In this document: positions 1 through 64,000 of the stretch, in pieces | Numbering within the stretch: the stretch's first letter is position 1 | Layout of the letters: every line of letters starts with the position of its first letter | Source of the DNA: Tolypothrix bouteillei VB521301 | GTDB lineage: Bacteria > Cyanobacteriota > Cyanobacteriia > Cyanobacteriales > Nostocaceae | Length of the DNA: 64,000 nt | Direction: 5' to 3' | Assembly: GCF_000760695.4 (NCBI RefSeq) | Contig: NZ_JHEG04000001.1 | Location: 5,276,204-5,340,203, forward strand | Made by a program: the position numbers and the translations under genes | Notes under the pieces: model-generated | What the model was told of the DNA's origin: nothing | Databases searched by the model: none | The model's input: the letters and a program-made list of their open reading frames with translations, nothing else

Positions 1-114
1 CAACTTTATGAATTGTTGGGTTATACTCAGCGATTGGTATTTGTTCATGAGGAAGTTGTCAAAGAAGAATGCAATTTCGATTTTAGAGGAAAGAATTTTA
101 AGGAAGTTTTTTAA
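1..114 (+). CDS. C-terminal end of small conserved protein (partial)
   Basis: The window opens inside a reading frame of 37 residues ending NFDFRGKNFKEVF. It closely resembles the C-terminus of the 87-residue protein at 6604-6867, which ends YFDFRGNNFKEVF, so the two are paralogues within one neighbourhood. Its stop shares one base with the next start (TAATG), which implies translational coupling to the downstream barrel-fold gene. No known family is recognised. The shared tail is rich in aromatic and charged residues and has no signal peptide or membrane segment. The 5' part lies outside the window. Confidence 0.7.
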   Translation, partial: QLYELLGYTQRLVFVHEEVVKEECNFDFRGKNFKEVF

Positions 115-842
115 TGTTAGGTCTTAGTATTACAGCTATTGGAATGAGGTCTATTGACGAGTGTATGGAAATTTTTCAAACACTCGCTCATCTATTAAAA
201 TTAGAGTTTTTGGAAATAGCCATAGGAAGCATTTGTCCAGTGGATTTTCATTATTTATCAGTTCCACTCATTTTGCATAATTCTTGTCTTTATAAAGAAG
301 GCATGCGTTTGAGATTAGAAATACTCAATCCGAGAACTTGGCAACCCTACTCGGAATTTATTGCTAATTCTGATGTTAGAGCAGTATCCATTCATCCAAC
401 GCTACAACGCGATTGTACGAAGCAAGAATTGGAAAAAGCTTTATTTAAACTTCAAAAAACTTTAAATGTTCCAGTTTATTTAGAAGTCATGCCTTCAAGC
501 GAGTATTGGTGTTCTAGTTTGCCAACACTAGTAGAATATCCATTGTTACTGGATGTCTCTCATGTACTTATTTGGTTTCAAGGTAACCAAAGTTTAACTA
601 AAGAAACTTGCTTAGAAATTCTCAATTCTTATGAAGTAGGTGAAATTCATTTAAGCCATAATAATGGGTTTTCTGATGCTCACGATTTAATTCCTTCAAA
701 GGTTTGGTTCCATAATTTGATAGAACCTTGGAGCCAAAAATATTTTGTAACATATGAAAGTTTACCTCAAGTTTTTTATCTTTATGAAAGACTGGATAAA
801 CAAAAGACTGGGAAGAATAAGAAAATCAGAGAGATTATATAG
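114..842 (+). CDS. DUF692/MNIO-like TIM-barrel protein
   Basis: This 242-residue protein has the succession of strand-end motifs of the DUF692 (multinuclear iron-dependent oxidase, MNIO) and xylose-isomerase-like barrels: LILHNS, VSIHPT, VYLEV, LLLDVSHV, then GEIHLSHN followed by SDAHDLIPSKVW, and a late YESLP. The His, Glu and Asp residues at these strand ends are where the family binds metal. Characterised MNIO enzymes modify ribosomal peptides, but no cysteine-rich precursor is visible here. The start overlaps the stop of the small protein before it (TAATG), so the two are probably a functional pair. The family call is from motifs only; the substrate is unknown, and another metal-dependent barrel is possible. 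Confidence 0.6.
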   Translation: MLGLSITAIGMRSIDECMEIFQTLAHLLKLEFLEIAIGSICPVDFHYLSVPLILHNSCLYKEGMRLRLEILNPRTWQPYSEFIANSDVRAVSIHPTLQRDCTKQELEKALFKLQKTLNVPVYLEVMPSSEYWCSSLPTLVEYPLLLDVSHVLIWFQGNQSLTKETCLEILNSYEVGEIHLSHNNGFSDAHDLIPSKVWFHNLIEPWSQKYFVTYESLPQVFYLYERLDKQKTGKNKKIREII

Positions 843-919
843 ATTAACAATTTTTTAGGTATTTTTTATGTCCTTCTGTCGTGTTTTTCTGATAATGCAC
901 TAAGAGGTCATTTATAAAG

Positions 920-1031
920 CTGAATGCAACATCAAACCTTTATTGTTGGGTTTCGTTCTTCAACCCAACCTACCTCTGAATGTAACATTGAACCCTCATT
1001 GTTGGGTTTCGTTCCTCAACCCAACCTACTT
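920..1031 (+). repeat. Tandem duplication of a 56-bp palindromic unit
   Basis: Two head-to-tail 56-bp units start at 920 and 976 (CTGAATG...). Each carries an inverted repeat TTGGGTT...AACCCAA around a TCGTTC loop and ends CAACCTAC. The copies differ at only a few positions. They lie in the spacer between the barrel gene and the helical protein gene and could form stem-loops in RNA. Confidence 0.8.
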
Positions 1032-1100
1032 CTTCTTAATGTTTACTTTATAAATCATCTCTAAATTCTTCTGACTCTTTATGTTAAGCATAATTGAGGG

Positions 1101-1261
1101 GGAGCATCCCAATTTGGAAAAATACTGGAGCGATTGAAAATCGCGTCTATGCAAACTAAGTCCGCGAAGGCGGACTTAATAAAAAGTCCACGTAGGTGGA
1201 CTTTGTTTGTATAGCCCCAGAATTCTATTCTGAGGGCAATTGGCACTCTTTGGGATGCTCC
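1101..1261. mobile_element. Small terminal-inverted-repeat element (MITE-like), copy 1
   Basis: A 161-bp non-coding unit is bounded by perfect 12-bp inverted ends, GGAGCATCCCAA and TTGGGATGCTCC. Inside are hairpins AAGTCCGC/GCGGACTT and AAGTCCACGTAGGTGGACTT and the block AGAATTCTATTCTGAGG. Related copies lie at 22653-22817 and 29539-29769, with fragments at 6888-6960, 36415-36426 and 49358-49369. It encodes no protein, so movement would have to be driven in trans. Right after it, 1268-1384 is bounded by an imperfect inverted pair ATCCCCCCTAGCC / AGGGGGCTAGGAT, a second palindromic repeat type. The rest of the 843-1456 spacer shows nothing recognisable. Confidence 0.75.
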
Positions 1262-1456
1262 TTTTCGATCCCCCCTAGCCCTCTTTAAAAAGGGGAGAAG
1301 TTAATTTCAATCCCCCCCTTTTCATGATGTTTCATCTCTTATCTAAAGATCTATGTACACTGTAGTTATAAAGGGGGCTAGGATACTCAAAAAGCCCACC
1401 TAACGATCACAGGCGAGACGTCTGTCCTACACCGCTAACCACTAAACAACTAACTA

Positions 1457-2698
1457 ATGACCCTCGAAGAAATTGACCAGTTGCTAGCCGACTGGAAAGT
1501 GAAGATTGACATTATCGGTCAAAATCTTATTGATTTACACAGTCTTTCTACTTACCAGATCCTTGCTGGAGTTTCTGGATTTCCTAAAGCAAACCTCACA
1601 GGCGTTACCCAAACACGCGTCACTTCAGCATTAAGCGCAATGAACGATTTGTTTGGATATTTTGATTTAATTGTAAATGTCGTTAATAAAGCGAATCAAC
1701 TGCGTTCCTCAGTCTCTCGATTTTTGGTGTCGCCACAAAAACTGGAAGAAATAGAGAACATACTGACAGCACCGTCCATTGAATTGTCTGTTGTACAAAT
1801 TCCTCTAGCAGAAAGAAGTCTTTTAAGTGCTCCTGTGACAACTGACTCTATCGCCCCCCAAGAGTTACTGCGTCTGATGACAAATGCCTTTGATAATGCT
1901 AAAGAAGTTGTATTAGCTGTTGATTTAGCGTGGGCGCGTTTGGAACCCATGCTAACTCAAGCACAAGCAGAGATTGAGAAACTGCAAGCGCTAGCTGTTT
2001 CATTAGGTGTAGAGCCCTTGACAGAACTTTCCGCAGTGAGTCAAAAAATTCACTTGTTGCGTGGCTGCGTGGAAAGCGATCCTTTAGGAGTGACAGACGA
2101 TTTCACAAGAGATCTTCAACCACAAATCACACGGGTAAAAACGACTCTAGAACAATTAGCACAACAGCACCAGTTTCTCGCAGAGAGTTTTGCTCGCGCT
2201 CATCAGTTGCGATCGCAGTTAATCAAACTTCACCATCAAGCTGTAGAGGCTCATAAGGAAAGTACTTTAAAAGTTGTCGATCGTTCTGAAGTGCAAATTC
2301 CTTTGGAAGATAAGCAGATAGAAGCGCTTGTGTCTTGGCTGAGTACACTGGAAACTAAATTTGCTGAAGGACTGGTAAATCCAGTGCGTGTTGGTCTGGA
2401 AAATTGGATCGCCAAGGTGAAGGAATATATTGCAGTCACTGAAAAAGTCTATGCAGCAAACAGAGCACCTTTAGACATGAGATCTGAATTGCGCGGGCGG
2501 TTGGATGCACTTAAAGCCAAAGCACTAGCGCGGGGATTAGCAGAAGATACTATTTTGAATCAACTCGCTTTGCAGGCTCAGCAACTTTTATACTCCCGAC
2601 CAACACCTTTAGATGAAGCAGCCCAGTTAGTATCTCAATATGAAAAACACTTAAATAATGGGGTTAATAGGGTTATCAATTTCAAAAATTTGAGTTAG
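1457..2698 (+). CDS. Helical coiled-coil-like protein of unknown function
   Basis: A 413-residue soluble protein, almost entirely predicted helix, with long stretches of alternating hydrophobic and Glu/Gln/Lys/Ala residues (about 145-260 and 320-400) that suggest coiled coils. There is no signal peptide, membrane segment or enzymatic motif. It lies about 45 bp upstream of the PknG-type kinase on the same strand, so co-transcription is likely. I infer it is a scaffold or substrate of the kinase module, but the sequence gives no direct functional evidence. The ATG at 1457 follows the upstream palindromic repeats and has no strong ribosome-binding site. Confidence 0.7.
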   Translation: MTLEEIDQLLADWKVKIDIIGQNLIDLHSLSTYQILAGVSGFPKANLTGVTQTRVTSALSAMNDLFGYFDLIVNVVNKANQLRSSVSRFLVSPQKLEEIENILTAPSIELSVVQIPLAERSLLSAPVTTDSIAPQELLRLMTNAFDNAKEVVLAVDLAWARLEPMLTQAQAEIEKLQALAVSLGVEPLTELSAVSQKIHLLRGCVESDPLGVTDDFTRDLQPQITRVKTTLEQLAQQHQFLAESFARAHQLRSQLIKLHHQAVEAHKESTLKVVDRSEVQIPLEDKQIEALVSWLSTLETKFAEGLVNPVRVGLENWIAKVKEYIAVTEKVYAANRAPLDMRSELRGRLDALKAKALARGLAEDTILNQLALQAQQLLYSRPTPLDEAAQLVSQYEKHLNNGVNRVINFKNLS

Positions 2699-2741
2699 AA
2701 AAGATTCAAGCGATCGAGTGAATAGGCGAGGAAAGTTCTCG

Positions 2742-4931
2742 ATGAACGGCGAAAGTTGCAAACGCAACGGGTGTACTGGCAGTATTGAAGATGGATATTG
2801 TGATGTCTGTGGGCTTGCGCCAGTGGAGCCACTGCAATCCATATCTCTTCATGACAGCATTCGCAAACAAACACAGCCAACTCAGCACAGCTCAATTACA
2901 ACAGGAACGGGTTCATCGCCTCTGACCAACCGTTCCAAAGGTTCGCGGCGTACTAGCAATACCTCCAGTAGGAGCAGTCGCAAGCAGCTTGGTGCTGGAC
3001 TTGTCTCTGTACCCGAATTACCTTCAACGGAACCGGAAAAAGCAATCATGGCGGAAGCCATGGTTCCCGACCACAAACGCGTTTGCTCTCATTGCAATAA
3101 TTCTCTGCGAAGAGAGAAAGGCTTTTGCCCCAAGTGCGGACAAAAGTATTCTTTTATTGCGACTCTCAAACCGGGTGATGTGGTAGCCGGACAGTATGAG
3201 GTCAAAGGCGCAATCGCTTTTGGTGGTCTGGGTTGGATTTACTTGGGTTTTGACAAAATATTATCTCGTTATGTCGTACTGAAAGGGTTGCTAAATACTG
3301 AAGATGCAGCCAGTGCAGTTGTAGCAGTGGCTGAACGAAAGTTTTTGGCAGCTGTAAAACACGCCAACATTGTTGGTATTTATAACTTTGTCAACTATGA
3401 CAGTGAAGGCTTTATTGTCATGGAGTATGTTGGTGGCAAAACACTGAAGGAGATTCGCAAAGAAAGGGGACCGTTACCAGTTGCAGAAGCGATCGCCTAC
3501 ATCCATCGGATTTTAGGTGCTTTTGCGTATCTACATTCACTAGGTTTAGTCTACTGCGACTTTAAACCAGATAACGTGATGCTAGAAGGACACGATGTCA
3601 AGTTAATAGACTTAGGTGGTGTCCGTCGTATTGATGACATTCATGGAGACATTTACGGTACTGTTGGCTATAGTGCGCCAGAAGCGGGTGAAGGACCAAC
3701 AGTTGTGTCAGATTTATTTACCATTGGTAGGACACTTGCAGTTCTCCTCACCAGCATCTCGGGTTTCACAAAAGAACATCTCTACACTCTCCCCAGCCCT
3801 CAAGAAGAACCGCTCTTTGCCCAACAAGAATCGTTATATCGGTTTTTACTGAAAGCGACTGCACAGAACCCTGATGAGCGCTTTCAATCAGCAGATGAAA
3901 TGGCAGATCAATTGCTGGGCGTACTTCGAGAAGTTGTTGCAACCGAAACAAAGATTCCACGTCCAGCCTCCAGTAACGTTTTTGGGGGCGATATGCTTTC
4001 ACTGATAAACACGGGTGAGTTAAGCCCTATTAAAGCCGACCATCACCAGTTACCAATGCCAATGCTAGATTCTACGGAACCAGGATTCAACGCAGTCCTG
4101 AATGCGGGAGCGTTTGCCGATCCTAAAATGAGAGTCACTAGCTTAACACAAGCCGTTCAACAGTTCCCCAATTCAAAGGAACCATTGCTGCGTTTAGCAA
4201 ACAGCCTCATTGACACTGGTAATTATGACAAAGTTGAACAAGTGTTGGCGCAAGTAGAAGAAAAAGACCCTTGGGACTGGAGAGTGTTGTGGTACAAAGG
4301 ACGCAGTTTAATGGCGCAAGGCAAAGCACAAGAAGCGCAAGCAGCTTTTGACCAAGTTTACTTTGACTTACCCGGAGAACTTGCACCCAAATTGGGGTTA
4401 GCTTTAGCGGCTGAAAGTGCAGGTAATTTCCAGCTAGCAACTCACATGTACGATTTAGTCTCTCGTACCGACCCCAGTTATACCGCCGCCGCCTTTGGCT
4501 TAGCACGTTGCTTGTGCGCTACAGCAAACAGAAAAGAAGCAGTGTCGGCGTTAGAACGAGTTCCACAAACCTCCAACTTACATACACGGGCGCGAGTAGA
4601 AATTGCACGAACACTGATTGATGCGTCTCATTCTCCTCCAGGAAGCAAAGAACTCCAAGAAGCTTCAGCAGCAATTGAAGCACTAACTCTCAGTGGTATA
4701 GAACGCTGTCAACTGACAAAGCAAGTTTTAGAAACCGCTTTACATTTACTCACTTCTCAAGCAGTTTCACAAGACTTATCCATCAAAATTTTAGGACAAA
4801 CACTTCAAGAACTTTATTTACGAAAAGGATTAGAAAAAGCACTGCGAGACATGGCGCACCTCTCAACAGGAGAAGAAAAAATTCGCCTAGTTGATGAAGC
4901 AAATCGTGTACGACCGAGAACGTTATTTTAA
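2742..4931 (+). CDS. PknG-type serine/threonine kinase with zinc ribbons and TPR
   Basis: About 729 residues. An N-terminal zinc ribbon (Cys 6, 11, 20, 23) is followed by a low-complexity Ser/Thr/Arg linker, a second ribbon (CSHC...CPKC, about 115-132), a protein kinase domain (about 150-420) and C-terminal TPR-like repeats (about 470-729). The kinase has VVLKG (ATP-binding Lys about 181), the catalytic loop YCDFKPDN, which lacks the Arg of HRD as in PknG, and DLGG in place of DFG. Order and motifs match PknG, a soluble kinase coupled to amino-acid availability in mycobacteria. I chose ATG 2742 because GAGGAAAG sits six bases upstream; a GTG at 2718 is possible. Neighbours encode a phosphatase, a vWA and an FHA protein, its likely partners. 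Confidence 0.88.
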   Translation: MNGESCKRNGCTGSIEDGYCDVCGLAPVEPLQSISLHDSIRKQTQPTQHSSITTGTGSSPLTNRSKGSRRTSNTSSRSSRKQLGAGLVSVPELPSTEPEKAIMAEAMVPDHKRVCSHCNNSLRREKGFCPKCGQKYSFIATLKPGDVVAGQYEVKGAIAFGGLGWIYLGFDKILSRYVVLKGLLNTEDAASAVVAVAERKFLAAVKHANIVGIYNFVNYDSEGFIVMEYVGGKTLKEIRKERGPLPVAEAIAYIHRILGAFAYLHSLGLVYCDFKPDNVMLEGHDVKLIDLGGVRRIDDIHGDIYGTVGYSAPEAGEGPTVVSDLFTIGRTLAVLLTSISGFTKEHLYTLPSPQEEPLFAQQESLYRFLLKATAQNPDERFQSADEMADQLLGVLREVVATETKIPRPASSNVFGGDMLSLINTGELSPIKADHHQLPMPMLDSTEPGFNAVLNAGAFADPKMRVTSLTQAVQQFPNSKEPLLRLANSLIDTGNYDKVEQVLAQVEEKDPWDWRVLWYKGRSLMAQGKAQEAQAAFDQVYFDLPGELAPKLGLALAAESAGNFQLATHMYDLVSRTDPSYTAAAFGLARCLCATANRKEAVSALERVPQTSNLHTRARVEIARTLIDASHSPPGSKELQEASAAIEALTLSGIERCQLTKQVLETALHLLTSQAVSQDLSIKILGQTLQELYLRKGLEKALRDMAHLSTGEEKIRLVDEANRVRPRTLF

Positions 4932-4936
4932 AAAGA

Positions 4937-5088
4937 GCTAATGGCTAATGGAACACAATTAGCAATTAGCCATTAGCAGTTAGCAATTAGCCCTTCGGGT
5001 ATCTCCTTACGGAGACGCTTCGCGAACGCCAGTCCCCTACGGCGGGAAACCCGCCTTCAGGGCTGGACTCACCATTAGCCATTAACAA
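4937..5088. repeat. STRR heptamer array interrupted by palindromic element
   Basis: Degenerate TTAGCCA/TTAGCAA heptamers (4937-4991 and 5073-5086) flank a palindromic insert. The insert's core at 5027-5073 has the stem GGCGGG/CCCGCC around AAA and ends GGACTCACC. The same core occurs at 29611-29657 and, diverged, at 36685-36758. The arrangement suggests that the palindrome inserted into a pre-existing heptamer array between kinase and phosphatase genes. Confidence 0.75.
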
Positions 5089-5091
5089 ACT

Positions 5092-6027
5092 ATGCAATGT
5101 TTCAAATGTGGTAGCAAGCTCCAGGTTGGCGATCGCTTTTGTGAAGAATGCGGTACCCCCGCTATCCCAAAAGCGACAGGGGGATGTGAAAAATGCGGTG
5201 CTTCAGTCGAAGAAATCGATCCAGATGGCTTTTGTTCTCAATGTGGTTTTCGTCAGGAAATAAAGCCGACGGATAACTTTGAGATTGTGATTTCTCCTAA
5301 CTTTGCAGGAATTTCACACCGAGGACTAAAACATCAACGTAATGAAGATTATATTGCCTGTGCGAAGGTTGAAAATACGAATACTTATATTCTGGTTGTT
5401 TGTGATGGAGTTTCTAGTTCTGCTTCACCCGATTTAGCTGCTAAAGTTGCTGTAGAAAGTGCGTGTAGAGCTTTGGAAAGAAGGGTTGGAGGGGTAGATT
5501 CACAACAAGCAATAAAATTGGCAATTGCTGAAGCCATGAGAGCGGTATCCGAAATTTCATACAGTGTAACTACAGATGTCGATCCACCATCAACCACAAT
5601 AGTTGCTGCTGTTGTTGTTGACAATACAGCCACAATTGCTTGGTTGGGAGATAGCCGCGCCTACTGGATTGCTTCTGATGGTTCGCGACAGCTAACGATA
5701 GATCATTCCTGGTTTAATGATGTTGTTTTGTCAGGAGAAATGACCGAATCTGAAGCCAAACAATCTTCCCAGGTTCATGCTATTACTCGTTGGGTGGGTG
5801 CAGATGCGGGTCATGTTGAACCTTCTATTGTCAATTTTGAAATTCCTGGTTCCGGGTATCTACTTTTGTGTACTGATGGCTTATGGAATTACACACCTCA
5901 AGTTTCAGACTTAAACAGACTTATGAACTCAAATGAAGATGCTATTACACTAGCCCAGAAGCTAGTAGAGTTTGCTTGTTTGCGTGGAGGACATGACAAT
6001 ATTACCGTTGCTGTGTTGTCTTTTTAA
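5092..6027 (+). CDS. PP2C-family protein phosphatase with double zinc ribbon
   Basis: 311 residues. Four CxxC pairs in the first 52 residues form two zinc ribbons, followed by a PP2C domain (about 73-311). Visible PP2C motifs are RNEDY, VVCDGVSS, WLGDSRAYW, CTDGLWN and GGHDNITV, which supply the acidic metal-binding residues, so catalytic activity is likely. It should hydrolyse phospho-Ser/Thr and lies directly after the PknG-type kinase, making it the probable antagonist of that kinase. Zinc ribbons also occur in the kinase and the FHA protein; a shared docking role is an inference. No membrane segments. Confidence 0.9.
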   Translation: MQCFKCGSKLQVGDRFCEECGTPAIPKATGGCEKCGASVEEIDPDGFCSQCGFRQEIKPTDNFEIVISPNFAGISHRGLKHQRNEDYIACAKVENTNTYILVVCDGVSSSASPDLAAKVAVESACRALERRVGGVDSQQAIKLAIAEAMRAVSEISYSVTTDVDPPSTTIVAAVVVDNTATIAWLGDSRAYWIASDGSRQLTIDHSWFNDVVLSGEMTESEAKQSSQVHAITRWVGADAGHVEPSIVNFEIPGSGYLLLCTDGLWNYTPQVSDLNRLMNSNEDAITLAQKLVEFACLRGGHDNITVAVLSF

Positions 6028-6049
6028 CGTAAAAAGTGAAAGCTAATGT

Positions 6050-6553
6050 ATGGGAAGTGAGAAGATGACAGAAAGTAGCAATAGACCTGGAAAATCTGAG
6101 GCTGTTTTAGGAGGACAAACCTCATTTCCAACAGATGGTATTGTTCTGGGGGGAATTGAAGGTTTACAAAAACGTTTTGCTGGTGTGACTGGTGAAGAAA
6201 GAGCAGCTTATCTTGCTAATGCACTTCAGTATGAAGATACAGGCGTAGATTTTTTGATAGAAGCGATGAACGATGAAGAATTCATTGTAAGAGCAACAGC
6301 TTACAAACTCTTGCACAGTTCAAATTCTACCAAAGCTCAACAAGCCATTAACAACGGTATTCTTTTAAAAAAGGGAGATAAAGTTTACTGTGTTTACGAG
6401 TCAACGCTTAGTTACAATGATGAATTCTATTATATTGAATATTGCCTCGATTCATTTAACCCAGAAACTGAAGAATACTGTGAAGTTCATGGAGAAAAAA
6501 ATCCTTTATTTATTTCACGGCATCTTTTCAAGAAAATGCTGAATCTGAGGTAA
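6050..6553 (+). CDS. HEAT-like repeat protein
   Basis: 167 residues. The first third is a low-complexity linker, followed by a HEAT-like pair of helices (GIEGLQKRFAGVTGEERAAY, then ALQYEDTGVDFLIEAMNDEE and IVRATAYKLL) of the kind cyanobacteria attach to GUN4, pentapeptide and other regulatory proteins. The C-terminal third, rich in Tyr, Glu and Phe, is not recognised. It begins 22 bp after the phosphatase stop, so the two are probably co-transcribed. A second in-frame ATG at 6065, preceded by a GAGAAG stretch, is an alternative start. A protein-protein adaptor role is plausible but inferred. Confidence 0.72.
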   Translation: MGSEKMTESSNRPGKSEAVLGGQTSFPTDGIVLGGIEGLQKRFAGVTGEERAAYLANALQYEDTGVDFLIEAMNDEEFIVRATAYKLLHSSNSTKAQQAINNGILLKKGDKVYCVYESTLSYNDEFYYIEYCLDSFNPETEEYCEVHGEKNPLFISRHLFKKMLNLR

Positions 6554-6603
6554 TTACCGTACATCAAATAAAGATATTAAAAGTTAATATTTTTACACTT
6601 GTA

Positions 6604-6867
6604 TTGGGAAATTATCACATTACTTTTAATCCTTGGGATTGGTGTAAAAATAATGGAATTTCTTTAAAAACAAAATACAATGAAAATCATTGGGAATTTC
6701 AGAGGCGAGTTTTTCAAAAGCTACAGAAAGATAATAATTTAGAATTACTCAGTCAATTTTGGAATTTAATGGGATTTAGCCAAAAAATGGCGTTTTTTCG
6801 GGAGGAAGTTATTCAAGAAAATCAATATTTTGATTTTAGGGGAAATAATTTTAAGGAAGTTTTTTAA
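6604..6867 (+). CDS. Small conserved protein, paralogue of the one at window start
   Basis: Up to 87 residues (GNYHITFNPWDWCKNNGIS... ending NFKEVF). The last 37 residues align closely with the frame ending at 114. No ATG is available; TTG 6604 is the only sensible start codon close to the conserved part, and it lacks a clear ribosome-binding site, so the copy may have a different true start or be decaying. At the first copy a DUF692-like gene follows immediately; here the spacer holds a fragment of the GGAGCAT repeat element instead. No domain is recognised. Confidence 0.55.
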   Translation: MGNYHITFNPWDWCKNNGISLKTKYNENHWEFQRRVFQKLQKDNNLELLSQFWNLMGFSQKMAFFREEVIQENQYFDFRGNNFKEVF

Positions 6868-6887
6868 TATGAGAAAACTGAATCGTA

Positions 6888-6960
6888 GGGAGCATATTGT
6901 TTTGGTAAATTATCCACGGAATAGAATTCTATGGCTGTACAAACAAAGTCCACCTACACG
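6888..6960. mobile_element. Degenerate fragment of GGAGCAT repeat element
   Basis: Begins GGGAGCAT and contains GAATTCTAT, GGCTGTACAAACAAAGTCC and ACCTAC, which match in reverse complement the right part of the copy at 1101-1261. The second terminus is not recognisable. It lies directly downstream of the small protein gene, where the first copy of that gene is followed by the DUF692-like gene. Confidence 0.5.
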
Positions 6961-7038
6961 AAATTTATATTTGGAAAATTCAGAAAACCCAGACAATGTC
7001 TAAACTAGTCAAAAAATCAATTAAATAATAACAAAACT

Positions 7039-8316
7039 ATGACCACTCAATTTAAAGCTGAAGTATTTCAAAACCAATATTTACCCCAAGGGGCGAAAGA
7101 AGTTCATGCAATTATGACTGTTAGCTCTGAAGGTAGTGAAGGAGTCGCTGCACCATCTACGGGAAACAGAGTCTTTGGAATCATATGCGATACCTCTGGC
7201 TCAATGGGAGGTGATAAAATTCATGCAGTAAGAGAGGCGATGGTTAAAATCGTAAACTTACTTCCTGGAAATTCATATTTTTTCATTATCAGTGGTACGG
7301 ATGATGTTCGTATAACTGTTCCCATATTGAAAGCAACTTCTGAAAATAAAGAAAAAGCGATCGCAGCCATAAAAAAAGTCCGTGCTGATGGTGGTACTAT
7401 CATTTCTTCATGGCTCAATGAAGCTTTAAAACAATTCCAAAAAATGCCCCATGCTTTGCGTCAAGCACTGCTTCTAACGGATGGACAAAACGATGAATCA
7501 GACGAACAAAAACTCAGAGCGGTTCTCAATAAGTGTGAAGGCGTTTTTCAGTGTGATTGTCGGGGTGTGGGTACCACTTGGCGTGTTAAACAACTCCAAG
7601 AAATATCTGGAAAATTATTAGGGACTACGGACATTATCCCCAAAGCAGAAATGATTGAAGCTGACTTTCGGGCAATTTTAGAGAAAGCTATGAGCAAGAA
7701 CGTCAGTGACGTAGCTTTGCGTTTGTGGACTCCTCAAAGTGCCAAAATACTGTTCTGCAAGCAAGTCAGCCCCGACATTGTCGATTTAACCCACCGCGCA
7801 ACTGTTGTAAAACCTCAAGTTTGTGACTATCCAACTGGTGCTTGGAGCAATGGAGAGTCCCGCGATTACCACTTCTGCATTCAAGTACAACCGGGAAATG
7901 TAGGTGATGAGATGTTAGCAGGTAGAGCTAGTTTAATTTATACAGATAATGGCGTGGAAACAAAAATTGCTGAGGCTCGTATTCTAGCATTATGGACAGA
8001 CGATGATGCCAAATCTACCAAAATTGACAGACGTGTAGCTCATTATACCGGACAAGCAGAACTAGCCCAATCCATACAAGAGGGATTAGAAGCACGCGAT
8101 CGCGGAAATATTGAAGTAGCTACAGCCAAGCTAGGAAAAGCCGTACAACTCGCCCATGAATCGGGTAACGAAGCCACAGCCAAGCTTCTGAAAAAAGTCG
8201 TTGATATCGAAGATGCTGCAACAGGAACAGTGCGGTTAAAGCGAGAAGTTGCTAAAGAAGACACGATGATGTTGGAAACTCGCTCCACCAAAACAACTCG
8301 CATTCCCAAATCTTAA
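7039..8316 (+). CDS. vWA-domain (MIDAS) protein, TerY-like
   Basis: 425 residues. A von Willebrand factor A domain (about 44-215) carries a complete MIDAS: DTSGS at 51-55, Thr 120 in GGT and Asp 148 in LLTDG. A beta-rich segment follows (about 225-325), then a helical repeat-like region (about 335-395), and a tail ending TRSTKTTRIPKS with several threonines. Cytosolic MIDAS proteins of this sort accompany kinase and PP2C genes in TerY-type triads, where they are thought to organise the complex. The Thr-rich tail is a possible kinase target and FHA ligand (a Thr with Ile at +3 is present); that is inference. The FHA gene begins 23 bp downstream, so an operon is likely. Confidence 0.85.
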   Translation: MTTQFKAEVFQNQYLPQGAKEVHAIMTVSSEGSEGVAAPSTGNRVFGIICDTSGSMGGDKIHAVREAMVKIVNLLPGNSYFFIISGTDDVRITVPILKATSENKEKAIAAIKKVRADGGTIISSWLNEALKQFQKMPHALRQALLLTDGQNDESDEQKLRAVLNKCEGVFQCDCRGVGTTWRVKQLQEISGKLLGTTDIIPKAEMIEADFRAILEKAMSKNVSDVALRLWTPQSAKILFCKQVSPDIVDLTHRATVVKPQVCDYPTGAWSNGESRDYHFCIQVQPGNVGDEMLAGRASLIYTDNGVETKIAEARILALWTDDDAKSTKIDRRVAHYTGQAELAQSIQEGLEARDRGNIEVATAKLGKAVQLAHESGNEATAKLLKKVVDIEDAATGTVRLKREVAKEDTMMLETRSTKTTRIPKS

Positions 8317-8339
8317 GAGAGAAAAATTTTAAACCCACC

Positions 8340-9056
8340 ATGTCCACCTATCAATGTCCAAAAGGACACGCTTCAACCGAATCAGATTATTGTTCGGACT
8401 GCGGTACTAAAATTCTCGGAATAACCCAAAGCGCAGTCACGGTAATAACTCCAAAACAGGAGGTACTTCAAACAACACCACCTGCGATCGCCTTTGGCTC
8501 AAGCCATACCCGGCTTATCGCTTGTCCCGATTGCACAGCCCCACACGACCCCAGTAGCGGTAACTTCTGCGAGATTTGCGGTTATAACTTTATAACCAAA
8601 GCTCATGGAGAAATACCAATAGCAGCAACAACAAATTTGACCAAAGAAGTTACAGATGATGTACCTGCAAAACCCATAGAACAACCATCCGCTTCAACAT
8701 CCGGTGCTGAAATTACCGCCACTATCGATCCCTCATTGCAAAGCCCAGAAAGCCCAGCACCACCAAACCAACCCCCCATAACCTACCAGCTAGACAAAGA
8801 CAGCAATCTCATTGGTCGTTCCAGCGAGCTTCGGGGAGTTTACCCAGAAATAGCCCTTGATTTTGATAGCGCCGTTTCCCACCGCCATGCACTCCTCAAT
8901 CGCAATCCCGATGGCACATTTATCTTGCGCGACATTGGTTCCACCAATGGTACCAAATTAAACGGCGTAGAAATCAACCCAATGGTAGATGTACCGATAA
9001 AAGATGGTGATGAAATCACCCTCGGACACTGGACTCGAATTAAGTTTAGGGGGTAG
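8340..9056 (+). CDS. Zinc-ribbon FHA-domain protein
   Basis: 238 residues. Two zinc-ribbon-like segments (CPKGH...CSDC, about 6-21, and CPDC...CEIC, about 62-80) are followed by a Pro/Ser/Thr-rich linker (about 90-148) and a C-terminal FHA domain (about 150-238). The FHA domain has the canonical phosphothreonine-binding residues: Arg 160 in IGRS, Ser 180 and His 183 in SHRH, and GSTNGT at 200-205. It is a reader of phospho-Thr and lies with the kinase, phosphatase and vWA genes. By analogy with mycobacterial GarA, an FHA protein regulated by PknG, it may be a kinase output. Thr residues in the linker could be its own phosphosites (inferred). Confidence 0.88.
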   Translation: MSTYQCPKGHASTESDYCSDCGTKILGITQSAVTVITPKQEVLQTTPPAIAFGSSHTRLIACPDCTAPHDPSSGNFCEICGYNFITKAHGEIPIAATTNLTKEVTDDVPAKPIEQPSASTSGAEITATIDPSLQSPESPAPPNQPPITYQLDKDSNLIGRSSELRGVYPEIALDFDSAVSHRHALLNRNPDGTFILRDIGSTNGTKLNGVEINPMVDVPIKDGDEITLGHWTRIKFRG

Positions 9057-9060
9057 GGGA

Positions 9061-9165
9061 ATGGGGACAAGGAGGACAAGGTAGACAAGGTAGAAGTTTC
9101 TCCCCAGTCTACCCCCTTCTCCCCGGTCTACCCCCTTCTCCCCGGTCTACCCCCTCTCCCTCTAC
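9061..9165. repeat. GGACAAGG / CTCCCC-type tandem repeat in spacer
   Basis: GGACAAGG-type repeats (9065-9092) are followed by three 19-bp units TTCTCCCC(A/G)GTCTACCCCC at 9098, 9117 and 9136. GTAGAC in the left part pairs with GTCTAC in the right, so a long imperfect stem is possible. The same composite repeat, reverse-complemented, lies inside the coding frame of the M48-like gene at about 55215-55320, and a fragment follows the XRE gene near 60208. Confidence 0.8.
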
Positions 9166-9171
9166 AGTTTT

Positions 9172-10545
9172 ATGACAAGCACGACACCCTCCTTCAGCCA
9201 AAAAATCAAACTCACCACGCCCCGACTTCTAAAAACAGGTTTGTACGCCACTTGGGTAACCAGTTTCTTAGTTGCGATCGCCACCATTTCTGGTATTCAA
9301 CAACAGCGCCAAATGATTCAAACAATTGGTAAAGACGCAGCACCAAGCGTCCTTCTCGCCCAGAGGATTCAAGATAGCTTACTGGGTATGGATGCTAATG
9401 CTGTTAACGAACTGCTTGTCAAGCCTGGGGCTAACCCTCGTGCTACTGAATATTACGAAGAAAGGCGCAAAGCTTTCGCCGAACGAATAATTGCTGCTGC
9501 TGAGAACATTACTTATGGCAAAGCAGAACGCGAACCTATTAAGACGATGCAACTGTTGCTGGGGGATTATATAGCCAAAATTCAACGAGCAAGAGACTTT
9601 AACGAACGTGGGGATTTAAACGGGGTACTAACGGCTTATCGAGAAGCAGCAGAAATTATGGATAACAAGCTGCTACCAGAAGCCGAAAAACTAAAAAAGG
9701 TAAACGCAAAAAAACTTGATGAAACTTACGACCTGCAACAAATTGCATCCTTTTACTTTCTATTCCTGACAATCGTTCCCGCGCTACTTCTCGTTAGCGT
9801 ACTTATAGCAATTCAACTGTTTCTGCACTGGAGAATGCGACGCATTCTCAATCCCTGGCTGATCGCCGCAACAGCGATCGCAATTTTCTTTTTAGTGCAT
9901 ACAACCCAAACATTTCTCGCAATCTCCCACCATCTAAAGATTGCCACAAAAGATTCTTTTGAATCGCTGCGCTTACTGAGAGAAGCCCGTGCTTTGGTTT
10001 ACAGTAGTAATGCTGATGAAAGCCGCTATTTGTTAGATAAAGCAAATGCTGTCAAACATGAGAAGGCATTTTTGAGCAAATCAACTATAATTGCTCAGCC
10101 GTTACATGGTGAGACGTTGGAGACAGTTGCAGTTGCAGGGTTCTTAGCAAACAATCAAAAGCCTCGTTTAGCCGGTTTATTAGGCGAGGCTTTTAACGAT
10201 ATCACATTTGCTGGTGAGAGAGAAGCAGCTGTGGCGACTTTGTTAACTTTCGATCGCTATCTCAAAATCGATCGCCAAATACGCCTGTTAGAACAAAGTG
10301 GAAAACACCAAGAAGCGATCGCTTTGTGTACGGGTTATGAGAAAGGTCAGTCAAACTGGGCGTTTGAGGAATTCAAGAAAGCCCACAATAAAATGCAAGA
10401 TATCAACCAAGAAGCTTTCAACAAAGCAGTTGAGCAGGGGTTCAAGGATATAGAAGGCTTTGAAATTTCCGCTGCTGTTGCAGCCATCCTTATCTCAGTT
10501 TTGACACTTTTTGGATTGCTACTACGTATACAAGAATATCGGTAA
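9172..10545 (+). CDS. Four-helix membrane sensor, GlnX-like topology
   Basis: 457 residues with four hydrophobic helices at about 22-41, 192-217, 228-250 and 431-452. They enclose two mostly helical loops (about 42-190 and 251-430) predicted to lie outside the cytoplasm. Two external helical domains in a four-helix protein of this length match GlnX, the membrane partner of PknG in mycobacteria, which receives a signal from the binding protein GlnH. The position at the end of a PknG-type kinase cluster supports this, but I rely on topology and context, not sequence identity. No GlnH-like binding protein follows. A chemoreceptor-like sensor of another origin is the alternative. Confidence 0.6.
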   Translation: MTSTTPSFSQKIKLTTPRLLKTGLYATWVTSFLVAIATISGIQQQRQMIQTIGKDAAPSVLLAQRIQDSLLGMDANAVNELLVKPGANPRATEYYEERRKAFAERIIAAAENITYGKAEREPIKTMQLLLGDYIAKIQRARDFNERGDLNGVLTAYREAAEIMDNKLLPEAEKLKKVNAKKLDETYDLQQIASFYFLFLTIVPALLLVSVLIAIQLFLHWRMRRILNPWLIAATAIAIFFLVHTTQTFLAISHHLKIATKDSFESLRLLREARALVYSSNADESRYLLDKANAVKHEKAFLSKSTIIAQPLHGETLETVAVAGFLANNQKPRLAGLLGEAFNDITFAGEREAAVATLLTFDRYLKIDRQIRLLEQSGKHQEAIALCTGYEKGQSNWAFEEFKKAHNKMQDINQEAFNKAVEQGFKDIEGFEISAAVAAILISVLTLFGLLLRIQEYR

Positions 10546-10664
10546 TTAACGCTCCGCGACCAACTACTAACAACTAACCCCCAACCCTTAACGAGTGTTC
10601 CATGATTTGGTAACTTAATTAAATAGCTAAAAAAAAATGTAGTTATTACACAGAAGGCACAACC

Positions 10665-11843
10665 TTGAGTTATCATCTTGATGCTATTGCCCCCCACGGC
10701 GGACAGTTAGTGAATCGCATCGCTACACCCGAACAAAGGCAAGAATTTCTCTCGAAAGCTGACTTTTTACCGCGAGTACAACTGGATGAACGGGCGGTTT
10801 CCGATCTCCAGATGATAGCGATTGGTGGTTTTAGTCCACTCACTGGTTTTATGAACCAGGAGGATTACGATCGCGTTGTTACAGAAATGCGGTTAGCTAA
10901 CGGTAATGTTTGGGCAATTCCCGTAACCCTATCAGTAGAAGAAGAAGTCGCAAACTCCTTGAAAGAAGGTGGATTAATTCGCTTGGATAATCCCGCAGGT
11001 GAGTTTATTGGTGTGTTAGAACTCACACAGAAGTACCGCTACGATAAGAGCCGCGAAGCGATTAACGTTTACCGTACCGACGATTCCAAACATCCTGGCG
11101 TACAGGTGTTATACAATCAAGGACCAATACACCTTGCGGGTGATGTTTGGTTGCTGCAACGCGATCCCCATCCTTTCTTCCCAAACTATCAAATCGATCC
11201 CGCAACGTCGCGACAAATGTTTAGGGAAAAGGGTTGGAAAACTATTGTTGGCTTCCAAACTCGCAATCCCATCCACCGCGCTCACGAGTACATTCAAAAG
11301 TGCGCTCTGGAAATCGTAGATGGTTTGTTTTTGCACCCCTTAGTGGGTGCAACAAAAGAAGACGATATCCCAGCTGATGTGCGGATGCGATGCTATGAAA
11401 TTTTGCTGGATGGATACTACCCTAAAGACAGGGTCATTCTGGCAATTAATCCCTCAGCAATGCGCTATGCTGGTCCTAGAGAAGCAATTTTCCATGCCTT
11501 AATTCGCAAAAACTATGGCTGCACTCACTTTATTGTGGGTCGCGATCATGCTGGAGTAGGAAACTACTACGGAACTTATGATGCTCAATACATTTTTGAT
11601 GAGTTTCAACCAGCAGAATTGGGCATTGTACCGATGAAGTTTGAACACGCTTTCTACTGCACGCGCACTCAGCAAATGGCGACAAGTAAAACAAGTCCAA
11701 GTAGCCCTGAAGAGCGCATTCACTTATCGGGAACAAAAGTGAGGGAAATGCTGCGTCGCGGAGAGTTACCCCCACCAGAATTTTCTCGTCCAGAAGTGGC
11801 TGCAGAATTGGCAAGAGCAATGCGAGTGCCATTACCAGTCTAA
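10665..11843 (+). CDS. sat: Sulfate adenylyltransferase (ATP sulfurylase)
   Basis: 392 residues, the usual length of the monofunctional bacterial/plant-type enzyme without APS kinase. It makes adenylyl sulfate from ATP and sulfate, the first step of sulfate assimilation in the cytosol. The active-site motif [10 protein letters not shown] and the later GRDHAGVGN are intact, and the N-terminus [11 protein letters not shown] is typical of cyanobacterial Sat. The start is TTG at 10665, supported by GAAGG eight bases upstream and by the conserved N-terminus. The gene stands alone, 119 bp after the membrane sensor gene, and is probably transcribed separately. Confidence 0.96.
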
Positions 11844-11999
11844 GGCACATTCGGTACAAAGAATCAAGTATAAACTTTTACTTTACACTACAGACCTCAG
11901 CCCTTAAGCTGATAGTGAATCCAGTGCTAAAAGAAATTTTTTTCGTACAAGCATCTGGCAAACTAAAAGGGCGAACGGACTGAGGGCTGATAGCTAATT

Positions 12000-14207
12000 A
12001 TGAAGCGGCGGACGTTTTTACAAAGGTTTGGCTCCATACTCGCGGTAATGGGTGTCACTGACAACGAGTGGTTGACCTTGGGAAACCGCTATTCTCAAGC
12101 TTTGGCACAACCAAAACAGCGCAAGTTGGCGTTATTGGTAGGCATTAATCAGTACCCACAATTTTCATCACCACTGACGGGTTGTTTGACAGATGTAGAA
12201 CTACAAAAGGAACTGTTGATTCACCGCTTTGGTTTTCAACCGTCAGATGTTCTTTGCTTGACGGACGCTAAAGCAACTAGGGAAGATATTGAACTCGCTT
12301 TTTCAGAACATATTATCAAGCAAGTTCAGCCCGATGATGCGGTTGTATTTCACTTTAGCGGTTATGGCAGTCGCGTTCATCTCGAAAGTTCTCAAGATAC
12401 CCTGCAAAACGCTCTGATTCCCGTTCAGGAAAAAGATGAGAGTACACAAGATAATAAAAATGTAAACTATATATTAGAGGAAACATTGCTGTTATTAGTG
12501 CGATCGCTACCCACGCATCGTGCAACAGCAGTTTTGGATACTAGTTACTATGTTCCCCAAACATCGCTACCTACGGGGTTAAAAACTCGCAGCCGTCCGG
12601 TTCTAGAGGATGCTGTTGTGATAGCAAAGGAACTTCAGTTACACAAACAACTGAAGGAGAAGGTTCCTACGCCTTCCTCTGGGGTTGTACTGAAAGCAAC
12701 CTCTCATTCCAAACAAGTAGCACGAGAGATACAATTATCTGGATTTAGTGCGGGATTATTTACATACGCCCTCACGCAGTATCTATGGGAAACTACCCCA
12801 GCGACAACAGTTCAAGTTTGCATCTCTCATGTGGTAGGTTCTTTACAGCAGATGGGTAGTACCAAACAGCAACCTGCAATACTAGCTGAGAAAACGGATA
12901 AAAATAATCCACAAGCACGTGCATTTGTTACCAATCATTTTCTTCCCGATTCAAACTTAGGGGCGGAAGGAGTGATAATGGGAATTGAAGAAGATGGGAA
13001 AACTCTTCATCTGTGGTTGGGAGGCTTACCCTTAAACGTATTGGAGTACTTGGGATCTAATTCTCGCCTCACTCTCGTTCCATCGACACCCAACTCCCAA
13101 ATCGTACTGCGATCGCGCTCTGCACTAACAGCAAAAGCGCAAATTGTCAATACTGAGAGCGAACCAAAAGTCGGACAACTCATTCAAGAAGCAGTGCGGG
13201 TATTACCTAAGAATGTTGGTTTAACAGTTGCTCTTGACACCAAACTCGAAAGAATAGAAAGAGTCGATGCGACAAGCGCGTTTTCAACAGTATCTCGCGT
13301 TTCTACTGTGGTAGCAGGAGAACAACTCGCTGACTGCGTGTTTGGAAAACTCCCAGAATCAAAGAGTAAAGAACCAGCCCCAACTAACCTAACAGTAGTT
13401 TCTCTCAGCCGCTATGGTTTATTCTCTCCAGGTAGCGAACAGATTCCCAGTACCTTTGGGGAAGCAGGAGAAGCCGTAAAATTAGCAGCCTTACGGTTAG
13501 TGCCAAAACTGCAAACCCTACTAGCGGCAAAACTATGGCGACTCACCGTAAATGAGGGTTCATCACTATTGGGTGTGAAAGCAACATTGGAGATGCTTGG
13601 CGCTTTAGCACCGCGAACGTTAATGCAACGAGAAACCTTGCGAACTCAAAATACAGAAGCATCCAGTAAAAAGACATTTAGCCCTGAAACTGGGGATATA
13701 CCTACTGTGACCATTGGTAACAGGATACAATATAGGGTGGAAAACACAAGCGATCGCCCAGTGTATTTAATGCTGTTGGGACTTAGTAGTAGTAAAACAG
13801 CGATCGCGTTATTTCCATGGTATAAAGTGGCTGAAACCGAAGTGTCAGAAGGTCAACCACATCTCGTAGATTTAGTGATTCCGCCTGGAGAAACCCGCGT
13901 TTTCCCGCAAACTACTTCCGGTTTTGAATGGGTCGTACAAGCACCCGCATCTTTAGCTGAAACCCAACTTATTTTTAGTACTGCACCCTTTACTCAAACT
14001 CTAGCTGCTCTAGAAACTGACAAAAACCCGAAAGCAGAACAGCAACGCATTCAGCCTACTATGAACCCTCTAGAAGTTGCACAAGCTTTGCTGCAAGATT
14101 TGCACAATGCCAGTGCAGTCAGCGATATGAATGGTACAGCTTCTGATTCTTATGTACTGGATGTCAATCATTGGGCAAGTTTCAGTTTCGTTTATCAAGT
14201 GGTTTAG
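12000..14207 (+). CDS. Pseudo-orthocaspase (Tyr/Ser variant), Tat-exported
   Basis: 735 residues. The N-terminus MKRRTFLQRFGSILAV is a twin-arginine signal. A caspase-fold p20-like domain (about 40-310) follows: LALLVGINQY, then HFSGYGS at 118-124 and AVLDTSYY at 177-184. In active orthocaspases these read SGHG and DxCH, so the catalytic His is Tyr 122 and the Cys is Ser 182. Such Y-S pseudo-orthocaspases are a known cyanobacterial class without expected protease activity. The C-terminal third contains a DUF4384-like domain (YRVENTSDRPVYLML, ALFPW, PPGETRVF). It probably acts outside the cytoplasmic membrane as a scaffold or regulator (inferred). No operon partners. Confidence 0.88.
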   Translation: MKRRTFLQRFGSILAVMGVTDNEWLTLGNRYSQALAQPKQRKLALLVGINQYPQFSSPLTGCLTDVELQKELLIHRFGFQPSDVLCLTDAKATREDIELAFSEHIIKQVQPDDAVVFHFSGYGSRVHLESSQDTLQNALIPVQEKDESTQDNKNVNYILEETLLLLVRSLPTHRATAVLDTSYYVPQTSLPTGLKTRSRPVLEDAVVIAKELQLHKQLKEKVPTPSSGVVLKATSHSKQVAREIQLSGFSAGLFTYALTQYLWETTPATTVQVCISHVVGSLQQMGSTKQQPAILAEKTDKNNPQARAFVTNHFLPDSNLGAEGVIMGIEEDGKTLHLWLGGLPLNVLEYLGSNSRLTLVPSTPNSQIVLRSRSALTAKAQIVNTESEPKVGQLIQEAVRVLPKNVGLTVALDTKLERIERVDATSAFSTVSRVSTVVAGEQLADCVFGKLPESKSKEPAPTNLTVVSLSRYGLFSPGSEQIPSTFGEAGEAVKLAALRLVPKLQTLLAAKLWRLTVNEGSSLLGVKATLEMLGALAPRTLMQRETLRTQNTEASSKKTFSPETGDIPTVTIGNRIQYRVENTSDRPVYLMLLGLSSSKTAIALFPWYKVAETEVSEGQPHLVDLVIPPGETRVFPQTTSGFEWVVQAPASLAETQLIFSTAPFTQTLAALETDKNPKAEQQRIQPTMNPLEVAQALLQDLHNASAVSDMNGTASDSYVLDVNHWASFSFVYQVV

Positions 14208-14256
14208 CGATCGCCGTTGGTTGAGAGTAGTACTTTAGCGCATACTCAATTTTTTG

Positions 14257-14281
14257 CGTTCCCAGGTAGAGCCTGGGAACG
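14257..14281. terminator. Hairpin between convergent genes
   Basis: A 10-bp perfect stem CGTTCCCAGG/CCTGGGAACG with a five-base loop, preceded on the plus strand by a T-run. It lies between the convergent caspase-like and tyrosinase genes and could terminate the minus-strand transcript, where an A/T run follows. The same palindrome is a common dispersed cyanobacterial repeat, so termination is only one reading. Confidence 0.55.
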
Positions 14282-14332
14282 GGAGGGATTCGGGAGATCG
14301 AGTCTTATCTGAATCTTATCGAGCTAAAAGTT

Positions 14333-15766
14333 TCAAATACCTGCTACTTTTTTTTCACGCTTATATGGTCGTCGCCAAGATGAAACTTTAAGAGTGTCAT
14401 AGGTATAGCCATACTTTTTGTAATTTAAAGTATCAGCCGGTGTAACAATATCATCTGAAGAAAAACTAGGCAGTAGAGATAATAAATCTCCAGGACCCCA
14501 GTTAGCAGGAGTTGATTCGCCTCCATCCCATGGCCACAATCGGTCATTGAGATTTTCTCCGTATTTGTTACCAGAGGCAGGATAGTAAGCGCTACCCGCA
14601 TGACCTTTTTCTTGCCACTCAGCCCAAAGGCGATCGACGTTGGAATGAATCAGCCAAAATACCGGATCGTTGATAGAACCAGCAAGGTCAGCCATTGTGC
14701 CTAGAGGATCGGGACGACCTACAGCAGGGTCAAACGTAGCTCCACCAACAAAGCTATGGAAATAGTTATGTTGAAAAACTCCGGGCGTTGGTTGTCCTGT
14801 AGAACTGGGTTTAATAAAACCTTCTAAAGCTTGGCGAAAAGTTTTATAGTCGTTAATGGGAAAGAGCTGCTCTACATCTTCTTGAGGAACGGGGTAATTG
14901 TTTGTGGGAGGAACTTGTAAAAACCGCAAGATTGTGTTGCCAAATGTTTCTCCTGATGGTTTAAAGTGCAAGTCTGGATTTAAAACCCATCCGCTTGCTA
15001 GAGAGAAAGGTCCAGATACAACTGGTCCCCCTTGCACCTCTACCAAATTTGGCACGCCAGAACCCGAATCTGAACCGTTTGGTTGTGTCGAGCCATCAGA
15101 TGCGCCATTGGCAGAACCGTTTGAAGATGTAGGTGAACCTCCTGAAGCATTCCCTAAATCTAGAGGTATGCTGAGCGTTACCCCTTGACCGTTCGGTCCC
15201 ATAAAGTCATCTTGAAAGATAACTGATAATGCTTGAGCATTTGTCCAATCCCAGTAAGGAAGCGTTACATCGGGGTTTACCGATTGCAAAGCTTGTTCAA
15301 ATCTGTGTATAAACTCGCGATGCCAGGGTAAGAAGAGGTCACTTTCATGAGCACCGTCATGTCCGGCTGCAGGACCTCGAGCACCGTCAAACATTAAACC
15401 CATGGCTGCAACATGCACTGCGACAAATTGGTCGTAGATACTTAGCTGACTACCTTCTGGAAAGGTATGCTTTAGTGTCTGTAGGGCATTGACAAATGCA
15501 TGTTTCTCTTCTGAAGTCAAATCAACAACGTTCTTTCTCACTTTTTGAGTGACTGCCTGCGTGTGAGCAAGATGAAGACTGTCGGAATATATGCTAGCAG
15601 AACTATTCTGCTTAACATCAAGTGCTGCGAGTGTCTTATTGATACTCACGTGCTCGTGCTTGTGGGGCTCTGCATTATAAGAAATTGCTGGGGTTCCAAA
15701 TACGATCGTAACTGCAACCAGCCCAGAAAGAATAAGTGTTCTGATAGTTTTGCGAGAGATTTTCAT
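14333..15766 (-). CDS. Secreted tyrosinase-family copper oxidase
   Basis: About 477 residues. Starting at ATG 15766 gives a classical signal peptide (MKISRKTIRTLILSGLVAVT, cleavage near residue 30); a TTG ten codons upstream would add residues before it and is less likely. Copper-site motifs are present: CuA with FLPWHREFIHRFE and an upstream His-rich segment, CuB with HNYFHSF and DPVFWLIHSNVDRLWAEW. The family oxidises phenols to quinones with a type-3 dicopper centre. Between the two sites is a Gly/Ser/Asn-rich insertion (GNASGGSPTSSNGSANG... region), unusual for the family and probably a flexible loop. It stands alone, convergent with the caspase-like gene. Confidence 0.9.
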   Translation of the reverse strand: MKISRKTIRTLILSGLVAVTIVFGTPAISYNAEPHKHEHVSINKTLAALDVKQNSSASIYSDSLHLAHTQAVTQKVRKNVVDLTSEEKHAFVNALQTLKHTFPEGSQLSIYDQFVAVHVAAMGLMFDGARGPAAGHDGAHESDLFLPWHREFIHRFEQALQSVNPDVTLPYWDWTNAQALSVIFQDDFMGPNGQGVTLSIPLDLGNASGGSPTSSNGSANGASDGSTQPNGSDSGSGVPNLVEVQGGPVVSGPFSLASGWVLNPDLHFKPSGETFGNTILRFLQVPPTNNYPVPQEDVEQLFPINDYKTFRQALEGFIKPSSTGQPTPGVFQHNYFHSFVGGATFDPAVGRPDPLGTMADLAGSINDPVFWLIHSNVDRLWAEWQEKGHAGSAYYPASGNKYGENLNDRLWPWDGGESTPANWGPGDLLSLLPSFSSDDIVTPADTLNYKKYGYTYDTLKVSSWRRPYKREKKVAGI

Positions 15767-16003
15767 AGTCTGTACGCGATGTTTGTCAAACTCCAAGACT
15801 TTTGAGAGACTTAGAAAAGAACAGCAGGGAATAAGTATATAAATTTACACATTACAGACTTGTCTACAATAGAAAATCTTTAGCAAAACCCTTCTATTCT
15901 TTAGCAAGTAAGGTAAAAGCGAGCGTTGACCGTACTCTGGTTTTTCAGCAAAGAAGGAATAAAAAATTACCACCGACCGGGGATTTCTGATTGTGGATCG
16001 CTG

Positions 16004-16876
16004 TTAAAAATATTTTTTCAGCAACAACTCCAATTTTTCCTTTGTAGCTGCTGGTGCTTTTGCCAAATTCGTTAAAATTGCATACTTCAACGCTGTGTGT
16101 GCATCGCTGGGTGGTGGGTTGTCGCTCAAACGTTTGACTGTTTCTTGAATCACCTTTTGAGCATTGAGAGCATTTCTCTGTAAATTACCAACTACCATCT
16201 CTACGGTTACGCTATCATGGTCGGGGTGCCAACAATCGTAATCTGTCGCTAGCGCTAGGGTTGCATAGGCAATTTCTGCTTCTCTGGCTAACTTTGCCTC
16301 TGGTAAATTTGTCATCCCAATGACCGTTGCACCCCAGCTACGATAAAGATTTGATTCTGCCTTTGTTGAAAATGCGGGACCTTCCATACATACATAGGTA
16401 CCACCACGATGTAAGGTGATATCGGGAAGATTTAAATCAGCGATCGCACTTGCTAAAACTCCTGCCAAATTCTTACAAATTGGATCGCCAAAAGCGATGT
16501 GAGCAACAATTCCTTCCCCAAAAAACGTTGAAACTCGATTTTTTGTTCTATCGATAAACTGATCGGGAACCACCATATCTAGAGGTTTGACTTCCTCCTT
16601 TAAAGAACCAACGGCTGAAGCAGAAATTAGATACTCTACGCCGATTTGCTTCATTGCATAGATATTGGCGCGAAATGGTAACTCTGAGGGTAATAACGTA
16701 TGATTGCGTCCGTGGCGTGCTAAAAAAGCTACTGGAGTTGCATCCAATGTTCCCAGTATTAGAGCATCAGATGGCGAGCCAAAAGGCGTTTGAATGTGTA
16801 CTTCTTCCACGTCTTTCAGGGCATCCATCTTGTATAAACCGCTGCCACCAATAATTCCAATACGAGCCTTTGTCAT
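16004..16876 (-). CDS. mtnP: S-methyl-5'-thioadenosine phosphorylase
   Basis: About 290 residues. It phosphorolyses methylthioadenosine from polyamine and SAM metabolism to adenine and methylthioribose 1-phosphate. Family marks: [10 protein letters not shown] phosphate-binding N-terminus, [43 protein letters not shown] and DYDCWH. I chose ATG 16876 because the conserved sequence starts at MTKARIG; an ATG seven codons upstream (16897) falls in a GTCATTTGTCAT repeat stretch and is probably repeat-derived. The upstream spacer carries a palindrome at 16965-16994. Confidence 0.94.
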
Positions 16877-16964
16877 TATTTTAACCAAATTTGTCATTTG
16901 TCATGAGTCATCGGTCAATCGTCATTTGTTAAGTAAGCCAGCACAAACGATTGTAATTAGTATG

Positions 16965-16994
16965 TAGTTGGGCTTTAGCGCTAAAGCTCAACTA
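16965..16994. repeat. 30-bp palindrome centred on AGCGCT
   Basis: A near-perfect inverted repeat (TAGTTGGGCTTTAGC / GCTAAAGCTCAACTA, one mismatch) upstream of mtnP, following heptamer-like TTTGTCA repeats at 16889-16930. It resembles dispersed small palindromes rather than a regulator site. The rest of the spacer up to 17160 shows nothing recognisable. Confidence 0.6.
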
Positions 16995-17190
16995 TGTACA
17001 GCATCTTTCGTTAGATAGTTCTGTTTTTTATGACCAGCTTGCTAAAGTTAAACAAAGGACAAGTAAACCATGACTGCCAAAAATATTTTCTCACTTTCCT
17101 ACCAATCCCTACCGATTCTCTAAATTAAAGCTACACATTAACTTTCAGAAATTCCCTCAATCGATCGGGGGGCTAGGGCGTGTTTTCAAA

Positions 17191-17385
17191 CTATAACCAT
17201 AGAATAATGGAGGCGATGCAGAAGCCGCCGCTGCGTGCTCGTTATCATAGCTGTAGAATTTGCAGCAAGTTTTTTATATCGGGTAGCAATGCGGCGAAAT
17301 TGCTTAAGTCGGTTGATAGCACGTTCAACAATATTGCTTTGACGCTAGATTTCAATGGCTTTAGAGCCTCGACTTTGTTGCTAAC
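17191..17385 (-). pseudogene. Remnant of IS5-family transposase C-terminus
   Basis: The minus strand reads QSRGSKAIEI, an in-frame stop, then RQSNIVERAINRLKQFRRI and ATRYKKLAAN; after a frameshift it continues FCIASIILWL and stops at 17191. This is the end pattern of IS5-group DDE transposases (NxVER, xxLKxFRxIATRYxK, LWL). The catalytic Asp residues and the 5' part are gone. A terminus-like GGGCTAGGGCGTGTTTTCAAAC follows the stop on the plus strand. The copy is dead and lies at the 3' side of the synthetase gene. Confidence 0.75.
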
Positions 17386-17443
17386 AATTTGGAGCAACGG
17401 TATTAGATAAACTATGACATTGTGATGTGCGATCGCTTAGTAG

Positions 17444-17480
17444 CATCATCAGGGCGCAAGGTCGCTGCGCCCTGATGATG
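17444..17480 (-). terminator. Strong hairpin downstream of the synthetase gene
   Basis: A perfect 15-bp stem (CATCATCAGGGCGCA / TGCGCCCTGATGATG) with a 7-base loop, 22 bp after the synthetase stop codon on its transcript. There is no clear T-run behind it, so it may be an RNA-stabilising 3' hairpin rather than a simple terminator. A diverged copy of it, with the adjoining gene end, recurs in inverted orientation at 23247-23350. Confidence 0.6.
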
Positions 17481-17502
17481 TTAATTTCTGATTTGGGATA
17501 AT

Positions 17503-20500
17503 TTATTTTTTGGTGTTTTCTTCTAAAACTTCCAAACCATACGCTTTTTCCAAGCAATGCTTTAATTGTTCTGCCAGCACTTGTACATCAGGCTCGTCAA
17601 ACAGAGAAAGGTGAGAGCCGGGAAGATAATGAACATCTATTCCTCCAGCTACGACATCGCCCCAACCAAATAGCGGATCGTAGATTTCGCCGACAGCATC
17701 AGTTCGATTTGCATCCTCAGTCCGCACTAGAGTCATTGAACCGGGGTATGTTTGATAAGTATAGTTGCATAAAGCTTGGTAATTAGCACCTAAAACATCT
17801 AAGTGCTTGTCACCCTCAGGTAATATATCCGCCTGTTCCAAAAAACGCTTATATTTATCTCGGATCAGGTATGTACCCCATTCACGCCAACCAATAAGCT
17901 TTTTCTGAAGGTACACAGGTCCTTGTTGTACAAAATTTTTTATGTGCTCCCAAATTCTTAAGATGAAAGGCAATCGCTTTTCTGTACCCGGACGACAGGT
18001 ATCAATCATAATCAGAAGACCTACTTTCTCACCTTGCTTGTAAAGTTGCTGTACCATCTCAAAAGCAACCATACCTCCAAAGGAGTATCCGGCTATATAA
18101 TAAGGTCCTTGTGGTTGAATGGTTTGTATTTCGTTGATGTAGTGCTTCGCCATGTCTTCAACCCGAGTATAAAAACTTTGTTCTCCATCAAGCCCTACTG
18201 GTTGTAGCCCATATACGGGTTGATCCTGTCCCAGATGAATAGCTAAAGGGCGATAACACAAAATTTCTCCACCAAGAGGGTGGATACAGAATAAAGGAGG
18301 CTTAAATCCATTGGGCTGAATTTCTACAAGGGAAGACCAAAGGATTTTTGACTGGTTTGGAACTGTGTTTGATGACGAAAACCCATAACTATCGATTAAC
18401 TCCTCTTGTTGAGAGACAGTTTTAGCAAGAGCTTCTACAGTACCAGAGGGGAAGAGGCTGGCTAGAGGAAGCTTTTTACCGAATCTCTGCTCGATACTTG
18501 AGAACAAACGTACTGCTAGTAAAGAAGTTCCTCCTAACTCAAAAAAGTTATCGTTAATTCCTACCTGAGGTACATTCAATACCTGTTGCCAAATGCTGAT
18601 GAGTTCTTCTTCTATCGCGGTTCTGGGTGCAACATATTTAGCAGGAGTCCCTAAATCCTCAACCGAGAGCCCTTTCAAATCAATTTTGCCTGTATTTGTT
18701 AATGGCATTTCTTGGAGTTGGTGAAAATCGCAGCGACTGCGCGTTCCAAAGCGATCGCGCACATCCAACTCTTGTAAACTGGCAATGGAAACGCGATCGC
18801 CTGGGGCTGTGAAATAGGCGGATAATTTCTGCACGCGATGGCATTTTGTCTGTATATAGCGTCGGACATGAGGGTTGGTTCCATTTAATCCAACAAGGAG
18901 ATGAGCTGGCTGGTGGTGCAAGCTAACCAGAAACGAATTCAATCCCTGCTCTTTGGACATGACTGCACGACCTCGGGCAAGACGTGAATCCCGATTTTCA
19001 TAACCACGGCTGATGCCAAGCCCAGCCCATGTACTTGAACCAAAGCAATAACTTTGTAACCCACTCTTATATCTCTGGTAGTGCCAAAAGCCATCTAAGA
19101 AACTATTAGCTGCGGCATAGGCACCCACGTTAAAGACCCCGAAAAAACTAATTACAGAAGAAAAGCTGATGAAGACACCGTTTGGTTGGGTCTTGAGAAG
19201 TTGATGTAGTACCCAGGTACCTGAAACTTTCGGACGAAGTGCTGTAGCCAAACTATCCCGCGTTTCCTCAATTAACAAACGCTCTTGAGCAATACCTGCT
19301 AGATGAATGACTCCATCCAACTCGCATTGCCATTCGGACTTAACCCGGTCAACCACCAACTGTAAGTGCATCAAGTCGCAAATATCTACGGCTTCGTAAC
19401 GAACCTGTCCTCCAAGCTGTTCCAAGGATAAGTAAGCTTTAATGCGTGTGGAGACGGTATCTTCTTGCCTTAAGTGTTCTTCCCATGTGCTTCTTTCTGG
19501 TAGAGGAGTTCTGCCTACTAATAAGAGTTTAGCTTCGTGTTGTTGTAACAAATATTTGGCAATCTCTACACCAATCTCCCCTAAACCTCCACTAAGCAAA
19601 TACATTCCGCCACGCTTAAAAGGTAACTCCCGCTTTGGCGCTTGTTGTGGGTCAACTTTCTCCAAACCAGGGACTAAACGTTGTCCGTTTCGGTAGGCTA
19701 CTTCTCGTTCTCTTTGAATAACCTGAAGTTCTCGAAGAACACAAGTGGCATTAGCATCAATGTTTTCTGTAGGTAAATCAATATGACGGCAGTCTAACCA
19801 AGGCATTTCCTGTGGAATTGTTTTGATCAAACCAAGTAACGGTGTTTTCTCGCAAGCAATTTCGTCTTCTATTCTGATGGGTTGTGTATAGCTAGAAATC
19901 ACAGACAAGCGTACTTTCGTTTGAGAGCCTTGGACTTGCGAGAGTGCTTGAACTAAGAACAGCAAACTGTAAGCTCCGCTTTCTTGTGCTTGCTCTAATG
20001 CTTCTAAACTGGAGACATCTCCCTCATACTCACCATAAGTCCACAAGTGTAGAATTCGATCGATTTGAAGATTTGCTTCTTTAAGATTCTCGAAGATCTG
20101 CCGATAACAATCGGGATTTGTAGGATCGATAACATAGTAGTTATCTCTAAGCCTAGCAAAATTCAAACTGGGCTCAACACACACGTATGGTACTTCCATC
20201 TGCTCCAATTTTGCACATATTTGCACACCCAATCCCAACCGATCGAGGAAGAGCAAACACAGACCTGTCTTTGAGTGAGGAGTTAAAGTAACTGCTTCTT
20301 TGCGATGCCAAACCTTTTTGTAAAACCAGTCTGGAAGGGTGTTGGTATTGCCAGTCAGGATGTCGATTTGTTTGATAATTTCGTTAAAGTCACCTGCTTC
20401 AAAGCGTTGTTTCAGTTGCGATCGCTGAATCTTCCCAATAGCAGTTTTGGGAATAGCCTTCTTCTCAACCGGAATCAAATAGGCTGGATCTACCCCAATC

Positions 20501-22572
20501 TCTCGAACAACGTTTTTCCGGATCTCCTTTAGCAGTTCTGCTAATTGGTTGTTATCCGTTAGACGAGTATGGAAAAAAATAACTAATCGATCGGTATCGC
20601 TTTGGGGATCTCGGACTGCACAAGCAGCAGTATAAGAAACCTCCACTGAGTTAACTGCTTCAACGACCGCTTCTATTTCATGGCTGTAGTGATTGAGACC
20701 GTTGACAATAATGATATCTTTCTGGCGACCGGTAATAGTTAAACGCCCTTGATGAAGAAATCCTAAATCTCCTGTCCTCAGCCATCCATCTTCAGTAAAT
20801 GCTTCTCGGTTAAGTTCGGGATTCTTATAGTATCCGCAAGCAATCATCGATCCATAAATTTGCAGACGACCAATTGTACCCTCAGTAACGACCTGCTCTC
20901 GATCGTCCACAATACGCATCTTAAAACCAGGGATAGGTGCGCCCACTTCTACAAAAGTTTGGTCATCTGACAAGTCCAACAAATACCGATGAGAGAATGT
21001 AACACCTGCACAGGTTTCTGTCATACCCCAAGCCGAATGCATGGCTTGGGATGACAACCCGTGAGGAGCTAGCAGATCTAAAAACCTTTTTGCTGTTTTG
21101 GGTACGATCGCCTCAGCGACTGACAACACAGACTTCACTCCAGATAAATCCCAACTCCGTTGTTGAATAACATCTGCCCTAGCATTAATGAGTCCCAATG
21201 CAAAGTTAGGAGCCCAAGCGAATGTCACCCGATACTGCTCGATCCAATCCAACCATCTCAGTGGATCTTCTAACATGACCTCAGCAGGAGCATGGATCTG
21301 CTGCGAGCCTACATAGATATCTCGAATAGAACAGCGTACAAGGCTTCCTACATGGTCTAGGTTTAGCCAGTTCAATGAAACATCTTCGCGTTGGAAATTA
21401 TTCATTTGTGCGCTAGCAGAAACATTACTCAAAATGTTACTGTGATTTAACATTACACCCTTGGGAAAACCCGTACTGCCAGAAGTAAGGATGAGTACTG
21501 CCAAATCATCGGGTTGGGCATCATACCAATGTTTGTCCGGTTGGCACAAGCGCAAGCGATCGATAGTTTCAACTTGGAAGTTTGTCAAATCCAGAAGGTT
21601 AGGCAGCAAACCTATTGCTGGAGCTAGTTCTGCACTAGTAAGAACGAGCGGTTGCTCCAACATTTGCCAAGCATTGTGTAGCTTTTGAACAGTACTGTTG
21701 ACTGACTCATACGTTGGAGCAGTTGATATTGGTACGGGTACAAAGCCTCCCAAAATGCAACCCCAGAAAGCAGGGATAAAGTCCCAATTGTGGTTTAACT
21801 GGAAAATCACTTTATCTTGAGGCTTTAAACCTAACTTGCGTAATCCTGCTAAAATTCGCTCTGCCTCATCCAATAAATCTTCATAACACTGTACAATTTC
21901 AGAGCCATCAGCCTGTAGATAGATAATTCCTTTTTTTGGTACCTGAGATGCGGTTCTTTGCAAAGCCTTTGATAGGGTGGTTGGAAGCCCCGCGTCCTCC
22001 TGTGAAGGCTCCCCACAACTTATAGCTAATGCTTTCGATCCCCACTCTTCTTTTAACCCCAAAGCCTTTTCAACAGACGGGGTAGTAGGTAAAAGCTTTA
22101 CACCCAGTATCTCTGAATCTATACTTTCTTCTTCACTCGTACCTTTGTATTCAGGTAGCACGTCTGATAGATGTAATGGAGGAATTTTTTCTACGTGCTC
22201 TTGAACCACAACCGCTACTTGTTCAACTTTTGGCACAGACAGCAGTTGCTCTTCCCAACGTTGCGCTAAGTCAGGGTCGATGACTTCCATCTCGATTAAA
22301 GCCTGCTCGTCCACCAGCCCCTGTTTATTGAGTGGTAGGGTAGATACTGGAACGCAAGCACTAATAGTTATACCAGCAGGTAGCACGGCTTGCAGGTGAG
22401 ACTGTAACTGCTCCAACGAGAGTGTCCCTGCCAAAACTATATAAGCGACTAGCTCTGTTGCGGAAGTTTTTCCTTTCCGAACCCGTACCACACAGTCGTC
22501 AATCAACGGATAATCCAGCAAAGCTGCTTCCACGATTTGCAGTTCTATAATACCGTTACGATGTTCTTTCAT
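17503..22572 (-). CDS. Single-module keto-acid-type NRPS: psiAsub-A-KR-psiAsub-PCP-TE
   Basis: 1689 residues. About 7-95 resembles an adenylation C-terminal subdomain (IELQIVEAAL...LVAYIV...PLNKQGLVDEQAL) with no core before it. Next: a complete adenylating domain (about 200-725; LILTSGSTGFPKG at 361-373, GDLG near 601, AIGKIQRS near 711), an SDR-type ketoreductase (GGLGEIG at 995-1001, SFSS near 1138, Tyr 1152), a second Asub-like piece (PLTNTGKIDLKGL, about 1290-1302), a carrier (GGTS, Ser 1350) and a thioesterase (GYSFGG, Ser 1497). Asub-like pieces over 1,100 residues apart flanking A and KR match the split pseudo-Asub of keto-acid depsipeptide synthetases such as StsA. There is no condensation domain, so it may reduce and release one hydroxy acid or oligomerise it (inferred). 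Confidence 0.85.
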   Translation of the reverse strand: MKEHRNGIIELQIVEAALLDYPLIDDCVVRVRKGKTSATELVAYIVLAGTLSLEQLQSHLQAVLPAGITISACVPVSTLPLNKQGLVDEQALIEMEVIDPDLAQRWEEQLLSVPKVEQVAVVVQEHVEKIPPLHLSDVLPEYKGTSEEESIDSEILGVKLLPTTPSVEKALGLKEEWGSKALAISCGEPSQEDAGLPTTLSKALQRTASQVPKKGIIYLQADGSEIVQCYEDLLDEAERILAGLRKLGLKPQDKVIFQLNHNWDFIPAFWGCILGGFVPVPISTAPTYESVNSTVQKLHNAWQMLEQPLVLTSAELAPAIGLLPNLLDLTNFQVETIDRLRLCQPDKHWYDAQPDDLAVLILTSGSTGFPKGVMLNHSNILSNVSASAQMNNFQREDVSLNWLNLDHVGSLVRCSIRDIYVGSQQIHAPAEVMLEDPLRWLDWIEQYRVTFAWAPNFALGLINARADVIQQRSWDLSGVKSVLSVAEAIVPKTAKRFLDLLAPHGLSSQAMHSAWGMTETCAGVTFSHRYLLDLSDDQTFVEVGAPIPGFKMRIVDDREQVVTEGTIGRLQIYGSMIACGYYKNPELNREAFTEDGWLRTGDLGFLHQGRLTITGRQKDIIIVNGLNHYSHEIEAVVEAVNSVEVSYTAACAVRDPQSDTDRLVIFFHTRLTDNNQLAELLKEIRKNVVREIGVDPAYLIPVEKKAIPKTAIGKIQRSQLKQRFEAGDFNEIIKQIDILTGNTNTLPDWFYKKVWHRKEAVTLTPHSKTGLCLLFLDRLGLGVQICAKLEQMEVPYVCVEPSLNFARLRDNYYVIDPTNPDCYRQIFENLKEANLQIDRILHLWTYGEYEGDVSSLEALEQAQESGAYSLLFLVQALSQVQGSQTKVRLSVISSYTQPIRIEDEIACEKTPLLGLIKTIPQEMPWLDCRHIDLPTENIDANATCVLRELQVIQREREVAYRNGQRLVPGLEKVDPQQAPKRELPFKRGGMYLLSGGLGEIGVEIAKYLLQQHEAKLLLVGRTPLPERSTWEEHLRQEDTVSTRIKAYLSLEQLGGQVRYEAVDICDLMHLQLVVDRVKSEWQCELDGVIHLAGIAQERLLIEETRDSLATALRPKVSGTWVLHQLLKTQPNGVFISFSSVISFFGVFNVGAYAAANSFLDGFWHYQRYKSGLQSYCFGSSTWAGLGISRGYENRDSRLARGRAVMSKEQGLNSFLVSLHHQPAHLLVGLNGTNPHVRRYIQTKCHRVQKLSAYFTAPGDRVSIASLQELDVRDRFGTRSRCDFHQLQEMPLTNTGKIDLKGLSVEDLGTPAKYVAPRTAIEEELISIWQQVLNVPQVGINDNFFELGGTSLLAVRLFSSIEQRFGKKLPLASLFPSGTVEALAKTVSQQEELIDSYGFSSSNTVPNQSKILWSSLVEIQPNGFKPPLFCIHPLGGEILCYRPLAIHLGQDQPVYGLQPVGLDGEQSFYTRVEDMAKHYINEIQTIQPQGPYYIAGYSFGGMVAFEMVQQLYKQGEKVGLLIMIDTCRPGTEKRLPFILRIWEHIKNFVQQGPVYLQKKLIGWREWGTYLIRDKYKRFLEQADILPEGDKHLDVLGANYQALCNYTYQTYPGSMTLVRTEDANRTDAVGEIYDPLFGWGDVVAGGIDVHYLPGSHLSLFDEPDVQVLAEQLKHCLEKAYGLEVLEENTKK

Positions 22573-22652
22573 AGCGATCGTGCTTCTAGCTAGTTATCGT
22601 TTAAAATCTACTTTTTCGGTTCGTTGCGAAGATGCTCTTTGCTTTTTTCTGG

Positions 22653-22817
22653 GGAGCATCCTAATGAGTGCAGATTGTCCTCAGAATGAAATTCTGAAAC
22701 TATATAAACGCTCGTCCACCTACGTGGACTATAACGTATAGCCTGCGTAGCACACCCTTAGTTTATTTAGCCGTGATTTCCGAGCGCAAGCGTGTTTTTT
22801 CCAAATAGGGATGCTCC
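22653..22817. mobile_element. Small terminal-inverted-repeat element (MITE-like), inverted copy
   Basis: Bounded by GGAGCATCCTAA and TAGGGATGCTCC, diverged versions of the ends at 1101 and 1261. Its left part matches the right part of the copy at 29539-29769 in reverse complement (CAGAATGAAATTCTG, TATATAAACGCTCGTCC). It contains the palindrome GTCCACCTACGTGGAC and no coding frame. It lies in the upstream region of the synthetase gene. Confidence 0.7.
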
Positions 22818-23246
22818 CTTTTTCTGTGGCTCAACTACAGTGCATTTATTCTTAATTCCCGAACATCTAATGTTTCATTATAGGTAATAAAACCCAGCAA
22901 TATATCTAAGAATTTTCTTAATTTTCCAGTCACGTGTTATCTCGGTCCACTAGCTTGATGGAAGACCAAATTCCCCCACCAACTGCATCTGAGTGAAAAA
23001 CGATAATTTTTTGCAATTCTGCATTAGCGAATTTCAAGGAATATAAATTTAGCATCACTTCAAGCCCTTTTGATTAAGAAAATTCTCTTTTTAACTTACT
23101 ATATTTACTCTACAAGACTTGATTTTTATTTCTTAAAGTTATTTCATTCTTCATGAATAACTCTTCATACTTGGTGCAACTCCCTCAAATGGGATACGGC
23201 TGAAGCCGTTAAGCCTTCTTATCGCCATTGCTGCTAATGTCTAAGT
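22818..23246. other. Gene-free AT-rich spacer
   Basis: AT-rich sequence between the repeat element upstream of the synthetase gene and the decayed gene end at 23247. The only structure I see is a small palindrome ACGGCTGAAGCCGT at 23196-23209. No convincing coding frame. Confidence 0.6.
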
Positions 23247-23350
23247 ATCAACACCAAAAGTTCCTGGAACAAGGGAACACCAAAAATAAATTACCCCAAA
23301 TCAGAAATTAACGTGCAGGGGAGCAGCGGACTTGCGCCCTTACGATGGGA
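23247..23350 (+). pseudogene. Decayed duplicate of the synthetase 3' end
   Basis: On the plus strand, AACACCAAAAATAAATTA at 23276, then CCCAAATCAGAAATTAAC and a decayed hairpin (AGGGGAGCAGCGGACTTGCGCCCT), reproduces in order the last codons, stop, spacer and terminator hairpin of the synthetase gene (complement of 17444-17520). The stem here no longer pairs fully. The two copies form an inverted duplication around the synthetase locus, which points to a lost second gene or a past inversion. Confidence 0.65.
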
Positions 23351-23403
23351 TGATTTTTTAATTGGAAGTCTTCTTAATTTTGTTGAGCGAGTGATAACCA
23401 GTT

Positions 23404-24372
23404 ATGAACAAATACCTTGAAGGTAAAATAGCATTGGTAACGGGGGCAACGCGAGGTCTGGGCAAAGGAATTGCTGTTGGACTGGGTGAAGCAGGCGCTA
23501 CTGTATATATCACAGGTCGTACTTTAGAATCCAACGATGGTTCTGGAAGTCTCCGGGAAACTGAGTCAGCCGTGAGAGCAGCTGGTGGAATTTGCATACC
23601 CATTCCTGTAGACCACAGCTCTGATGAGCAAGTGCGTTTGCTGTTCGAGCGCATCCAAGATGAGCAAGGAAAGCTTGATGTGTTGGTGAATAACGTTTAT
23701 TCAGGAGTTCAAGCATTAACAGATGCTTATGGAAAACCTTTTTGGGAGTGCGAACCGAATTTTTGGGATGCTTGCAACAATGTTGGACTGCGTAGCCACT
23801 ATGTAGCGAGTGTTTTTGCGGCTCGGATGATGACGCAGTACCAGCAGGGATTGATTTGCACCATTTCTTCTTGGGGCGGTTTGTCTTATATTTTTGGGGT
23901 GCCATATACTGTGGGAAAGGCTGCTTGCGATCGCTTAGCAGCAGATATGGCAATTGAATTGAAACCACAGAATATTACCTCACTTTCCATTTGGCCGGGA
24001 ATTGTTGGTACCGAACATATCACTCGTTTAGCCGCTCAGATGAAGGAAAATGAGGCAGCAGACCAACAAAGTGCTGTCTTTAAGGAGGGATACAATTGGG
24101 AAACTCCTTTGCTTACAGGACGGGTAATTGCCGCTCTTACAGCAGACCCAACTTTAATGCGTCGCACGGGAAAAGTGCAAATTGTTGCTGAACTAGCTCA
24201 ATATTATGGATTGGTAGACCAAAATGGCGATCGCCCTGTATCGTTGCGATCGCTCAGGTTTCTCATTCCCTTTGCCATACCCGCACTGCGAAAATATTCA
24301 TGGCTGGTGCCCAATCTCAATATACCTTGGTCGCTATTACTATTAATTACTGCAAGCTCGCCAAAAGTTTAA
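23404..24372 (+). CDS. Short-chain dehydrogenase/reductase (DHRS1-like)
   Basis: 322 residues. Classical SDR marks: ALVTGATRGLGKG nucleotide-binding Gly motif (residues 10-22), NNVYSG, active-site Ser in ISSWGG and YTVGKAA with the catalytic Tyr and Lys. Together with the C-terminal extension it resembles DHRS1-type SDRs, NAD(P)-dependent cytosolic oxidoreductases of uncertain substrate. The extension ends in a hydrophobic stretch (about 300-318) that may touch a membrane. It is transcribed away from the synthetase gene, with more than 800 bp between the two starts, so a shared pathway is only a possibility. Confidence 0.86.
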   Translation: MNKYLEGKIALVTGATRGLGKGIAVGLGEAGATVYITGRTLESNDGSGSLRETESAVRAAGGICIPIPVDHSSDEQVRLLFERIQDEQGKLDVLVNNVYSGVQALTDAYGKPFWECEPNFWDACNNVGLRSHYVASVFAARMMTQYQQGLICTISSWGGLSYIFGVPYTVGKAACDRLAADMAIELKPQNITSLSIWPGIVGTEHITRLAAQMKENEAADQQSAVFKEGYNWETPLLTGRVIAALTADPTLMRRTGKVQIVAELAQYYGLVDQNGDRPVSLRSLRFLIPFAIPALRKYSWLVPNLNIPWSLLLLITASSPKV

Positions 24373-24411
24373 CTTTAACTCGAGCAAGCAGAGTTGTATA
24401 TATTGTGGAGG

Positions 24412-26577
24412 CTAACACTTCAATTCCCCGAATTTAGGGCTCCACCAACCTTTTTGGGTAGTAAAAAAAGCCACATCTTTATGTTTCTGGTCATTTCGAG
24501 ATTTGGGGTCAGAACAGCGGAGCATTTTTTTACTTTGCCCTTCTTTTACATAGCTATACTCCTCTAAAGGTTTTTTACATACCGGACAGGGATATTCTGT
24601 GATTTGTGCAGGGGGCTTTTGGGGGCTTTCGCCTGTGGTTGCTTTTGAGCGTGGTGCTTCCCATGTTTTGCTATACTCACTCCAAAAAAGAACGACATCT
24701 TCACACCCACTCACGCATTTCAGAAAGTATTTCTTCTTAACTTTACTGCTCTTGATTTTGGCTAAGTGATTCTTGCACTGAGGACAACGAGTTCTGGAAG
24801 TCTCAAATTTACTTTTATCAACAGAGGGCGCTTTTACTCCATTCGATGAACTCACAACTACAGTTTTTGCTTTTACCAGTGCAGGTGCAAAGTAATTCTG
24901 GTTCCAATTTGTTAGGTAGTTCTGCCATGGCTGTTTCCCAGACGCTATCGCATCTAGAGCATCTTCCATCTTTGCAGTAAATTCTGTTTGTAGCAAATCG
25001 GGTAATGCTTTTAATAAAAAAGCGTCCACTTCCAAACCCAAGGCAGTTGGTTGTAAACTATCTTTTGTTAACTGCACGTAATCTCGTTTCTTGAGGGTAG
25101 CAATTGTGGGAGAATAGGTACTCGGACGACCAATCCCTTTGCGTTCCATCAGTTGGACTAATTTTGGTTCGCTGTAGCGTGGTGGTGGTTGCGTTTGCTT
25201 TTTCTCGTGTCCTGCATTTTCTAAAGTTAGAATTTGTCCCTCGTGTAAGGTTGGCAAAAGGGTATCTTTGCTGAGGTTTGACCAGTATCGGGCGTAACCT
25301 AGAAATTCAACAACTTGTCCTCTTGCTTGCCATAAAATTTCACCAGACTGAACGATTATCAAGGTTTTACGCAATTGCGCGGGACGACATTGGGATGCGA
25401 TCGCACGTTTCCAAATCATTACGTACAGGTTAAACTCATCTGCAGGCAGTTCTACTCGCAACTCGGCTGAAGGACGAAACACGTTAGTCGGGCGGATTGC
25501 TTCATGAGCCTCTTGAGCCGTTTTGTTACTCCGATGTCTGGCAGTTTTCGGCGGTACATTTTGCGGATCGTTTTCCTCCAACCATTTTCGAGCATCGGCG
25601 CAAAACTCAGGGCTGAGCATCACTGAGTCCGTCCGCATATATGTAATTAACCCCGCCTCATACAACTTTTGAGCTAAAACCATAGTCCGGTCAGGAGCAA
25701 ATCGCAGCCTTGAACCCGCCGCTTGTTGGAGGGTAGAAGTGATAAACGGTGGAGGTGGTTGGCGGTTGGCAATCTTACCTTCAAATTTAACGACTTGGTG
25801 TGGATGACGCCGCGCCTCTTCTACCAAACGATCTGCTTCGGCTTCAGAAAGAACGCGAGTTGACTCTGGGGCATTTTTGGTGTTACTTGCTGCATCGTCG
25901 TGTGCTTCCGTTTCCGGTTCTGAAGACTCGGCGCGTTCGCCCACTTTTCCTTTATAAAAAGCGCGGAAGCCCTCAGCATAATCTACCCACACACTCCAAT
26001 AATCTTGAGGAACAAAAGACTGAATTTCCCTTTCGCGCTGGCAAATCAAGTGTAAAGTTGCGCTTTGGACTCTACCAACACTTTTTGCTCCATTATTCAA
26101 AGCCCAGACTAACGGGCTACCCTTGTAACCAACTAACTTATCCAGACAATCTCGGCACAATCCCGCCCCTATTAAATCTAGGTCAAGTTCTCTAGGATGG
26201 GCAATGGCACTCCGAACCGCAGACTCAGTAATTTCTGTATACACAACCCGTTTTGGGTTTTTGAGTCCCAAGGCTTCTTTAAGATGCCAAGCAATAGTTT
26301 CTCCCTCTCTATCTGGATCTGTCGCTAAGACAACTTCTTGAACCTGCTTGACAGCCGCCTTTAGCTGTTGAATCGTTTCCCGTGCTTGTTGGTCGCGAGG
26401 TATGTAACGACATTGTACGCTGTTGCCTTCCATCACAAATCCCAAAGAATCCTCACCTTCATTGCTGAGTTCGCGAATGTGACCGCAACTAGCACGCACG
26501 ATCCAATCGCTTCCCAGGATTTGACTGAGTTTTTTGACTTTACCGGGGGACTCAACCACTAGAAGGCGTTTGGGCAT
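24412..26577 (-). CDS. Type IA DNA topoisomerase, divergent paralogue
   Basis: 721 residues. A TOPRIM domain (LLVVESPGK, residues 5-13; ATDPDREGE, about 85-93) is followed by the topoisomerase core with the catalytic Tyr 313 in GLITYMRTDS and the GRVQSA motif (about 168-173). Two C-terminal four-Cys zinc fingers follow (CPQC...C...C about 620-650 and CPVC...C about 676-700). It relaxes negative supercoils by single-strand passage. The helix before LVGYKGSP reads GAGLCRDCLDK rather than the usual QARRxxDR, and acidic residues interrupt the region near 215-240. I take it for an accessory TopA-like paralogue; the main topA is probably elsewhere. Confidence 0.86.
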   Translation of the reverse strand: MPKRLLVVESPGKVKKLSQILGSDWIVRASCGHIRELSNEGEDSLGFVMEGNSVQCRYIPRDQQARETIQQLKAAVKQVQEVVLATDPDREGETIAWHLKEALGLKNPKRVVYTEITESAVRSAIAHPRELDLDLIGAGLCRDCLDKLVGYKGSPLVWALNNGAKSVGRVQSATLHLICQREREIQSFVPQDYWSVWVDYAEGFRAFYKGKVGERAESSEPETEAHDDAASNTKNAPESTRVLSEAEADRLVEEARRHPHQVVKFEGKIANRQPPPPFITSTLQQAAGSRLRFAPDRTMVLAQKLYEAGLITYMRTDSVMLSPEFCADARKWLEENDPQNVPPKTARHRSNKTAQEAHEAIRPTNVFRPSAELRVELPADEFNLYVMIWKRAIASQCRPAQLRKTLIIVQSGEILWQARGQVVEFLGYARYWSNLSKDTLLPTLHEGQILTLENAGHEKKQTQPPPRYSEPKLVQLMERKGIGRPSTYSPTIATLKKRDYVQLTKDSLQPTALGLEVDAFLLKALPDLLQTEFTAKMEDALDAIASGKQPWQNYLTNWNQNYFAPALVKAKTVVVSSSNGVKAPSVDKSKFETSRTRCPQCKNHLAKIKSSKVKKKYFLKCVSGCEDVVLFWSEYSKTWEAPRSKATTGESPQKPPAQITEYPCPVCKKPLEEYSYVKEGQSKKMLRCSDPKSRNDQKHKDVAFFTTQKGWWSPKFGELKC

Positions 26578-26713
26578 AGCACCTTACCTTTTGATGTCAT
26601 CTAAACAGAGGGATGCTTTGTTTTTTATAGTACACTTGTTTTGAACGTCTTGCACTCTTCATAGTGCGCTCCACCTATAATAGAAGAACTTAAAGCCAAG
26701 CCTGACAACAGTT

Positions 26714-27397
26714 ATGCTGTCACCTGAAATCCCTGTTGCCTTACCAAGCACCAATCAACTAGCTTGCTCAGATGATACACCTGTGGATAACGAAGACCAA
26801 AATTTCTTGCCCAATGTTTTACTGTTTTTGCTGAACTCAATTTGGGCAAAGCGTCTGGATTGGTTTTTTGGTGTAGATATGGCAATATATCACACCACAG
26901 GAGTCAATTCTAGAGTGCCTGTGGTACCTGATGGCTTTTTGAGCTTGGGAGTGGAACGTAAAAAGGGGGGGAAATCTCGCAGAAGTTATGCAGTTTGGGA
27001 AGAAAAGGAGATAGTTCCCATTTTGACTTTGGAGATAGTATCCCAAACACCAGGGGGTGAATACGATGAGAAACTAGATATCTACGCTAAACTTGGTGTG
27101 TTGTACTATGTGATTTATAACCCAGAATATTGGCAACGCGACCAACATCAACCGTTTGAAGTGTATAAGTTGATAGATGGTAATTATCAATTGCAAATTG
27201 GTGAACCTTATTGGATGCCAGAAGTAGGTTTGGGGATTGGACGATACCAAGCTACCGTTGCTGGTATTCAACAACAACTATTGTCTTGGTATGACAAAAA
27301 AGGCGATCGCTATTTAACAGCAGAAGAACGAGCAGAACAGTTAGCGCAGTATTTACGTTCAATTGGCGTCGATCCCGATTCTCTACCAAGTCAGTAA
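26714..27397 (+). CDS. Uma2 family (DUF820) nuclease-like protein
   Basis: 227 residues of the Uma2/DUF820 family, a PD-(D/E)XK-fold group hugely expanded in cyanobacteria with no settled function. Visible marks are VVPDGFLSLGVER, ILTLEIVSQTPGGEYDEKLDIYAKLGVLYYVIY, the Asp, Glu and Lys of which form the presumed active site, and WMPEVGLGIGRYQ. The C-terminus has a short Glu/Ala helix (about 208-220). It is divergently transcribed from the topoisomerase gene. The protein at 37017-37682 is a close paralogue. Confidence 0.85.
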   Translation: MLSPEIPVALPSTNQLACSDDTPVDNEDQNFLPNVLLFLLNSIWAKRLDWFFGVDMAIYHTTGVNSRVPVVPDGFLSLGVERKKGGKSRRSYAVWEEKEIVPILTLEIVSQTPGGEYDEKLDIYAKLGVLYYVIYNPEYWQRDQHQPFEVYKLIDGNYQLQIGEPYWMPEVGLGIGRYQATVAGIQQQLLSWYDKKGDRYLTAEERAEQLAQYLRSIGVDPDSLPSQ

Positions 27398-27513
27398 AAA
27401 GCCCATTTGAGCCAGCAAGTTTGTGTGTTGGTGCGTGAATTTCAGTAAGTAAATTGGTTTACATGAGAAAAATTCTATAGCGATGAAATAGGATTGCTAA
27501 TAATTGAGAACTG

Positions 27514-28098
27514 CTATAGATTTTCAAATTCAACTTTATCATAAAGATCCATAAGACTGATTTCAAAAGAAATAGAATTTAGAGACAATGTTTCATTAAG
27601 TTCATCATATTCAAGAAAAGACCAGCGTTTATTATCTGTTTTAAAAAAATGTTCTATATGGACTTTATATTGGTCAATTAACAAATATTCCTGAAAAGTT
27701 GGAATAGTACGATAAGCTAAAAATTTCTCATCTTTGTCATAACTTCTAGTTGCGGCTGATAAGACTTCAGCAATGATGAATGGATTAATAAGAGTATCTC
27801 GTCTTCCTTCTTGTAATTGCAATTCGCCCCGAACTACCATAACATCAGGATAGGTGTAAATTCGTTTTTTAGGAATCCACAACCGTTGATCGGTGACAAA
27901 AACTCGATAGGGTTGACGTTTGAGAGCAAAATTTAGTGCAGCATAGAAGTTTCCTGCAATTTGATTGTGATTTGGTGTCCCACCAGTCATAGGAATAATT
28001 TCACCGTTAATGTATTCATGACGTTGTTCTGAGTTAAGCTCTAATTCTAAATATTCTTCGCTTGTATAGTTTTTTTTCTCGTTAGCTTGCATTACCAT
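27514..28098 (-). CDS. Uma2 family (DUF820) nuclease-like protein
   Basis: 194 residues, a second Uma2 subtype. It has YTSEEYLELELNSEQRHEYINGEIIPMTGGTPNHNQI at the start, VTDQRLWIP, YPDVMVVRGEL, NPFIIAEVLSAATRSYDKDEKFLAYRTIPTFQEYLLID; the Asp, Glu and Lys residues match the PD-(D/E)XK-like core. It is convergent with the Uma2 gene at 26714 but belongs to a different subgroup. Function unknown. The spacer before the next gene is short and without signals. Confidence 0.88.
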   Translation of the reverse strand: MVMQANEKKNYTSEEYLELELNSEQRHEYINGEIIPMTGGTPNHNQIAGNFYAALNFALKRQPYRVFVTDQRLWIPKKRIYTYPDVMVVRGELQLQEGRRDTLINPFIIAEVLSAATRSYDKDEKFLAYRTIPTFQEYLLIDQYKVHIEHFFKTDNKRWSFLEYDELNETLSLNSISFEISLMDLYDKVEFENL

Positions 28099-28236
28099 TG
28101 GTTTGAATCCTCAAGCTTCAAGTTAGTAGTTATATCATTTTACAAAAATGATGATAAAAATTGATAATGGAGAGACGCTTCAAACAGCACGTCTCTACAT
28201 ACCGATTCAGCCACACTCGTTATTTATGAGGTTTCT

Positions 28237-29517
28237 GTGGAAAATCAAAGTCTTGCAAATCCTAAACCCTTCTTGCTCCAACCATCAAGTTATCAGGTTT
28301 GGGCACAGGCAATTGCTCGATTTCTCTATCAAGGTGGATATGGGACTATCCAATTCTTTATCCCTTTAATTTTTGTCAATCAGTTGAATTTTTCAGCAAC
28401 AGTGGTTGGGTTTGCGGTAGGCTGTGGGGCGCTTGCTGGAGTCGTAGGGCATTTCTTGGGAGGTTATTTAGCTGATTCTCCCGCATATGGTCGCAAACGA
28501 ACACTGTTATTTTCGGCTTTGTTGTCAATTTTAGCAGCGATCGCATTAGCATTGCTTCCCAATTTATCCATGCTGATTGTCGTAAATTTGCTGATGGGGT
28601 TGAGCGCCGGATGTTATTGGACAGCAGCTGATGCTGCAGTTATTGATGTCACTCCTCCAAAAGAACATCAAAAAGCATTTGCCATTCTGGTACTGGCAGA
28701 TAGTATTGGCAGTGGTTTGGGAATCTTGAGTGGTGGGCTCGTACTTTCTACAGTCACGCAACCGCAAACGCTCTTTTTAATGGCAGGGTTGATTCTCTTG
28801 GTGTTTTTGGTAACAATCCAAGTTGCGATCGCCGACTCTCATCAAGAGGCGAACGAACATTCCAATCCACTCCAAGGATTTAGTTTGGCATTAAAAGATA
28901 GCTCCCTGCAAGTCTTTATGTTAGTTAATGTTCTTTTTACAACTTATATTGCTTTGGTTAGCACTACATTACCGCTGTATTTTACAAACTTTGTTTTTAT
29001 TGGGATTTCACAGACGAATTCAGATGCAGGCTCGTCATTAGTCAGTGTGGCAAATCTCTTTACTTGGTGCTATGTCGGCATTGGTTCGGTGTTGCAATTA
29101 CCGCTAGTACAACTATTAACTTCACTGTTGAATGTTCGAGTTCTTACAATCTCAATGTTGTTATGGAGTGCTGGATTCATTTTAGTTTGGGCAACTCATC
29201 TGATGCCATCAATTGCCATCTTTGGAACTATTGCTGCATTTTCTGTCTTGTCCATTGCAAGTGCCATCTACAAACCATTTGCACCAGCACTAATAGCTGA
29301 GTTAGCGCCGCAATCATTGCGAGCAGTTTATCTTGCTATCGGCTATCAATGTTGGTCAATTGGCTATTTTGTCGGTCCAATTTTAGGCGGATGGGCAATG
29401 GATCGTTCCCCAGCGATCGCTCACGGTTTATGGATTGCAATTTCTATCAGTAGCGTGTTCGGTTTATTCATGCTGCACATTCTCCGACTGAAGAAGTTTT
29501 CTCTTGACTCGCCTTAA
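28237..29517 (+). CDS. MFS transporter
   Basis: 426 residues with about twelve hydrophobic helices. The loop 2-3 signature GGYLADSPAYGRKRT identifies the major facilitator superfamily, with two six-helix halves separated by a polar stretch near residues 195-210. It is an inner-membrane secondary transporter, likely an exporter of the drug/metabolite type, substrate not readable. The start is GTG 28237, with ATGAGG seven bases upstream. The next downstream sequence is a repeat element, so it is a single gene. Confidence 0.85.
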   Translation: MENQSLANPKPFLLQPSSYQVWAQAIARFLYQGGYGTIQFFIPLIFVNQLNFSATVVGFAVGCGALAGVVGHFLGGYLADSPAYGRKRTLLFSALLSILAAIALALLPNLSMLIVVNLLMGLSAGCYWTAADAAVIDVTPPKEHQKAFAILVLADSIGSGLGILSGGLVLSTVTQPQTLFLMAGLILLVFLVTIQVAIADSHQEANEHSNPLQGFSLALKDSSLQVFMLVNVLFTTYIALVSTTLPLYFTNFVFIGISQTNSDAGSSLVSVANLFTWCYVGIGSVLQLPLVQLLTSLLNVRVLTISMLLWSAGFILVWATHLMPSIAIFGTIAAFSVLSIASAIYKPFAPALIAELAPQSLRAVYLAIGYQCWSIGYFVGPILGGWAMDRSPAIAHGLWIAISISSVFGLFMLHILRLKKFSLDSP

Positions 29518-29538
29518 TTGAGATTGGCGATCGTAACG

Positions 29539-29769
29539 GGAGCATCCCAATTTGCAAAAAACACGTTGGCGATTGAAATCGCCGCTATACAAGCTAAGTC
29601 CCTCCGGGTTCGCCAGTCGCCTACGGCGGGAAACCCGCCTGCAGCGCCGGACTCACCACCTACGTGGACTTAATAAGAAGTCCTTGTCTTGCGGTGAGTC
29701 CGAAGGGACGAGCGTTTATATAGCCTGAGAATTCTATTCTGAAGGCAATTGGCACTCTTTGGGATGCTC
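29539..29769. mobile_element. Small terminal-inverted-repeat element (MITE-like), with nested palindrome
   Basis: A 231-bp unit with ends GGAGCATCCCAA and TTGGGATGCTCC, matching the element at 1101-1261. It is longer because a palindromic element with core GGCGGG-AAA-CCCGCC (29611-29657) lies inside it. TCGTAAC occurs just outside both ends (29531-29537 and 29773-29779), a possible target-site duplication. No coding frame. The remaining spacer to 29950 shows nothing. Confidence 0.75.
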
Positions 29770-29950
29770 CCGCTCGTAACTATGCTCAAAAACCGAGCGA
29801 TCGGCGAACAGGCTAACACTCTTTGATGCTAGTTAACTATACAATACAGGTGCGATCGCAGCAGCAGGTAACCAGGGTAAATTGTTGGTGAGATAGTATA
29901 ACCAAATGGATCGAGGCTTTTTTTCACTTGGCTAAAATAAGACTTCAATA

Positions 29951-30010
29951 GCCATTAACAATTAGCCATTAGCCATTAGCCATTAGCAATTAGCCATTAG
30001 CCATTAGCCA
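29951..30010. repeat. STRR heptamer array overlapping a gene end
   Basis: Seven or more tandem copies of TTAGCCA or TTAGCAA. The array runs into the 3' end of the minus-strand kinase giant and supplies its last codons and stop (ending LMANG). Confidence 0.85.
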
Positions 30011-33000
30011 ATCAGGTCTTTGTGCAATCAACACTTCTGCTGCTTGACTGTCCAAAGGTTTAGAAAACCAATAACCCTGTCCGTATTCACAGCCCAGTCT
30101 TCTCAATTCAGCCAGCTGTTCAACCGTTTCGATTCCTTCCGCAATAACATTCATTGATAAATTGTGTGCCAATGCCAAAATAGTGCGGACAATCTCAGTA
30201 TCCTGATTTTGAACCCCAATCCTCTGAGTAAAGGAGCGATCGATCTTCAAAAGATGAACGGGAAACTGGTGCAGATAACTTAATGAAGAATACCCCGTCC
30301 CAAAATCATCAATGCAAAGCTGTATGTTACGATCGCTCAATTGCTGCAACACATCCCTTGTCACTTCTGAATAAGTCATTAAAGTGCTTTCTGTAATTTC
30401 CAGCTTTAAACTGTCTCCCCGAAGATCCATGTGACTTAAAACCCGATCGATACGTTCAATCAAATCTGATTGCGAGAGCTGCTTCACCGAAAGGTTAACG
30501 CTCATTGTCAGAGGTAAGCGATCGCTAAATTGCAATTGCCAAACGCGCAACTGACGACATGCTTCTAGCAACACCCATTCCCCAATAGGAACAATCAGCC
30601 CTGTTTCTTCTGCTAAGGGAACAAATTCAGAAGGCGAAATCAACCCCTTCTCCGGATGCAACCATCGCACCAGCGCTTCAAACCCTTCCAATCTCCCAGT
30701 TTGCAGCGATACAATCGGTTGATAATAAACTTGCAATTGTTGGTGTTGGATCGCCCATCGCAAATCTGTCTCTAGCTGTAGCAGCAATGTGGCTCTATCT
30801 TGCATACTCGTATTAAAAATAACATAACAAGATTTCCCGCCTGCTTTTGCTTGATACATTGCAATATCCGCAGCACGCAGCAATTCTTCCGCACGATTGT
30901 ACCCCGTCACACTAGAAACAATCCCAATACTGACGGTATTGAAAACCTTATAACCATTTAAATCAAACGGTACATTGAGCGCTAACTGAATGCGATCGGC
31001 AATCAGGGCTTCATCTTCTGGAGAATCTAATAAAATAATAAATTCATCCCCTCCCAATCTCGCAATTATATCCATCGGGCTGAGGCAAGATTTTAACCTT
31101 CGAGCAATAGCAACTAAAAGCTCATCTCCAACCATATGCCCCAAACTATCATTAATTACCTTAAAACGATCTACATCCAAAAACAACACGGCAAATCGAT
31201 AATCCCGGTGCTTCTGCGTTCGCCGAATAGCTTGCTCCAATCGTTCGGTAAATAGCAGCCGATTGGGTAATCCAGTCAAGGTATCGTGGAGGGCATCATA
31301 AACCAGTTTATCCTCCATTTGCTTTCTTTCTGTAATATCGCGAAAAAAGATAGATAAGCCTTCATCATCAGGATAAACATTGACTTCCAACCACTTCTTG
31401 CTAGGTGGATAAAACTCTTCAAATTGAATGTGGTTTTTATTCTTCATAGCTTCATGATATCGCTGGTAAAACACGGTATTTATAACGATTGGATAAGTCT
31501 TCCAAAAGTTTTGTCCCAAAAGTTCCTCACCAGCTTTTCCCAATTGCCGTTCGGCTTGTTGATTGACATAGACAATCTGCCATTGCCGATTCACAGCAAT
31601 AAATCCATCTGTAATTCGCTCTAAAATTCGAGAAGTTTGTTCTGTTTTCAGTTGTAGAAATTGGTTGAGTTCTTCCCTATTTCTGAGTAACCGTGCGTTC
31701 TCAATTGCGATCGCCATCTGTGTAGACAATAAATTCAATAATTCCACTCGTTCTGGTTTAAACGCAGCCGTGGCTAAGTTATTCTCCAAATAAAGCACGC
31801 CAGATAATTTCCCCTGATTGACCATTGGAGTGCAGAGAATAGATTTGGGCTGTTGTTGGCGAATATAAGGATCGGATGCAAATTGATTGTCGCGAGTTGC
31901 ATTGTCTAGAACTATGCTGTTTTGAGTGCGAGCAACATAATTGACAATAGCAACACAAACATTTTGGCACTTTTGAATGGGAACGGGCTGTCCTATATAA
32001 ATTGTCTCGCCATCCGCCATACCTGTTGCTTCCATTAACAGCTGACCATCTGTTTCTAAAATCAACCTTCCTATCTGTGCTCCAGCATTTTCAATCGCTA
32101 CCTTCATAAGAGTTGATAACAGACGGGTGAGAACAAGCTCGCTTGCAATTGCTTGAGACGCTTTCATGACAGTTTCCAAATCTAGCGTCTCGGAACGGCT
32201 ACTTGTGGAATCGGTCACAGAAATTTTGGCACTGGTTTCTAAAGGTTGCTCGAAGAATTCTGGAAACTTTGTCTCCAAATCTCTAACTTTTGCCATAGCC
32301 CCCCATCTGAGATAGCGGTAACGGGCTTCCTGTATGCAGGTTTTAGCAAACACAACCTTTCCTCTAGCCGAATAAACCATAGCAGAGCGCTCGTAAGCAA
32401 TAGCCGCCTCTTGAGTGTACTCGTGTTCGTCTGCAAGGGTAATGGCGCGATCGTATAACTCCATTGCTTGAAACTCTTCACCCAATACGCGATGCTGTTC
32501 TGCTTGCATCAAAAAAAATTTGTGCTGGTAGTTCATGGGAGCATGTCGCGCCCATCGTTCCATTTGTTCGAGATCCAATTTCACTTTGCTCAGAATCTCA
32601 ATCTGCTCCGGAGGTGATGCTTCAGCATAAATCGCCAATCGGGCTAACGCATCATAAAAGTGGAAGAATGCAATGCTGACTTGTCCTGCAACTCCATCAA
32701 GATAAGCTGCTGCTAAATCCGCATTTTCCACTGCTTGCTGTGGTAGGTTAAACCAGCAGCAAAGCATAAGTTTATTTAGATAGAGTAGAAACAAAACTTG
32801 GCGATCGTTTGCTTGTTGCAATAAAGGTAGCGATTGTACTTCATTGTAAGCATTCCCTATTAAGAGATGGGTATGGGAAGAACCTGCTGTTAAGTTCAAC
32901 ATCGCTTGTTTGAACATTGCGATCGCATGAGCGTTTCTTGTTTGCTTTAGAGATGTTAAGTCATAAATATAATTGGATGCCAATTGTTCTATTTCAGCGA

Positions 33001-36000
33001 GAAACACCCCAGCAAAGAAAGCTTGATCGCAATGATGAAGCGCCGTATAACCAGCAAATTCAAAGTCTCCGTTCTCGATACCTGCTTGATAGCAGTCTTG
33101 TAAAGGACTCAGAGTTGCTCTCAGATGAGTTTTCCAATAGCGGGTTCCCGCATGGACGGGTAGGAGCGTTCTACAACGAATTGGTTTGTAGTTCAGCTTT
33201 TCCAACAATGCTAGAGCCAAATCACTAAATTGACAGCCTGCTTCAATATCAACTCCACAAAGAATTAAACCGTATACAGCGTAAGGAAAAGGAGAAATCT
33301 CTGCATTTCCGTACTCAATCGATAGATTGACTTGCTTAATGACAATCAATGGGAATAATTCAGGGGTGCTAACGTGTGCTGCAGGAATAGCACTAGATAA
33401 CACTCGCATGGCTGCAAGGACTCTAGCTTCCGTCATTTGGGGTAAATTGATTAATGATTCAATAGAGACATCAGCCAATCGAGCGATAGTTTCTGTAAGC
33501 GCCTTTTCAACATCTGCTTGAGTTGCTGGTGTTGGAAAGTTTACTTCTAACAAAGATAGTATCTCTAAAGCGATCCTAAGCGCTTCTATTGGATATCCCT
33601 GTACGAGTAGGGCTTGAATTTTAACTTCGTAAACTCGTACTTTATGCAATACCGTTCGTGCTTGCTGTAGTGTCTTTTGAGCTAACTGTTCCATGCGCTC
33701 AAATTCACTATTAAGAAAAGCAACTTCAGTTGCTGCTTGGTACAATTCTAGTGTGAGATTGTACTGTTGTTGCCAACTGTCTTCTGCTAGCAACCTTAAT
33801 CCCATTCGCAAGTAACTAAATGCTGAATCATAAGCAGCAGAGGCTTTCGCTTTTTCTCCTACCATCAAATTGAGTTGCGCCAGTTTGTTTCTGTCCTGCT
33901 GCTGCTCGATCAATTCTTGCCCTAAATTCAGTTGATTGACAATATCAAAATATCTTTGCTCTTGCTGTTGGGAATCGCTATTAAAAAGCAACAATTGTCC
34001 AATTTGGTAATGAATCTTTTGGCGATCGCTTGCTGGTATAAGTGAGTAGACGGCTTGCTGAATTCTATCGTGTACGAACTTACATTCAACAACTGCCTGT
34101 TCTTGAATACCCAGTACAAGCAACTTATAATTATTGTTGAGAGGCATCACCAGACCCATAGCAACAGCGTCTTGAAGTACGATCGCCGTTTCTTGAGACG
34201 AGCGATGGTAAACCATTGCCAAAATATCTATTTCAAACTGATTGCCAATACAAGCTGCTAATTTTAAAATATTTTGAGTTTCGGATTTAAGTTGTTGAAT
34301 TTTCAGAGCCAATAGTTCTATTACATTGCTTGTAATCTCTCTAGTTTTTATCTGCTCGATATTCCACTGCCATTTGCATAACTGCATGTTAAATTGCAAA
34401 AGATTTTCTGTATTCAGAGTTTTCAGAAACTCCTTGACAAAGAAAGGATTGCCACCTGTTTTATCTATGACAAGTTGAGCAAGAGGTTGAGCTTCTGCCG
34501 TAGTGCAGCTTAATGTTTCAGAAATCAGCATTGTCACATGATATAGTTCCAGTGGAGAAAGGACAATTTGCCGAATAGATCCTCCACTACGGCTAATTTC
34601 CTCTACGGTTACCAGTAAAGGATGGGCTGCACTGACCTCATTATCGCGGTAAGCCCCAATGGCAAATAGATGAGTGCTATCTGTTGCTGTTAGTAAGAGT
34701 TGTAGTAATTTTAAACTGGCTAGATCTGCCCACTGCAAATCATCTAAAAACAGTACCAACGGATGTTCGGGCTGAGCAAATACGCGAATAAAACTTTGAA
34801 AAACAAGGTTGAAACGGTTTTGTGCTTCTGCTGAACCCAACTCAGGGACTTCTGGCTGTCTACCAATAATCAGCTCTATCTCAGGAATAACATCTATAAT
34901 GACTTGAGCGTTGGGAAGCAACGCTCCCAAAAGCTTTTCGCGCCACTGACATAACTGTTCTTCCTGCTCTGATAACAGTTGTCGCACGAGATCGGCAAAA
35001 GCATTCACGATCGCAAAGTAAGGGATATTCCTCTGGTACTGCTCGAACTTTCCCGCAATAAAATAACTCTGTTGCTGGGTTACGGACTTATAAAGTTCCT
35101 GCACGAGAGCAGATTTGCCAATCCCGGAGTAGCCAGATACCAGCACCATCTGGGTTTTGTTAGGGGATGCGATCGAAGGCTGAGAACTCTCGCTCATCTC
35201 CTTTTGCACAATTTGCTCAAATGTCGCAATTAGCATGGTAATTTCTTGCTCTCTACCATAAAGCTTTTGCGGAATTTGCAGCGCAGTTGATATATCTGTG
35301 CTAGCAAGCGGGAAAGGTTGGATAGTACCAGAATTCTGAAGTTGTCTCAGGCATTCTTCTAAATCTGTTTTAATACCTTTAGCACTTTGGTATCTTTCCT
35401 CTGCCATTTTTGCCATAAGTTTGAGAATGATTTGAGATATGGCAAGTGGAATTTCTGGTTTGCGCTTGTGGGGTGGTATTGGTTGTTTGGCAAGATGACA
35501 GTGTACTAACTCCAGCAAGTTGGTGGTATTGAAGGGTCTTTGCTGGGTAAACAATTCGTAGAGAGTGACACCTAAAGAGTAAAAATCGCTGCGGTAGTCG
35601 AGGGATCTGTTCATTCTACCCGTTTGCTCCGGGGACATATAGGCCAAAGTCCCCTCTAAAATGTGGGGACTGGTAAGGATGGGATTTTCGCGAGCAAAAA
35701 TAGTAGAAATGCCAAAGTCAATAATTTTTAACTGTCCCGTAACCGGATTGAAAACAATATTTGAGAGATTTATATCTTTATGGATGACATTCTGTAGGTG
35801 AATTTCACCTAGTATTTCAGTGATTTGGATGCCGAGTTTAATAGCTGTTTCTATGGAAAATTGTTGGTGCTTCATCAATAAATTCAAAGCTTCCCCACCA
35901 AAATCCTCTACAGTCATTACCAAACTATGCCGATATTGTTCCAGGCTATAAGCTCTGACTGTACCCTCCAAGGTTAGGTGGCGGGTAATCTCGTACTCTA

Positions 36001-36157
36001 GTTTAAAACGAGCAATTTCCTCAGGAGGCGGGTACTCTTGCTTGAGTATTTTGAGGATAACGGGAAATCGATCCGAAAGCCTGCATCCTCGATAAACTAA
36101 TGATTTGCTACTTTCGTAAAGTTTTTTTGTAATTTCATAACCTGCGATCACTATCAT
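29990..36157 (-). CDS. Kinase-AAA-GAF-PAS-GGDEF-EAL signalling protein
   Basis: 2055 residues, soluble. Domains in order: Ser/Thr kinase (about 7-270; catalytic loop HKDINLSN, then DFG, and [13 protein letters not shown]), an AAA/NACHT-like ATPase (about 300-560; GYSGIGKS P-loop and [10 protein letters not shown]), a long helical TPR-like region (about 600-1270), GAF (about 1300-1450), PAS (about 1465-1580), GGDEF (about 1590-1755; intact ARLGGDEF) and EAL (about 1770-2040; [22 protein letters not shown]). The inhibitory RxxD before GGDEF is absent. Both c-di-GMP domains look catalytically complete. Kinase-AAA-GAF giants are common in filamentous cyanobacteria, usually ending in a histidine kinase; a c-di-GMP ending is less usual. 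The final residues come from a heptamer repeat. Confidence 0.92.
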
Positions 36158-36492
36158 CGAAGATTTGTAATGTTATGTGTATACCGTCCACAAACAAGAT
36201 CGTTAACAAGTCATGTCATTAATATTACATTAATTCTTCATACAAAATCGATAGAGTAAAATCGCGTACTGTCATGCTTTAGTTAGAAATTTTTGGGAAA
36301 GTTGGAAAAATACAGCAGTTTTTTATAAAAAAATTCAAAATCCCCAGAATGATGTTTTAAATCGGGCTGATACTTGAACCTATTTTGCTAACAGACGAAT
36401 CACAGCTATCCAAATTGGGATACTCCTCTGTGCTAGTAATACTTCGAGATACTCTAAAATTTGTTGCTTAATATTAATCGCTATCATCAACA
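36158..36492. other. Gene-free spacer upstream of the kinase giant
   Basis: AT-rich region that should hold the promoter of the minus-strand kinase giant. A solo element end TTGGGATACTCC (36415-36426) is visible. I see no convincing coding frame or regulatory palindrome. Confidence 0.5.
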
Positions 36493-36891
36493 ATACCTTT
36501 GCCAAAACGCCTTCACTCTAGAAAAGTGAACGACAGGCGCTACAACGGGGGGCTTTGGGGTCCTCACGAAGTGGGGTTGGGGGAAACCCAGAGCAGTTGC
36601 TTCAACGGGGGGAACCCAGAGCAGTCGCCTCAAAGGGGGGAACCCAGAGCAGTTGCATCAACGGGGAGAACCCCCCTTCGGGTTCACCAGTCCCCTGTAG
36701 AGGGAAACCCTCCTATGGCGCATTCGCGCCACGCTACGCTATCAGGGCTAGATTCACCGCAACGCACTGCCTCGGCTATACAAACAAAGCTCCCCTGTGC
36801 GGGCTTTAGGTTTTAGCCCACGCAGGTGGGCTTTCTTTATGTAGCCACAGACTTCCAGTCTGTAGGGCTTTTGAGAAATTGGCAAAGGTAT
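36493..36891. mobile_element. 399-bp element with 13-bp terminal inverted repeats
   Basis: Perfect ends ATACCTTTGCCAA and TTGGCAAAGGTAT. Inside: about three copies of a 31-bp unit containing GGGGGGAACCCAGAGCAGT (36575-36670), a diverged copy of the palindromic core (36685-36758) and stem-loops AAAGCCCAC-type / GTGGGCTTT and CAGACT/AGTCTG near 36790-36865. No protein is encoded convincingly. It looks like a non-autonomous transposable element of a different family from the GGAGCATCC elements. Confidence 0.65.
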
Positions 36892-37016
36892 CGATCGAGT
36901 ATTAATTTTTGTGGTGAGCTACTCGACATCTAATTTTTCAGAGCGAGTTAAGCCAGCCAAAGGTTTCAAGCTGATGCAAGTAAAATATGGAATAGCTTAT
37001 CTCTAATTTTTGACAT

Positions 37017-37682
37017 TTATTTTAGCGTATTTGGGTCAATTCCTTGCTGTTGTAATCTTGCTAAAATATTTTGCAATTGTTCTTCTGGTGTTGGATATTT
37101 ATTACCATCTTCATCATACCAGTAAAGCCATTCACGCGTTCTTCCTTGATAAATTCCTCTTTCACGCCCGATACCTAAATCAATTTCTGGCATCCAAATT
37201 TTATCTCCAGGTTGTAAGATATATTCACCATCAACTAAACGGTATACTTCTAAACGTTGGCGTCTGCGTCTTAGTCGTGTAGGAGCATAAATAACATAAT
37301 ACAATATTCCTAATTGAGCGTAATCCGTTTTTTTCTTTTCGTACTCACCGTTATAGGTTTGGGAAACAATTTCTAAAGCTAATATAGGAGCAATATTATC
37401 TTCTTCCCATAACACATAACTAGAACGTCCATTTTCACCTACAAATCGTTCTACACCTAAACTTAAAAAACCATCGGGAACAATAGCATCTTCTGAGGGT
37501 GCATAATAAATTCCCATGTTTATGCCAAAAAACCAATCTTCACGATTTTGCCAAATTGTTGCTAATATGGCTAATAATAAGTTAGGAATTAAGATTTGCA
37601 GCTCGCTATCCACGGGTTTGTCGTTTGAATCAGGTAATTCGGCGGATGAAGGTAGGCAATGTAAGGGATTGTATTTATACAT
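37017..37682 (-). CDS. Uma2 family (DUF820) nuclease-like protein
   Basis: 221 residues, closely related to the protein at 26714-27397: shared blocks PDGFLSLGVER, ILALEIVSQTYNGEYEKKKTDYAQLGILYYVIYAP and IWMPEIDLGIGRERG. The PD-(D/E)XK-like Asp, Glu and Lys positions are kept. Function unknown. The C-terminus carries a short Gln/Glu helix followed by GIDPNTLK, as in the paralogue (GVDPDSLPSQ). It lies in a separate short minus-strand segment between a transposable-like element and tRNA-Phe. Confidence 0.87.
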   Translation of the reverse strand: MYKYNPLHCLPSSAELPDSNDKPVDSELQILIPNLLLAILATIWQNREDWFFGINMGIYYAPSEDAIVPDGFLSLGVERFVGENGRSSYVLWEEDNIAPILALEIVSQTYNGEYEKKKTDYAQLGILYYVIYAPTRLRRRRQRLEVYRLVDGEYILQPGDKIWMPEIDLGIGRERGIYQGRTREWLYWYDEDGNKYPTPEEQLQNILARLQQQGIDPNTLK

Positions 37683-37775
37683 AATAAGATGATGGGTGTT
37701 TAATTTCGATCGGAGCCTCCTTCCGTTTCTAAGAGAGGGGGAGTATTTTATTCCCCTCCCCGCATCGGGAAGGAG

Positions 37776-37979
37776 TTAGGAGATGGGTTCTTGATTCCCA
37801 AATAAATCTAAACTCATCTGTCCATAATTTAACAGTAACTCAGTTTGCATATAGCTAACTTTGGCTTTAATTTCATCCATCACTAACCATAAATCTAACA
37901 AAGTTTTTTCTTCAGGTATACGCTTTTTCTCATCACCGATTTGCGGTACAACTTTTAACGCAACTTCAAATGTCCGCAT
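37776..37979 (-). CDS. Small hypothetical protein
   Basis: 67 residues (MRTFEVALKVVPQIGDEKKRIPEEKTLLDLW...). Composition is that of a real soluble protein, with an amphipathic middle helix, no signal peptide and no recognised domain. It lies about 90 bp upstream of the Uma2 gene on the same strand, so a two-gene operon is possible. There is no clear ribosome-binding site. Coding status is moderately supported. Confidence 0.45.
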   Translation of the reverse strand: MRTFEVALKVVPQIGDEKKRIPEEKTLLDLWLVMDEIKAKVSYMQTELLLNYGQMSLDLFGNQEPIS

Positions 37980-38146
37980 CTACAAATCGTTACTGACTAA
38001 GCCAGTATTTTTCAGGTTTCTAACAAAAGTTAAAAATTATACATTTGTCTGAGTTTTTCTCTTGCGCCCTTGTTGCAGAAGTATTTGCTTATTTTTGGTG
38101 AGACGCTGGATGTTAGTTTTGACAAGCTCCTTATCCATTCAAAACA

Positions 38147-38180
38147 AAACCCCCAAAAACCTAGTGTTTGCGGGGGTTGT
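38147..38180 (-). terminator. Terminator after tRNA-Phe
   Basis: Stem AACCCCC (38148-38154) pairs with GGGGGTT (38172-38178). On the minus strand, a TTTTG stretch follows the stem. It starts 9 bp after the tRNA 3' end. Confidence 0.7.
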
Positions 38181-38188
38181 TTGAGTAA

Positions 38189-38261
<73 letters not shown>

Positions 38262-38345
38262 AAATTTCTTTCGTGTTTTTGTTTATTTCCACGATTATTA
38301 ATAGTAGCGAAGGCTCAATGATTTGACAAGTACTTTTGGAAAAAA

Positions 38346-39179
38346 TTATGCGGTAGATTTTTTCTTAAACTGAACCAAGCTGAAAACCGCTAAAAATAGC
38401 ACAAATTGTACGAGTACGATACTGGGTCCGGAAGCAAAGTTGAACAAACCCGATACCATAATCCCGCCAAAGCTACTAGTGGAACCGACAATCACGGACA
38501 AAATGAGAAACCAGTTAAAGTGATGGCTCATTAATTTGGCTGTTGAGGCGGGAATCACTAAGAAAGCGTTCACGAGTAAAACGCCGACCGCTTTAATTGC
38601 TACAGCAACAGCCAGTGATAGCAGGACTACAAAACAATAACGATACAATTGTACTGGAACCCCTTGAACCTTTGCTACCGCAGGATTAAGAGTTAATAGA
38701 ATTTGCTGCTGCAAAGTTAATAAGAGAAATGCACTACCTCCTATAAGGACAAGCAGAGTTAAAACTAGGTCAGTAATGTCAATCGCTAAGATATCGCCGA
38801 ACAGTATGCTCATTAAATTGCCACGATACCCTTTAATTAGACTAGTCAACAGCACTCCAAGGGCTAACGCACCGGAAAGGACAATACTGAGGACACTATC
38901 GCTAGCCAAATCTGTTTGATCGATGAAGTAAAGAACAACCAACCCAAACAGTAAAGTAAAGGGTAGTAACATCCAGGTGGGATTTAACTGTAGCAGTACA
39001 CCTAACGCCACACCCACTAAAGCAGCATGACCTACCGCATGGCTAAAGAAGGACAATTGGCGCAAGGTGACAAAACTACCAAGCAAACCGCCAAGTATTC
39101 CCATCAACACCGCACCTGCGATCGCTCGTTGCATGAAGGGAAACTGTAGTAAATTCACCAAGTCATTCAAATTTGTCAT
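38346..39179 (-). CDS. znuB: Zinc/manganese ABC transporter permease
   Basis: 277 residues with about eight hydrophobic helices, an ABC-3 family permease. It keeps the family loop around FFSHAVGHAALVGVALG (about 43-59) and the ILFGDILAI segment. It forms the inner-membrane channel of a metal importer. It is the last gene of a three-gene minus-strand operon (binding protein, ATPase, permease), 70 bp after the ATPase gene, with ATTCATA heptamers in between. Zinc rather than manganese is inferred from the His-rich loop of the binding protein and the upstream palindrome. Confidence 0.88.
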   Translation of the reverse strand: MTNLNDLVNLLQFPFMQRAIAGAVLMGILGGLLGSFVTLRQLSFFSHAVGHAALVGVALGVLLQLNPTWMLLPFTLLFGLVVLYFIDQTDLASDSVLSIVLSGALALGVLLTSLIKGYRGNLMSILFGDILAIDITDLVLTLLVLIGGSAFLLLTLQQQILLTLNPAVAKVQGVPVQLYRYCFVVLLSLAVAVAIKAVGVLLVNAFLVIPASTAKLMSHHFNWFLILSVIVGSTSSFGGIMVSGLFNFASGPSIVLVQFVLFLAVFSLVQFKKKSTA

Positions 39180-39212
39180 TGGGCATTTCTAAAGTTATGT
39201 GTAGCTTCAAAA

Positions 39213-39252
39213 ATTCATAATTCATAATTCATAATTCATAATTCGTAATTCA
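39213..39252. repeat. ATTCATA heptamer repeats
   Basis: Five near-identical 7-bp units (ATTCATA, last ATTCGTA) between the ATPase and permease genes. The array reaches the final codons of the ATPase gene at 39250. Confidence 0.85.
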
Positions 39253-40029
39253 GTCATGGTTGTGTCGGTAGCGGCTAAAGCCGGGACCGTAAGTTGCTAA
39301 AAGATTTTGTGGTGAAAGAGCGACTTCTGGGACTCCCGTACAAACAATGGTTTGGTTCAAACAAATAACGCGATCGCAGTAATGGCTGACCATATCAATA
39401 TCATGGGAGACTTGCAAAACCGTCCAACCTTCTTCTTGTTTGAGTTCATTAAGCAACGTATAAAAATCTGCTGCACCTTGAATATCCACTCCAGCAAAAG
39501 CCTCATCCAGAACCAAGAGTTTGCGGGGTACAACCAAACAATATGCCAACAACACACGTTTAAATTGACCGCCACTGAGAGTTCCAATGGCTTGATGGCG
39601 CAGGTGGTACGCATCAGTTCGGCGCAGAGCTTCCGAGACTGCTGCGGATTTTTCCTTTTTTCGGCGACTTATACCTCCGACATTGAAGAAATTGGAACAA
39701 GAACTAGAAACCCATCCCAATTCTACGAGTTCACCTACAGAAATAGGAAAGCTGCGATCGAAAATAAAATTTTGCGGCATGTAAGCCAACTGGTGGCGCA
39801 AATTTCCCAAACGAGCTATGGGACGACCAAATATTTCAATGCTACCTGCACTTCTAGGAATTAAATCTAAAATACCTTGCACCAGCGTACTTTTACCGGC
39901 ACCATTTGGTCCCACTATAGCTGTATTTGTTCCCTTGTGTATTTCCAAAGAAACATCCCGAACAGCTAGATAGCTACCCTGATAAACCGTCAATCCCTCT
40001 ACTTTTAAAATAGGAAAATCATTAATCAT
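39250..40029 (-). CDS. znuC: Zinc/manganese ABC transporter ATP-binding protein
   Basis: 259 residues. Walker A GPNGAGKST (about 39-47), Q-loop in MPQNF, ABC signature LSGGQFKR, Walker B LLVLDEAFAG and switch His in VSHD are all present, so it should be an active ATPase. It energises the import of the metal delivered by the upstream binding protein. The gene sits between the binding protein (118 bp upstream) and permease genes. A lysine/arginine-rich insertion (GISRRKKEKS) occurs before the signature helix, common in metal-type ABC ATPases. Confidence 0.92.
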   Translation of the reverse strand: MINDFPILKVEGLTVYQGSYLAVRDVSLEIHKGTNTAIVGPNGAGKSTLVQGILDLIPRSAGSIEIFGRPIARLGNLRHQLAYMPQNFIFDRSFPISVGELVELGWVSSSCSNFFNVGGISRRKKEKSAAVSEALRRTDAYHLRHQAIGTLSGGQFKRVLLAYCLVVPRKLLVLDEAFAGVDIQGAADFYTLLNELKQEEGWTVLQVSHDIDMVSHYCDRVICLNQTIVCTGVPEVALSPQNLLATYGPGFSRYRHNHD

Positions 40030-40147
40030 TCGTCATTTGTTGTTAACCGGAAACAATCATAGATTCTCATTATGAGTTATAAATTATGAAATTATGATGA
40101 AATGTACCCTGTAGTACGCGTAATTTCTGACTCATTATTTATAACAC

Positions 40148-41152
40148 CTACTGACAGGCAGATTTTAAAGTTTCTAAATTAGCTCGCATTCCTTGAAAAT
40201 AGTACTGAGGATCTATTTCTCCCGTTTCCAATGAATCCAAAGGACGCAAAGTCAAATTCAAATCTTTAGAAAGACTCGTTAACAATTTGTTATCCGATCC
40301 TGGTTCGCCAAACAACGCTTTCACTTTATACTGCTTGACCGCTTTTACTGCGTTTTGTACGTCTGTTGGTGAGAGTTGGTCTTCTGGAATTTCCACAACA
40401 GCAACTTGCTTTAGATTGTAGCGTTTAGCTAAGTACGAGTAAGCATCATGGAAAGTGACAAAGGTACAATTGGGAGTCTTTTGTAAAGTTTGCTGAAATT
40501 CACCGTTCAAACTCTCTAATTGCTTGATATATGCTGCTGCATTCGCTTCATAAGTTGCTTTACGAGCAGGGTCAGCAGCAATAAGACCATCCCGAATATT
40601 TTCAACTTGCTGTTTTGCCAAAACGGGATCTAACCATACATGAGGGTTTCCTTCTGCATGGTCGTGATTGTGTTCTTCTTGAGCACTATGAGTTTTCACA
40701 ACAGGTGAAATTTCATCGAGAGCTTGAACTCCTTTGCTAGCATCCACTTGAATAAGTTTGGAATTTTGGGCATTCTCGATCGTGCTATCCAGAAATCCCT
40801 CTAACCCCATGCCATTTTTTACCAATACATTAGCCGTAGCAATTTCCTTGACATTCTCTGGTGTTGCCTGGTATTCATGGACTTCTGTACCGGGTGGCAC
40901 TAATATCTTGACATCTGCTGCATCTCCAGCAACTGCCTGAGTAAACCAATAAATCGGTAAAAAGGTAGCTACAACTTTGATTTTGTTTGATTGTGGTGAT
41001 GGAGTCGATGCTGTTTCCCGTGTTTGTGGAGGCTGTTCGGAATTGGTTACCTGCCTTGTGTCGGAGCCATTACACCCAAGACTTAAAAATACCATTAAGA
41101 AAGCAATTATACTAAAAAAGCTTTTTTTCGGACTATTCTGAGGCTGATACAC
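40148..41152 (-). CDS. znuA: Zinc ABC transporter substrate-binding lipoprotein
   Basis: 334 residues. A lipoprotein signal (hydrophobic stretch then SLGC, Cys about 27), a Ser/Thr/Pro linker, and a cluster A-1 metal-binding fold: FLPIYWFTQAVAGD, GTEVHEYQATP with a ligand His, a His/Asp loop HSAQEEHNHDHAEGNPH (about 156-172), ligand His in NPHVWLDP and TFHDAY, and Asp in FGEPGSDN. The His-rich loop is typical of zinc rather than manganese binders. It captures zinc outside the membrane for ZnuCB. A Fur/Zur-type palindrome lies about 70 bp upstream, so zinc repression is likely. Confidence 0.93.
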   Translation of the reverse strand: MYQPQNSPKKSFFSIIAFLMVFLSLGCNGSDTRQVTNSEQPPQTRETASTPSPQSNKIKVVATFLPIYWFTQAVAGDAADVKILVPPGTEVHEYQATPENVKEIATANVLVKNGMGLEGFLDSTIENAQNSKLIQVDASKGVQALDEISPVVKTHSAQEEHNHDHAEGNPHVWLDPVLAKQQVENIRDGLIAADPARKATYEANAAAYIKQLESLNGEFQQTLQKTPNCTFVTFHDAYSYLAKRYNLKQVAVVEIPEDQLSPTDVQNAVKAVKQYKVKALFGEPGSDNKLLTSLSKDLNLTLRPLDSLETGEIDPQYYFQGMRANLETLKSACQ

Positions 41153-41222
41153 TTTTTTCTCCTTCGCACAGTTATTTACAAGATTTCTTGTTATTTATTG
41201 ACATACAGATTGTACTGCAAAA

Positions 41223-41241
41223 CATAATGATACTCATTATT
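41223..41241. promoter_or_regulatory. Fur/Zur-family operator
   Basis: CATAATGATACTCATTATT matches the 19-bp Fur-type consensus GATAATGATAATCATTATC at 16 positions. It lies about 70 bp upstream of znuA. Given the zinc operon, Zur is the more likely ligand; the site could also serve the divergent porin gene about 400 bp away. Confidence 0.65.
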
Positions 41242-41637
41242 AAACCAAAAAACTGGTACAGCGTAGCGGAAATAACCATACCATTAGTATTGAGACAAAA
41301 GTCTCATTCATAGGCGTTTGAGCCTTCTGCCCTCTGCCTTCTTCTGCCTTCATATACTAGAGCGTGCATGGTAGCAATGTTTGTAATAACCTATGTGGAA
41401 AATCAGGAATTAGGTATTGGAGATTACCTGACCGATTTTTATCCCTCTTCATGTAAGTAATTCATGACGACAGCTTATTTGAGAGGCTTTTTCATATAAA
41501 CTAATACCAATTTGAAAAAACACGGTTAATTATGCGAGATTAAGTCTCAACACCACTTTCTCAATCCAAAACCAAAATGGTATAAATTTTCCAAGCTTGA
41601 GATGTGGGTTTTAATCGAAAATGTGTGTGAGGAAGAG
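41242..41637. other. Spacer between zinc operon and porin gene
   Basis: Gene-free region holding the upstream parts of the divergent znuA and porin genes. Apart from the operator at 41223 I see no further palindrome or coding frame. Confidence 0.5.
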
Positions 41638-43266
41638 ATGACAAAATTTTGGAAATGGTTGCTGGCTAGCCCAGTCTTTTTGAGCATAATGCTAGTCATG
41701 AATGCCACTGTCGTTGCGGGGGAAACACCAAGCAATGAGAATCTCAACGTAACTGACAATCGCCCTAAAGACAAAACAATGGCACAGGTGACGTCAGTTT
41801 CTCAGCTATCAGACGTACAGCCAACAGACTGGGCTTTCCAAGCGCTGCAATCGTTGGTAGAAAGATACGGTTGTATTGCTGGATATCCAAATGGGACTTA
41901 TAGAGGCAATCGGGCGCTAACAAGATACGAATTTGCGGCTGGTTTAAATGCTTGTCTCGATCGCGTCAACGAACTCATTGCCACCGCTACATCCGAGTTA
42001 GTCACCAAACAAGATTTAGCCACATTACAAAAACTGCAAGAGGAATTTGCGGCTGAACTGGCGACGCTTCGCGGGCGTGTAGATGCACTTGAAGCAAAAA
42101 CTGCTGAGTTGGAAGCCAATCAATTTTCCACCACGACGAAACTGCAAGGAGAAGCTGTCGCAGCCATCACTGATGTCTTTGGAGGCAATACAGTCAACGA
42201 TGTAGACGTTAGGGATAACAATACAACCTTTGGGGCGCGCTTACGCGTGGAGTTGGTCACTAGCTTCACGGGAAACGACACTTTGTTTACCAGACTTCAA
42301 GCAAATAATATTGTCAACCCCGAACTTGGGACACCAGAAGGTAGCCTCTTCTTTGCAGGTGAAGACGGTAACAGCGATGTCTTGCTAGATGCGCTCTGGT
42401 ACAAATTCCCCCTGACTAAAAGCACAGAGGTGATTGCTCTTGCTAACGCAGGTGCAGCAGATGACATCACGGATACGATCAACATCTTTGATGGAGATGG
42501 TTCTCTAGGTGCTTTATCGACCTTTGGTACGCGGAACGCAATTTATTACCAGGTAGAAGGCGCGGGTTTGGGTATCACCCAACGGTTTGGGGATGCTGTA
42601 TCTGTCTCTTTAGGATATTTAGGCAATTCACCAAACGATCCATCCCTTGGTAATGGTATATTTAACGGTCCCTCCAGTGCTCTAGCACAACTGACTATTA
42701 AACCAAGCGATCGCTTTAGTTTTGCTTTCACCTACATTAATGCTTACAACCAGGAATTAGGCGCAGGAAGTACTCGCGCAAATCCAATCTCATTCTTCAA
42801 CTCCAACTTTGACTTTGACTTAGATGGAGAATCAGACGAGTTAAATGTACCCTTCTCCAGTAATTCCTACGGTTTTCAAGCATCCATTGGCTTAAGCGAG
42901 AAATTTGTCTTAGGAGGTTGGGTTGGATACACAAATGCTCGCAACTTGTCCACAGAAGGAGGAAGAATCGATCGAGGAGATTTAGATATTTGGACTTGGG
43001 CTGTGACCCTAGGATTTCCCGATCTTGGCAAAAAAGGCAACTTAGCTGGTATCATTTTTGGTATGGAACCAAAAGTCACGGGTTCCAGCATCAACGAAAT
43101 CTCCAAAGATAGAGATACTTCCTATCACATTGAAGCCTTCTACCAATATCAAGTTACTGAAAACATAGCCATCACCCCAGGAGTGATTTGGCTGACAGCA
43201 CCAGACCATAACAATAACAACGACGATGTTGTAATTGGTGCTATTAGAACAACGTTGAGTTTTTAA
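41638..43266 (+). CDS. SLH-domain outer-membrane porin
   Basis: About 542 residues. Signal peptide (MTKFWKWLLASPVFLSIMLVM...), one SLH domain (SQLSDVQPTDWAFQALQSLV... GCIAGYPNGTYRGNRALTRYEFAAGL), a coiled coil (LQEEFAAELATLRGRVDALEAKTAELEAN) and a long Gly/Phe/Asn-rich beta-barrel ending in Phe (TTLSF). This is the cyanobacterial SLH/OprB ('iron uptake porin') family: SLH and coiled coil bind peptidoglycan, the barrel forms the pore. I chose ATG 41638 because AGGAAGAG precedes it; an ATG 12 codons upstream is less likely. Its position next to znuACB suggests metal supply, but other solutes are possible. Confidence 0.9.
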   Translation: MTKFWKWLLASPVFLSIMLVMNATVVAGETPSNENLNVTDNRPKDKTMAQVTSVSQLSDVQPTDWAFQALQSLVERYGCIAGYPNGTYRGNRALTRYEFAAGLNACLDRVNELIATATSELVTKQDLATLQKLQEEFAAELATLRGRVDALEAKTAELEANQFSTTTKLQGEAVAAITDVFGGNTVNDVDVRDNNTTFGARLRVELVTSFTGNDTLFTRLQANNIVNPELGTPEGSLFFAGEDGNSDVLLDALWYKFPLTKSTEVIALANAGAADDITDTINIFDGDGSLGALSTFGTRNAIYYQVEGAGLGITQRFGDAVSVSLGYLGNSPNDPSLGNGIFNGPSSALAQLTIKPSDRFSFAFTYINAYNQELGAGSTRANPISFFNSNFDFDLDGESDELNVPFSSNSYGFQASIGLSEKFVLGGWVGYTNARNLSTEGGRIDRGDLDIWTWAVTLGFPDLGKKGNLAGIIFGMEPKVTGSSINEISKDRDTSYHIEAFYQYQVTENIAITPGVIWLTAPDHNNNNDDVVIGAIRTTLSF

Positions 43267-43278
43267 TCACATATAAAA

Positions 43279-43302
43279 AGACCAGCCTACCACAGCTGGT
43301 CT
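43279..43302 (+). terminator. Hairpin after the porin gene
   Basis: An 8-bp perfect stem AGACCAGC/GCTGGTCT with an 8-base loop, 12 bp after the porin stop. No strong T-run follows. The rest of the spacer to 43611 is AT-rich and shows nothing further. Confidence 0.6.
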
Positions 43303-43611
43303 CATAAATATCTCTTGCGTTGTCTTGTTTCCTGAGTTAAACCCAAACTGCGCGTTCTCAAAGCGCACCGGGAAACTTTTCTTCACAATATTGTAACAGC
43401 CAACACAGATTTTTAATGGAAATTTATCAAAAAAACAACACATTTATAAAAAAATAGCCTCTATCTTTAAGAAGAATTTAAGCATATCTTTGTAAAAATA
43501 AATCAACTTTTTAAATCAAAATAATTTATTATTTTTCATTACTCTACTTGTCACTAGGTATTGAGCGTCAATGACTCTCCCTTTTCTCCCTTGTCCCGGT
43601 TGTTCCTCCAA

Positions 43612-45342
43612 TCACTGTTCGCTGTTCGCTAACTGCGGTCGTCCCCAAATAACGCGTTCCTGCTTGTAGATAGCAATGCCAGGTTTTGCTCCCTTGGGCT
43701 TGTAGACATACTTTGGTTGAGTATAAACTATTGGCACTTGGTCGCTTTGACGGCTGCGACTGTAGTATGCTGCTAGGTTGGCAACGTACTGTAAATCGCT
43801 TTCCTCTGGAACTGCACCGGCTTCCAAACGCAAAAGCAGGTGACTCCCCGGAATTTCTTGTGCGTGAAACCATAAATCGTAGTCATTCGCAACTCGAAAA
43901 GTTAACTGGTCGTTTTGACGATTGTTGCGACCGATTAAAACTTCAAAACCACTAGGGGTGCGGAAATGATGAAAGTTGATGTTAGCGGATTCTGTAGAAC
44001 TGCGACGGCGATACCCTGAGTCTTCTAAATATTGCTGCTGAATCAGTTCCTCGCGAATTTCCTCTAAAGCTTGTAAATCTTCTGATGTTTGGTAGCTGTC
44101 TATTTGAGAAATCGCTGCGTCTACTTGCTCCAAATACTCAATCTCTGCCTTAACTTCTATCAATAGCGGTTCCACAGCAGTACGGGCGCGTTTGAGTTTT
44201 TGGTGCTGTTTGTACAAATTTTGAGCATTTTGCACTGCATTTTTGTCCGGTTCTAAGGAAATCTTGATAGGTTTACCAGTTTCAAAGTCAGGTAAGACAA
44301 TCTCCTTCATTCCCACTTGCCATTCATGCAAGTGCGCCATTAACAAATCGGCTTTTTGCCTGTACTCATCTGCTTGTTCGGATTGCTGTAAGCGGTGCTC
44401 AAACGCAGCAGCCTTGACTCGCAATTTTTCTAAAGTGTTGTTGAGTTTTTGATTCAACTGATGCCGCAGCTGAGAAAATGTCTGTAAATTGAATTGGTCA
44501 GTATAATAGCGATTGAGTAGCTCTTGAATATCTTCAGCTGGTTTCAATGCACCCCAACCCAGGACGTTGTATCCTCCTGCTGTCCAAACAGGTTCGTATT
44601 TCTCGCTCTCCAATCTTTGTAACCATTCGCACCATCGCTGAAACAGACGCTGCCAATCCTCTGATTTTAGGGTATCGGTTGTACTCTCCGGATCTATACC
44701 GGATACCTGTAACATTGACTGTATAAGCGAAGGAGAAACGCCACGGTAGTTTTTGAGTAACTGCTTTTTGATAGCTCCTGGTATTAAACTGACTCTTTCT
44801 TGCCAGCGTTCCTGAGATTCTGTCAAACTGGGTACGGTAGCAGTGAGTCGGGGTGGTTTTTCATAGGATTGTCCTGTAAGAATCGGGCGGACGCTGGATT
44901 GTTGTTGGTTAACTTGGTGGGCAACAGTAATTATTGTGTTACTAGCATCGGTAAGAATAACGTTACTGTACTTACCCATGATTTCAACATACACGTGATA
45001 TAAAGCGCTTTCGCCCGGACGACGAGCAAACTGTAAATCAACAGCACGTTCCCAGGGGTCGATTATGTCTATGGAGACTAATGCCAATCCACCTAACTGA
45101 TGTATCAGTTGTTGGCTGAAGGTAAAAGTATCTGGGATTCTTGGTGGTGGATCTCCGATGTGAAGGCGGGCGGCTTGGGGATGCCAAGAAATTTCCAGCC
45201 AACTCCGTTGTTTGATCGTGCGGAGTGCGATCGCAATAGTGTAGCTGTTGCGCTGATAAACTTGCTCTATGCGAGATGGTAGCCAGTTAGCGCGGATATC
45301 GCTACAAACAGCAGTAAGAGTCGTAAAGTCAAAAGTTTGCAC
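43612..45342 (-). CDS. NFACT/Rqc2-family protein (RqcH homologue)
   Basis: About 576 residues. The N-terminal NFACT-N fold (about 1-200) starts MQTFDFTTLTAVCSDIRANWLPSRIEQVYQ and includes DPWERAVDL, where family members keep an essential Asp-Arg pair. A long coiled-coil (about 295-440) and an NFACT-R domain (FRTPSGFEVLIGRNNRQNDQLTFRVANDYDLWFHAQEIPGSHL) follow. RqcH binds stalled 50S subunits and adds alanine tails in ribosome rescue. I place the start at GTG 45342, with GGGGAA upstream and a matching family N-terminus; earlier TTG/GTG codons exist at 45363 and 45360. The last residues (ANSEQ) come from GCGAACA heptamers. Confidence 0.87.
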   Translation of the reverse strand: MQTFDFTTLTAVCSDIRANWLPSRIEQVYQRNSYTIAIALRTIKQRSWLEISWHPQAARLHIGDPPPRIPDTFTFSQQLIHQLGGLALVSIDIIDPWERAVDLQFARRPGESALYHVYVEIMGKYSNVILTDASNTIITVAHQVNQQQSSVRPILTGQSYEKPPRLTATVPSLTESQERWQERVSLIPGAIKKQLLKNYRGVSPSLIQSMLQVSGIDPESTTDTLKSEDWQRLFQRWCEWLQRLESEKYEPVWTAGGYNVLGWGALKPAEDIQELLNRYYTDQFNLQTFSQLRHQLNQKLNNTLEKLRVKAAAFEHRLQQSEQADEYRQKADLLMAHLHEWQVGMKEIVLPDFETGKPIKISLEPDKNAVQNAQNLYKQHQKLKRARTAVEPLLIEVKAEIEYLEQVDAAISQIDSYQTSEDLQALEEIREELIQQQYLEDSGYRRRSSTESANINFHHFRTPSGFEVLIGRNNRQNDQLTFRVANDYDLWFHAQEIPGSHLLLRLEAGAVPEESDLQYVANLAAYYSRSRQSDQVPIVYTQPKYVYKPKGAKPGIAIYKQERVIWGRPQLANSEQ

Positions 45343-45646
45343 AACGATTCCCCGTTTCACCAATTGTCAGCTACCAGTTATCACTTGTTAGCGCTCTGTT
45401 CGCTGATGGAGTCTTAAAATGTCCGTGTAAAGAAAATATAACTTTACTATAATAGCAAAAACTTTAGTAGCTGATGAAAAAAGTTCATAACCTATCATAA
45501 CAAACTCTCTTCCCCAAGCCCTACTCTCTTTTTCAAGCTACCTTGCAATTCCTACCGTAATAGTGTGAGTTTAACTATATAATTTGCGAGATTATTTATA
45601 TTTTTGGGAATACTAGCTGATATGAATCTTGGAAGTCTTGGCTCAA

Positions 45647-47011
45647 ATGTCTGTACATATAAACAAAATTTTTAGTATTCCTGGCTATAGCATCTTGGAA
45701 AAAATTTATGCAGGCAGTAAAACTCTAGTTTGCCGGGGTATTAGAGAACATGACCAAAAACCAGTGATTATTAAAGCGATGCAGAGCAAACATCCAAGTT
45801 TTACTCAAATTGCTCAGTTTCGCAATCAATATGCGATCGCAGTTAGTCTTCAGTTTTCAGGTATTGTCCAAACCTATAGCTTAGAAAATTTTGATAACAG
45901 CTATGCTTTGGTCATGGAAGATTTCGGTGGTGTTTCTTTGCGGGATTACTTAGATCGTTTTAAGGAATCAAATACCATATCTCTACAAGAGTTTTTCCAT
46001 ATTGCTGTTCAAATAGCTTCTACTCTCCACCAACTGCACCGAAACCACGTAATTCATAAAGATATTAAACCTGCAAATATCCTGATTAATCCCAACACCT
46101 TTGAGGTGAAGTTAGCAGATTTTAGTATTGCCTCCCTACTTCCAAAAGAAATTCAATACCCGCTCGCTCCCAATATTTTAGAAGGTACATTAGCTTATAT
46201 TTCCCCCGAACAAACCGGAAGGATGAACCGAGGAATCGACTACCGTAGCGATTTTTATTCTCTTGGAGTTACATTTTTTGAACTCCTCACTGGACAGTAT
46301 TCACTGCAAAATCAAATTCAAGAAATAGATCTAGATTTTCTGAAAGAAGACTTACCCAAAATTCTTCATTTCATGAAACTTGGCACCAACCGTATCAAGA
46401 ATATCGTGTTAGGTCTGCGTAACTTTTCTCGCTTAGATGAAGCCGAAATGAAGCCAGTTGATATTCATGAGGAAATCAACAGTACTTTAATGATATTACA
46501 TCATAAACTTAAAGCCAAAGTAGAGCGACCGGAAATTAAAGTTATAAAAGAATACGGAAAACTCCCCCAGGTTGAATGTTATGTCAATCAAATGAACCAA
46601 GTTTTTATGAATATACTGGTAAATGCAATTGATGCTTTGGAACTAGGAACAGGGAACTCGAAACTAGGGATTAGAAAGATAAGCTCCCTAACTCTCTATT
46701 TTAAATCTTTAATCCCCACAATTATTATTCGTACATTGATTGTAGAAAAACATATTGTAGAGATTCTGATTGCTGACAACGGTTCTGGAATAGCTCCGGA
46801 AGTTATACAAAAAATCTTCGATCCGTTTTTTACAACTAAGCCAATAGGAAGTGGAACTGGTTTGGGGTTATCAATCAGTTACCAAATTGTAGTAGAAAAA
46901 CATAAGGGTAGTTTAACTTGCAATTCCCTACTAGGTCAGGGAACTGAATTTATTATTAAAATCCCAATTAAGCAGAATAAAGCTTGTAACCAAATAATTC
47001 GTAATTCGTAA
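45647..47011 (+). CDS. Ser/Thr kinase fused to H-box-less histidine kinase (internal deletion)
   Basis: About 454 residues. Residues 1-220 are a Ser/Thr kinase like that of the 2055-residue protein ([13 protein letters not shown] for [20 protein letters not shown]), but it stops after [15 protein letters not shown]. At about 228 it jumps to the histidine-kinase dimerisation region [19 protein letters not shown] and continues through the ATPase ([32 protein letters not shown]). Relatives have about 1,300 residues between these points, including AAA, GAF and the H-box HEINNP, all missing here. An in-frame repeat-derived insertion ([12 protein letters not shown]...) sits between the N and G1 boxes. 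ATG 45647 is preferred over TTG 45629. Probably a deletion product. Confidence 0.85.
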
Positions 47012-47039
47012 TAAAAAGTACAACTACGAATTACGAATT
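46996..47039. repeat. ATTCGTA heptamers, inverted, at gene end
   Basis: ATTCGTA units read forward and then in reverse complement (TACGAAT), so the stretch can fold into a hairpin. The forward units encode the last residues (IIRNS) and stop of the kinase fusion. Confidence 0.75.
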
Positions 47040-47063
47040 GGAACGAAACGAGTTTACCACTCG

Positions 47064-47783
47064 TTAAGCTGCTGGCTTTTTGCGGCTGTAACCCAAACCT
47101 GCAAATGCGACCAATGCGATCGCGCCAATTGTACCGGGTTCGGGTACGCTGGTCTTAGACGAACCCCCTACCTTAAATTGGTATGCTAGTTGAGAATTCT
47201 TTGGTGGAGTTGTACCAGCCCAAAATAATGTTGTCTGACCTGTCAGCACAAAAGGATCGCTAATGTCGCTAATTCTTAGGTAATCCACATCTGAAGCAAG
47301 ACCCAAAGAAGAAGAATTTAGAGATCCAAGGCTTGTACCATTCAGCACCAAGTCACTCAAACTAACAACACTATTCTGTGAAGCAAAGGTACGGATGAAA
47401 ATATCGCTCACCGGACCATTAAAAGCCGTGCTGGACAAAGTCTGACCGCCAACAATATATTTAACGCTGTTACCCGTGTATTCCAGACTGAAGTTTACTG
47501 GCTGGTTGTTAACCCAAGCATACTGTTGTTGCTCAACAGGCTGACCGCCTTGCTGAATATCGTCATTAATACTAAGTTCATAAGTAGCAAGACCTCCAAG
47601 ATCTCCAATTCGACCTTCAGCAACAAACTTTTCAGAAAATTGCCCTTGCTTGATGAGATTTTCAAAATCCGTATCTGTGAAATTAGGGTTTTGGCTGAGT
47701 GTTAGGGCTTTTGCTGGGTTTGGCACTGTACACAGTCCAAGGGTCAATAGACCAAAAATCAAGAGCAGTTTCCGTTGAATCAT
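47064..47783 (-). CDS. PEP-CTERM secreted protein
   Basis: 239 residues. Signal peptide (MIQRKLLLIFGLLTLGLCTVPNPAKA), a beta-rich exported domain, and a C-terminal sorting tag: SVPEPGTIGAIALVAFAGLGYSRKK, with the Pro-Glu-Pro motif, a transmembrane helix and basic residues. PEP-CTERM proteins are processed by exosortase and delivered to the envelope or exopolysaccharide. It is a tandem paralogue of the protein at 48018-48800: both have DFENL..QGQF, FVAEGRIGD, VNFSLEYTG, SGPV/NGPVxDIFIRTFA and LAYQxKVG. The domain is the kind known as a choice-of-anchor module; function unknown. Confidence 0.9.
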   Translation of the reverse strand: MIQRKLLLIFGLLTLGLCTVPNPAKALTLSQNPNFTDTDFENLIKQGQFSEKFVAEGRIGDLGGLATYELSINDDIQQGGQPVEQQQYAWVNNQPVNFSLEYTGNSVKYIVGGQTLSSTAFNGPVSDIFIRTFASQNSVVSLSDLVLNGTSLGSLNSSSLGLASDVDYLRISDISDPFVLTGQTTLFWAGTTPPKNSQLAYQFKVGGSSKTSVPEPGTIGAIALVAFAGLGYSRKKPAA

Positions 47784-47948
47784 TTGCTTGCCTCAATAAA
47801 AAATAGGGTTTCCTAGAAATTACTGATGACTACATCTGTCCTCACCGCTTTTACATAAAACTTTAACAGAACTTCTTAATACTGGTACAAATGCTGGAAA
47901 CCTTTACTAAAAACTTAATTCTTTCATGAAAATATGAAAATTTTTCTA

Positions 47949-47983
47949 TTTCAAAAACACGGCTTCTTAAAGAAACCGTGTTG
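47949..47983 (-). terminator. Rho-independent terminator
   Basis: Stem AACACGG...CCGTGTT (47956-47962 with 47976-47982) continued inward by TTCTT/AAGAA-type pairs; on the minus strand it is followed by a run of T. It lies 35 bp past the stop of the 48018-48800 gene. Confidence 0.8.
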
Positions 47984-48017
47984 GTAAATTTCAAGTTGAT
48001 TGTGCTTCAGCTATTAA

Positions 48018-48800
48018 CTAACTGCTTTTACGTCGTTTGTAACCTATCCCCGCAAATGCTGCTAATGCGATCGCACCAAGTGTACCGGGTTCAGGTACGC
48101 TTGTTGTTTTTGGAGAATTCCCAACTTTAATTTGATAGGCGAGATTCGACTGACTGAGCATTCCACCTTCCCAGCTCATAGCCACTTTACCAGTCAGTTT
48201 AAACCCTGCAGATATTTTACTAAGTTGGATATAGTCTGTGTCACTACTAGTGGCTGTACCAAAAGAGGATAAATTACCAATTGCCTTACCTTGACTGTTT
48301 GCCGATTCATAAAACAGAAGGTCAGTCAGTTGAACCGCGTTATTTTTATTATTTTTACTGATTTTATCTTGCTGTGCAAAAGTGCGAAGGAATATATCGG
48401 TGACTGGACCGCTAAAACTATTTGTTTTTAAGGTTTTTTCGCCAACTTTATATGTTACTTCGCTTCCTGTATATTCCAGACTAAAGTCTACAAAGCTATT
48501 GTTCTGCCAAGTACGACCGTCTTTAACTACAGGGGTAAAACTGATTTTGGTATCTCTAAGAATATCAATTTCATGAATTCCCTCACTTGGGTTATTATCG
48601 CCAATTCGACCTTCAGCTACAAATAATTCCGTAAATTGACCTTGTTGTCTCAAGTTTTCAAAATCCGAATCTTTAAAACCAGTTTTGTTAACTAATTCAA
48701 AAGCACTGGCTGAATTGGGTGCTAACAATAAACCTAGTGTAGCTAATCCCAGTAAAATCAGAGATTTTTTGTCATTAATAGATTGGGGCAAGAAAAACAT
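48018..48800 (-). CDS. PEP-CTERM secreted protein, tandem paralogue
   Basis: 260 residues. Signal peptide (MFFLPQSINDKKSLILLGLATLGLLLAPNSASA), beta-rich exported domain and C-terminal tag SVPEPGTLGAIALAAFAGIGYKRRK. It shares its ordered motifs with the downstream paralogue at 47064-47783, and the pair probably arose by tandem duplication. It has its own terminator, so the two are transcribed separately. An envelope or matrix protein of unknown role. Confidence 0.9.
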   Translation of the reverse strand: MFFLPQSINDKKSLILLGLATLGLLLAPNSASAFELVNKTGFKDSDFENLRQQGQFTELFVAEGRIGDNNPSEGIHEIDILRDTKISFTPVVKDGRTWQNNSFVDFSLEYTGSEVTYKVGEKTLKTNSFSGPVTDIFLRTFAQQDKISKNNKNNAVQLTDLLFYESANSQGKAIGNLSSFGTATSSDTDYIQLSKISAGFKLTGKVAMSWEGGMLSQSNLAYQIKVGNSPKTTSVPEPGTLGAIALAAFAGIGYKRRKSS

Positions 48801-49445
48801 AGTATTTTCCTAAATCAGTCTCATTTTTAAACTTTTTTCGGTGTTTGCAAGTAAATTAAATCCACCGAAAACATTGTTTCAATAAGTAGATTGCACCCTT
48901 TTTTAATACCAGATACTAACTTCAGAATCTATATGCTGAAGTTGCAAACAACCAGTTACTGCTTGGTCGCTCTTTTCTTTTGTGTTATTGAAAAATGATT
49001 AAAACTCAGCTAAAGTGAGATTTGTTCAACTTTCTACTTACCAGACTAAAGCATCATTTCTTGAAACGTCTATACAAAAAAATTCTTTTTTACCAAAAAT
49101 TTAATCAAGGGAATATTTTAAAGTTTGTTCGGTAAAAATTACGATATTTGGAACAATTAAACCTTTGAGAGTTAATGATAAAATTACTAGCTAGTTTTAT
49201 GTGCAATCAGCTCTTTAACAGTAAAAATACGTAAGCTTGATGAAGACAAAATCGACCTTACTCCAAACCCCGCTCCTGAGATAGGGTTAATAGCTTTTTG
49301 ACCATTAGCCATTAGCCATTAGCCATTAGCTATTAGCAAACCAATTTCTTTACAAAATTGGGATGCTCCCGTGTGAAGTATGTTGAACGTCACGTTTTGT
49401 TAAGTATTACTCCTCCAAAGTGAGGACTGTACGATGATTTGCACT
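48801..49445. other. Gene-free spacer with heptamer array and solo element end
   Basis: Upstream region of the PEP-CTERM gene. It contains a TTAGCCA heptamer array (49301-49338) and, 20 bp further, a single element end TTGGGATGCTCC (49358-49369) without a partner. No convincing coding frame. Confidence 0.6.
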
Positions 49446-49503
49446 CAAAAGTCTCTAGTCGAGAGGAACTGATTTGTTCATAACTCTCGACTAGAGACTT
49501 TTG
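49446..49503. repeat. 20-bp perfect inverted repeat
   Basis: CAAAAGTCTCTAGTCGAGAG and its exact reverse complement are separated by 18 bases. The structure lies about 55 bp beyond the stop of the minus-strand glycosyltransferase gene. It could be a transcription terminator, but the stem is longer and the loop larger than usual; a dispersed repeat is the alternative. Confidence 0.65.
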
Positions 49504-49559
49504 GTTCTTTTATGCTGGCAATTAGCGATACGCCTTTAGGCGTTAAGCGAAACTTATCG

Positions 49560-50900
49560 CTAACTCACTAAAATTGCTTCTTGTGGTGATTTTTCAGAAG
49601 TTCCTTTCAGAGTGTTTTCAAGATGTGCTTGCAGAATTTGAGTGTAAAGCTGACTCAGTTGAGATGCAACTCCATCCCAACTAAATTTGGTTTCTACTCG
49701 CTGTCTACCTCCTTGACCCCATTTATCTCGCAACTGTGGATTTCCAAGGATTTTATCAATCGCTGCAGAGAAGGCTCCTGCATCTTGTGGTGTTGCTAAT
49801 AAACCAGTTTGTTCTGGTACAACGGTAAATTGCAGTCCCCCAACATCACTAGCAACTACTGGTGTACCACTAGCCATGGCTTCAATCGCTACCAGTCCAA
49901 AAGGTTCATAATGACTGGGTACAACGCACACATCAGCAGCCGCGTAATAGTATGGCAGAATTTCTTGACTGAGGCGACCTGGGAAGGTGGTGAAATCACT
50001 CATACCTAACTCAGCAACAATGCTCTCAATGCGATCGCGTTCTATTCCATCACTATGACCGGGACGGCTTCCTCCACCTACAATCAGTTGAAGCTTGTCG
50101 GATGAGCGAAACTGAGATTGACCCACCGCACGCACCAAAGTTTCTATCCCTTTGCGCGGATCGAAACGACCTACATACAGCACTAGTTTGGCTTCAGGGT
50201 CAATACCCAATACAGCTCTTGCTACTTGTCGGTCAACACAACCAAACCTCCCAATGTCAGTACCGCAGGGAATAATATCAACACTCCCTTTTGTAGAAAC
50301 AAGAGTTCGCATATGTTCTTTCTCTTGCGGGCTCGTCGCTACAATGCGTTCTGCTGTCTCCAAAACTTGTTTCTCCACTGCTAACCGAGTACTGGCTATC
50401 AGAGGAATCGTTTCTATTGTGTTGTACTTAACCACTCCTAAAGAGTGGTAGGTATGAACCTGTTTGCTCCCTTGGAGCTCCTTCAACTGCATCCCGACCC
50501 AACTGGAGAGCCAATAATTTGTATGAACCAGAGGATACACGTAATTGTTGTCTTGTTGGAATTTTAGGAAGTTATCCACAAATTCTGGCAAGTATCCAAA
50601 CAGATTATCTCGTGGCACAAATTCAACAGCTCCAGCCTCTAGTCGAATTGTTCGACAATTGGGGCTGTGTTGAACTATTGTGTCTTGCTCTGTACTAATT
50701 TTGCGGGTAAACATATCAACTTGCCACCCCAATCTAGCCAGTGCTTCTCCCACTTGGCATACGTAAACGTTCTGTCCTCCAGCCTCTTCTTTCCCAATTT
50801 CAATCGCCGGATCACCGTGGACTGAAATTAAGGCGATGCGTTGCTCAGTTCTAGAGTTCATAGTTTGTTGGTGTTTTTTCTTACGAAAGGTTTCTGGCAT
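49560..50900 (-). CDS. GT4 glycosyltransferase, sucrose-phosphate-synthase-like
   Basis: 446 residues. GT-B fold with the N-terminal sugar-acceptor motif GDPAIEIGKEEAGGQNVYVCQVGEALARLG and the C-terminal GT4 nucleotide-sugar motif EPFGLVAIEAMASGTPVVASDVGG. The EAGGQNVYV signature is shared by sucrose phosphate synthases, sucrose synthases and related retaining transferases. There is no phosphatase domain, so a separate sucrose phosphatase would be needed. Sucrose is an osmolyte and heterocyst fuel in filamentous cyanobacteria, but the exact reaction is inferred. ATG 50900 has AGGAG about 12 bases upstream; a second ATG 13 codons later is possible. Confidence 0.82.
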   Translation of the reverse strand: MPETFRKKKHQQTMNSRTEQRIALISVHGDPAIEIGKEEAGGQNVYVCQVGEALARLGWQVDMFTRKISTEQDTIVQHSPNCRTIRLEAGAVEFVPRDNLFGYLPEFVDNFLKFQQDNNYVYPLVHTNYWLSSWVGMQLKELQGSKQVHTYHSLGVVKYNTIETIPLIASTRLAVEKQVLETAERIVATSPQEKEHMRTLVSTKGSVDIIPCGTDIGRFGCVDRQVARAVLGIDPEAKLVLYVGRFDPRKGIETLVRAVGQSQFRSSDKLQLIVGGGSRPGHSDGIERDRIESIVAELGMSDFTTFPGRLSQEILPYYYAAADVCVVPSHYEPFGLVAIEAMASGTPVVASDVGGLQFTVVPEQTGLLATPQDAGAFSAAIDKILGNPQLRDKWGQGGRQRVETKFSWDGVASQLSQLYTQILQAHLENTLKGTSEKSPQEAILVS

Positions 50901-52291
50901 ATCTGAGTTCGCTCCTAGCCTTCAACCTCGTTTATAGAATTTTTATTATTCTTCATTTTATTTTAAGATGCAATACATTTTTATACATCTACTCACAGAA
51001 GTAGAATTTTTTTTTTACGTATTTCCATTTAAATTCTTTATACTTCAACCGCTATATTTTTAGCTAATACAGTCAATAAGTAATTCAAATAGATGTAATT
51101 GAAATTACATCTATTAATTTCCTTCTAAACTTTATGCCATGAGTACAGAGCTTTTTCTTAAGCAAAAATTACCAAAAAATAGTATTTTAAAGCACCTAAT
51201 ATGACAATAGATTTACCGCATTTTTTAGAGAAAATGTCAATATATCTTTATGAGAGAATTGTTGTGTCTTACTTTAGAATTTTTCCAAACAACTGTTAAG
51301 CGATCGCAATTTGTCTAAATTGATACTGTTTCTTAAGTCGCAAAAAAATGATTTTCTTTTCAAGAAAAGTATAATGTTACACTTTATTTTTTGCACGAAT
51401 AGTTTACCTTAACATTTGCTAAGGTCATTGTTAGATGACATTTAAGCAAGAAGTGGCAAAAGTATAAATTATTTTTCTGAAAAGTGAATCAATAGAAATA
51501 AGCCTGTGGAATTGCAATGAGTTTCTTCCCTCACTCTTAAGATCTTCCAATGAGGGTAGAGTGTATACACAAGCCCGCGATTTTCCCTATAGTGAATTTA
51601 ATGTGAGTTCCACCGACTTTCCCTCTCCTACCTTATGCGTACAGTAGCTTCAAAAGGAGGAGCTAAGCAAAAGTCCTAACAGTGATGAAGCGAATCGGAA
51701 CCTTACGAGCATGGAAGAACTCACAACAAGTTTTACCAACCTTTTTGGAAGAATATCTTAAAATATCAGTCTTTTACCACTTTCAGACGTAATATGTCTT
51801 GTAAATCCGGCGATAGAGCTTGCAGCACGAATGCCTTTTTCCACCTTGACTCACTAGCAGTCAGAACAAAAAATAAACGGATGACCCAAATTAAGTTGAG
51901 TTAGTGCGATCTGCGCCTCGCAGCAGTGCTTCGCTACCGCGACTGTTGAAAGAATACTGTCAACCCTCTACTGCTTTATAGCCAGCAGCACACCCTTGAG
52001 TATAAACTCTACCCATAGAGCAAGCACAATAGCCCTGCATTGAAAACTTGCAAAACAAGCTGCGTCTGAGTAGCTACTTGGATTGGACGCTAGGTTCAGA
52101 ACGCAAGCCTATTCGCAATAGACAAAGTACAGCCAGCGATCGCTGTTTTTTCAACAATTACGCTAGCGAAGCGCTACTGCGAAGCGCAGATCGCACGTGA
52201 GTTGGGTAAAAGATTCCCAAAGCTAAACAGCTAAGGGACTTCATACAAATTAAAAACCAAAATCTGATTTTTAATTTGCCTGTAGGGAGAA
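50901..52291. other. Long gene-free region with inverted-repeat arms
   Basis: About 1.4 kb without a convincing gene, upstream of the glycosyltransferase and downstream of the RRM gene, both minus strand. 50940-51480 is AT-rich. Between 51904 and 52196 two 33-bp arms (GTGCGATCTGCGC... and ...GCGCAGATCGCAC) pair at 30 of 33 positions around a 227-bp interior. A plus-strand frame of 35 codons from ATG 51685 (MKRIGTLRAWKNSQQ...) looks protein-like but has its only AGGAGGAG 23 bases upstream. A long leader or a non-coding RNA is possible; I cannot assign one. Confidence 0.6.
51904..52196. repeat. 33-bp inverted arms around a 227-bp interior
   Basis: Left arm 51904-51936 and right arm 52164-52196, 30 of 33 bases complementary; the similarity thins out beyond the arms (GAGTTA / GTGAGT). 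The interior has no coding frame. It may be a MITE-like element or a large RNA stem. Confidence 0.7.
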
Positions 52292-52807
52292 CTAACTGGT
52301 AGTTTGTGCAGCCAGCATTTGCTTGAGTTTCTCCAACTGATTAGCCCAGCGAGGATCTGGACGAATCGTGTCATCTGAGTTTCCAGATGTAGTAGGAATA
52401 TTCTCTTTAGAGCCACCGCCACGACGGGATTTCTTGGAGCTTTTTTCTCTACGGTTACCACCTTCTTTTTGTATGGGAGCTGCATGGCTGCTTCCACCTT
52501 GACTTGGTGCTTTAGTCGCAGTTGGTTGATCCTCGCCACCTTCTTCTCCACCTTTAGTACGAGGTAGAGCTTTTTCGAGTTTGATAGCAGATTCTTTGAA
52601 CAAGAAACCATTGTATTTTTCAATAATTTGGTCTGCTTGCTCGTCATTATTTACCGTCAGAAAACCAAAACCGCGACACTTACCAGTTTTGCGATCTTTG
52701 ATCAGCTTAGTTGTGACAGCATCACCTTCCGCTGCAAATACTGCTTGTAATTCTTGACGATCTATTTCTTCTTTTGGCAAATTGCCTATGTATAGGCGAA
52801 CGGACAT
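52292..52807 (-). CDS. RRM-domain RNA-binding protein
   Basis: About 171 residues. One RNA recognition motif at the N-terminus (RNP2 LYIGNL at 5-10, RNP1 KCRGFGFL near 43-50), then a Gly/Glu/Lys/Ser-rich basic linker and a short C-terminal helix (WANQLEKLKQMLAAQ). Cyanobacterial single-RRM proteins (Rbp family) are often cold-induced and have glycine-rich tails; the folded C-terminal helix here is a difference. ATG 52807 follows GGAGG by eight bases and begins MSVRLYIGN, the family N-terminus; an ATG eight codons upstream is less likely. Confidence 0.9.
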   Translation of the reverse strand: MSVRLYIGNLPKEEIDRQELQAVFAAEGDAVTTKLIKDRKTGKCRGFGFLTVNNDEQADQIIEKYNGFLFKESAIKLEKALPRTKGGEEGGEDQPTATKAPSQGGSSHAAPIQKEGGNRREKSSKKSRRGGGSKENIPTTSGNSDDTIRPDPRWANQLEKLKQMLAAQTTS

Positions 52808-53455
52808 GAAACATACCTCCAGATTTAACATTTGAATGAACGCGACCAGGCAAAAAACAGGGGCTGGTGTGCGAATGGTGAAGTAATACTATCCACTAAC
52901 ATTGCCACAAACCAACCTTTTTACTCCAAACTATTAAGCAATACAATACAGTTTTTCACCAAGATCAAGCTTCTTTAATACGAGAGCGCACACAACGCCA
53001 ATAACACCTTTCGTCTAAAAATTTTGAATTTTACAGAGTATAGCTGCCACTGGACTTCTTCGTTAACTTTTTATTCCGAAGAATGCAACACCATCCCCTA
53101 CATTATCACGGTATTCTACACGTAGCTAGTTCAAAATAGACATTTCCAGCGATTGCATAATCGCATAGTAACATAAATTACACTTTGTTTTCTACTATTT
53201 TGTGTTTTTGAAACAAAAACCAGCCATTGGCTGGCTGATTTTGTGCTGTGTTGGGAAAAAAAGGGAATAGATTGGCGCTTTACAGCCACACAGGTAACCA
53301 AGCAGGGACGCTAAGTTTGCCAATTGCAACTGTTATTGTAAATAAATGTAACATTTCTCCAGTTATTTTGCAACTTTTCTTTACACTTTTCGACGATAGA
53401 CTAGCATCGGTCATTGATGAGCCCTGCGCTATGGGCGACTGGGGAAAACTGAATA
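52808..53455. other. Gene-free spacer between RRM and M48-like genes
   Basis: Holds the RRM gene's upstream region and, near 53215, a terminator. Otherwise AT-rich; frames present on both strands have no family character and lack ribosome-binding sites. Confidence 0.55.
53213..53236 (-). terminator. Rho-independent terminator
   Basis: Palindrome CCAGCCATTGGCTGG (53220-53234) is followed on the minus strand by TTTTTGTTT. It lies about 220 bp beyond the stop of the M48-like gene, which it could terminate. Confidence 0.65.
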
Positions 53456-55591
53456 TTAACCCTTGAAGAGCACGTAAACTCCCCAAACGTTCAAAGCAAT
53501 AGCTAGGATTATAGAGCCAATTGGGTGATAGCTATTGACAGTTTTGCCACTTTGAGTTCTCAAAGTATGAATATCTATCCAAGGTAATGCTCCCTTTCTC
53601 AGCCAACCTGTGACGGTAATCTGACGACCTATTAGATCTTGGGTATGAAGTTCTTCCCCGACTTGGGGAAGGTGATGTAATTTTACGAGACTTGTGCTCG
53701 TTTGCAGTATTAAATCTTGCCCCAAAAAGTTACTATTACCCCGACGCCCTAAAAGCTTACCAACAAGATGTACGGGAGTACTATCAACAGGAAGACTTGC
53801 GGGGTTAGCAAGCAAAACCGGGAGTCGATCGCCAGTTTGTGCGTTGACAGATGCGATATCGGGAAAAAAACTATTTATCCGCACTATGATGCCAATCCCA
53901 ATACAAATTAGCAAACAACCTGTCACATAAGAAGTATTGTCATATATCCACTTTAAATTTAAAAACTTGAGAGCAAAAGCCATTTGCCAGACTATCCAAA
54001 TCAAAAGAGCAAAGACAATACCTACTGGAATCCCCAAAAAAGGCGCAATTTGAAAAAGAAAGGATTGGCGCTTGACCCTTAAAGGCTTTTGGTTTTCCAT
54101 ATTTAATTCTGTTTCCAAACGCCACAGACGAGCAATTGATATCAAATGTTGTAAGCGATCGCCTATCAAAGGATGAGTTTTGTTAAAAATAAACCACCAC
54201 CGATAGGGGTTAAGAGTATCCCACATTAACATCGATTCAAAAGTTGTGTGAGGAGCAATACTCCCCAAACAAATACTTTGTTGATAGCCAACTGGTGCTA
54301 TTATGTTCAAGCTTTCTAATTGCCAACAAGTCTGTTCTTTTTTTTGAATATCGCTAGCAATTCCCAGAGCAATTTTAAGTAATCCACGGACAAGACCATT
54401 AGGGTTACCAGTGATTTCAGCAGCAAGGCGATCGCTATAGTAATGACGAAGTTGAGATAACCATAAAGAAGTTCCAGTTAACAAACACCAAATTCCATAG
54501 GCGAAGCTTGCTACATAAGCCAAAGCGATCTGCAAAAGTTTAATTTCCCTCTTATCTCCCCAAATCACAATTTGTCCGTAGAGAAGGTAGAAAGGAATTG
54601 TCACTAGTAATACCAAAGACATGACAACAAAGTCCCAATACGCAATATGTCCGAGGGTGCGTGCGTAGACAGCAGCAATTTCATCCTCAGCTAATTGCTC
54701 TAAAAACCCCTGACTGACGACAATTCGAGCAGTCCTCGGTAAATTTCCATACGTTATTACTATGGGAGCAGATAGAGGTAAAATCCCCAGTTTTGGAAAC
54801 AACCAACCGTGCTGTTGACAGTACCGTTGCAGTACCCGAACAGCTTCCGGGCTGTATTTATTTAATGCATCCTTGTTAAATTCTCGCTGGTCATAAAAGT
54901 TTGTTAAAAGCCTATCAAGCAACCAAGGTGATAAACCAATTAAAACAAATAGGGTTAAGAGTAACAAAAATGTCGGATCTGCGTATAAAAGTTGTATTGG
55001 TTCAAGATACGGTAAATTCATTAACGCATTGTTGATAAATTGCATCGCAAATATCAACAATTGCCGCACTATCCAAAACAGAGCAATAAATGTTCCAGCT
55101 TGTAGAAACCAAAAGGGAATTAAATTCAGCTTGTGCAAAGGTCGCCAAGACTTCGCTCTTGGTGACTGTTTCCAGTAGATCGTAAGTGGTTTTGTTGGTT
55201 CCCTAGTCGCTACAGGAGGAGGGACTGCGGGAGAGGAGGAGAGGGGGAGAGAAGGGGAGGGGGAGAGAGGGAGAGGGGGAGAAAATTCTACCTTGTCTAC
55301 ATTGTCCCCTTGTCCTTTACTGGATTTTGTCAGCTGTTTTAGAGTACGTTGCGCCCACTCTCGTACTTGAGGATTGTGACTTTGAGTGAGAGTTTCACAA
55401 AGAGTTCGTGCTTCTGGGGTATTTCCACTGCGCGTGTGTGCTACAACCAATCCTACCTGCGCTTGTAAGCCAGCATTGCTGTTACCTTCCCTCGCTGCGA
55501 CTGCTTTCAATGTCGCGATCGCACTCTGATAATTTCCTTGCTTAAGGATGTTTAAACCAGCCTCCAAAGAAGGTTCAGATTGTGAAGGCAT
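53456..55591 (-). CDS. M48-like membrane protein with degenerate zinc motif
   Basis: 711 residues. N-terminal TPR-like helices (about 5-90), a low-complexity Pro/Ser/Leu stretch (about 105-130), then hydrophobic helices near 165-190 and 200-225 and an M48-like domain with further membrane segments (about 340-400, 520-585). M48 peptidases need HEXXH; here the position reads YARTLGHIAYWD, so the first His and the Glu are replaced by Arg and Thr, and the downstream third-ligand site reads YYSDRLAAE. Proteolysis is therefore doubtful. A C-terminal region (about 590-700) follows. The low-complexity stretch is encoded by the same repeat found at 9061-9165. Confidence 0.82.
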   Translation of the reverse strand: MPSQSEPSLEAGLNILKQGNYQSAIATLKAVAAREGNSNAGLQAQVGLVVAHTRSGNTPEARTLCETLTQSHNPQVREWAQRTLKQLTKSSKGQGDNVDKVEFSPPLPLSPSPSLPLSSSPAVPPPVATREPTKPLTIYWKQSPRAKSWRPLHKLNLIPFWFLQAGTFIALFWIVRQLLIFAMQFINNALMNLPYLEPIQLLYADPTFLLLLTLFVLIGLSPWLLDRLLTNFYDQREFNKDALNKYSPEAVRVLQRYCQQHGWLFPKLGILPLSAPIVITYGNLPRTARIVVSQGFLEQLAEDEIAAVYARTLGHIAYWDFVVMSLVLLVTIPFYLLYGQIVIWGDKREIKLLQIALAYVASFAYGIWCLLTGTSLWLSQLRHYYSDRLAAEITGNPNGLVRGLLKIALGIASDIQKKEQTCWQLESLNIIAPVGYQQSICLGSIAPHTTFESMLMWDTLNPYRWWFIFNKTHPLIGDRLQHLISIARLWRLETELNMENQKPLRVKRQSFLFQIAPFLGIPVGIVFALLIWIVWQMAFALKFLNLKWIYDNTSYVTGCLLICIGIGIIVRINSFFPDIASVNAQTGDRLPVLLANPASLPVDSTPVHLVGKLLGRRGNSNFLGQDLILQTSTSLVKLHHLPQVGEELHTQDLIGRQITVTGWLRKGALPWIDIHTLRTQSGKTVNSYHPIGSIILAIALNVWGVYVLFKG

Positions 55592-55670
55592 AAAATTTAC
55601 TCACTCTAGTCTTATCGTAAGATACCCAGATTAAGACTCTATTTTAACGCTGGTGAGAAAATTATTTTTT

Positions 55671-55868
55671 GCTAATGGCTAATTGCTAATTGCTAATAGT
55701 TGTTTTCATTATCCATCAGCCATCAGCCATCAACCATCAGCCATCAGCCATCAGCCATTAGCCATTAGCCATCAACCATCAGCCATTAGCCATCAACCAT
55801 CAGCCATCAGCCATCAGCCATTAGCCATTAGCCATCAGCCATCAGCCATCAGCCATTAGCCATTAGCC
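55671..55868. repeat. Long STRR heptamer array overlapping prfC
   Basis: Over twenty 7-bp units of CCATCAG, CCATTAG and CCATCAA, in blocks. It fills most of the spacer between prfC and the M48-like gene and runs into the prfC reading frame, giving its final residues and stop. Confidence 0.9.
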
Positions 55869-57484
55869 ACTTGCTGTGTAGAAAAGACTGGTGCGATCGC
55901 GCTCAGTTTTAAATTAGGATGGTCTTCTAGCAATTGATGGCAATTCCATTCATTACGAAACAGTAATACCGGGCGTCCAAAGCTATCTTTGACTGTTGTT
56001 GTGTTAAACAAGCGTCCTATCGTGTTTAGCGCTTCCCAACCACCCTCTACCCATCGCGCAACTGAGTAAGGTAGTAACTCCAACAAAGTTTCTACTCCAT
56101 ACTCGTTTTGCAAGCGGAATTGCACAACTTCAAATTGCAGTTGACCGACTGCGGCTAAAATTGGGTCGCGCTTAGCCTCGTCTACTGAGTACATGATTTG
56201 TACAGCCCCTTCTTCCCGCAACTCGGAAACACCTTTTTGAAATTGTTTAAATTTAGAAGGGTTTGGATTGCGGAGAGTCGCAAATAATTCTGGGGAGAAA
56301 TACGGAATACCTTCATATTCCAATTTTTGCCCGGTATAAATTGTATCTCCTATGGCAAACACGCCGGGATTGTTCAAGCCAATAACATCCCCTGCATAGG
56401 CAAAATCAATGGATTCTCTTTCTTGTGCAAATAATTTTTGCGGGCGGGACAAGCGGATAGTTTTGCCAGTACGTGCGTGATTAACGGTCATGTCTTTTTC
56501 AAATTTACCCGTACAAACACGGATGAAGGCAACGCGATCGCGATGTTTCGGGTCCATATTTGCTTGCAGTTTAAAAACAAATCCAGTAAATTCCGGATAA
56601 GTGGGCGGAATATCACCTGCTGTACTGTTATGCGAACCCGGTCTTAGGGCATACTCTAGGAAGGAATTGAGGAATAGTTGTACCCCAAAATTGGTCATGG
56701 CACTACCAAAGAAGACAGGTGTCATTTTTCCTTTGTGTACCAATTCCAAATCTAATTCCGGTCCTACCCCTTCTAACAGTTCTAAATCGTTTTTGAGTTG
56801 GTAATAGAGGTCTTGTTCTAAGAGTTCCTCAATTCTTGGATCGCCTAAATCAACTACGGTATCTATAGCTTCACGGCTACCGTGGGCGCTTCTCTCAAAT
56901 AAGTGAATTTGTTGTTGCTGGCGGTCAAAAACACCTTTGAAGCGATCGCCCATACCAATGGGCCAGTTCACAGCATAAGTCTGCAAGCCCAATTCTTGCT
57001 CGATTTCGTCCAATAGTTCCAATGCTTCTCTTCCAGGACGGTCAAGTTTGTTCACAAATGTGAAGATAGGGATACCTCGCATCTTGCACACTTCAAACAA
57101 CTTCCTCGTTTGTGGTTCCAAACCTTTCGCTGCGTCAATCAGCATGACTGCATTATCTGCTGCAGCTAGAGTGCGGTAAGTATCTTCACTAAAATCTTGG
57201 TGTCCGGGAGTATCTAATAAATTAATTTGGCAATTCCGGTATTCAAACTGTAAAACTGTAGAGGTGATGGAAATACCCCGTTGTTGTTCCATTGCCATCC
57301 AGTCTGATGTTGCTTTGCGCTGTGCTCGCCTTGCTTTGACTGCGCCTGCTTCGTGAATAGCACCCCCGTACAGCAAAAGTTTTTCGGTTAGTGTTGTTTT
57401 CCCGGCATCGGGGTGGGAGATAATTGCAAAGTTACGGCGACTTTCGACTGCTGTCTGCAGTTCGGGCATGAGTTCAGTTGACAT
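55856..57484 (-). CDS. prfC: Peptide chain release factor 3
   Basis: 542 residues, a translational GTPase that recycles RF1/RF2 after termination. G1 SHPDAGKTT (about 23-31), the switch region [11 protein letters not shown]3 DTPGHQDF, G4 NKLDR and the RF3 C-terminal domains ([23 protein letters not shown]) are intact. Length is close to the usual 530-545. The start follows the conserved [29 protein letters not shown] pattern. The final residues QVANG are encoded within the heptamer array, so the C-terminus may be repeat-extended. Single-gene unit. Confidence 0.96.
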
Positions 57485-57742
57485 ATCTGTTCAATGCTTG
57501 TAATTTAACTTAACTTAACTTTTTCCAACTTTAGCGAGTGTTTTAATATTAAGACAACAATGCTTGTGATAGGGTCTTATATAAGTGTTGAGCAATGAGT
57601 TCTGGTTACTGGGTAGAATTTATACATAAAAACATCAAAACTCATTGCTTGTCCCTCAACGTTAATATCAAGTCTACTCACTATTTGTCACTAGAACTCA
57701 AACCTCAACACTTTATCATTTGTAGTTATATGGGAGTGACAA

Positions 57743-58084
57743 ATGTACGACACGGATACGCGAAAGGTTTTATCAGCACTGTGTCATGGAGCAATTTTCT
57801 TCAACTTTCTCTTTGTTTCAATCGGTCTGCCTATTATCATCCTGTTCGCTACTCAAGATCCTGTTGTTAAGGAAAATGCCAAAGAAGCTATCAATTTCCA
57901 CCTTAATGTATGGTTGTATGGAATTATAATTGGAGCTTTGGTTGTTGCCAGCTTTGGGTTACTGGGTTTTGTTGGATTCTTGTGGTTTTTAGTTCATTGG
58001 GGACTAACAATTTGGGCGCTTTTCCATGTTCTAAGCAATTCTGAAACAGCTTTCCGTTATCCCTTCATCTTCCGAATTGTGTAA
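57743..58084 (+). CDS. DUF4870 membrane protein
   Basis: 113 residues with about three hydrophobic helices (about 15-35, 50-75, 80-100) and the DUF4870 sequence pattern: LCHGAIFF near the start, VKENAKEAINFHLNVWLY and the C-terminal aromatic FRYPFIFRIV. Function unknown; it is a small inner-membrane protein. GGGAG eight bases upstream of ATG 57743 supports the start. It is a separate plus-strand unit diverging from prfC. Confidence 0.87.
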   Translation: MYDTDTRKVLSALCHGAIFFNFLFVSIGLPIIILFATQDPVVKENAKEAINFHLNVWLYGIIIGALVVASFGLLGFVGFLWFLVHWGLTIWALFHVLSNSETAFRYPFIFRIV

Positions 58085-58522
58085 CAGTGACCGCCTTAGC
58101 TGCGAATAACGATCGGTTAATTCCCCAATCATTTTCACGACTCGTACCATATGTGTACCCGGTCTTGTGTGTAAGTAAATTCTATCGGTTTTGAAATCTG
58201 TTTGGGGTTGGCAATGCCAACCCTAATGTATCCTTATTGCCTTTTAGGTAACTTGCAAACCAAGGGCTGCTAACGGATAAAAAATAACTATTAATTTTTA
58301 ATAAGTTTTTTAGTTAAGAAATTCAGGGAACTTTTAATATTTAAGCCTTAGGACCTAGCTGTAAAATACAAAATTGCCCCACAACGTCATCAGCAGTAGG
58401 GCAGAGGAAGTTAAGCGCTTTTTGTAGTGTCACTGACTACAGAACGTTTTAACCTTGCCTTTGTGACGCTTTGTTTTGTGTCCATTATCCATTAAATTTT
58501 TAGTTCGGGTTTACAAAATTTT
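58085..58522. other. Gene-free spacer with one palindrome
   Basis: Contains GGGTTGGCAATGCCAACCC (58205-58223), a perfect 9-bp stem with a single unpaired base, possibly the terminator of the DUF4870 gene. The remainder holds the hemB upstream region without a recognisable regulator site. Confidence 0.55.
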
Positions 58523-59506
58523 ATGTTTCCAACTCATCGTCCTCGCCGTTTGCGTGCTCATTCACAACTGCGCCGCATGGTACGTGAAACCGTACTAACC
58601 ACAAACGATCTGATTTACCCCCTATTTGCCGTACCTGGGGAAGGTATTGCTCATGAAGTAAAATCTATGCCCGGTGTCTTCCAACTTTCGATAGATAAAA
58701 TTGTGGAAGAAGCAAAAGAGGTTTACGATCTGGGCATCCCTGCCATCATTTTGTTTGGAATTCCTGCAGATAAAGACGTAGATGCCACAGGTGCATGGCA
58801 TGATTGCGGAATAGTACAAAAAGCGGCTACAGCCGTTAAAGAAGTAGTACCAGATTTGATCGTTGTTGCTGACACCTGTTTGTGCGAGTATACAAGTCAC
58901 GGTCACTGCGGTTATTTGCAAGTGGGCGATTTGACAGGACGGGTTTTAAATGACCCGACTTTAGAATTACTCAAGAAAACGGCAGTTTCTCAAGCAAAGG
59001 CTGGTGCGGATATCATTGCTCCTTCTGGAATGATGGATGGCTTTGTACAAGCAATTCGCAGTGGTTTGGATGAAGCGGGATTCCAAGACACACCAATTCT
59101 GTCCTATGCTGCTAAGTACGCTTCGGCTTATTACGGTCCTTTCCGCGATGCAGCAGATTCTGCTCCACAGTTTGGCGATCGCAGAACTTATCAAATGGAC
59201 CCCGGTAACGCCCGTGAAGCCCTCAAGGAAATTGACCTAGATATCGCTGAAGGTGCTGATATGCTTATGGTGAAACCCGCTTTGGCATACATGGATATTA
59301 TTTGGAGAGTCAAGGAAGCTAGCAACTTACCTGTTGCTGCTTATAACGTCTCTGGCGAGTATTCCATGGTGAAAGCAGCTGCACTCAATGGTTGGATTGA
59401 CGAACAGCGTGTGGTTATGGAGACTTTAATCGGTTTCAAGCGTGCTGGTGCTGACTTGATACTGACTTACCATGCTAAAGATGCTGCACGGTGGTTGCAA
59501 CAATAG
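58523..59506 (+). CDS. hemB: Porphobilinogen synthase (ALA dehydratase)
   Basis: 327 residues. It condenses two 5-aminolevulinate molecules to porphobilinogen for haem, chlorophyll and bilins. The cysteine zinc site [14 protein letters not shown] (about 119-132) is complete, and both Schiff-base Lys are present in SYAAKYAS (about 199) and MVKPAL (about 252). Downstream YNVSGEY and TYHAKD motifs are standard. Length and start [11 protein letters not shown] are typical of cyanobacteria. It stands alone. Confidence 0.97.
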
Positions 59507-59894
59507 CAAATAATAGCAGTCAACTAAGCAACGCATTTGGTAACGGATGAGATAACGGATATCGGATGGGCAAATCGGCTTATAGATTGCTCATACGCAT
59601 GACTGTTACAAATCCGTTGCCATATTTGTTTCAAGGGTTCACGGAATAGTGATGTTCCTGCTAGAAGGTAAAATTTTTCGATTGAGAGTGCTGGAGTATG
59701 CGATTATTCTTTATATAAAGAGATAAATTCCGCTCTTTTAACGTCTTGGGCAAGCATACACATAGAATCGCCCGTTTGCCAGATACGCAACTAATAGATT
59801 ATAAAATAATATAGTTAATAAATAATCTTTGTTGGCTTTAATAGGTCAACTGATTTACTAAATAAGTACTTAGTAAAAAAGGGAGCATTGGGGT
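59507..59894. other. Gene-free spacer
   Basis: AT-rich, especially 59700-59890. I see no RNA, coding frame or clear operator. It contains the XRE regulator's upstream region. Confidence 0.5.
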
Positions 59895-60206
59895 ATGGAT
59901 ATGCAAGTCCTGAGAGAGCGTGCGGGACTTAGTCGTGCAGAGGTTGCCTTCAGGCTTGCAATCAGTGAAACGAGCGTCCGCAATTGGGAAGCAGGACGTA
60001 CAGAACCCACGATGACACCAAAAAAATATCTAGAAGCTCTGCGGCTATTCAAATGCACGCCTGAAGAACTCGCCGGTGCTAGTGAAAAATCTATTAATCA
60101 GCGACACAAGCGCAAACCAGGAAGACCGAGAAGGTTTCCAGAAAATTCAATGAGTCAAGTCAATCAAGTGTCTGATACACCTAGCTTGATATACAGCGAC
60201 CAGTGA
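59895..60206 (+). CDS. XRE-type HTH regulator with AT-hook-like tail
   Basis: 103 residues. An XRE helix-turn-helix (about 3-58: LRERAGLSRAEVAFRLAISETSVRNWEAGRTEPTM...) is followed by a basic segment KRKPGRPRRF (about 75-84), which has the Gly-Arg-Pro core of an AT-hook. It is a DNA-binding regulator, possibly binding AT-rich targets with both elements; targets unknown. It lies about 140 bp upstream of pdhB on the same strand, but repeats lie between, so co-transcription is uncertain. Confidence 0.85.
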   Translation: MDMQVLRERAGLSRAEVAFRLAISETSVRNWEAGRTEPTMTPKKYLEALRLFKCTPEELAGASEKSINQRHKRKPGRPRRFPENSMSQVNQVSDTPSLIYSDQ

Positions 60207-60349
60207 GAAGGAGACAACGCGGACAAGGTGGAATAATTTATGACTGGCGATTGATGACAAATAACAAATGACTAACTCGTGTGTTTGCTCACCAATATAG
60301 GAGCAGATGCACGATAAGATTCTAAAGACAATGTTTCAATAAAAGTCCA

Positions 60350-61333
60350 ATGGCAGAAACACTATTCTTCAACGCTTTACGAGAAGCCATTGATGAAGAA
60401 ATGGCTCGTGATTCAACTGTATTTGTTCTTGGGGAAGATGTCGGTCACTACGGCGGTTCCTACAAAGTTACCAAGGACTTATACCAAAAGTATGGGGAAC
60501 TCAGGCTTTTAGATACTCCCATAGCCGAAAACAGCTTTACTGGCTTGGCTGTGGGTGCAGCAATGACTGGGTTGCGACCGATTGTTGAAGGTATGAACAT
60601 GGGCTTTTTGCTGCTCGCTTTCAACCAAATCGCTAACAACGCCGGGATGTTGCGTTATACCTCTGGTGGTAACTTTAAAATCCCAATGGTCATTCGCGGA
60701 CCCGGTGGTGTGGGAAGACAGTTGGGGGCGGAACACTCGCAACGTTTAGAAGCTTACTTCCAAGCAGTTCCTGGGTTGAAAATTGTAGCCTGCTCCACAC
60801 CATACAACGCTAAAGGGCTTTTAAAATCCGCAATTCGCGATGATAACCCCGTGTTATTTTTTGAACACGTTCTGCTTTATAACTTGAAAGAGGATTTGCC
60901 AGACCAAGAATATTTTCTGCCTTTGGATAAAGCAGAAGTTGTGCGTCGCGGAAAGGATGTTACAATACTGACCTATTCGCGGATGCGCCATCACGTGATG
61001 CAAGCAGTAAAAACTTTAGAAAAAGAAGGTTATGACCCGGAAGTGATCGATTTGATATCACTTAAACCACTAGATTTTGATACTATTGGTGCATCTGTAA
61101 GAAAAACACATCGCGTGATTATTGTGGAAGAGTGCATGAGAACAGGAGGCGTTGCAGCAGAGTTAATCGCCTCGATTAATGACCGTCTATTTGATGAATT
61201 AGATGCACCTGTACTGCGACTTTCTTCTCAAGATATTCCCACGCCATACAACGGGACTTTAGAAAGGTTGACAATTGTTCAACCAGAACAAATCGTTGAA
61301 GCTGTCGAGAAAATGGTAGCGGTACGCGTTTAA
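60350..61333 (+). CDS. pdhB: Pyruvate dehydrogenase E1 beta subunit
   Basis: 327 residues of the transketolase-like pyrimidine-binding fold: [18 protein letters not shown] (about 27-44), the TPP-binding Glu in [17 protein letters not shown], and [16 protein letters not shown] and the C-terminal [12 protein letters not shown]. With PdhA it decarboxylates pyruvate and passes acetyl to E2. The alpha subunit gene is not in the window, usual for cyanobacteria, where pdh genes are dispersed. ATG 60350; heptamer-like repeats occur upstream near 60250. Confidence 0.95.
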
Positions 61334-61462
61334 GAGGAGGATTGGGAATTGGGAACTGGAAATTGGGTTAGTATAAAATGACTCAAATCCTAATACCCAA
61401 TTCCTAATCGCCATTTGCTCTCAAACAACGCTATCATAGCCTTTGTCGCAGCGAGTGAGAGT

Positions 61463-62875
61463 ATGCAAAGACAGCGATCGCTACTATTCTTGATATCTAT
61501 TATGGTTGTTGCCGCTATTGCGGTGATAGCACTTATTCCCGTACCTTTAGGGTTAGACTTGCGCGGAGGTTCGCAGCTAACAATTGAGGTGAAAACAACA
61601 CCAGAAATTCAGCAAATTACTGAAAGAGAATTGGCTGCTGTAAAAAGTGTTGTTGAAGGTCGTATCAACGGTCTGGGGGTTTCCGAACCCGTGATTCAAA
61701 CGGTAGGTACGAATAAAATTTTAGTGCAGCTACCTGGCGTGAACGACCCAGAACAAGCAGAACGAGTGCTGGGAGGTACAGCACAGCTAGAGTTTCGCAC
61801 CCAAAAGCCCAAGACCGAAGCTCAACTCTTTGCCCTTCAAAGTTCTAGATTTCAATTGAAAGCAAAGCAAGATGAACTGAGAAAGAGCAAAGACAAAGCT
61901 GCTATTGACAAAAATCAACAAGAATTAAAAAATAACACGAGTGCAATTGCAGAATTATTTGAAAGTACAAAGCCACCTTTAACTGGGAAATACCTTAAAG
62001 ATGCTTACGGCGAACCCACTCAAGGCAATGATTGGAATGTTGCCATTCGCTTCGATCCTCAAGGTGGAGAATTATTTGCCGATCTGACGAAAAAACTGGC
62101 AGGTACCGGACGCAGTATTGGTATTTTCTTAGACAATGAACTTATTAGCGCTCCTACTGTAGGACCGGAATTTGCTACAGCTGGTATTACTGGCGGTGCG
62201 GCTGTAATTACAGGTCGGTTTACCCCGCAACAAGCGAATGATTTGGGGGTACAACTGCGTGGTGGTTCGTTACCAGTACCCGTAGAAATTGGTGAAATCC
62301 GAACTGTTGGAGCAACCTTGGGTAAAGACAGTATACAAAGCAGTATTTATGCTGGTATTGGTGGTTTGTCGTTAGTATTAATATTTATGATAGTGTACTA
62401 CCGACTGCCCGGAGTCATCGCGGACATATCACTATTAATATATTCTCTTTTAAGTTGGGCAGCTTTTGCGCTGTTAGGAGTCACACTAACATTGCCAGGT
62501 ATTGCCGGCTTTATCCTCAGTATTGGTATGGCAGTTGATGCCAATGTCCTAATTTTTGAGCGAACTCGAGAAGAATTGCGGGCTGGTAAATCTTTGTATC
62601 GTTCTGTAGAATCCGGTTTTTATCGTGCATTCTCCAGTATCTTAGATAGTAACGTCACGACATGGATTGCTTGTGCAGCACTGTTTTGGTTGGGCTCTGG
62701 CTTGGTTAAAGGCTTTGCCCTAACTCTGGCTTTAGGAGTGGCGGTCAGTATGTTCACAGCAATCACCTGCAGTCGCACATTCATGTTTTTGGCAATTTCT
62801 TTCCCCTCATTGCGGAAACCGGAACTTTTTTGTCCGAACCTGCCAGTGACGAATAAGGCAGAGGTGGCTCAATGA
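61463..62875 (+). CDS. secD: Protein translocase subunit SecD
   Basis: About 470 residues. One N-terminal helix (about 6-28), a P1 periplasmic domain with [10 protein letters not shown] at its start, a charged linker (about 145-175), and a C-terminal five-helix block (about 307-455). It acts with SecF on SecYEG, using the membrane potential to help export and membrane insertion. I chose ATG 61463 ([12 protein letters not shown]) over TTG 61415, since the earlier codons lack a signal character and a ribosome-binding site. The stop overlaps the secF start (ATGA), so translation is coupled. Confidence 0.95.
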
Positions 62876-63852
62876 AACTCAGTATTAACAAATCAAGAGG
62901 GCTTTGGTGGATTGTTTCTTCCGTCATTATTCTTGCCGGTATCATCTCAATGGTGATTTCTTGGCAGCAACTTGGTTCTCCCCTGCGTCCGAGTCTCGAT
63001 TTTGTTGGTGGTACGCGCTTGCAGTTTGAACGGGATTGCTCTCAAACCACTAACTGCGCTACACCTATTGATATTAATGTGGTTCGGGACGTTGCAAAAG
63101 CCCAAGGTTTGGGTGATAGCAGTATCCAAGTTATTGCTGATAAGGAAACGGGTAAAGACAATGGTGTTCTCATTCGGACAAAAACTTTAACGCCCGAACA
63201 ACGGACTCAGTTACAGAATGCTATCAGCGAGAAAATTGGTGCTTTCGATCCGCAGAAGAATCAAATTGACACGGTCGGTCCTACTATTGGTCAAGAACTG
63301 TTTAGATCCGGTATTATCGCTCTGGTAGTATCTTTCCTCGGTATTATCATCTACATGGCTGTACGCTTCCAATGGGACTATGCCGTGTTTGCGATCGTGG
63401 CTTTATTTCATGACGTGCTAATTACGGTCGGGATTTTCTCAATTTTAGGTTTGGTTGCAGGTACGGAAGCTGATAGCCTTTTTATCGTTGCTCTACTGAC
63501 AATTACAGGTTTTTCAGTTAACGATACTGTGGTGATTTACGATCGCATTCGCGAAACCCTCAAAATTAATCCCAACCTTTCCTTTGCAGCAATTGTGGAT
63601 GATGCAGTCAATCAAACCTTAGCAAGATCTATCAATACAACACTCACCGTACTGCTCACATTACTTGCTATCTTTCTTTTTGGGGGAGAAACACTTCACA
63701 ATTTTGCTTTAGCACTCATCATTGGTTTTACAGCAGGAGCTTATTCCAGCATTTTCATTGCCAGTACTCTTCTGTGCTGGTGGCGAGAACGCAATGGCGA
63801 ATCAGCACTCACCAATCCTACTGACTCAGTCGATGCTTCAGCTGATAGTTAG
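62872..63852 (+). CDS. secF: Protein translocase subunit SecF
   Basis: 326 residues. A first helix (about 10-31), the P4 domain with [13 protein letters not shown], and five more helices (about 140-300), with the family motif [15 protein letters not shown]. It partners SecD, whose stop it overlaps by four bases. The stop codon TAG is part of a TTAGTGG heptamer repeat that continues downstream. Confidence 0.96.
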
Positions 63853-64000
63853 TGGTTAGTGGTTAGTCTAACCCCTGTAGGCGGTGAGACCAGTGCTGCA
63901 GGCAGGTCTCCCGCGCCCTGGCGACTGGCAAACCCGTATAGCCCTTACGGGCATAGTCCAAAGGCATCGCGGAGCGTGTGCCTTGCACATAGCGTCTGTG
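63847..64000. repeat. TTAGTGG heptamers and palindromic repeats at window end
   Basis: TTAGTGG heptamers (63847-63868) begin at the secF stop. Then follow small palindromes resembling the GGCGGG/CCCGCC-type elements in fragmentary form and the stem GCCCTTACGGGC (63942-63953). No gene is visible; the element continues beyond the window. Confidence 0.6.

Follow-up and report, generated by a model that had tools for sequence, protein, structure and literature searches.

The window analysed here, a stretch of 64,000 nucleotides from the cyanobacterium Tolypothrix bouteillei VB521301, carries genes for a kinase, a PP2C phosphatase, a vWA protein, an FHA protein and a membrane protein in one cluster, which raises the question of whether they work together and where such a set comes from. 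The bacterial Ser/Thr kinase PknG has been studied intensively. The linkage of pknG to glnX and glnH is treated as actinobacterial in the accessible parts of the published accounts, and no paper on the six-gene cluster was found in the open-access literature searched. An earlier note on this DNA had named a PknG-type kinase, a PP2C, a HEAT-like protein, a vWA protein, an FHA protein and a GlnX-like sensor, and had read them as a cyanobacterial fusion of two known arrangements, possibly reporting amino-acid or nitrogen status. All six genes were found, and all lie on the plus strand (Table 1); a conserved upstream gene, encoding a 413-residue protein (U413), was absent from that list. The PknG-type kinase, the GlnX family and the conserved unit of that interpretation stand; the fusion and the membership of the HEAT-like gene do not, and the nitrogen input is not supported.

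Table 1. Features of the cluster (positions are those of the window)
Feature	Positions	Strand	Remarks
U413	1457..2698	+	413-aa protein, conserved first gene of module; no known family
PknG-type Ser/Thr kinase	2742..4931	+	N-terminal zinc ribbon, rubredoxin, kinase, TPR
PknG, extra N-terminal zinc ribbon	2757..2810	+	C6-x4-C11...C20-x2-C23; Cys pattern in 41/41 rows
PknG, Ser/Thr-rich linker TTGTGSSPLTNR	2898..2933	+	candidate autophosphorylation/FHA docking site, by analogy with the accessible part of PMC8546545
PknG, rubredoxin domain	2973..3164	+	PF16919, over cut-off
PknG, kinase domain (Pfam span)	3195..3779	+	PF00069
PknG, PknG_TPR domain	4044..4922	+	PF16918
PP2C phosphatase	5092..6027	+	N-terminal double zinc ribbon; PF13672, PF12773
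HEAT-like ORF	6050..6553	+	between PP2C and vWA; outside conserved module
87-aa ORF	6604..6867	+	not conserved; 1 weak match (24 bits) across 61 loci
vWA protein	7039..8316	+	VWA_3 + VWA_3_C; MIDAS residues kept
vWA, C-terminal Thr motif T417-K-T419-T-R421	8287..8301	+	candidate phosphosite
FHA protein	8340..9056	+	N-terminal zinc ribbons; PF00498
GlnX-family membrane protein	9172..10545	+	four hydrophobic segments, two long regions between
GlnX, C-terminal tail RIQEYR	10525..10542	+	consensus RxxE[YF]; candidate PknG-TPR docking peptide

The gene products

The profiles PknG_rubred (PF16919; 56.3 bits, cut-off 28.5), Pkinase (PF00069; 107.2 bits) and PknG_TPR (PF16918; 226.8 bits, cut-off 27) all match a single protein of the window, and the M. 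tuberculosis PknG structure 2pzi aligns to its residues 90-737 (E 5.9e-130; numbered from a GTG at 2718, the start taken for the gene being the ATG at 2742), which bears out the proposed PknG-type identity. Relatives also have a start codon at the position of this ATG, their starts having been chosen by script close to the profile start. Residues K181, D273, N278 and D290 and eight cysteines occupy columns at least 93% identical (41 rows). Positions 54 and 56 of the linker are each Ser or Thr in 40 of these 41 rows, the exact motif T-x-GTGS being found in 26. Hydropathy revealed no hydrophobic TM-like segment. According to the accessible parts of three papers (PMC8546545, PMC9769921, PMC6069109), PknG autophosphorylation brings in the FHA substrate and the TPR domain is the proposed target of GlnX; the PknG of C. 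glutamicum has no rubredoxin domain (PMC8546545, same portion).

In the phosphatase the motifs GD[ST]R and DN[IV] are present in 48/48 rows and CDGVS in 45/48. The downstream HEAT-like ORF reaches 16 bits with HEAT_2, under the cut-off of 27.7, and we place it outside the conserved set because it is found in none of the 61 related loci. The vWA protein matches VWA_3 (56.1 bits) and VWA_3_C (78.9 bits) and is the sole VWA_3_C match in the genome. Its MIDAS residues (D51, S53, S55, T120, D148) lie in conserved columns, with D-x-SGS in 50/51 rows. Near its C-terminus T419 is invariant (51/51) and T417 nearly so (50/51), and TxTxR occurs within the last 20 residues in 50 of the 51 rows; from this conservation we propose that the motif is a phosphosite, although the tail may belong to the VWA_3_C fold instead.

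The FHA domain (58.4 bits) retains R160, S180, H183 and N203 in conserved columns (56 rows). The protein was compared with GarA/OdhI and is neither: it scores 29.2 bits with the OdhI model (cut-off 200), the ETTS motif is present in 0/56 rows, and in the PDB its matches to GarA/OdhI chains (18.8-22.7 bits) do not surpass those to other FHA proteins (up to 35.2).

The membrane protein scores 280.6 bits with the NCBIfam GlnX family model NF058618 (cut-off 250), in a profile search of the kind that the earlier note had suggested, and 56.8 bits with NF041460, the protein kinase G-activating GlnX equivalog (cut-off 780), to which it is not assigned. Its hydrophobic segments, judged from hydropathy, span residues 24-42, 196-214, 225-243 and 432-450; with the same simple threshold four segments are counted in 38 of 64 GlnX rows, three in 21, two in three and five in two. 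The tail consensus RxxE[YF] is present in 63/63 rows with a complete C-terminus, a comparison lying outside the M. tuberculosis and C. glutamicum tails, and the Nocardia GlnX also ends in RxxEY. With a mean conservation of 0.80 the tail ranks highest of nine GlnX regions. The action of GlnX on PknG is described as "still elusive" in the accessible part of PMC9769921, and we propose, on conservation, that the tail is a docking site for PknG; given its position beside a membrane helix, its conservation may instead reflect insertion or topology.

No family in Pfam or NCBIfam matches the window's U413. Relatives occur in 38 of the 61 loci and share a conserved C-terminal ELRGRLDALKAKA region.

Conservation and co-inheritance of the set

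GlnX, of which 265 homologues were recognized among 7999 scored candidates, was the route by which the 61 related loci were collected. The exact order U413-PknG-PP2C-vWA-FHA-GlnX is found in 31 of them. Where the sequence extends 8 kb or more upstream of glnX (42 loci), the FHA and vWA genes are each present in 38, PP2C in 36, PknG in 35 and U413 in 33; all five partners occur together in 32, so that the genes are indeed neighbours in relatives, the test that the earlier note had named. Across the 61 loci, 224 of 226 partner genes share the orientation of glnX, which we count as beyond chance. Incomplete sets among the 42 lack U413 nearby (L039, L093), PP2C (L054) or both PknG and U413 (L070, L083), consist only of vWA-FHA-GlnX (L044), or contain glnX alone (four Chamaesiphon loci).

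The set is present in Cyanobacteria and Acidobacteriia, the latter with the same six genes as the window, and the actinomycete Nonomuraea has the six genes in an identical order, with glnH after them; for this reason a cyanobacterial fusion of two arrangements is not tenable. The acidobacterial genes overlap or are at most 22 bases apart in four of the five loci measured; over all loci, median intergenic gaps are 42-190 bases, which is wide for an operon. Elsewhere, one Nocardia locus has a short set, plasmids of Embleya and Streptomyces have an orphan glnX, an Armatimonadota MAG gave no match to PknG_TPR, VWA_3_C or U413, and a delta-proteobacterial MAG gave no PknG_TPR match over cut-off.

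PknG_rubred, strong GlnX, VWA_3_C and U413 are confined to the same five of 292 genomes of the window's phylum, a survey not independent of the 61 loci, three of the five genomes being represented by the contigs of L047, L054 and L068. Five Chamaesiphon genomes all retain PknG_TPR, VWA_3_C and U413, even though glnX is unlinked there. Protein distances correlate for all 15 pairs of genes (r 0.88-0.97 over 37 loci, 0/500 permutations reaching the observed r for any pair; r 0.74-0.95 over 30 cyanobacterial loci), as is to be expected, because any jointly inherited genes show such correlations.

A proposed signalling module and its alternatives

We consider it probable, at roughly 0.6, that U413, PknG, PP2C, vWA, FHA and GlnX constitute a self-contained phospho-signalling module running from membrane to cytoplasm, of which the mycobacterial and corynebacterial PknG-GlnX-GlnH set would be a reduced form. 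At the level of sequence this reading draws on the families, the conserved catalytic and phospho-binding residues, the co-occurrence, the shared order and the close packing of the genes in Acidobacteriia. GlnX would sense a periplasmic or envelope signal through its two long loops, and its cytoplasmic loop and RxxE[YF] tail would dock to the TPR domain and so switch the kinase. PknG might then autophosphorylate its linker, recruiting the FHA protein, and also phosphorylate FHA, vWA or both, the conserved Thr motif in the vWA tail being the likeliest site. The phospho-Thr would be read by the FHA protein, the output carried to a client by the MIDAS vWA protein, and the switch reset by the operon's own PP2C; U413 is probably a scaffold.

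Could the cluster instead be the known nitrogen circuit, with GlnX reporting amino acids and PknG steering 2-oxoglutarate/glutamate metabolism via an FHA protein, as with GarA/OdhI in Actinobacteria? Homology links PknG and GlnX to the actinobacterial pair, whose function with GlnH and OdhI is published (PMC9769921, PMC6069109, accessible parts), the gene after glnX in Nonomuraea encodes an amino-acid-type binding protein, and on a Nocardia plasmid a PknG-like gene has one for NAD-glutamate dehydrogenase close by. Against this, tblastn with Nonomuraea GlnH (E 1e-3) gave no match in the window or in the non-actinobacterial loci searched, the FHA protein is not of the GarA/OdhI type, and no common nitrogen or other metabolic theme emerged from a scan of 20 flanking proteins from 12 loci, out of 58 listed. 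One of the 20 is a PALP-family PLP enzyme. We regard this circuit as unlikely, and the suggested amino-acid or nitrogen input as unsupported. A TerY-P-like phospho-switch for stress or defence, with GlnX merely its membrane input, is a good deal less likely still. Its layout of kinase, PP2C, vWA and zinc ribbon (PMC11090510, accessible part) is shared, GAP1-N2 GTPase systems also have kinase-PP2C-vWA genes (PMC7159879, likewise), and just after the cluster both the window and 5/61 loci have a caspase-domain gene. That gene, however, stands beside close relatives only, the zinc ribbon is N-terminal here rather than C-terminal to the kinase, and the PADLOC models matched were those for kinases (best 135.8 bits) and PP2C (best 44.6 bits), with a few weak matches for the FHA protein and U413 but no match for vWA or GlnX.

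That the cluster triggers an envelope machine, in the manner of threonine phosphorylation in T6SS (PpkA-PppA-Fha and TagQRST), appears very improbable: the logic of membrane input, kinase, PP2C and FHA is the same (PMC12133291, accessible part) and PpkA has a C-terminal vWA domain (PMC1262709, accessible part), but PpkA is membrane-bound, in contrast to the TPR-bearing PknG, and no T6SS family matched the 20 flanking proteins. Chance neighbourhood, or a recently hitch-hiking block of no joint function, would agree with the rarity of the set (5/292 genomes), as for a mobile block; it is refuted in the main by the order kept in other phyla, whose proteins are 20-65% identical to those of the window, by rearranged yet complete variants and by the unlinked Chamaesiphon sets, and we give it next to no credence.

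The self-contained module suggests that some actinobacteria, in their known PknG pathway, have a pared-down version of something larger, judged from one full-set actinomycete (Nonomuraea), the short-set Nocardia locus and published operons. More tentatively, PknG-GlnX-GlnH may be what is left of an ancient module of seven parts (U413, PknG, PP2C, vWA, FHA, GlnX, GlnH) in Actinomycetota, Cyanobacteria, Acidobacteriota and others, wired through two short linear motifs, in which the GlnX tail would bind the PknG TPR domain, the vWA sequence TRSTKTTRI would be written by PknG, read by FHA and erased by PP2C, and GlnX would act without GlnH outside Actinomycetota.

Comparison with known systems

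The TerY-P triad of PMC11090510 (accessible part) likewise unites kinase, PP2C and vWA, with a zinc ribbon on the kinase. The cluster was considered as a member and rejected: the zinc ribbons of its kinase are N-terminal, the C-terminus is TPR, and the PknG-type kinase, FHA reader and GlnX set it apart from the published description. In GAP1-N2 systems PP2C and standalone vWA genes accompany a kinase that often bears a zinc ribbon (PMC7159879, same proviso); the cluster adds GlnX, FHA and U413, and no GTPase was seen in the flanking proteins scanned. From the T6SS pathway, with PpkA, PppA and Fha1 as writer, eraser and FHA protein, it differs in kinase type and sensor, and the flanking proteins scanned include no secretion genes. 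The Calothrix PknG homologue reported in 2021 (PMC8546545) is also cyanobacterial with a rubredoxin domain; neighbouring GlnX, PP2C, vWA and FHA genes go unmentioned in the accessible part of that paper.

Another close system is PknG-GlnX-GlnH with GarA/OdhI of Corynebacterium and Mycobacterium. Its kinase is homologous and carries TPR and rubredoxin domains, the latter missing in C. glutamicum; it likewise has a GlnX-family membrane protein, and an FHA protein is the presumed substrate. The cluster differs in having no nearby GlnH match, a different FHA protein, bearing zinc ribbons, an extra N-terminal zinc ribbon on PknG, and U413. It also adds a phosphatase of its own and a vWA partner, both missing from the published three-gene operon. 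The candidate contact with PknG that emerges from the comparison across phyla consists of a short cytoplasmic loop and the five-residue tail of GlnX. The comparison also changes the picture of origin: the GlnX-PknG linkage spans phyla, within a larger unit.

Family assignments within the gene set

In profile searches the kinase exceeded the cut-offs for PknG_rubred, Pkinase and PknG_TPR, and it can be aligned with the solved PknG of M. tuberculosis (2pzi) with an E value of 5.9e-130. The phosphatase is a PP2C carrying a double zinc ribbon. The vWA protein matches both VWA_3 and VWA_3_C; the FHA protein has zinc ribbons besides its FHA domain. The description of the membrane protein as GlnX-like in an earlier note held when it was checked against profiles: it scores 280.6 bits (cut-off 250) with NCBIfam NF058618, "GlnX family signal transduction membrane protein," and this NCBI family model shows that the family was already recognised. 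Its score against the equivalog NF041460 is 56.8 bits, below the cut-off of 780. U413, the 413-residue product of the first gene, has no match in Pfam or NCBIfam; its 24 aligned relatives gave scattered, weak coiled-coil-like matches (best E 0.0025), and of 8000 candidates scored, 312 are relatives at E 0.001. Identification of the FHA protein as GarA/OdhI was ruled out with the OdhI model, a PDB comparison and a phosphosite motif search.

The wider vWA family has many members: 7848 of the 8000 candidates scored match at E 1e-20, so vWA by itself is no marker of the set. VWA_3_C, in the samples of 292 and 255 genomes, matched only where the set is present.

Features of the cluster and its surroundings in the window (host genome 9.95 Mb)
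Feature	Position	Strand	Remarks
Six-gene set	1457-10545	+	U413, PknG, PP2C, vWA, FHA, GlnX
Two small ORFs	6050-6867		between PP2C and vWA
Three 20-nt copies, 19-nt spacing	9098-9155		FHA-GlnX gap; TTCTCCCC[AG]GTCTACCCCCT
ATP sulfurylase	10665-11843		
Caspase-domain protein	12000-14207	+	Peptidase_C14 72 bits, DUF4384; downstream of cluster
Tyrosinase-domain protein	14333-15796	-	141 bits

Conservation of the set among related loci and genomes

Forty GlnX relatives, among the matches listed (120 of 265), were aligned, and one genome per species was scanned, resulting in 61 loci labelled as Cyanobacteria, Acidobacteriia (including Granulicella), Armatimonadota, a Clostridium MAG, a delta-proteobacterial MAG and a Labilithrix MAG. 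The host genome of the window was itself taken to be cyanobacterial from its closest relatives. To find the partners, every open frame of 60 residues or more was searched with profiles made from the window genes together with their matches. Over all 61 loci, many of which are cut by contig ends, FHA was found in 53, vWA in 48, PP2C in 45, PknG in 41, U413 in 38 and all five in 36. The neighbourhood of the genes proposed in the earlier note, apart from the HEAT-like gene, recurs in relatives: where at least 8 kb is available upstream of glnX (42 loci), all five partners are present in 32, and individually FHA and vWA occur in 38 each, PP2C in 36, PknG in 35 and U413 in 33.

The exact order U413-PknG-PP2C-vWA-FHA-GlnX is found in 31 of the 61 loci, and glnX shares its strand with 224 of the 226 partner genes. 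Other arrangements are PP2C-vWA-FHA-GlnX-U413-PknG (L058 and L060), vWA-FHA-GlnX-U413-PknG-PP2C (L092 and genome G035), and U413 placed behind GlnX on the opposite strand (L076 and L090). G035, a distant member of the same phylum as the window, has the cluster twice (L128, L129), arranged as in the Clostridium-labelled MAG; its second contig shows four of the six genes. In four of five acidobacterial loci adjacent genes overlap or are no more than 22 bases apart, the fifth (L089) having gaps of up to 66 bases. Over all loci the median intergenic gaps are 42-190 bases, with start codons chosen by script, and the wider gaps of the window contain repeats. Neither promoter-like sites (13 vs 15.6) nor terminator-like sites (10 vs 9.7) are commoner than in shuffled sequence.

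The HEAT-like gene, which the earlier note had included in the cluster, has to be dropped: it has no counterpart in any of the 61 loci, and its HEAT_2 score is 16 bits (cut-off 27.7). It is the first of the two small ORFs that separate PP2C from vWA; the second, of 87 residues, was likewise rejected as a member of the set, having one weak match in the related loci. No conserved neighbour naming the output was found among the 18 widest flanking clusters, most of which are antisense frames lying over these six genes. Some of the remainder are generic families in scattered positions, namely PAS/histidine-kinase (13 loci), ABC-transporter (12) and radical-SAM (7), each named from one member. The others belong to close relatives, a few of which have the ATP sulfurylase and caspase-domain genes behind the cluster (6 and 5 loci, respectively).

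Pairwise distances among the six proteins over 37 loci (L096, L082, L085 and L061 being left out) are correlated with r of 0.88-0.97, and for each pair none of 500 permutations was as high; in the 30 cyanobacterial loci r is 0.74-0.95. A quick PknG tree (48 rows) gave no indication of a recent transfer of the acidobacterial set from within the cyanobacteria. The branch joining the 38 cyanobacterial rows of this tree has a support of only 44, and G035 clusters with the Clostridium-labelled MAG, not with these rows.

From the window's phylum 292 genomes were drawn, that of the window being one of them. PknG_rubred, VWA_3_C and U413 were each found in five, and these were the identical five; three of them share contigs with loci of the 61 (L047, L054, L068). 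GlnX matches at E 0.001 occur in 22 of the 292 and reach at least 200 bits solely in the same five, four of which lie over the curated cut-off while G035 scores 220 and 201; the other 17 have partial matches of at most 31.6 bits and were excluded from the GlnX count. Other phyla were sampled around genomes that carry the set. In the Granulicella-centred sample PknG_rubred exceeds its cut-off in one of 247 genomes (seven at E 0.001), and in a sample centred on the Clostridium-labelled MAG in one of 269 (four at E 0.001); VWA_3_C was found in one of 255 genomes around the Labilithrix-labelled MAG. In all three samples the single genome is the centre itself.

In six Chamaesiphon loci glnX stands without partners; in two of these the contig leaves less than 0.5 kb upstream. 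In the five Chamaesiphon genomes tested, PknG_TPR, VWA_3_C and U413 are each present in all five on other contigs, and PP2C-vWA-FHA remain together in four. In the fifth, G293, the vWA gene was seen alone on a 6-kb contig that stops where FHA would follow; PP2C is absent from the opposite side. Retention of the set in an unlinked state is good evidence for a joint function. Two genomes count against it, however: the Armatimonadota MAG has no match to PknG_TPR, VWA_3_C or U413, and the delta-proteobacterial MAG, in which PP2C, vWA, FHA and U413 lie together, reaches only 24 bits with PknG_TPR, below the cut-off.

Conserved residues and proposed wiring

Columns at least 93% identical include K181, D273, N278 and D290 of the kinase, D105, D187, D262, D302 and N303 of the PP2C, D51, S53, S55, T120 and D148 of the vWA protein, and R160, S180, H183 and N203 of the FHA protein, as well as Cys pairs in three of the proteins (kinase, PP2C and FHA). 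The PknG and U413 rows of L061, L037 and L085 were omitted from this alignment, although the PknG of L085 is complete. With the roles that these residues have in their families, the writer, the eraser and the reader are all predicted to be active. The rubredoxin spacing is seen in 38 of 41 PknG rows and the MIDAS pattern in 50 of 51 vWA rows. Positions 54 and 56 of the PknG linker are Ser/Thr in 40 of 41 rows (exact motif in 26), and at the vWA C-terminus T419 is present in 51 of 51 rows and T417 in 50; these are candidate sites.

By a simple threshold the window GlnX has four hydrophobic segments; over 64 rows there are four in 38, three in 21, two in three and five in two, and the side that they face is assigned according to the topology published for GlnX (PMC9769921). 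Conservation is highest in the C-terminal tail, at 0.80, followed by the loop that joins segments 2 and 3, at 0.75; other regions have values of 0.49-0.64. The tail reads RxxE[YF] in 63 of 63 rows, RxxEY in 62 and R[LI]xEY in 55, the cut L082 not being counted; that of Nocardia is RLREY. Since the TPR domain is needed for the role of PknG, and the GlnX termini have been likened to TPR ligands (PMC6069109, PMC8546545), we propose that this tail may be a docking peptide for PknG.

Actinobacterial loci and comparison with known systems

Nonomuraea gerenzanensis (L114) possesses U413, PknG, PP2C, vWA, FHA and GlnX in the order of the window, followed by an amino-acid-type binding protein, here named GlnH, whose N-terminus looks by eye like a lipoprotein signal. 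Nocardia farcinica (L115) has GlnX, GlnH and PknG, with none of the other four within 18 kb. A tblastn search (E 1e-3) of the window and of the non-actinobacterial loci that it covered gave no match to GlnH. The operon of M. tuberculosis, M. smegmatis and C. glutamicum consists of pknG, glnX and glnH (PMC6069109), and we infer, on the basis of few actinobacterial loci, that this short operon may be a reduced form of the larger set. For the non-pathogenic C. glutamicum, impaired growth on glutamine has been published for glnX (PMC9769921).

GlnX genes also occur on Embleya and Streptomyces plasmids (L188, L189 and L190), with no match to PknG, PP2C, vWA, FHA or U413 in the stretch fetched; the tails of these orphans are PRLAEY or PRLAEF. 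On a plasmid of Nocardia sp. NBC_00511 (L116, 1-10100) a PknG-like gene adjoins an amino-acid permease gene, near one for NAD-glutamate dehydrogenase.

PknG homologues with a rubredoxin domain have been described from Ktedonobacter and Calothrix, and the available part of that report does not mention GlnX, PP2C, vWA or FHA genes beside them (PMC8546545). In the accessible portions of the open-access literature, no description of this cluster was found. A kinase, a PP2C and a vWA protein are likewise brought together in TerY-P (PMC11090510), and the same trio is found beside the GTPases of GAP1-N2 systems (PMC7159879). The PpkA-PppA-Fha1 pathway of the T6SS follows the same logic as this cluster (PMC12133291).
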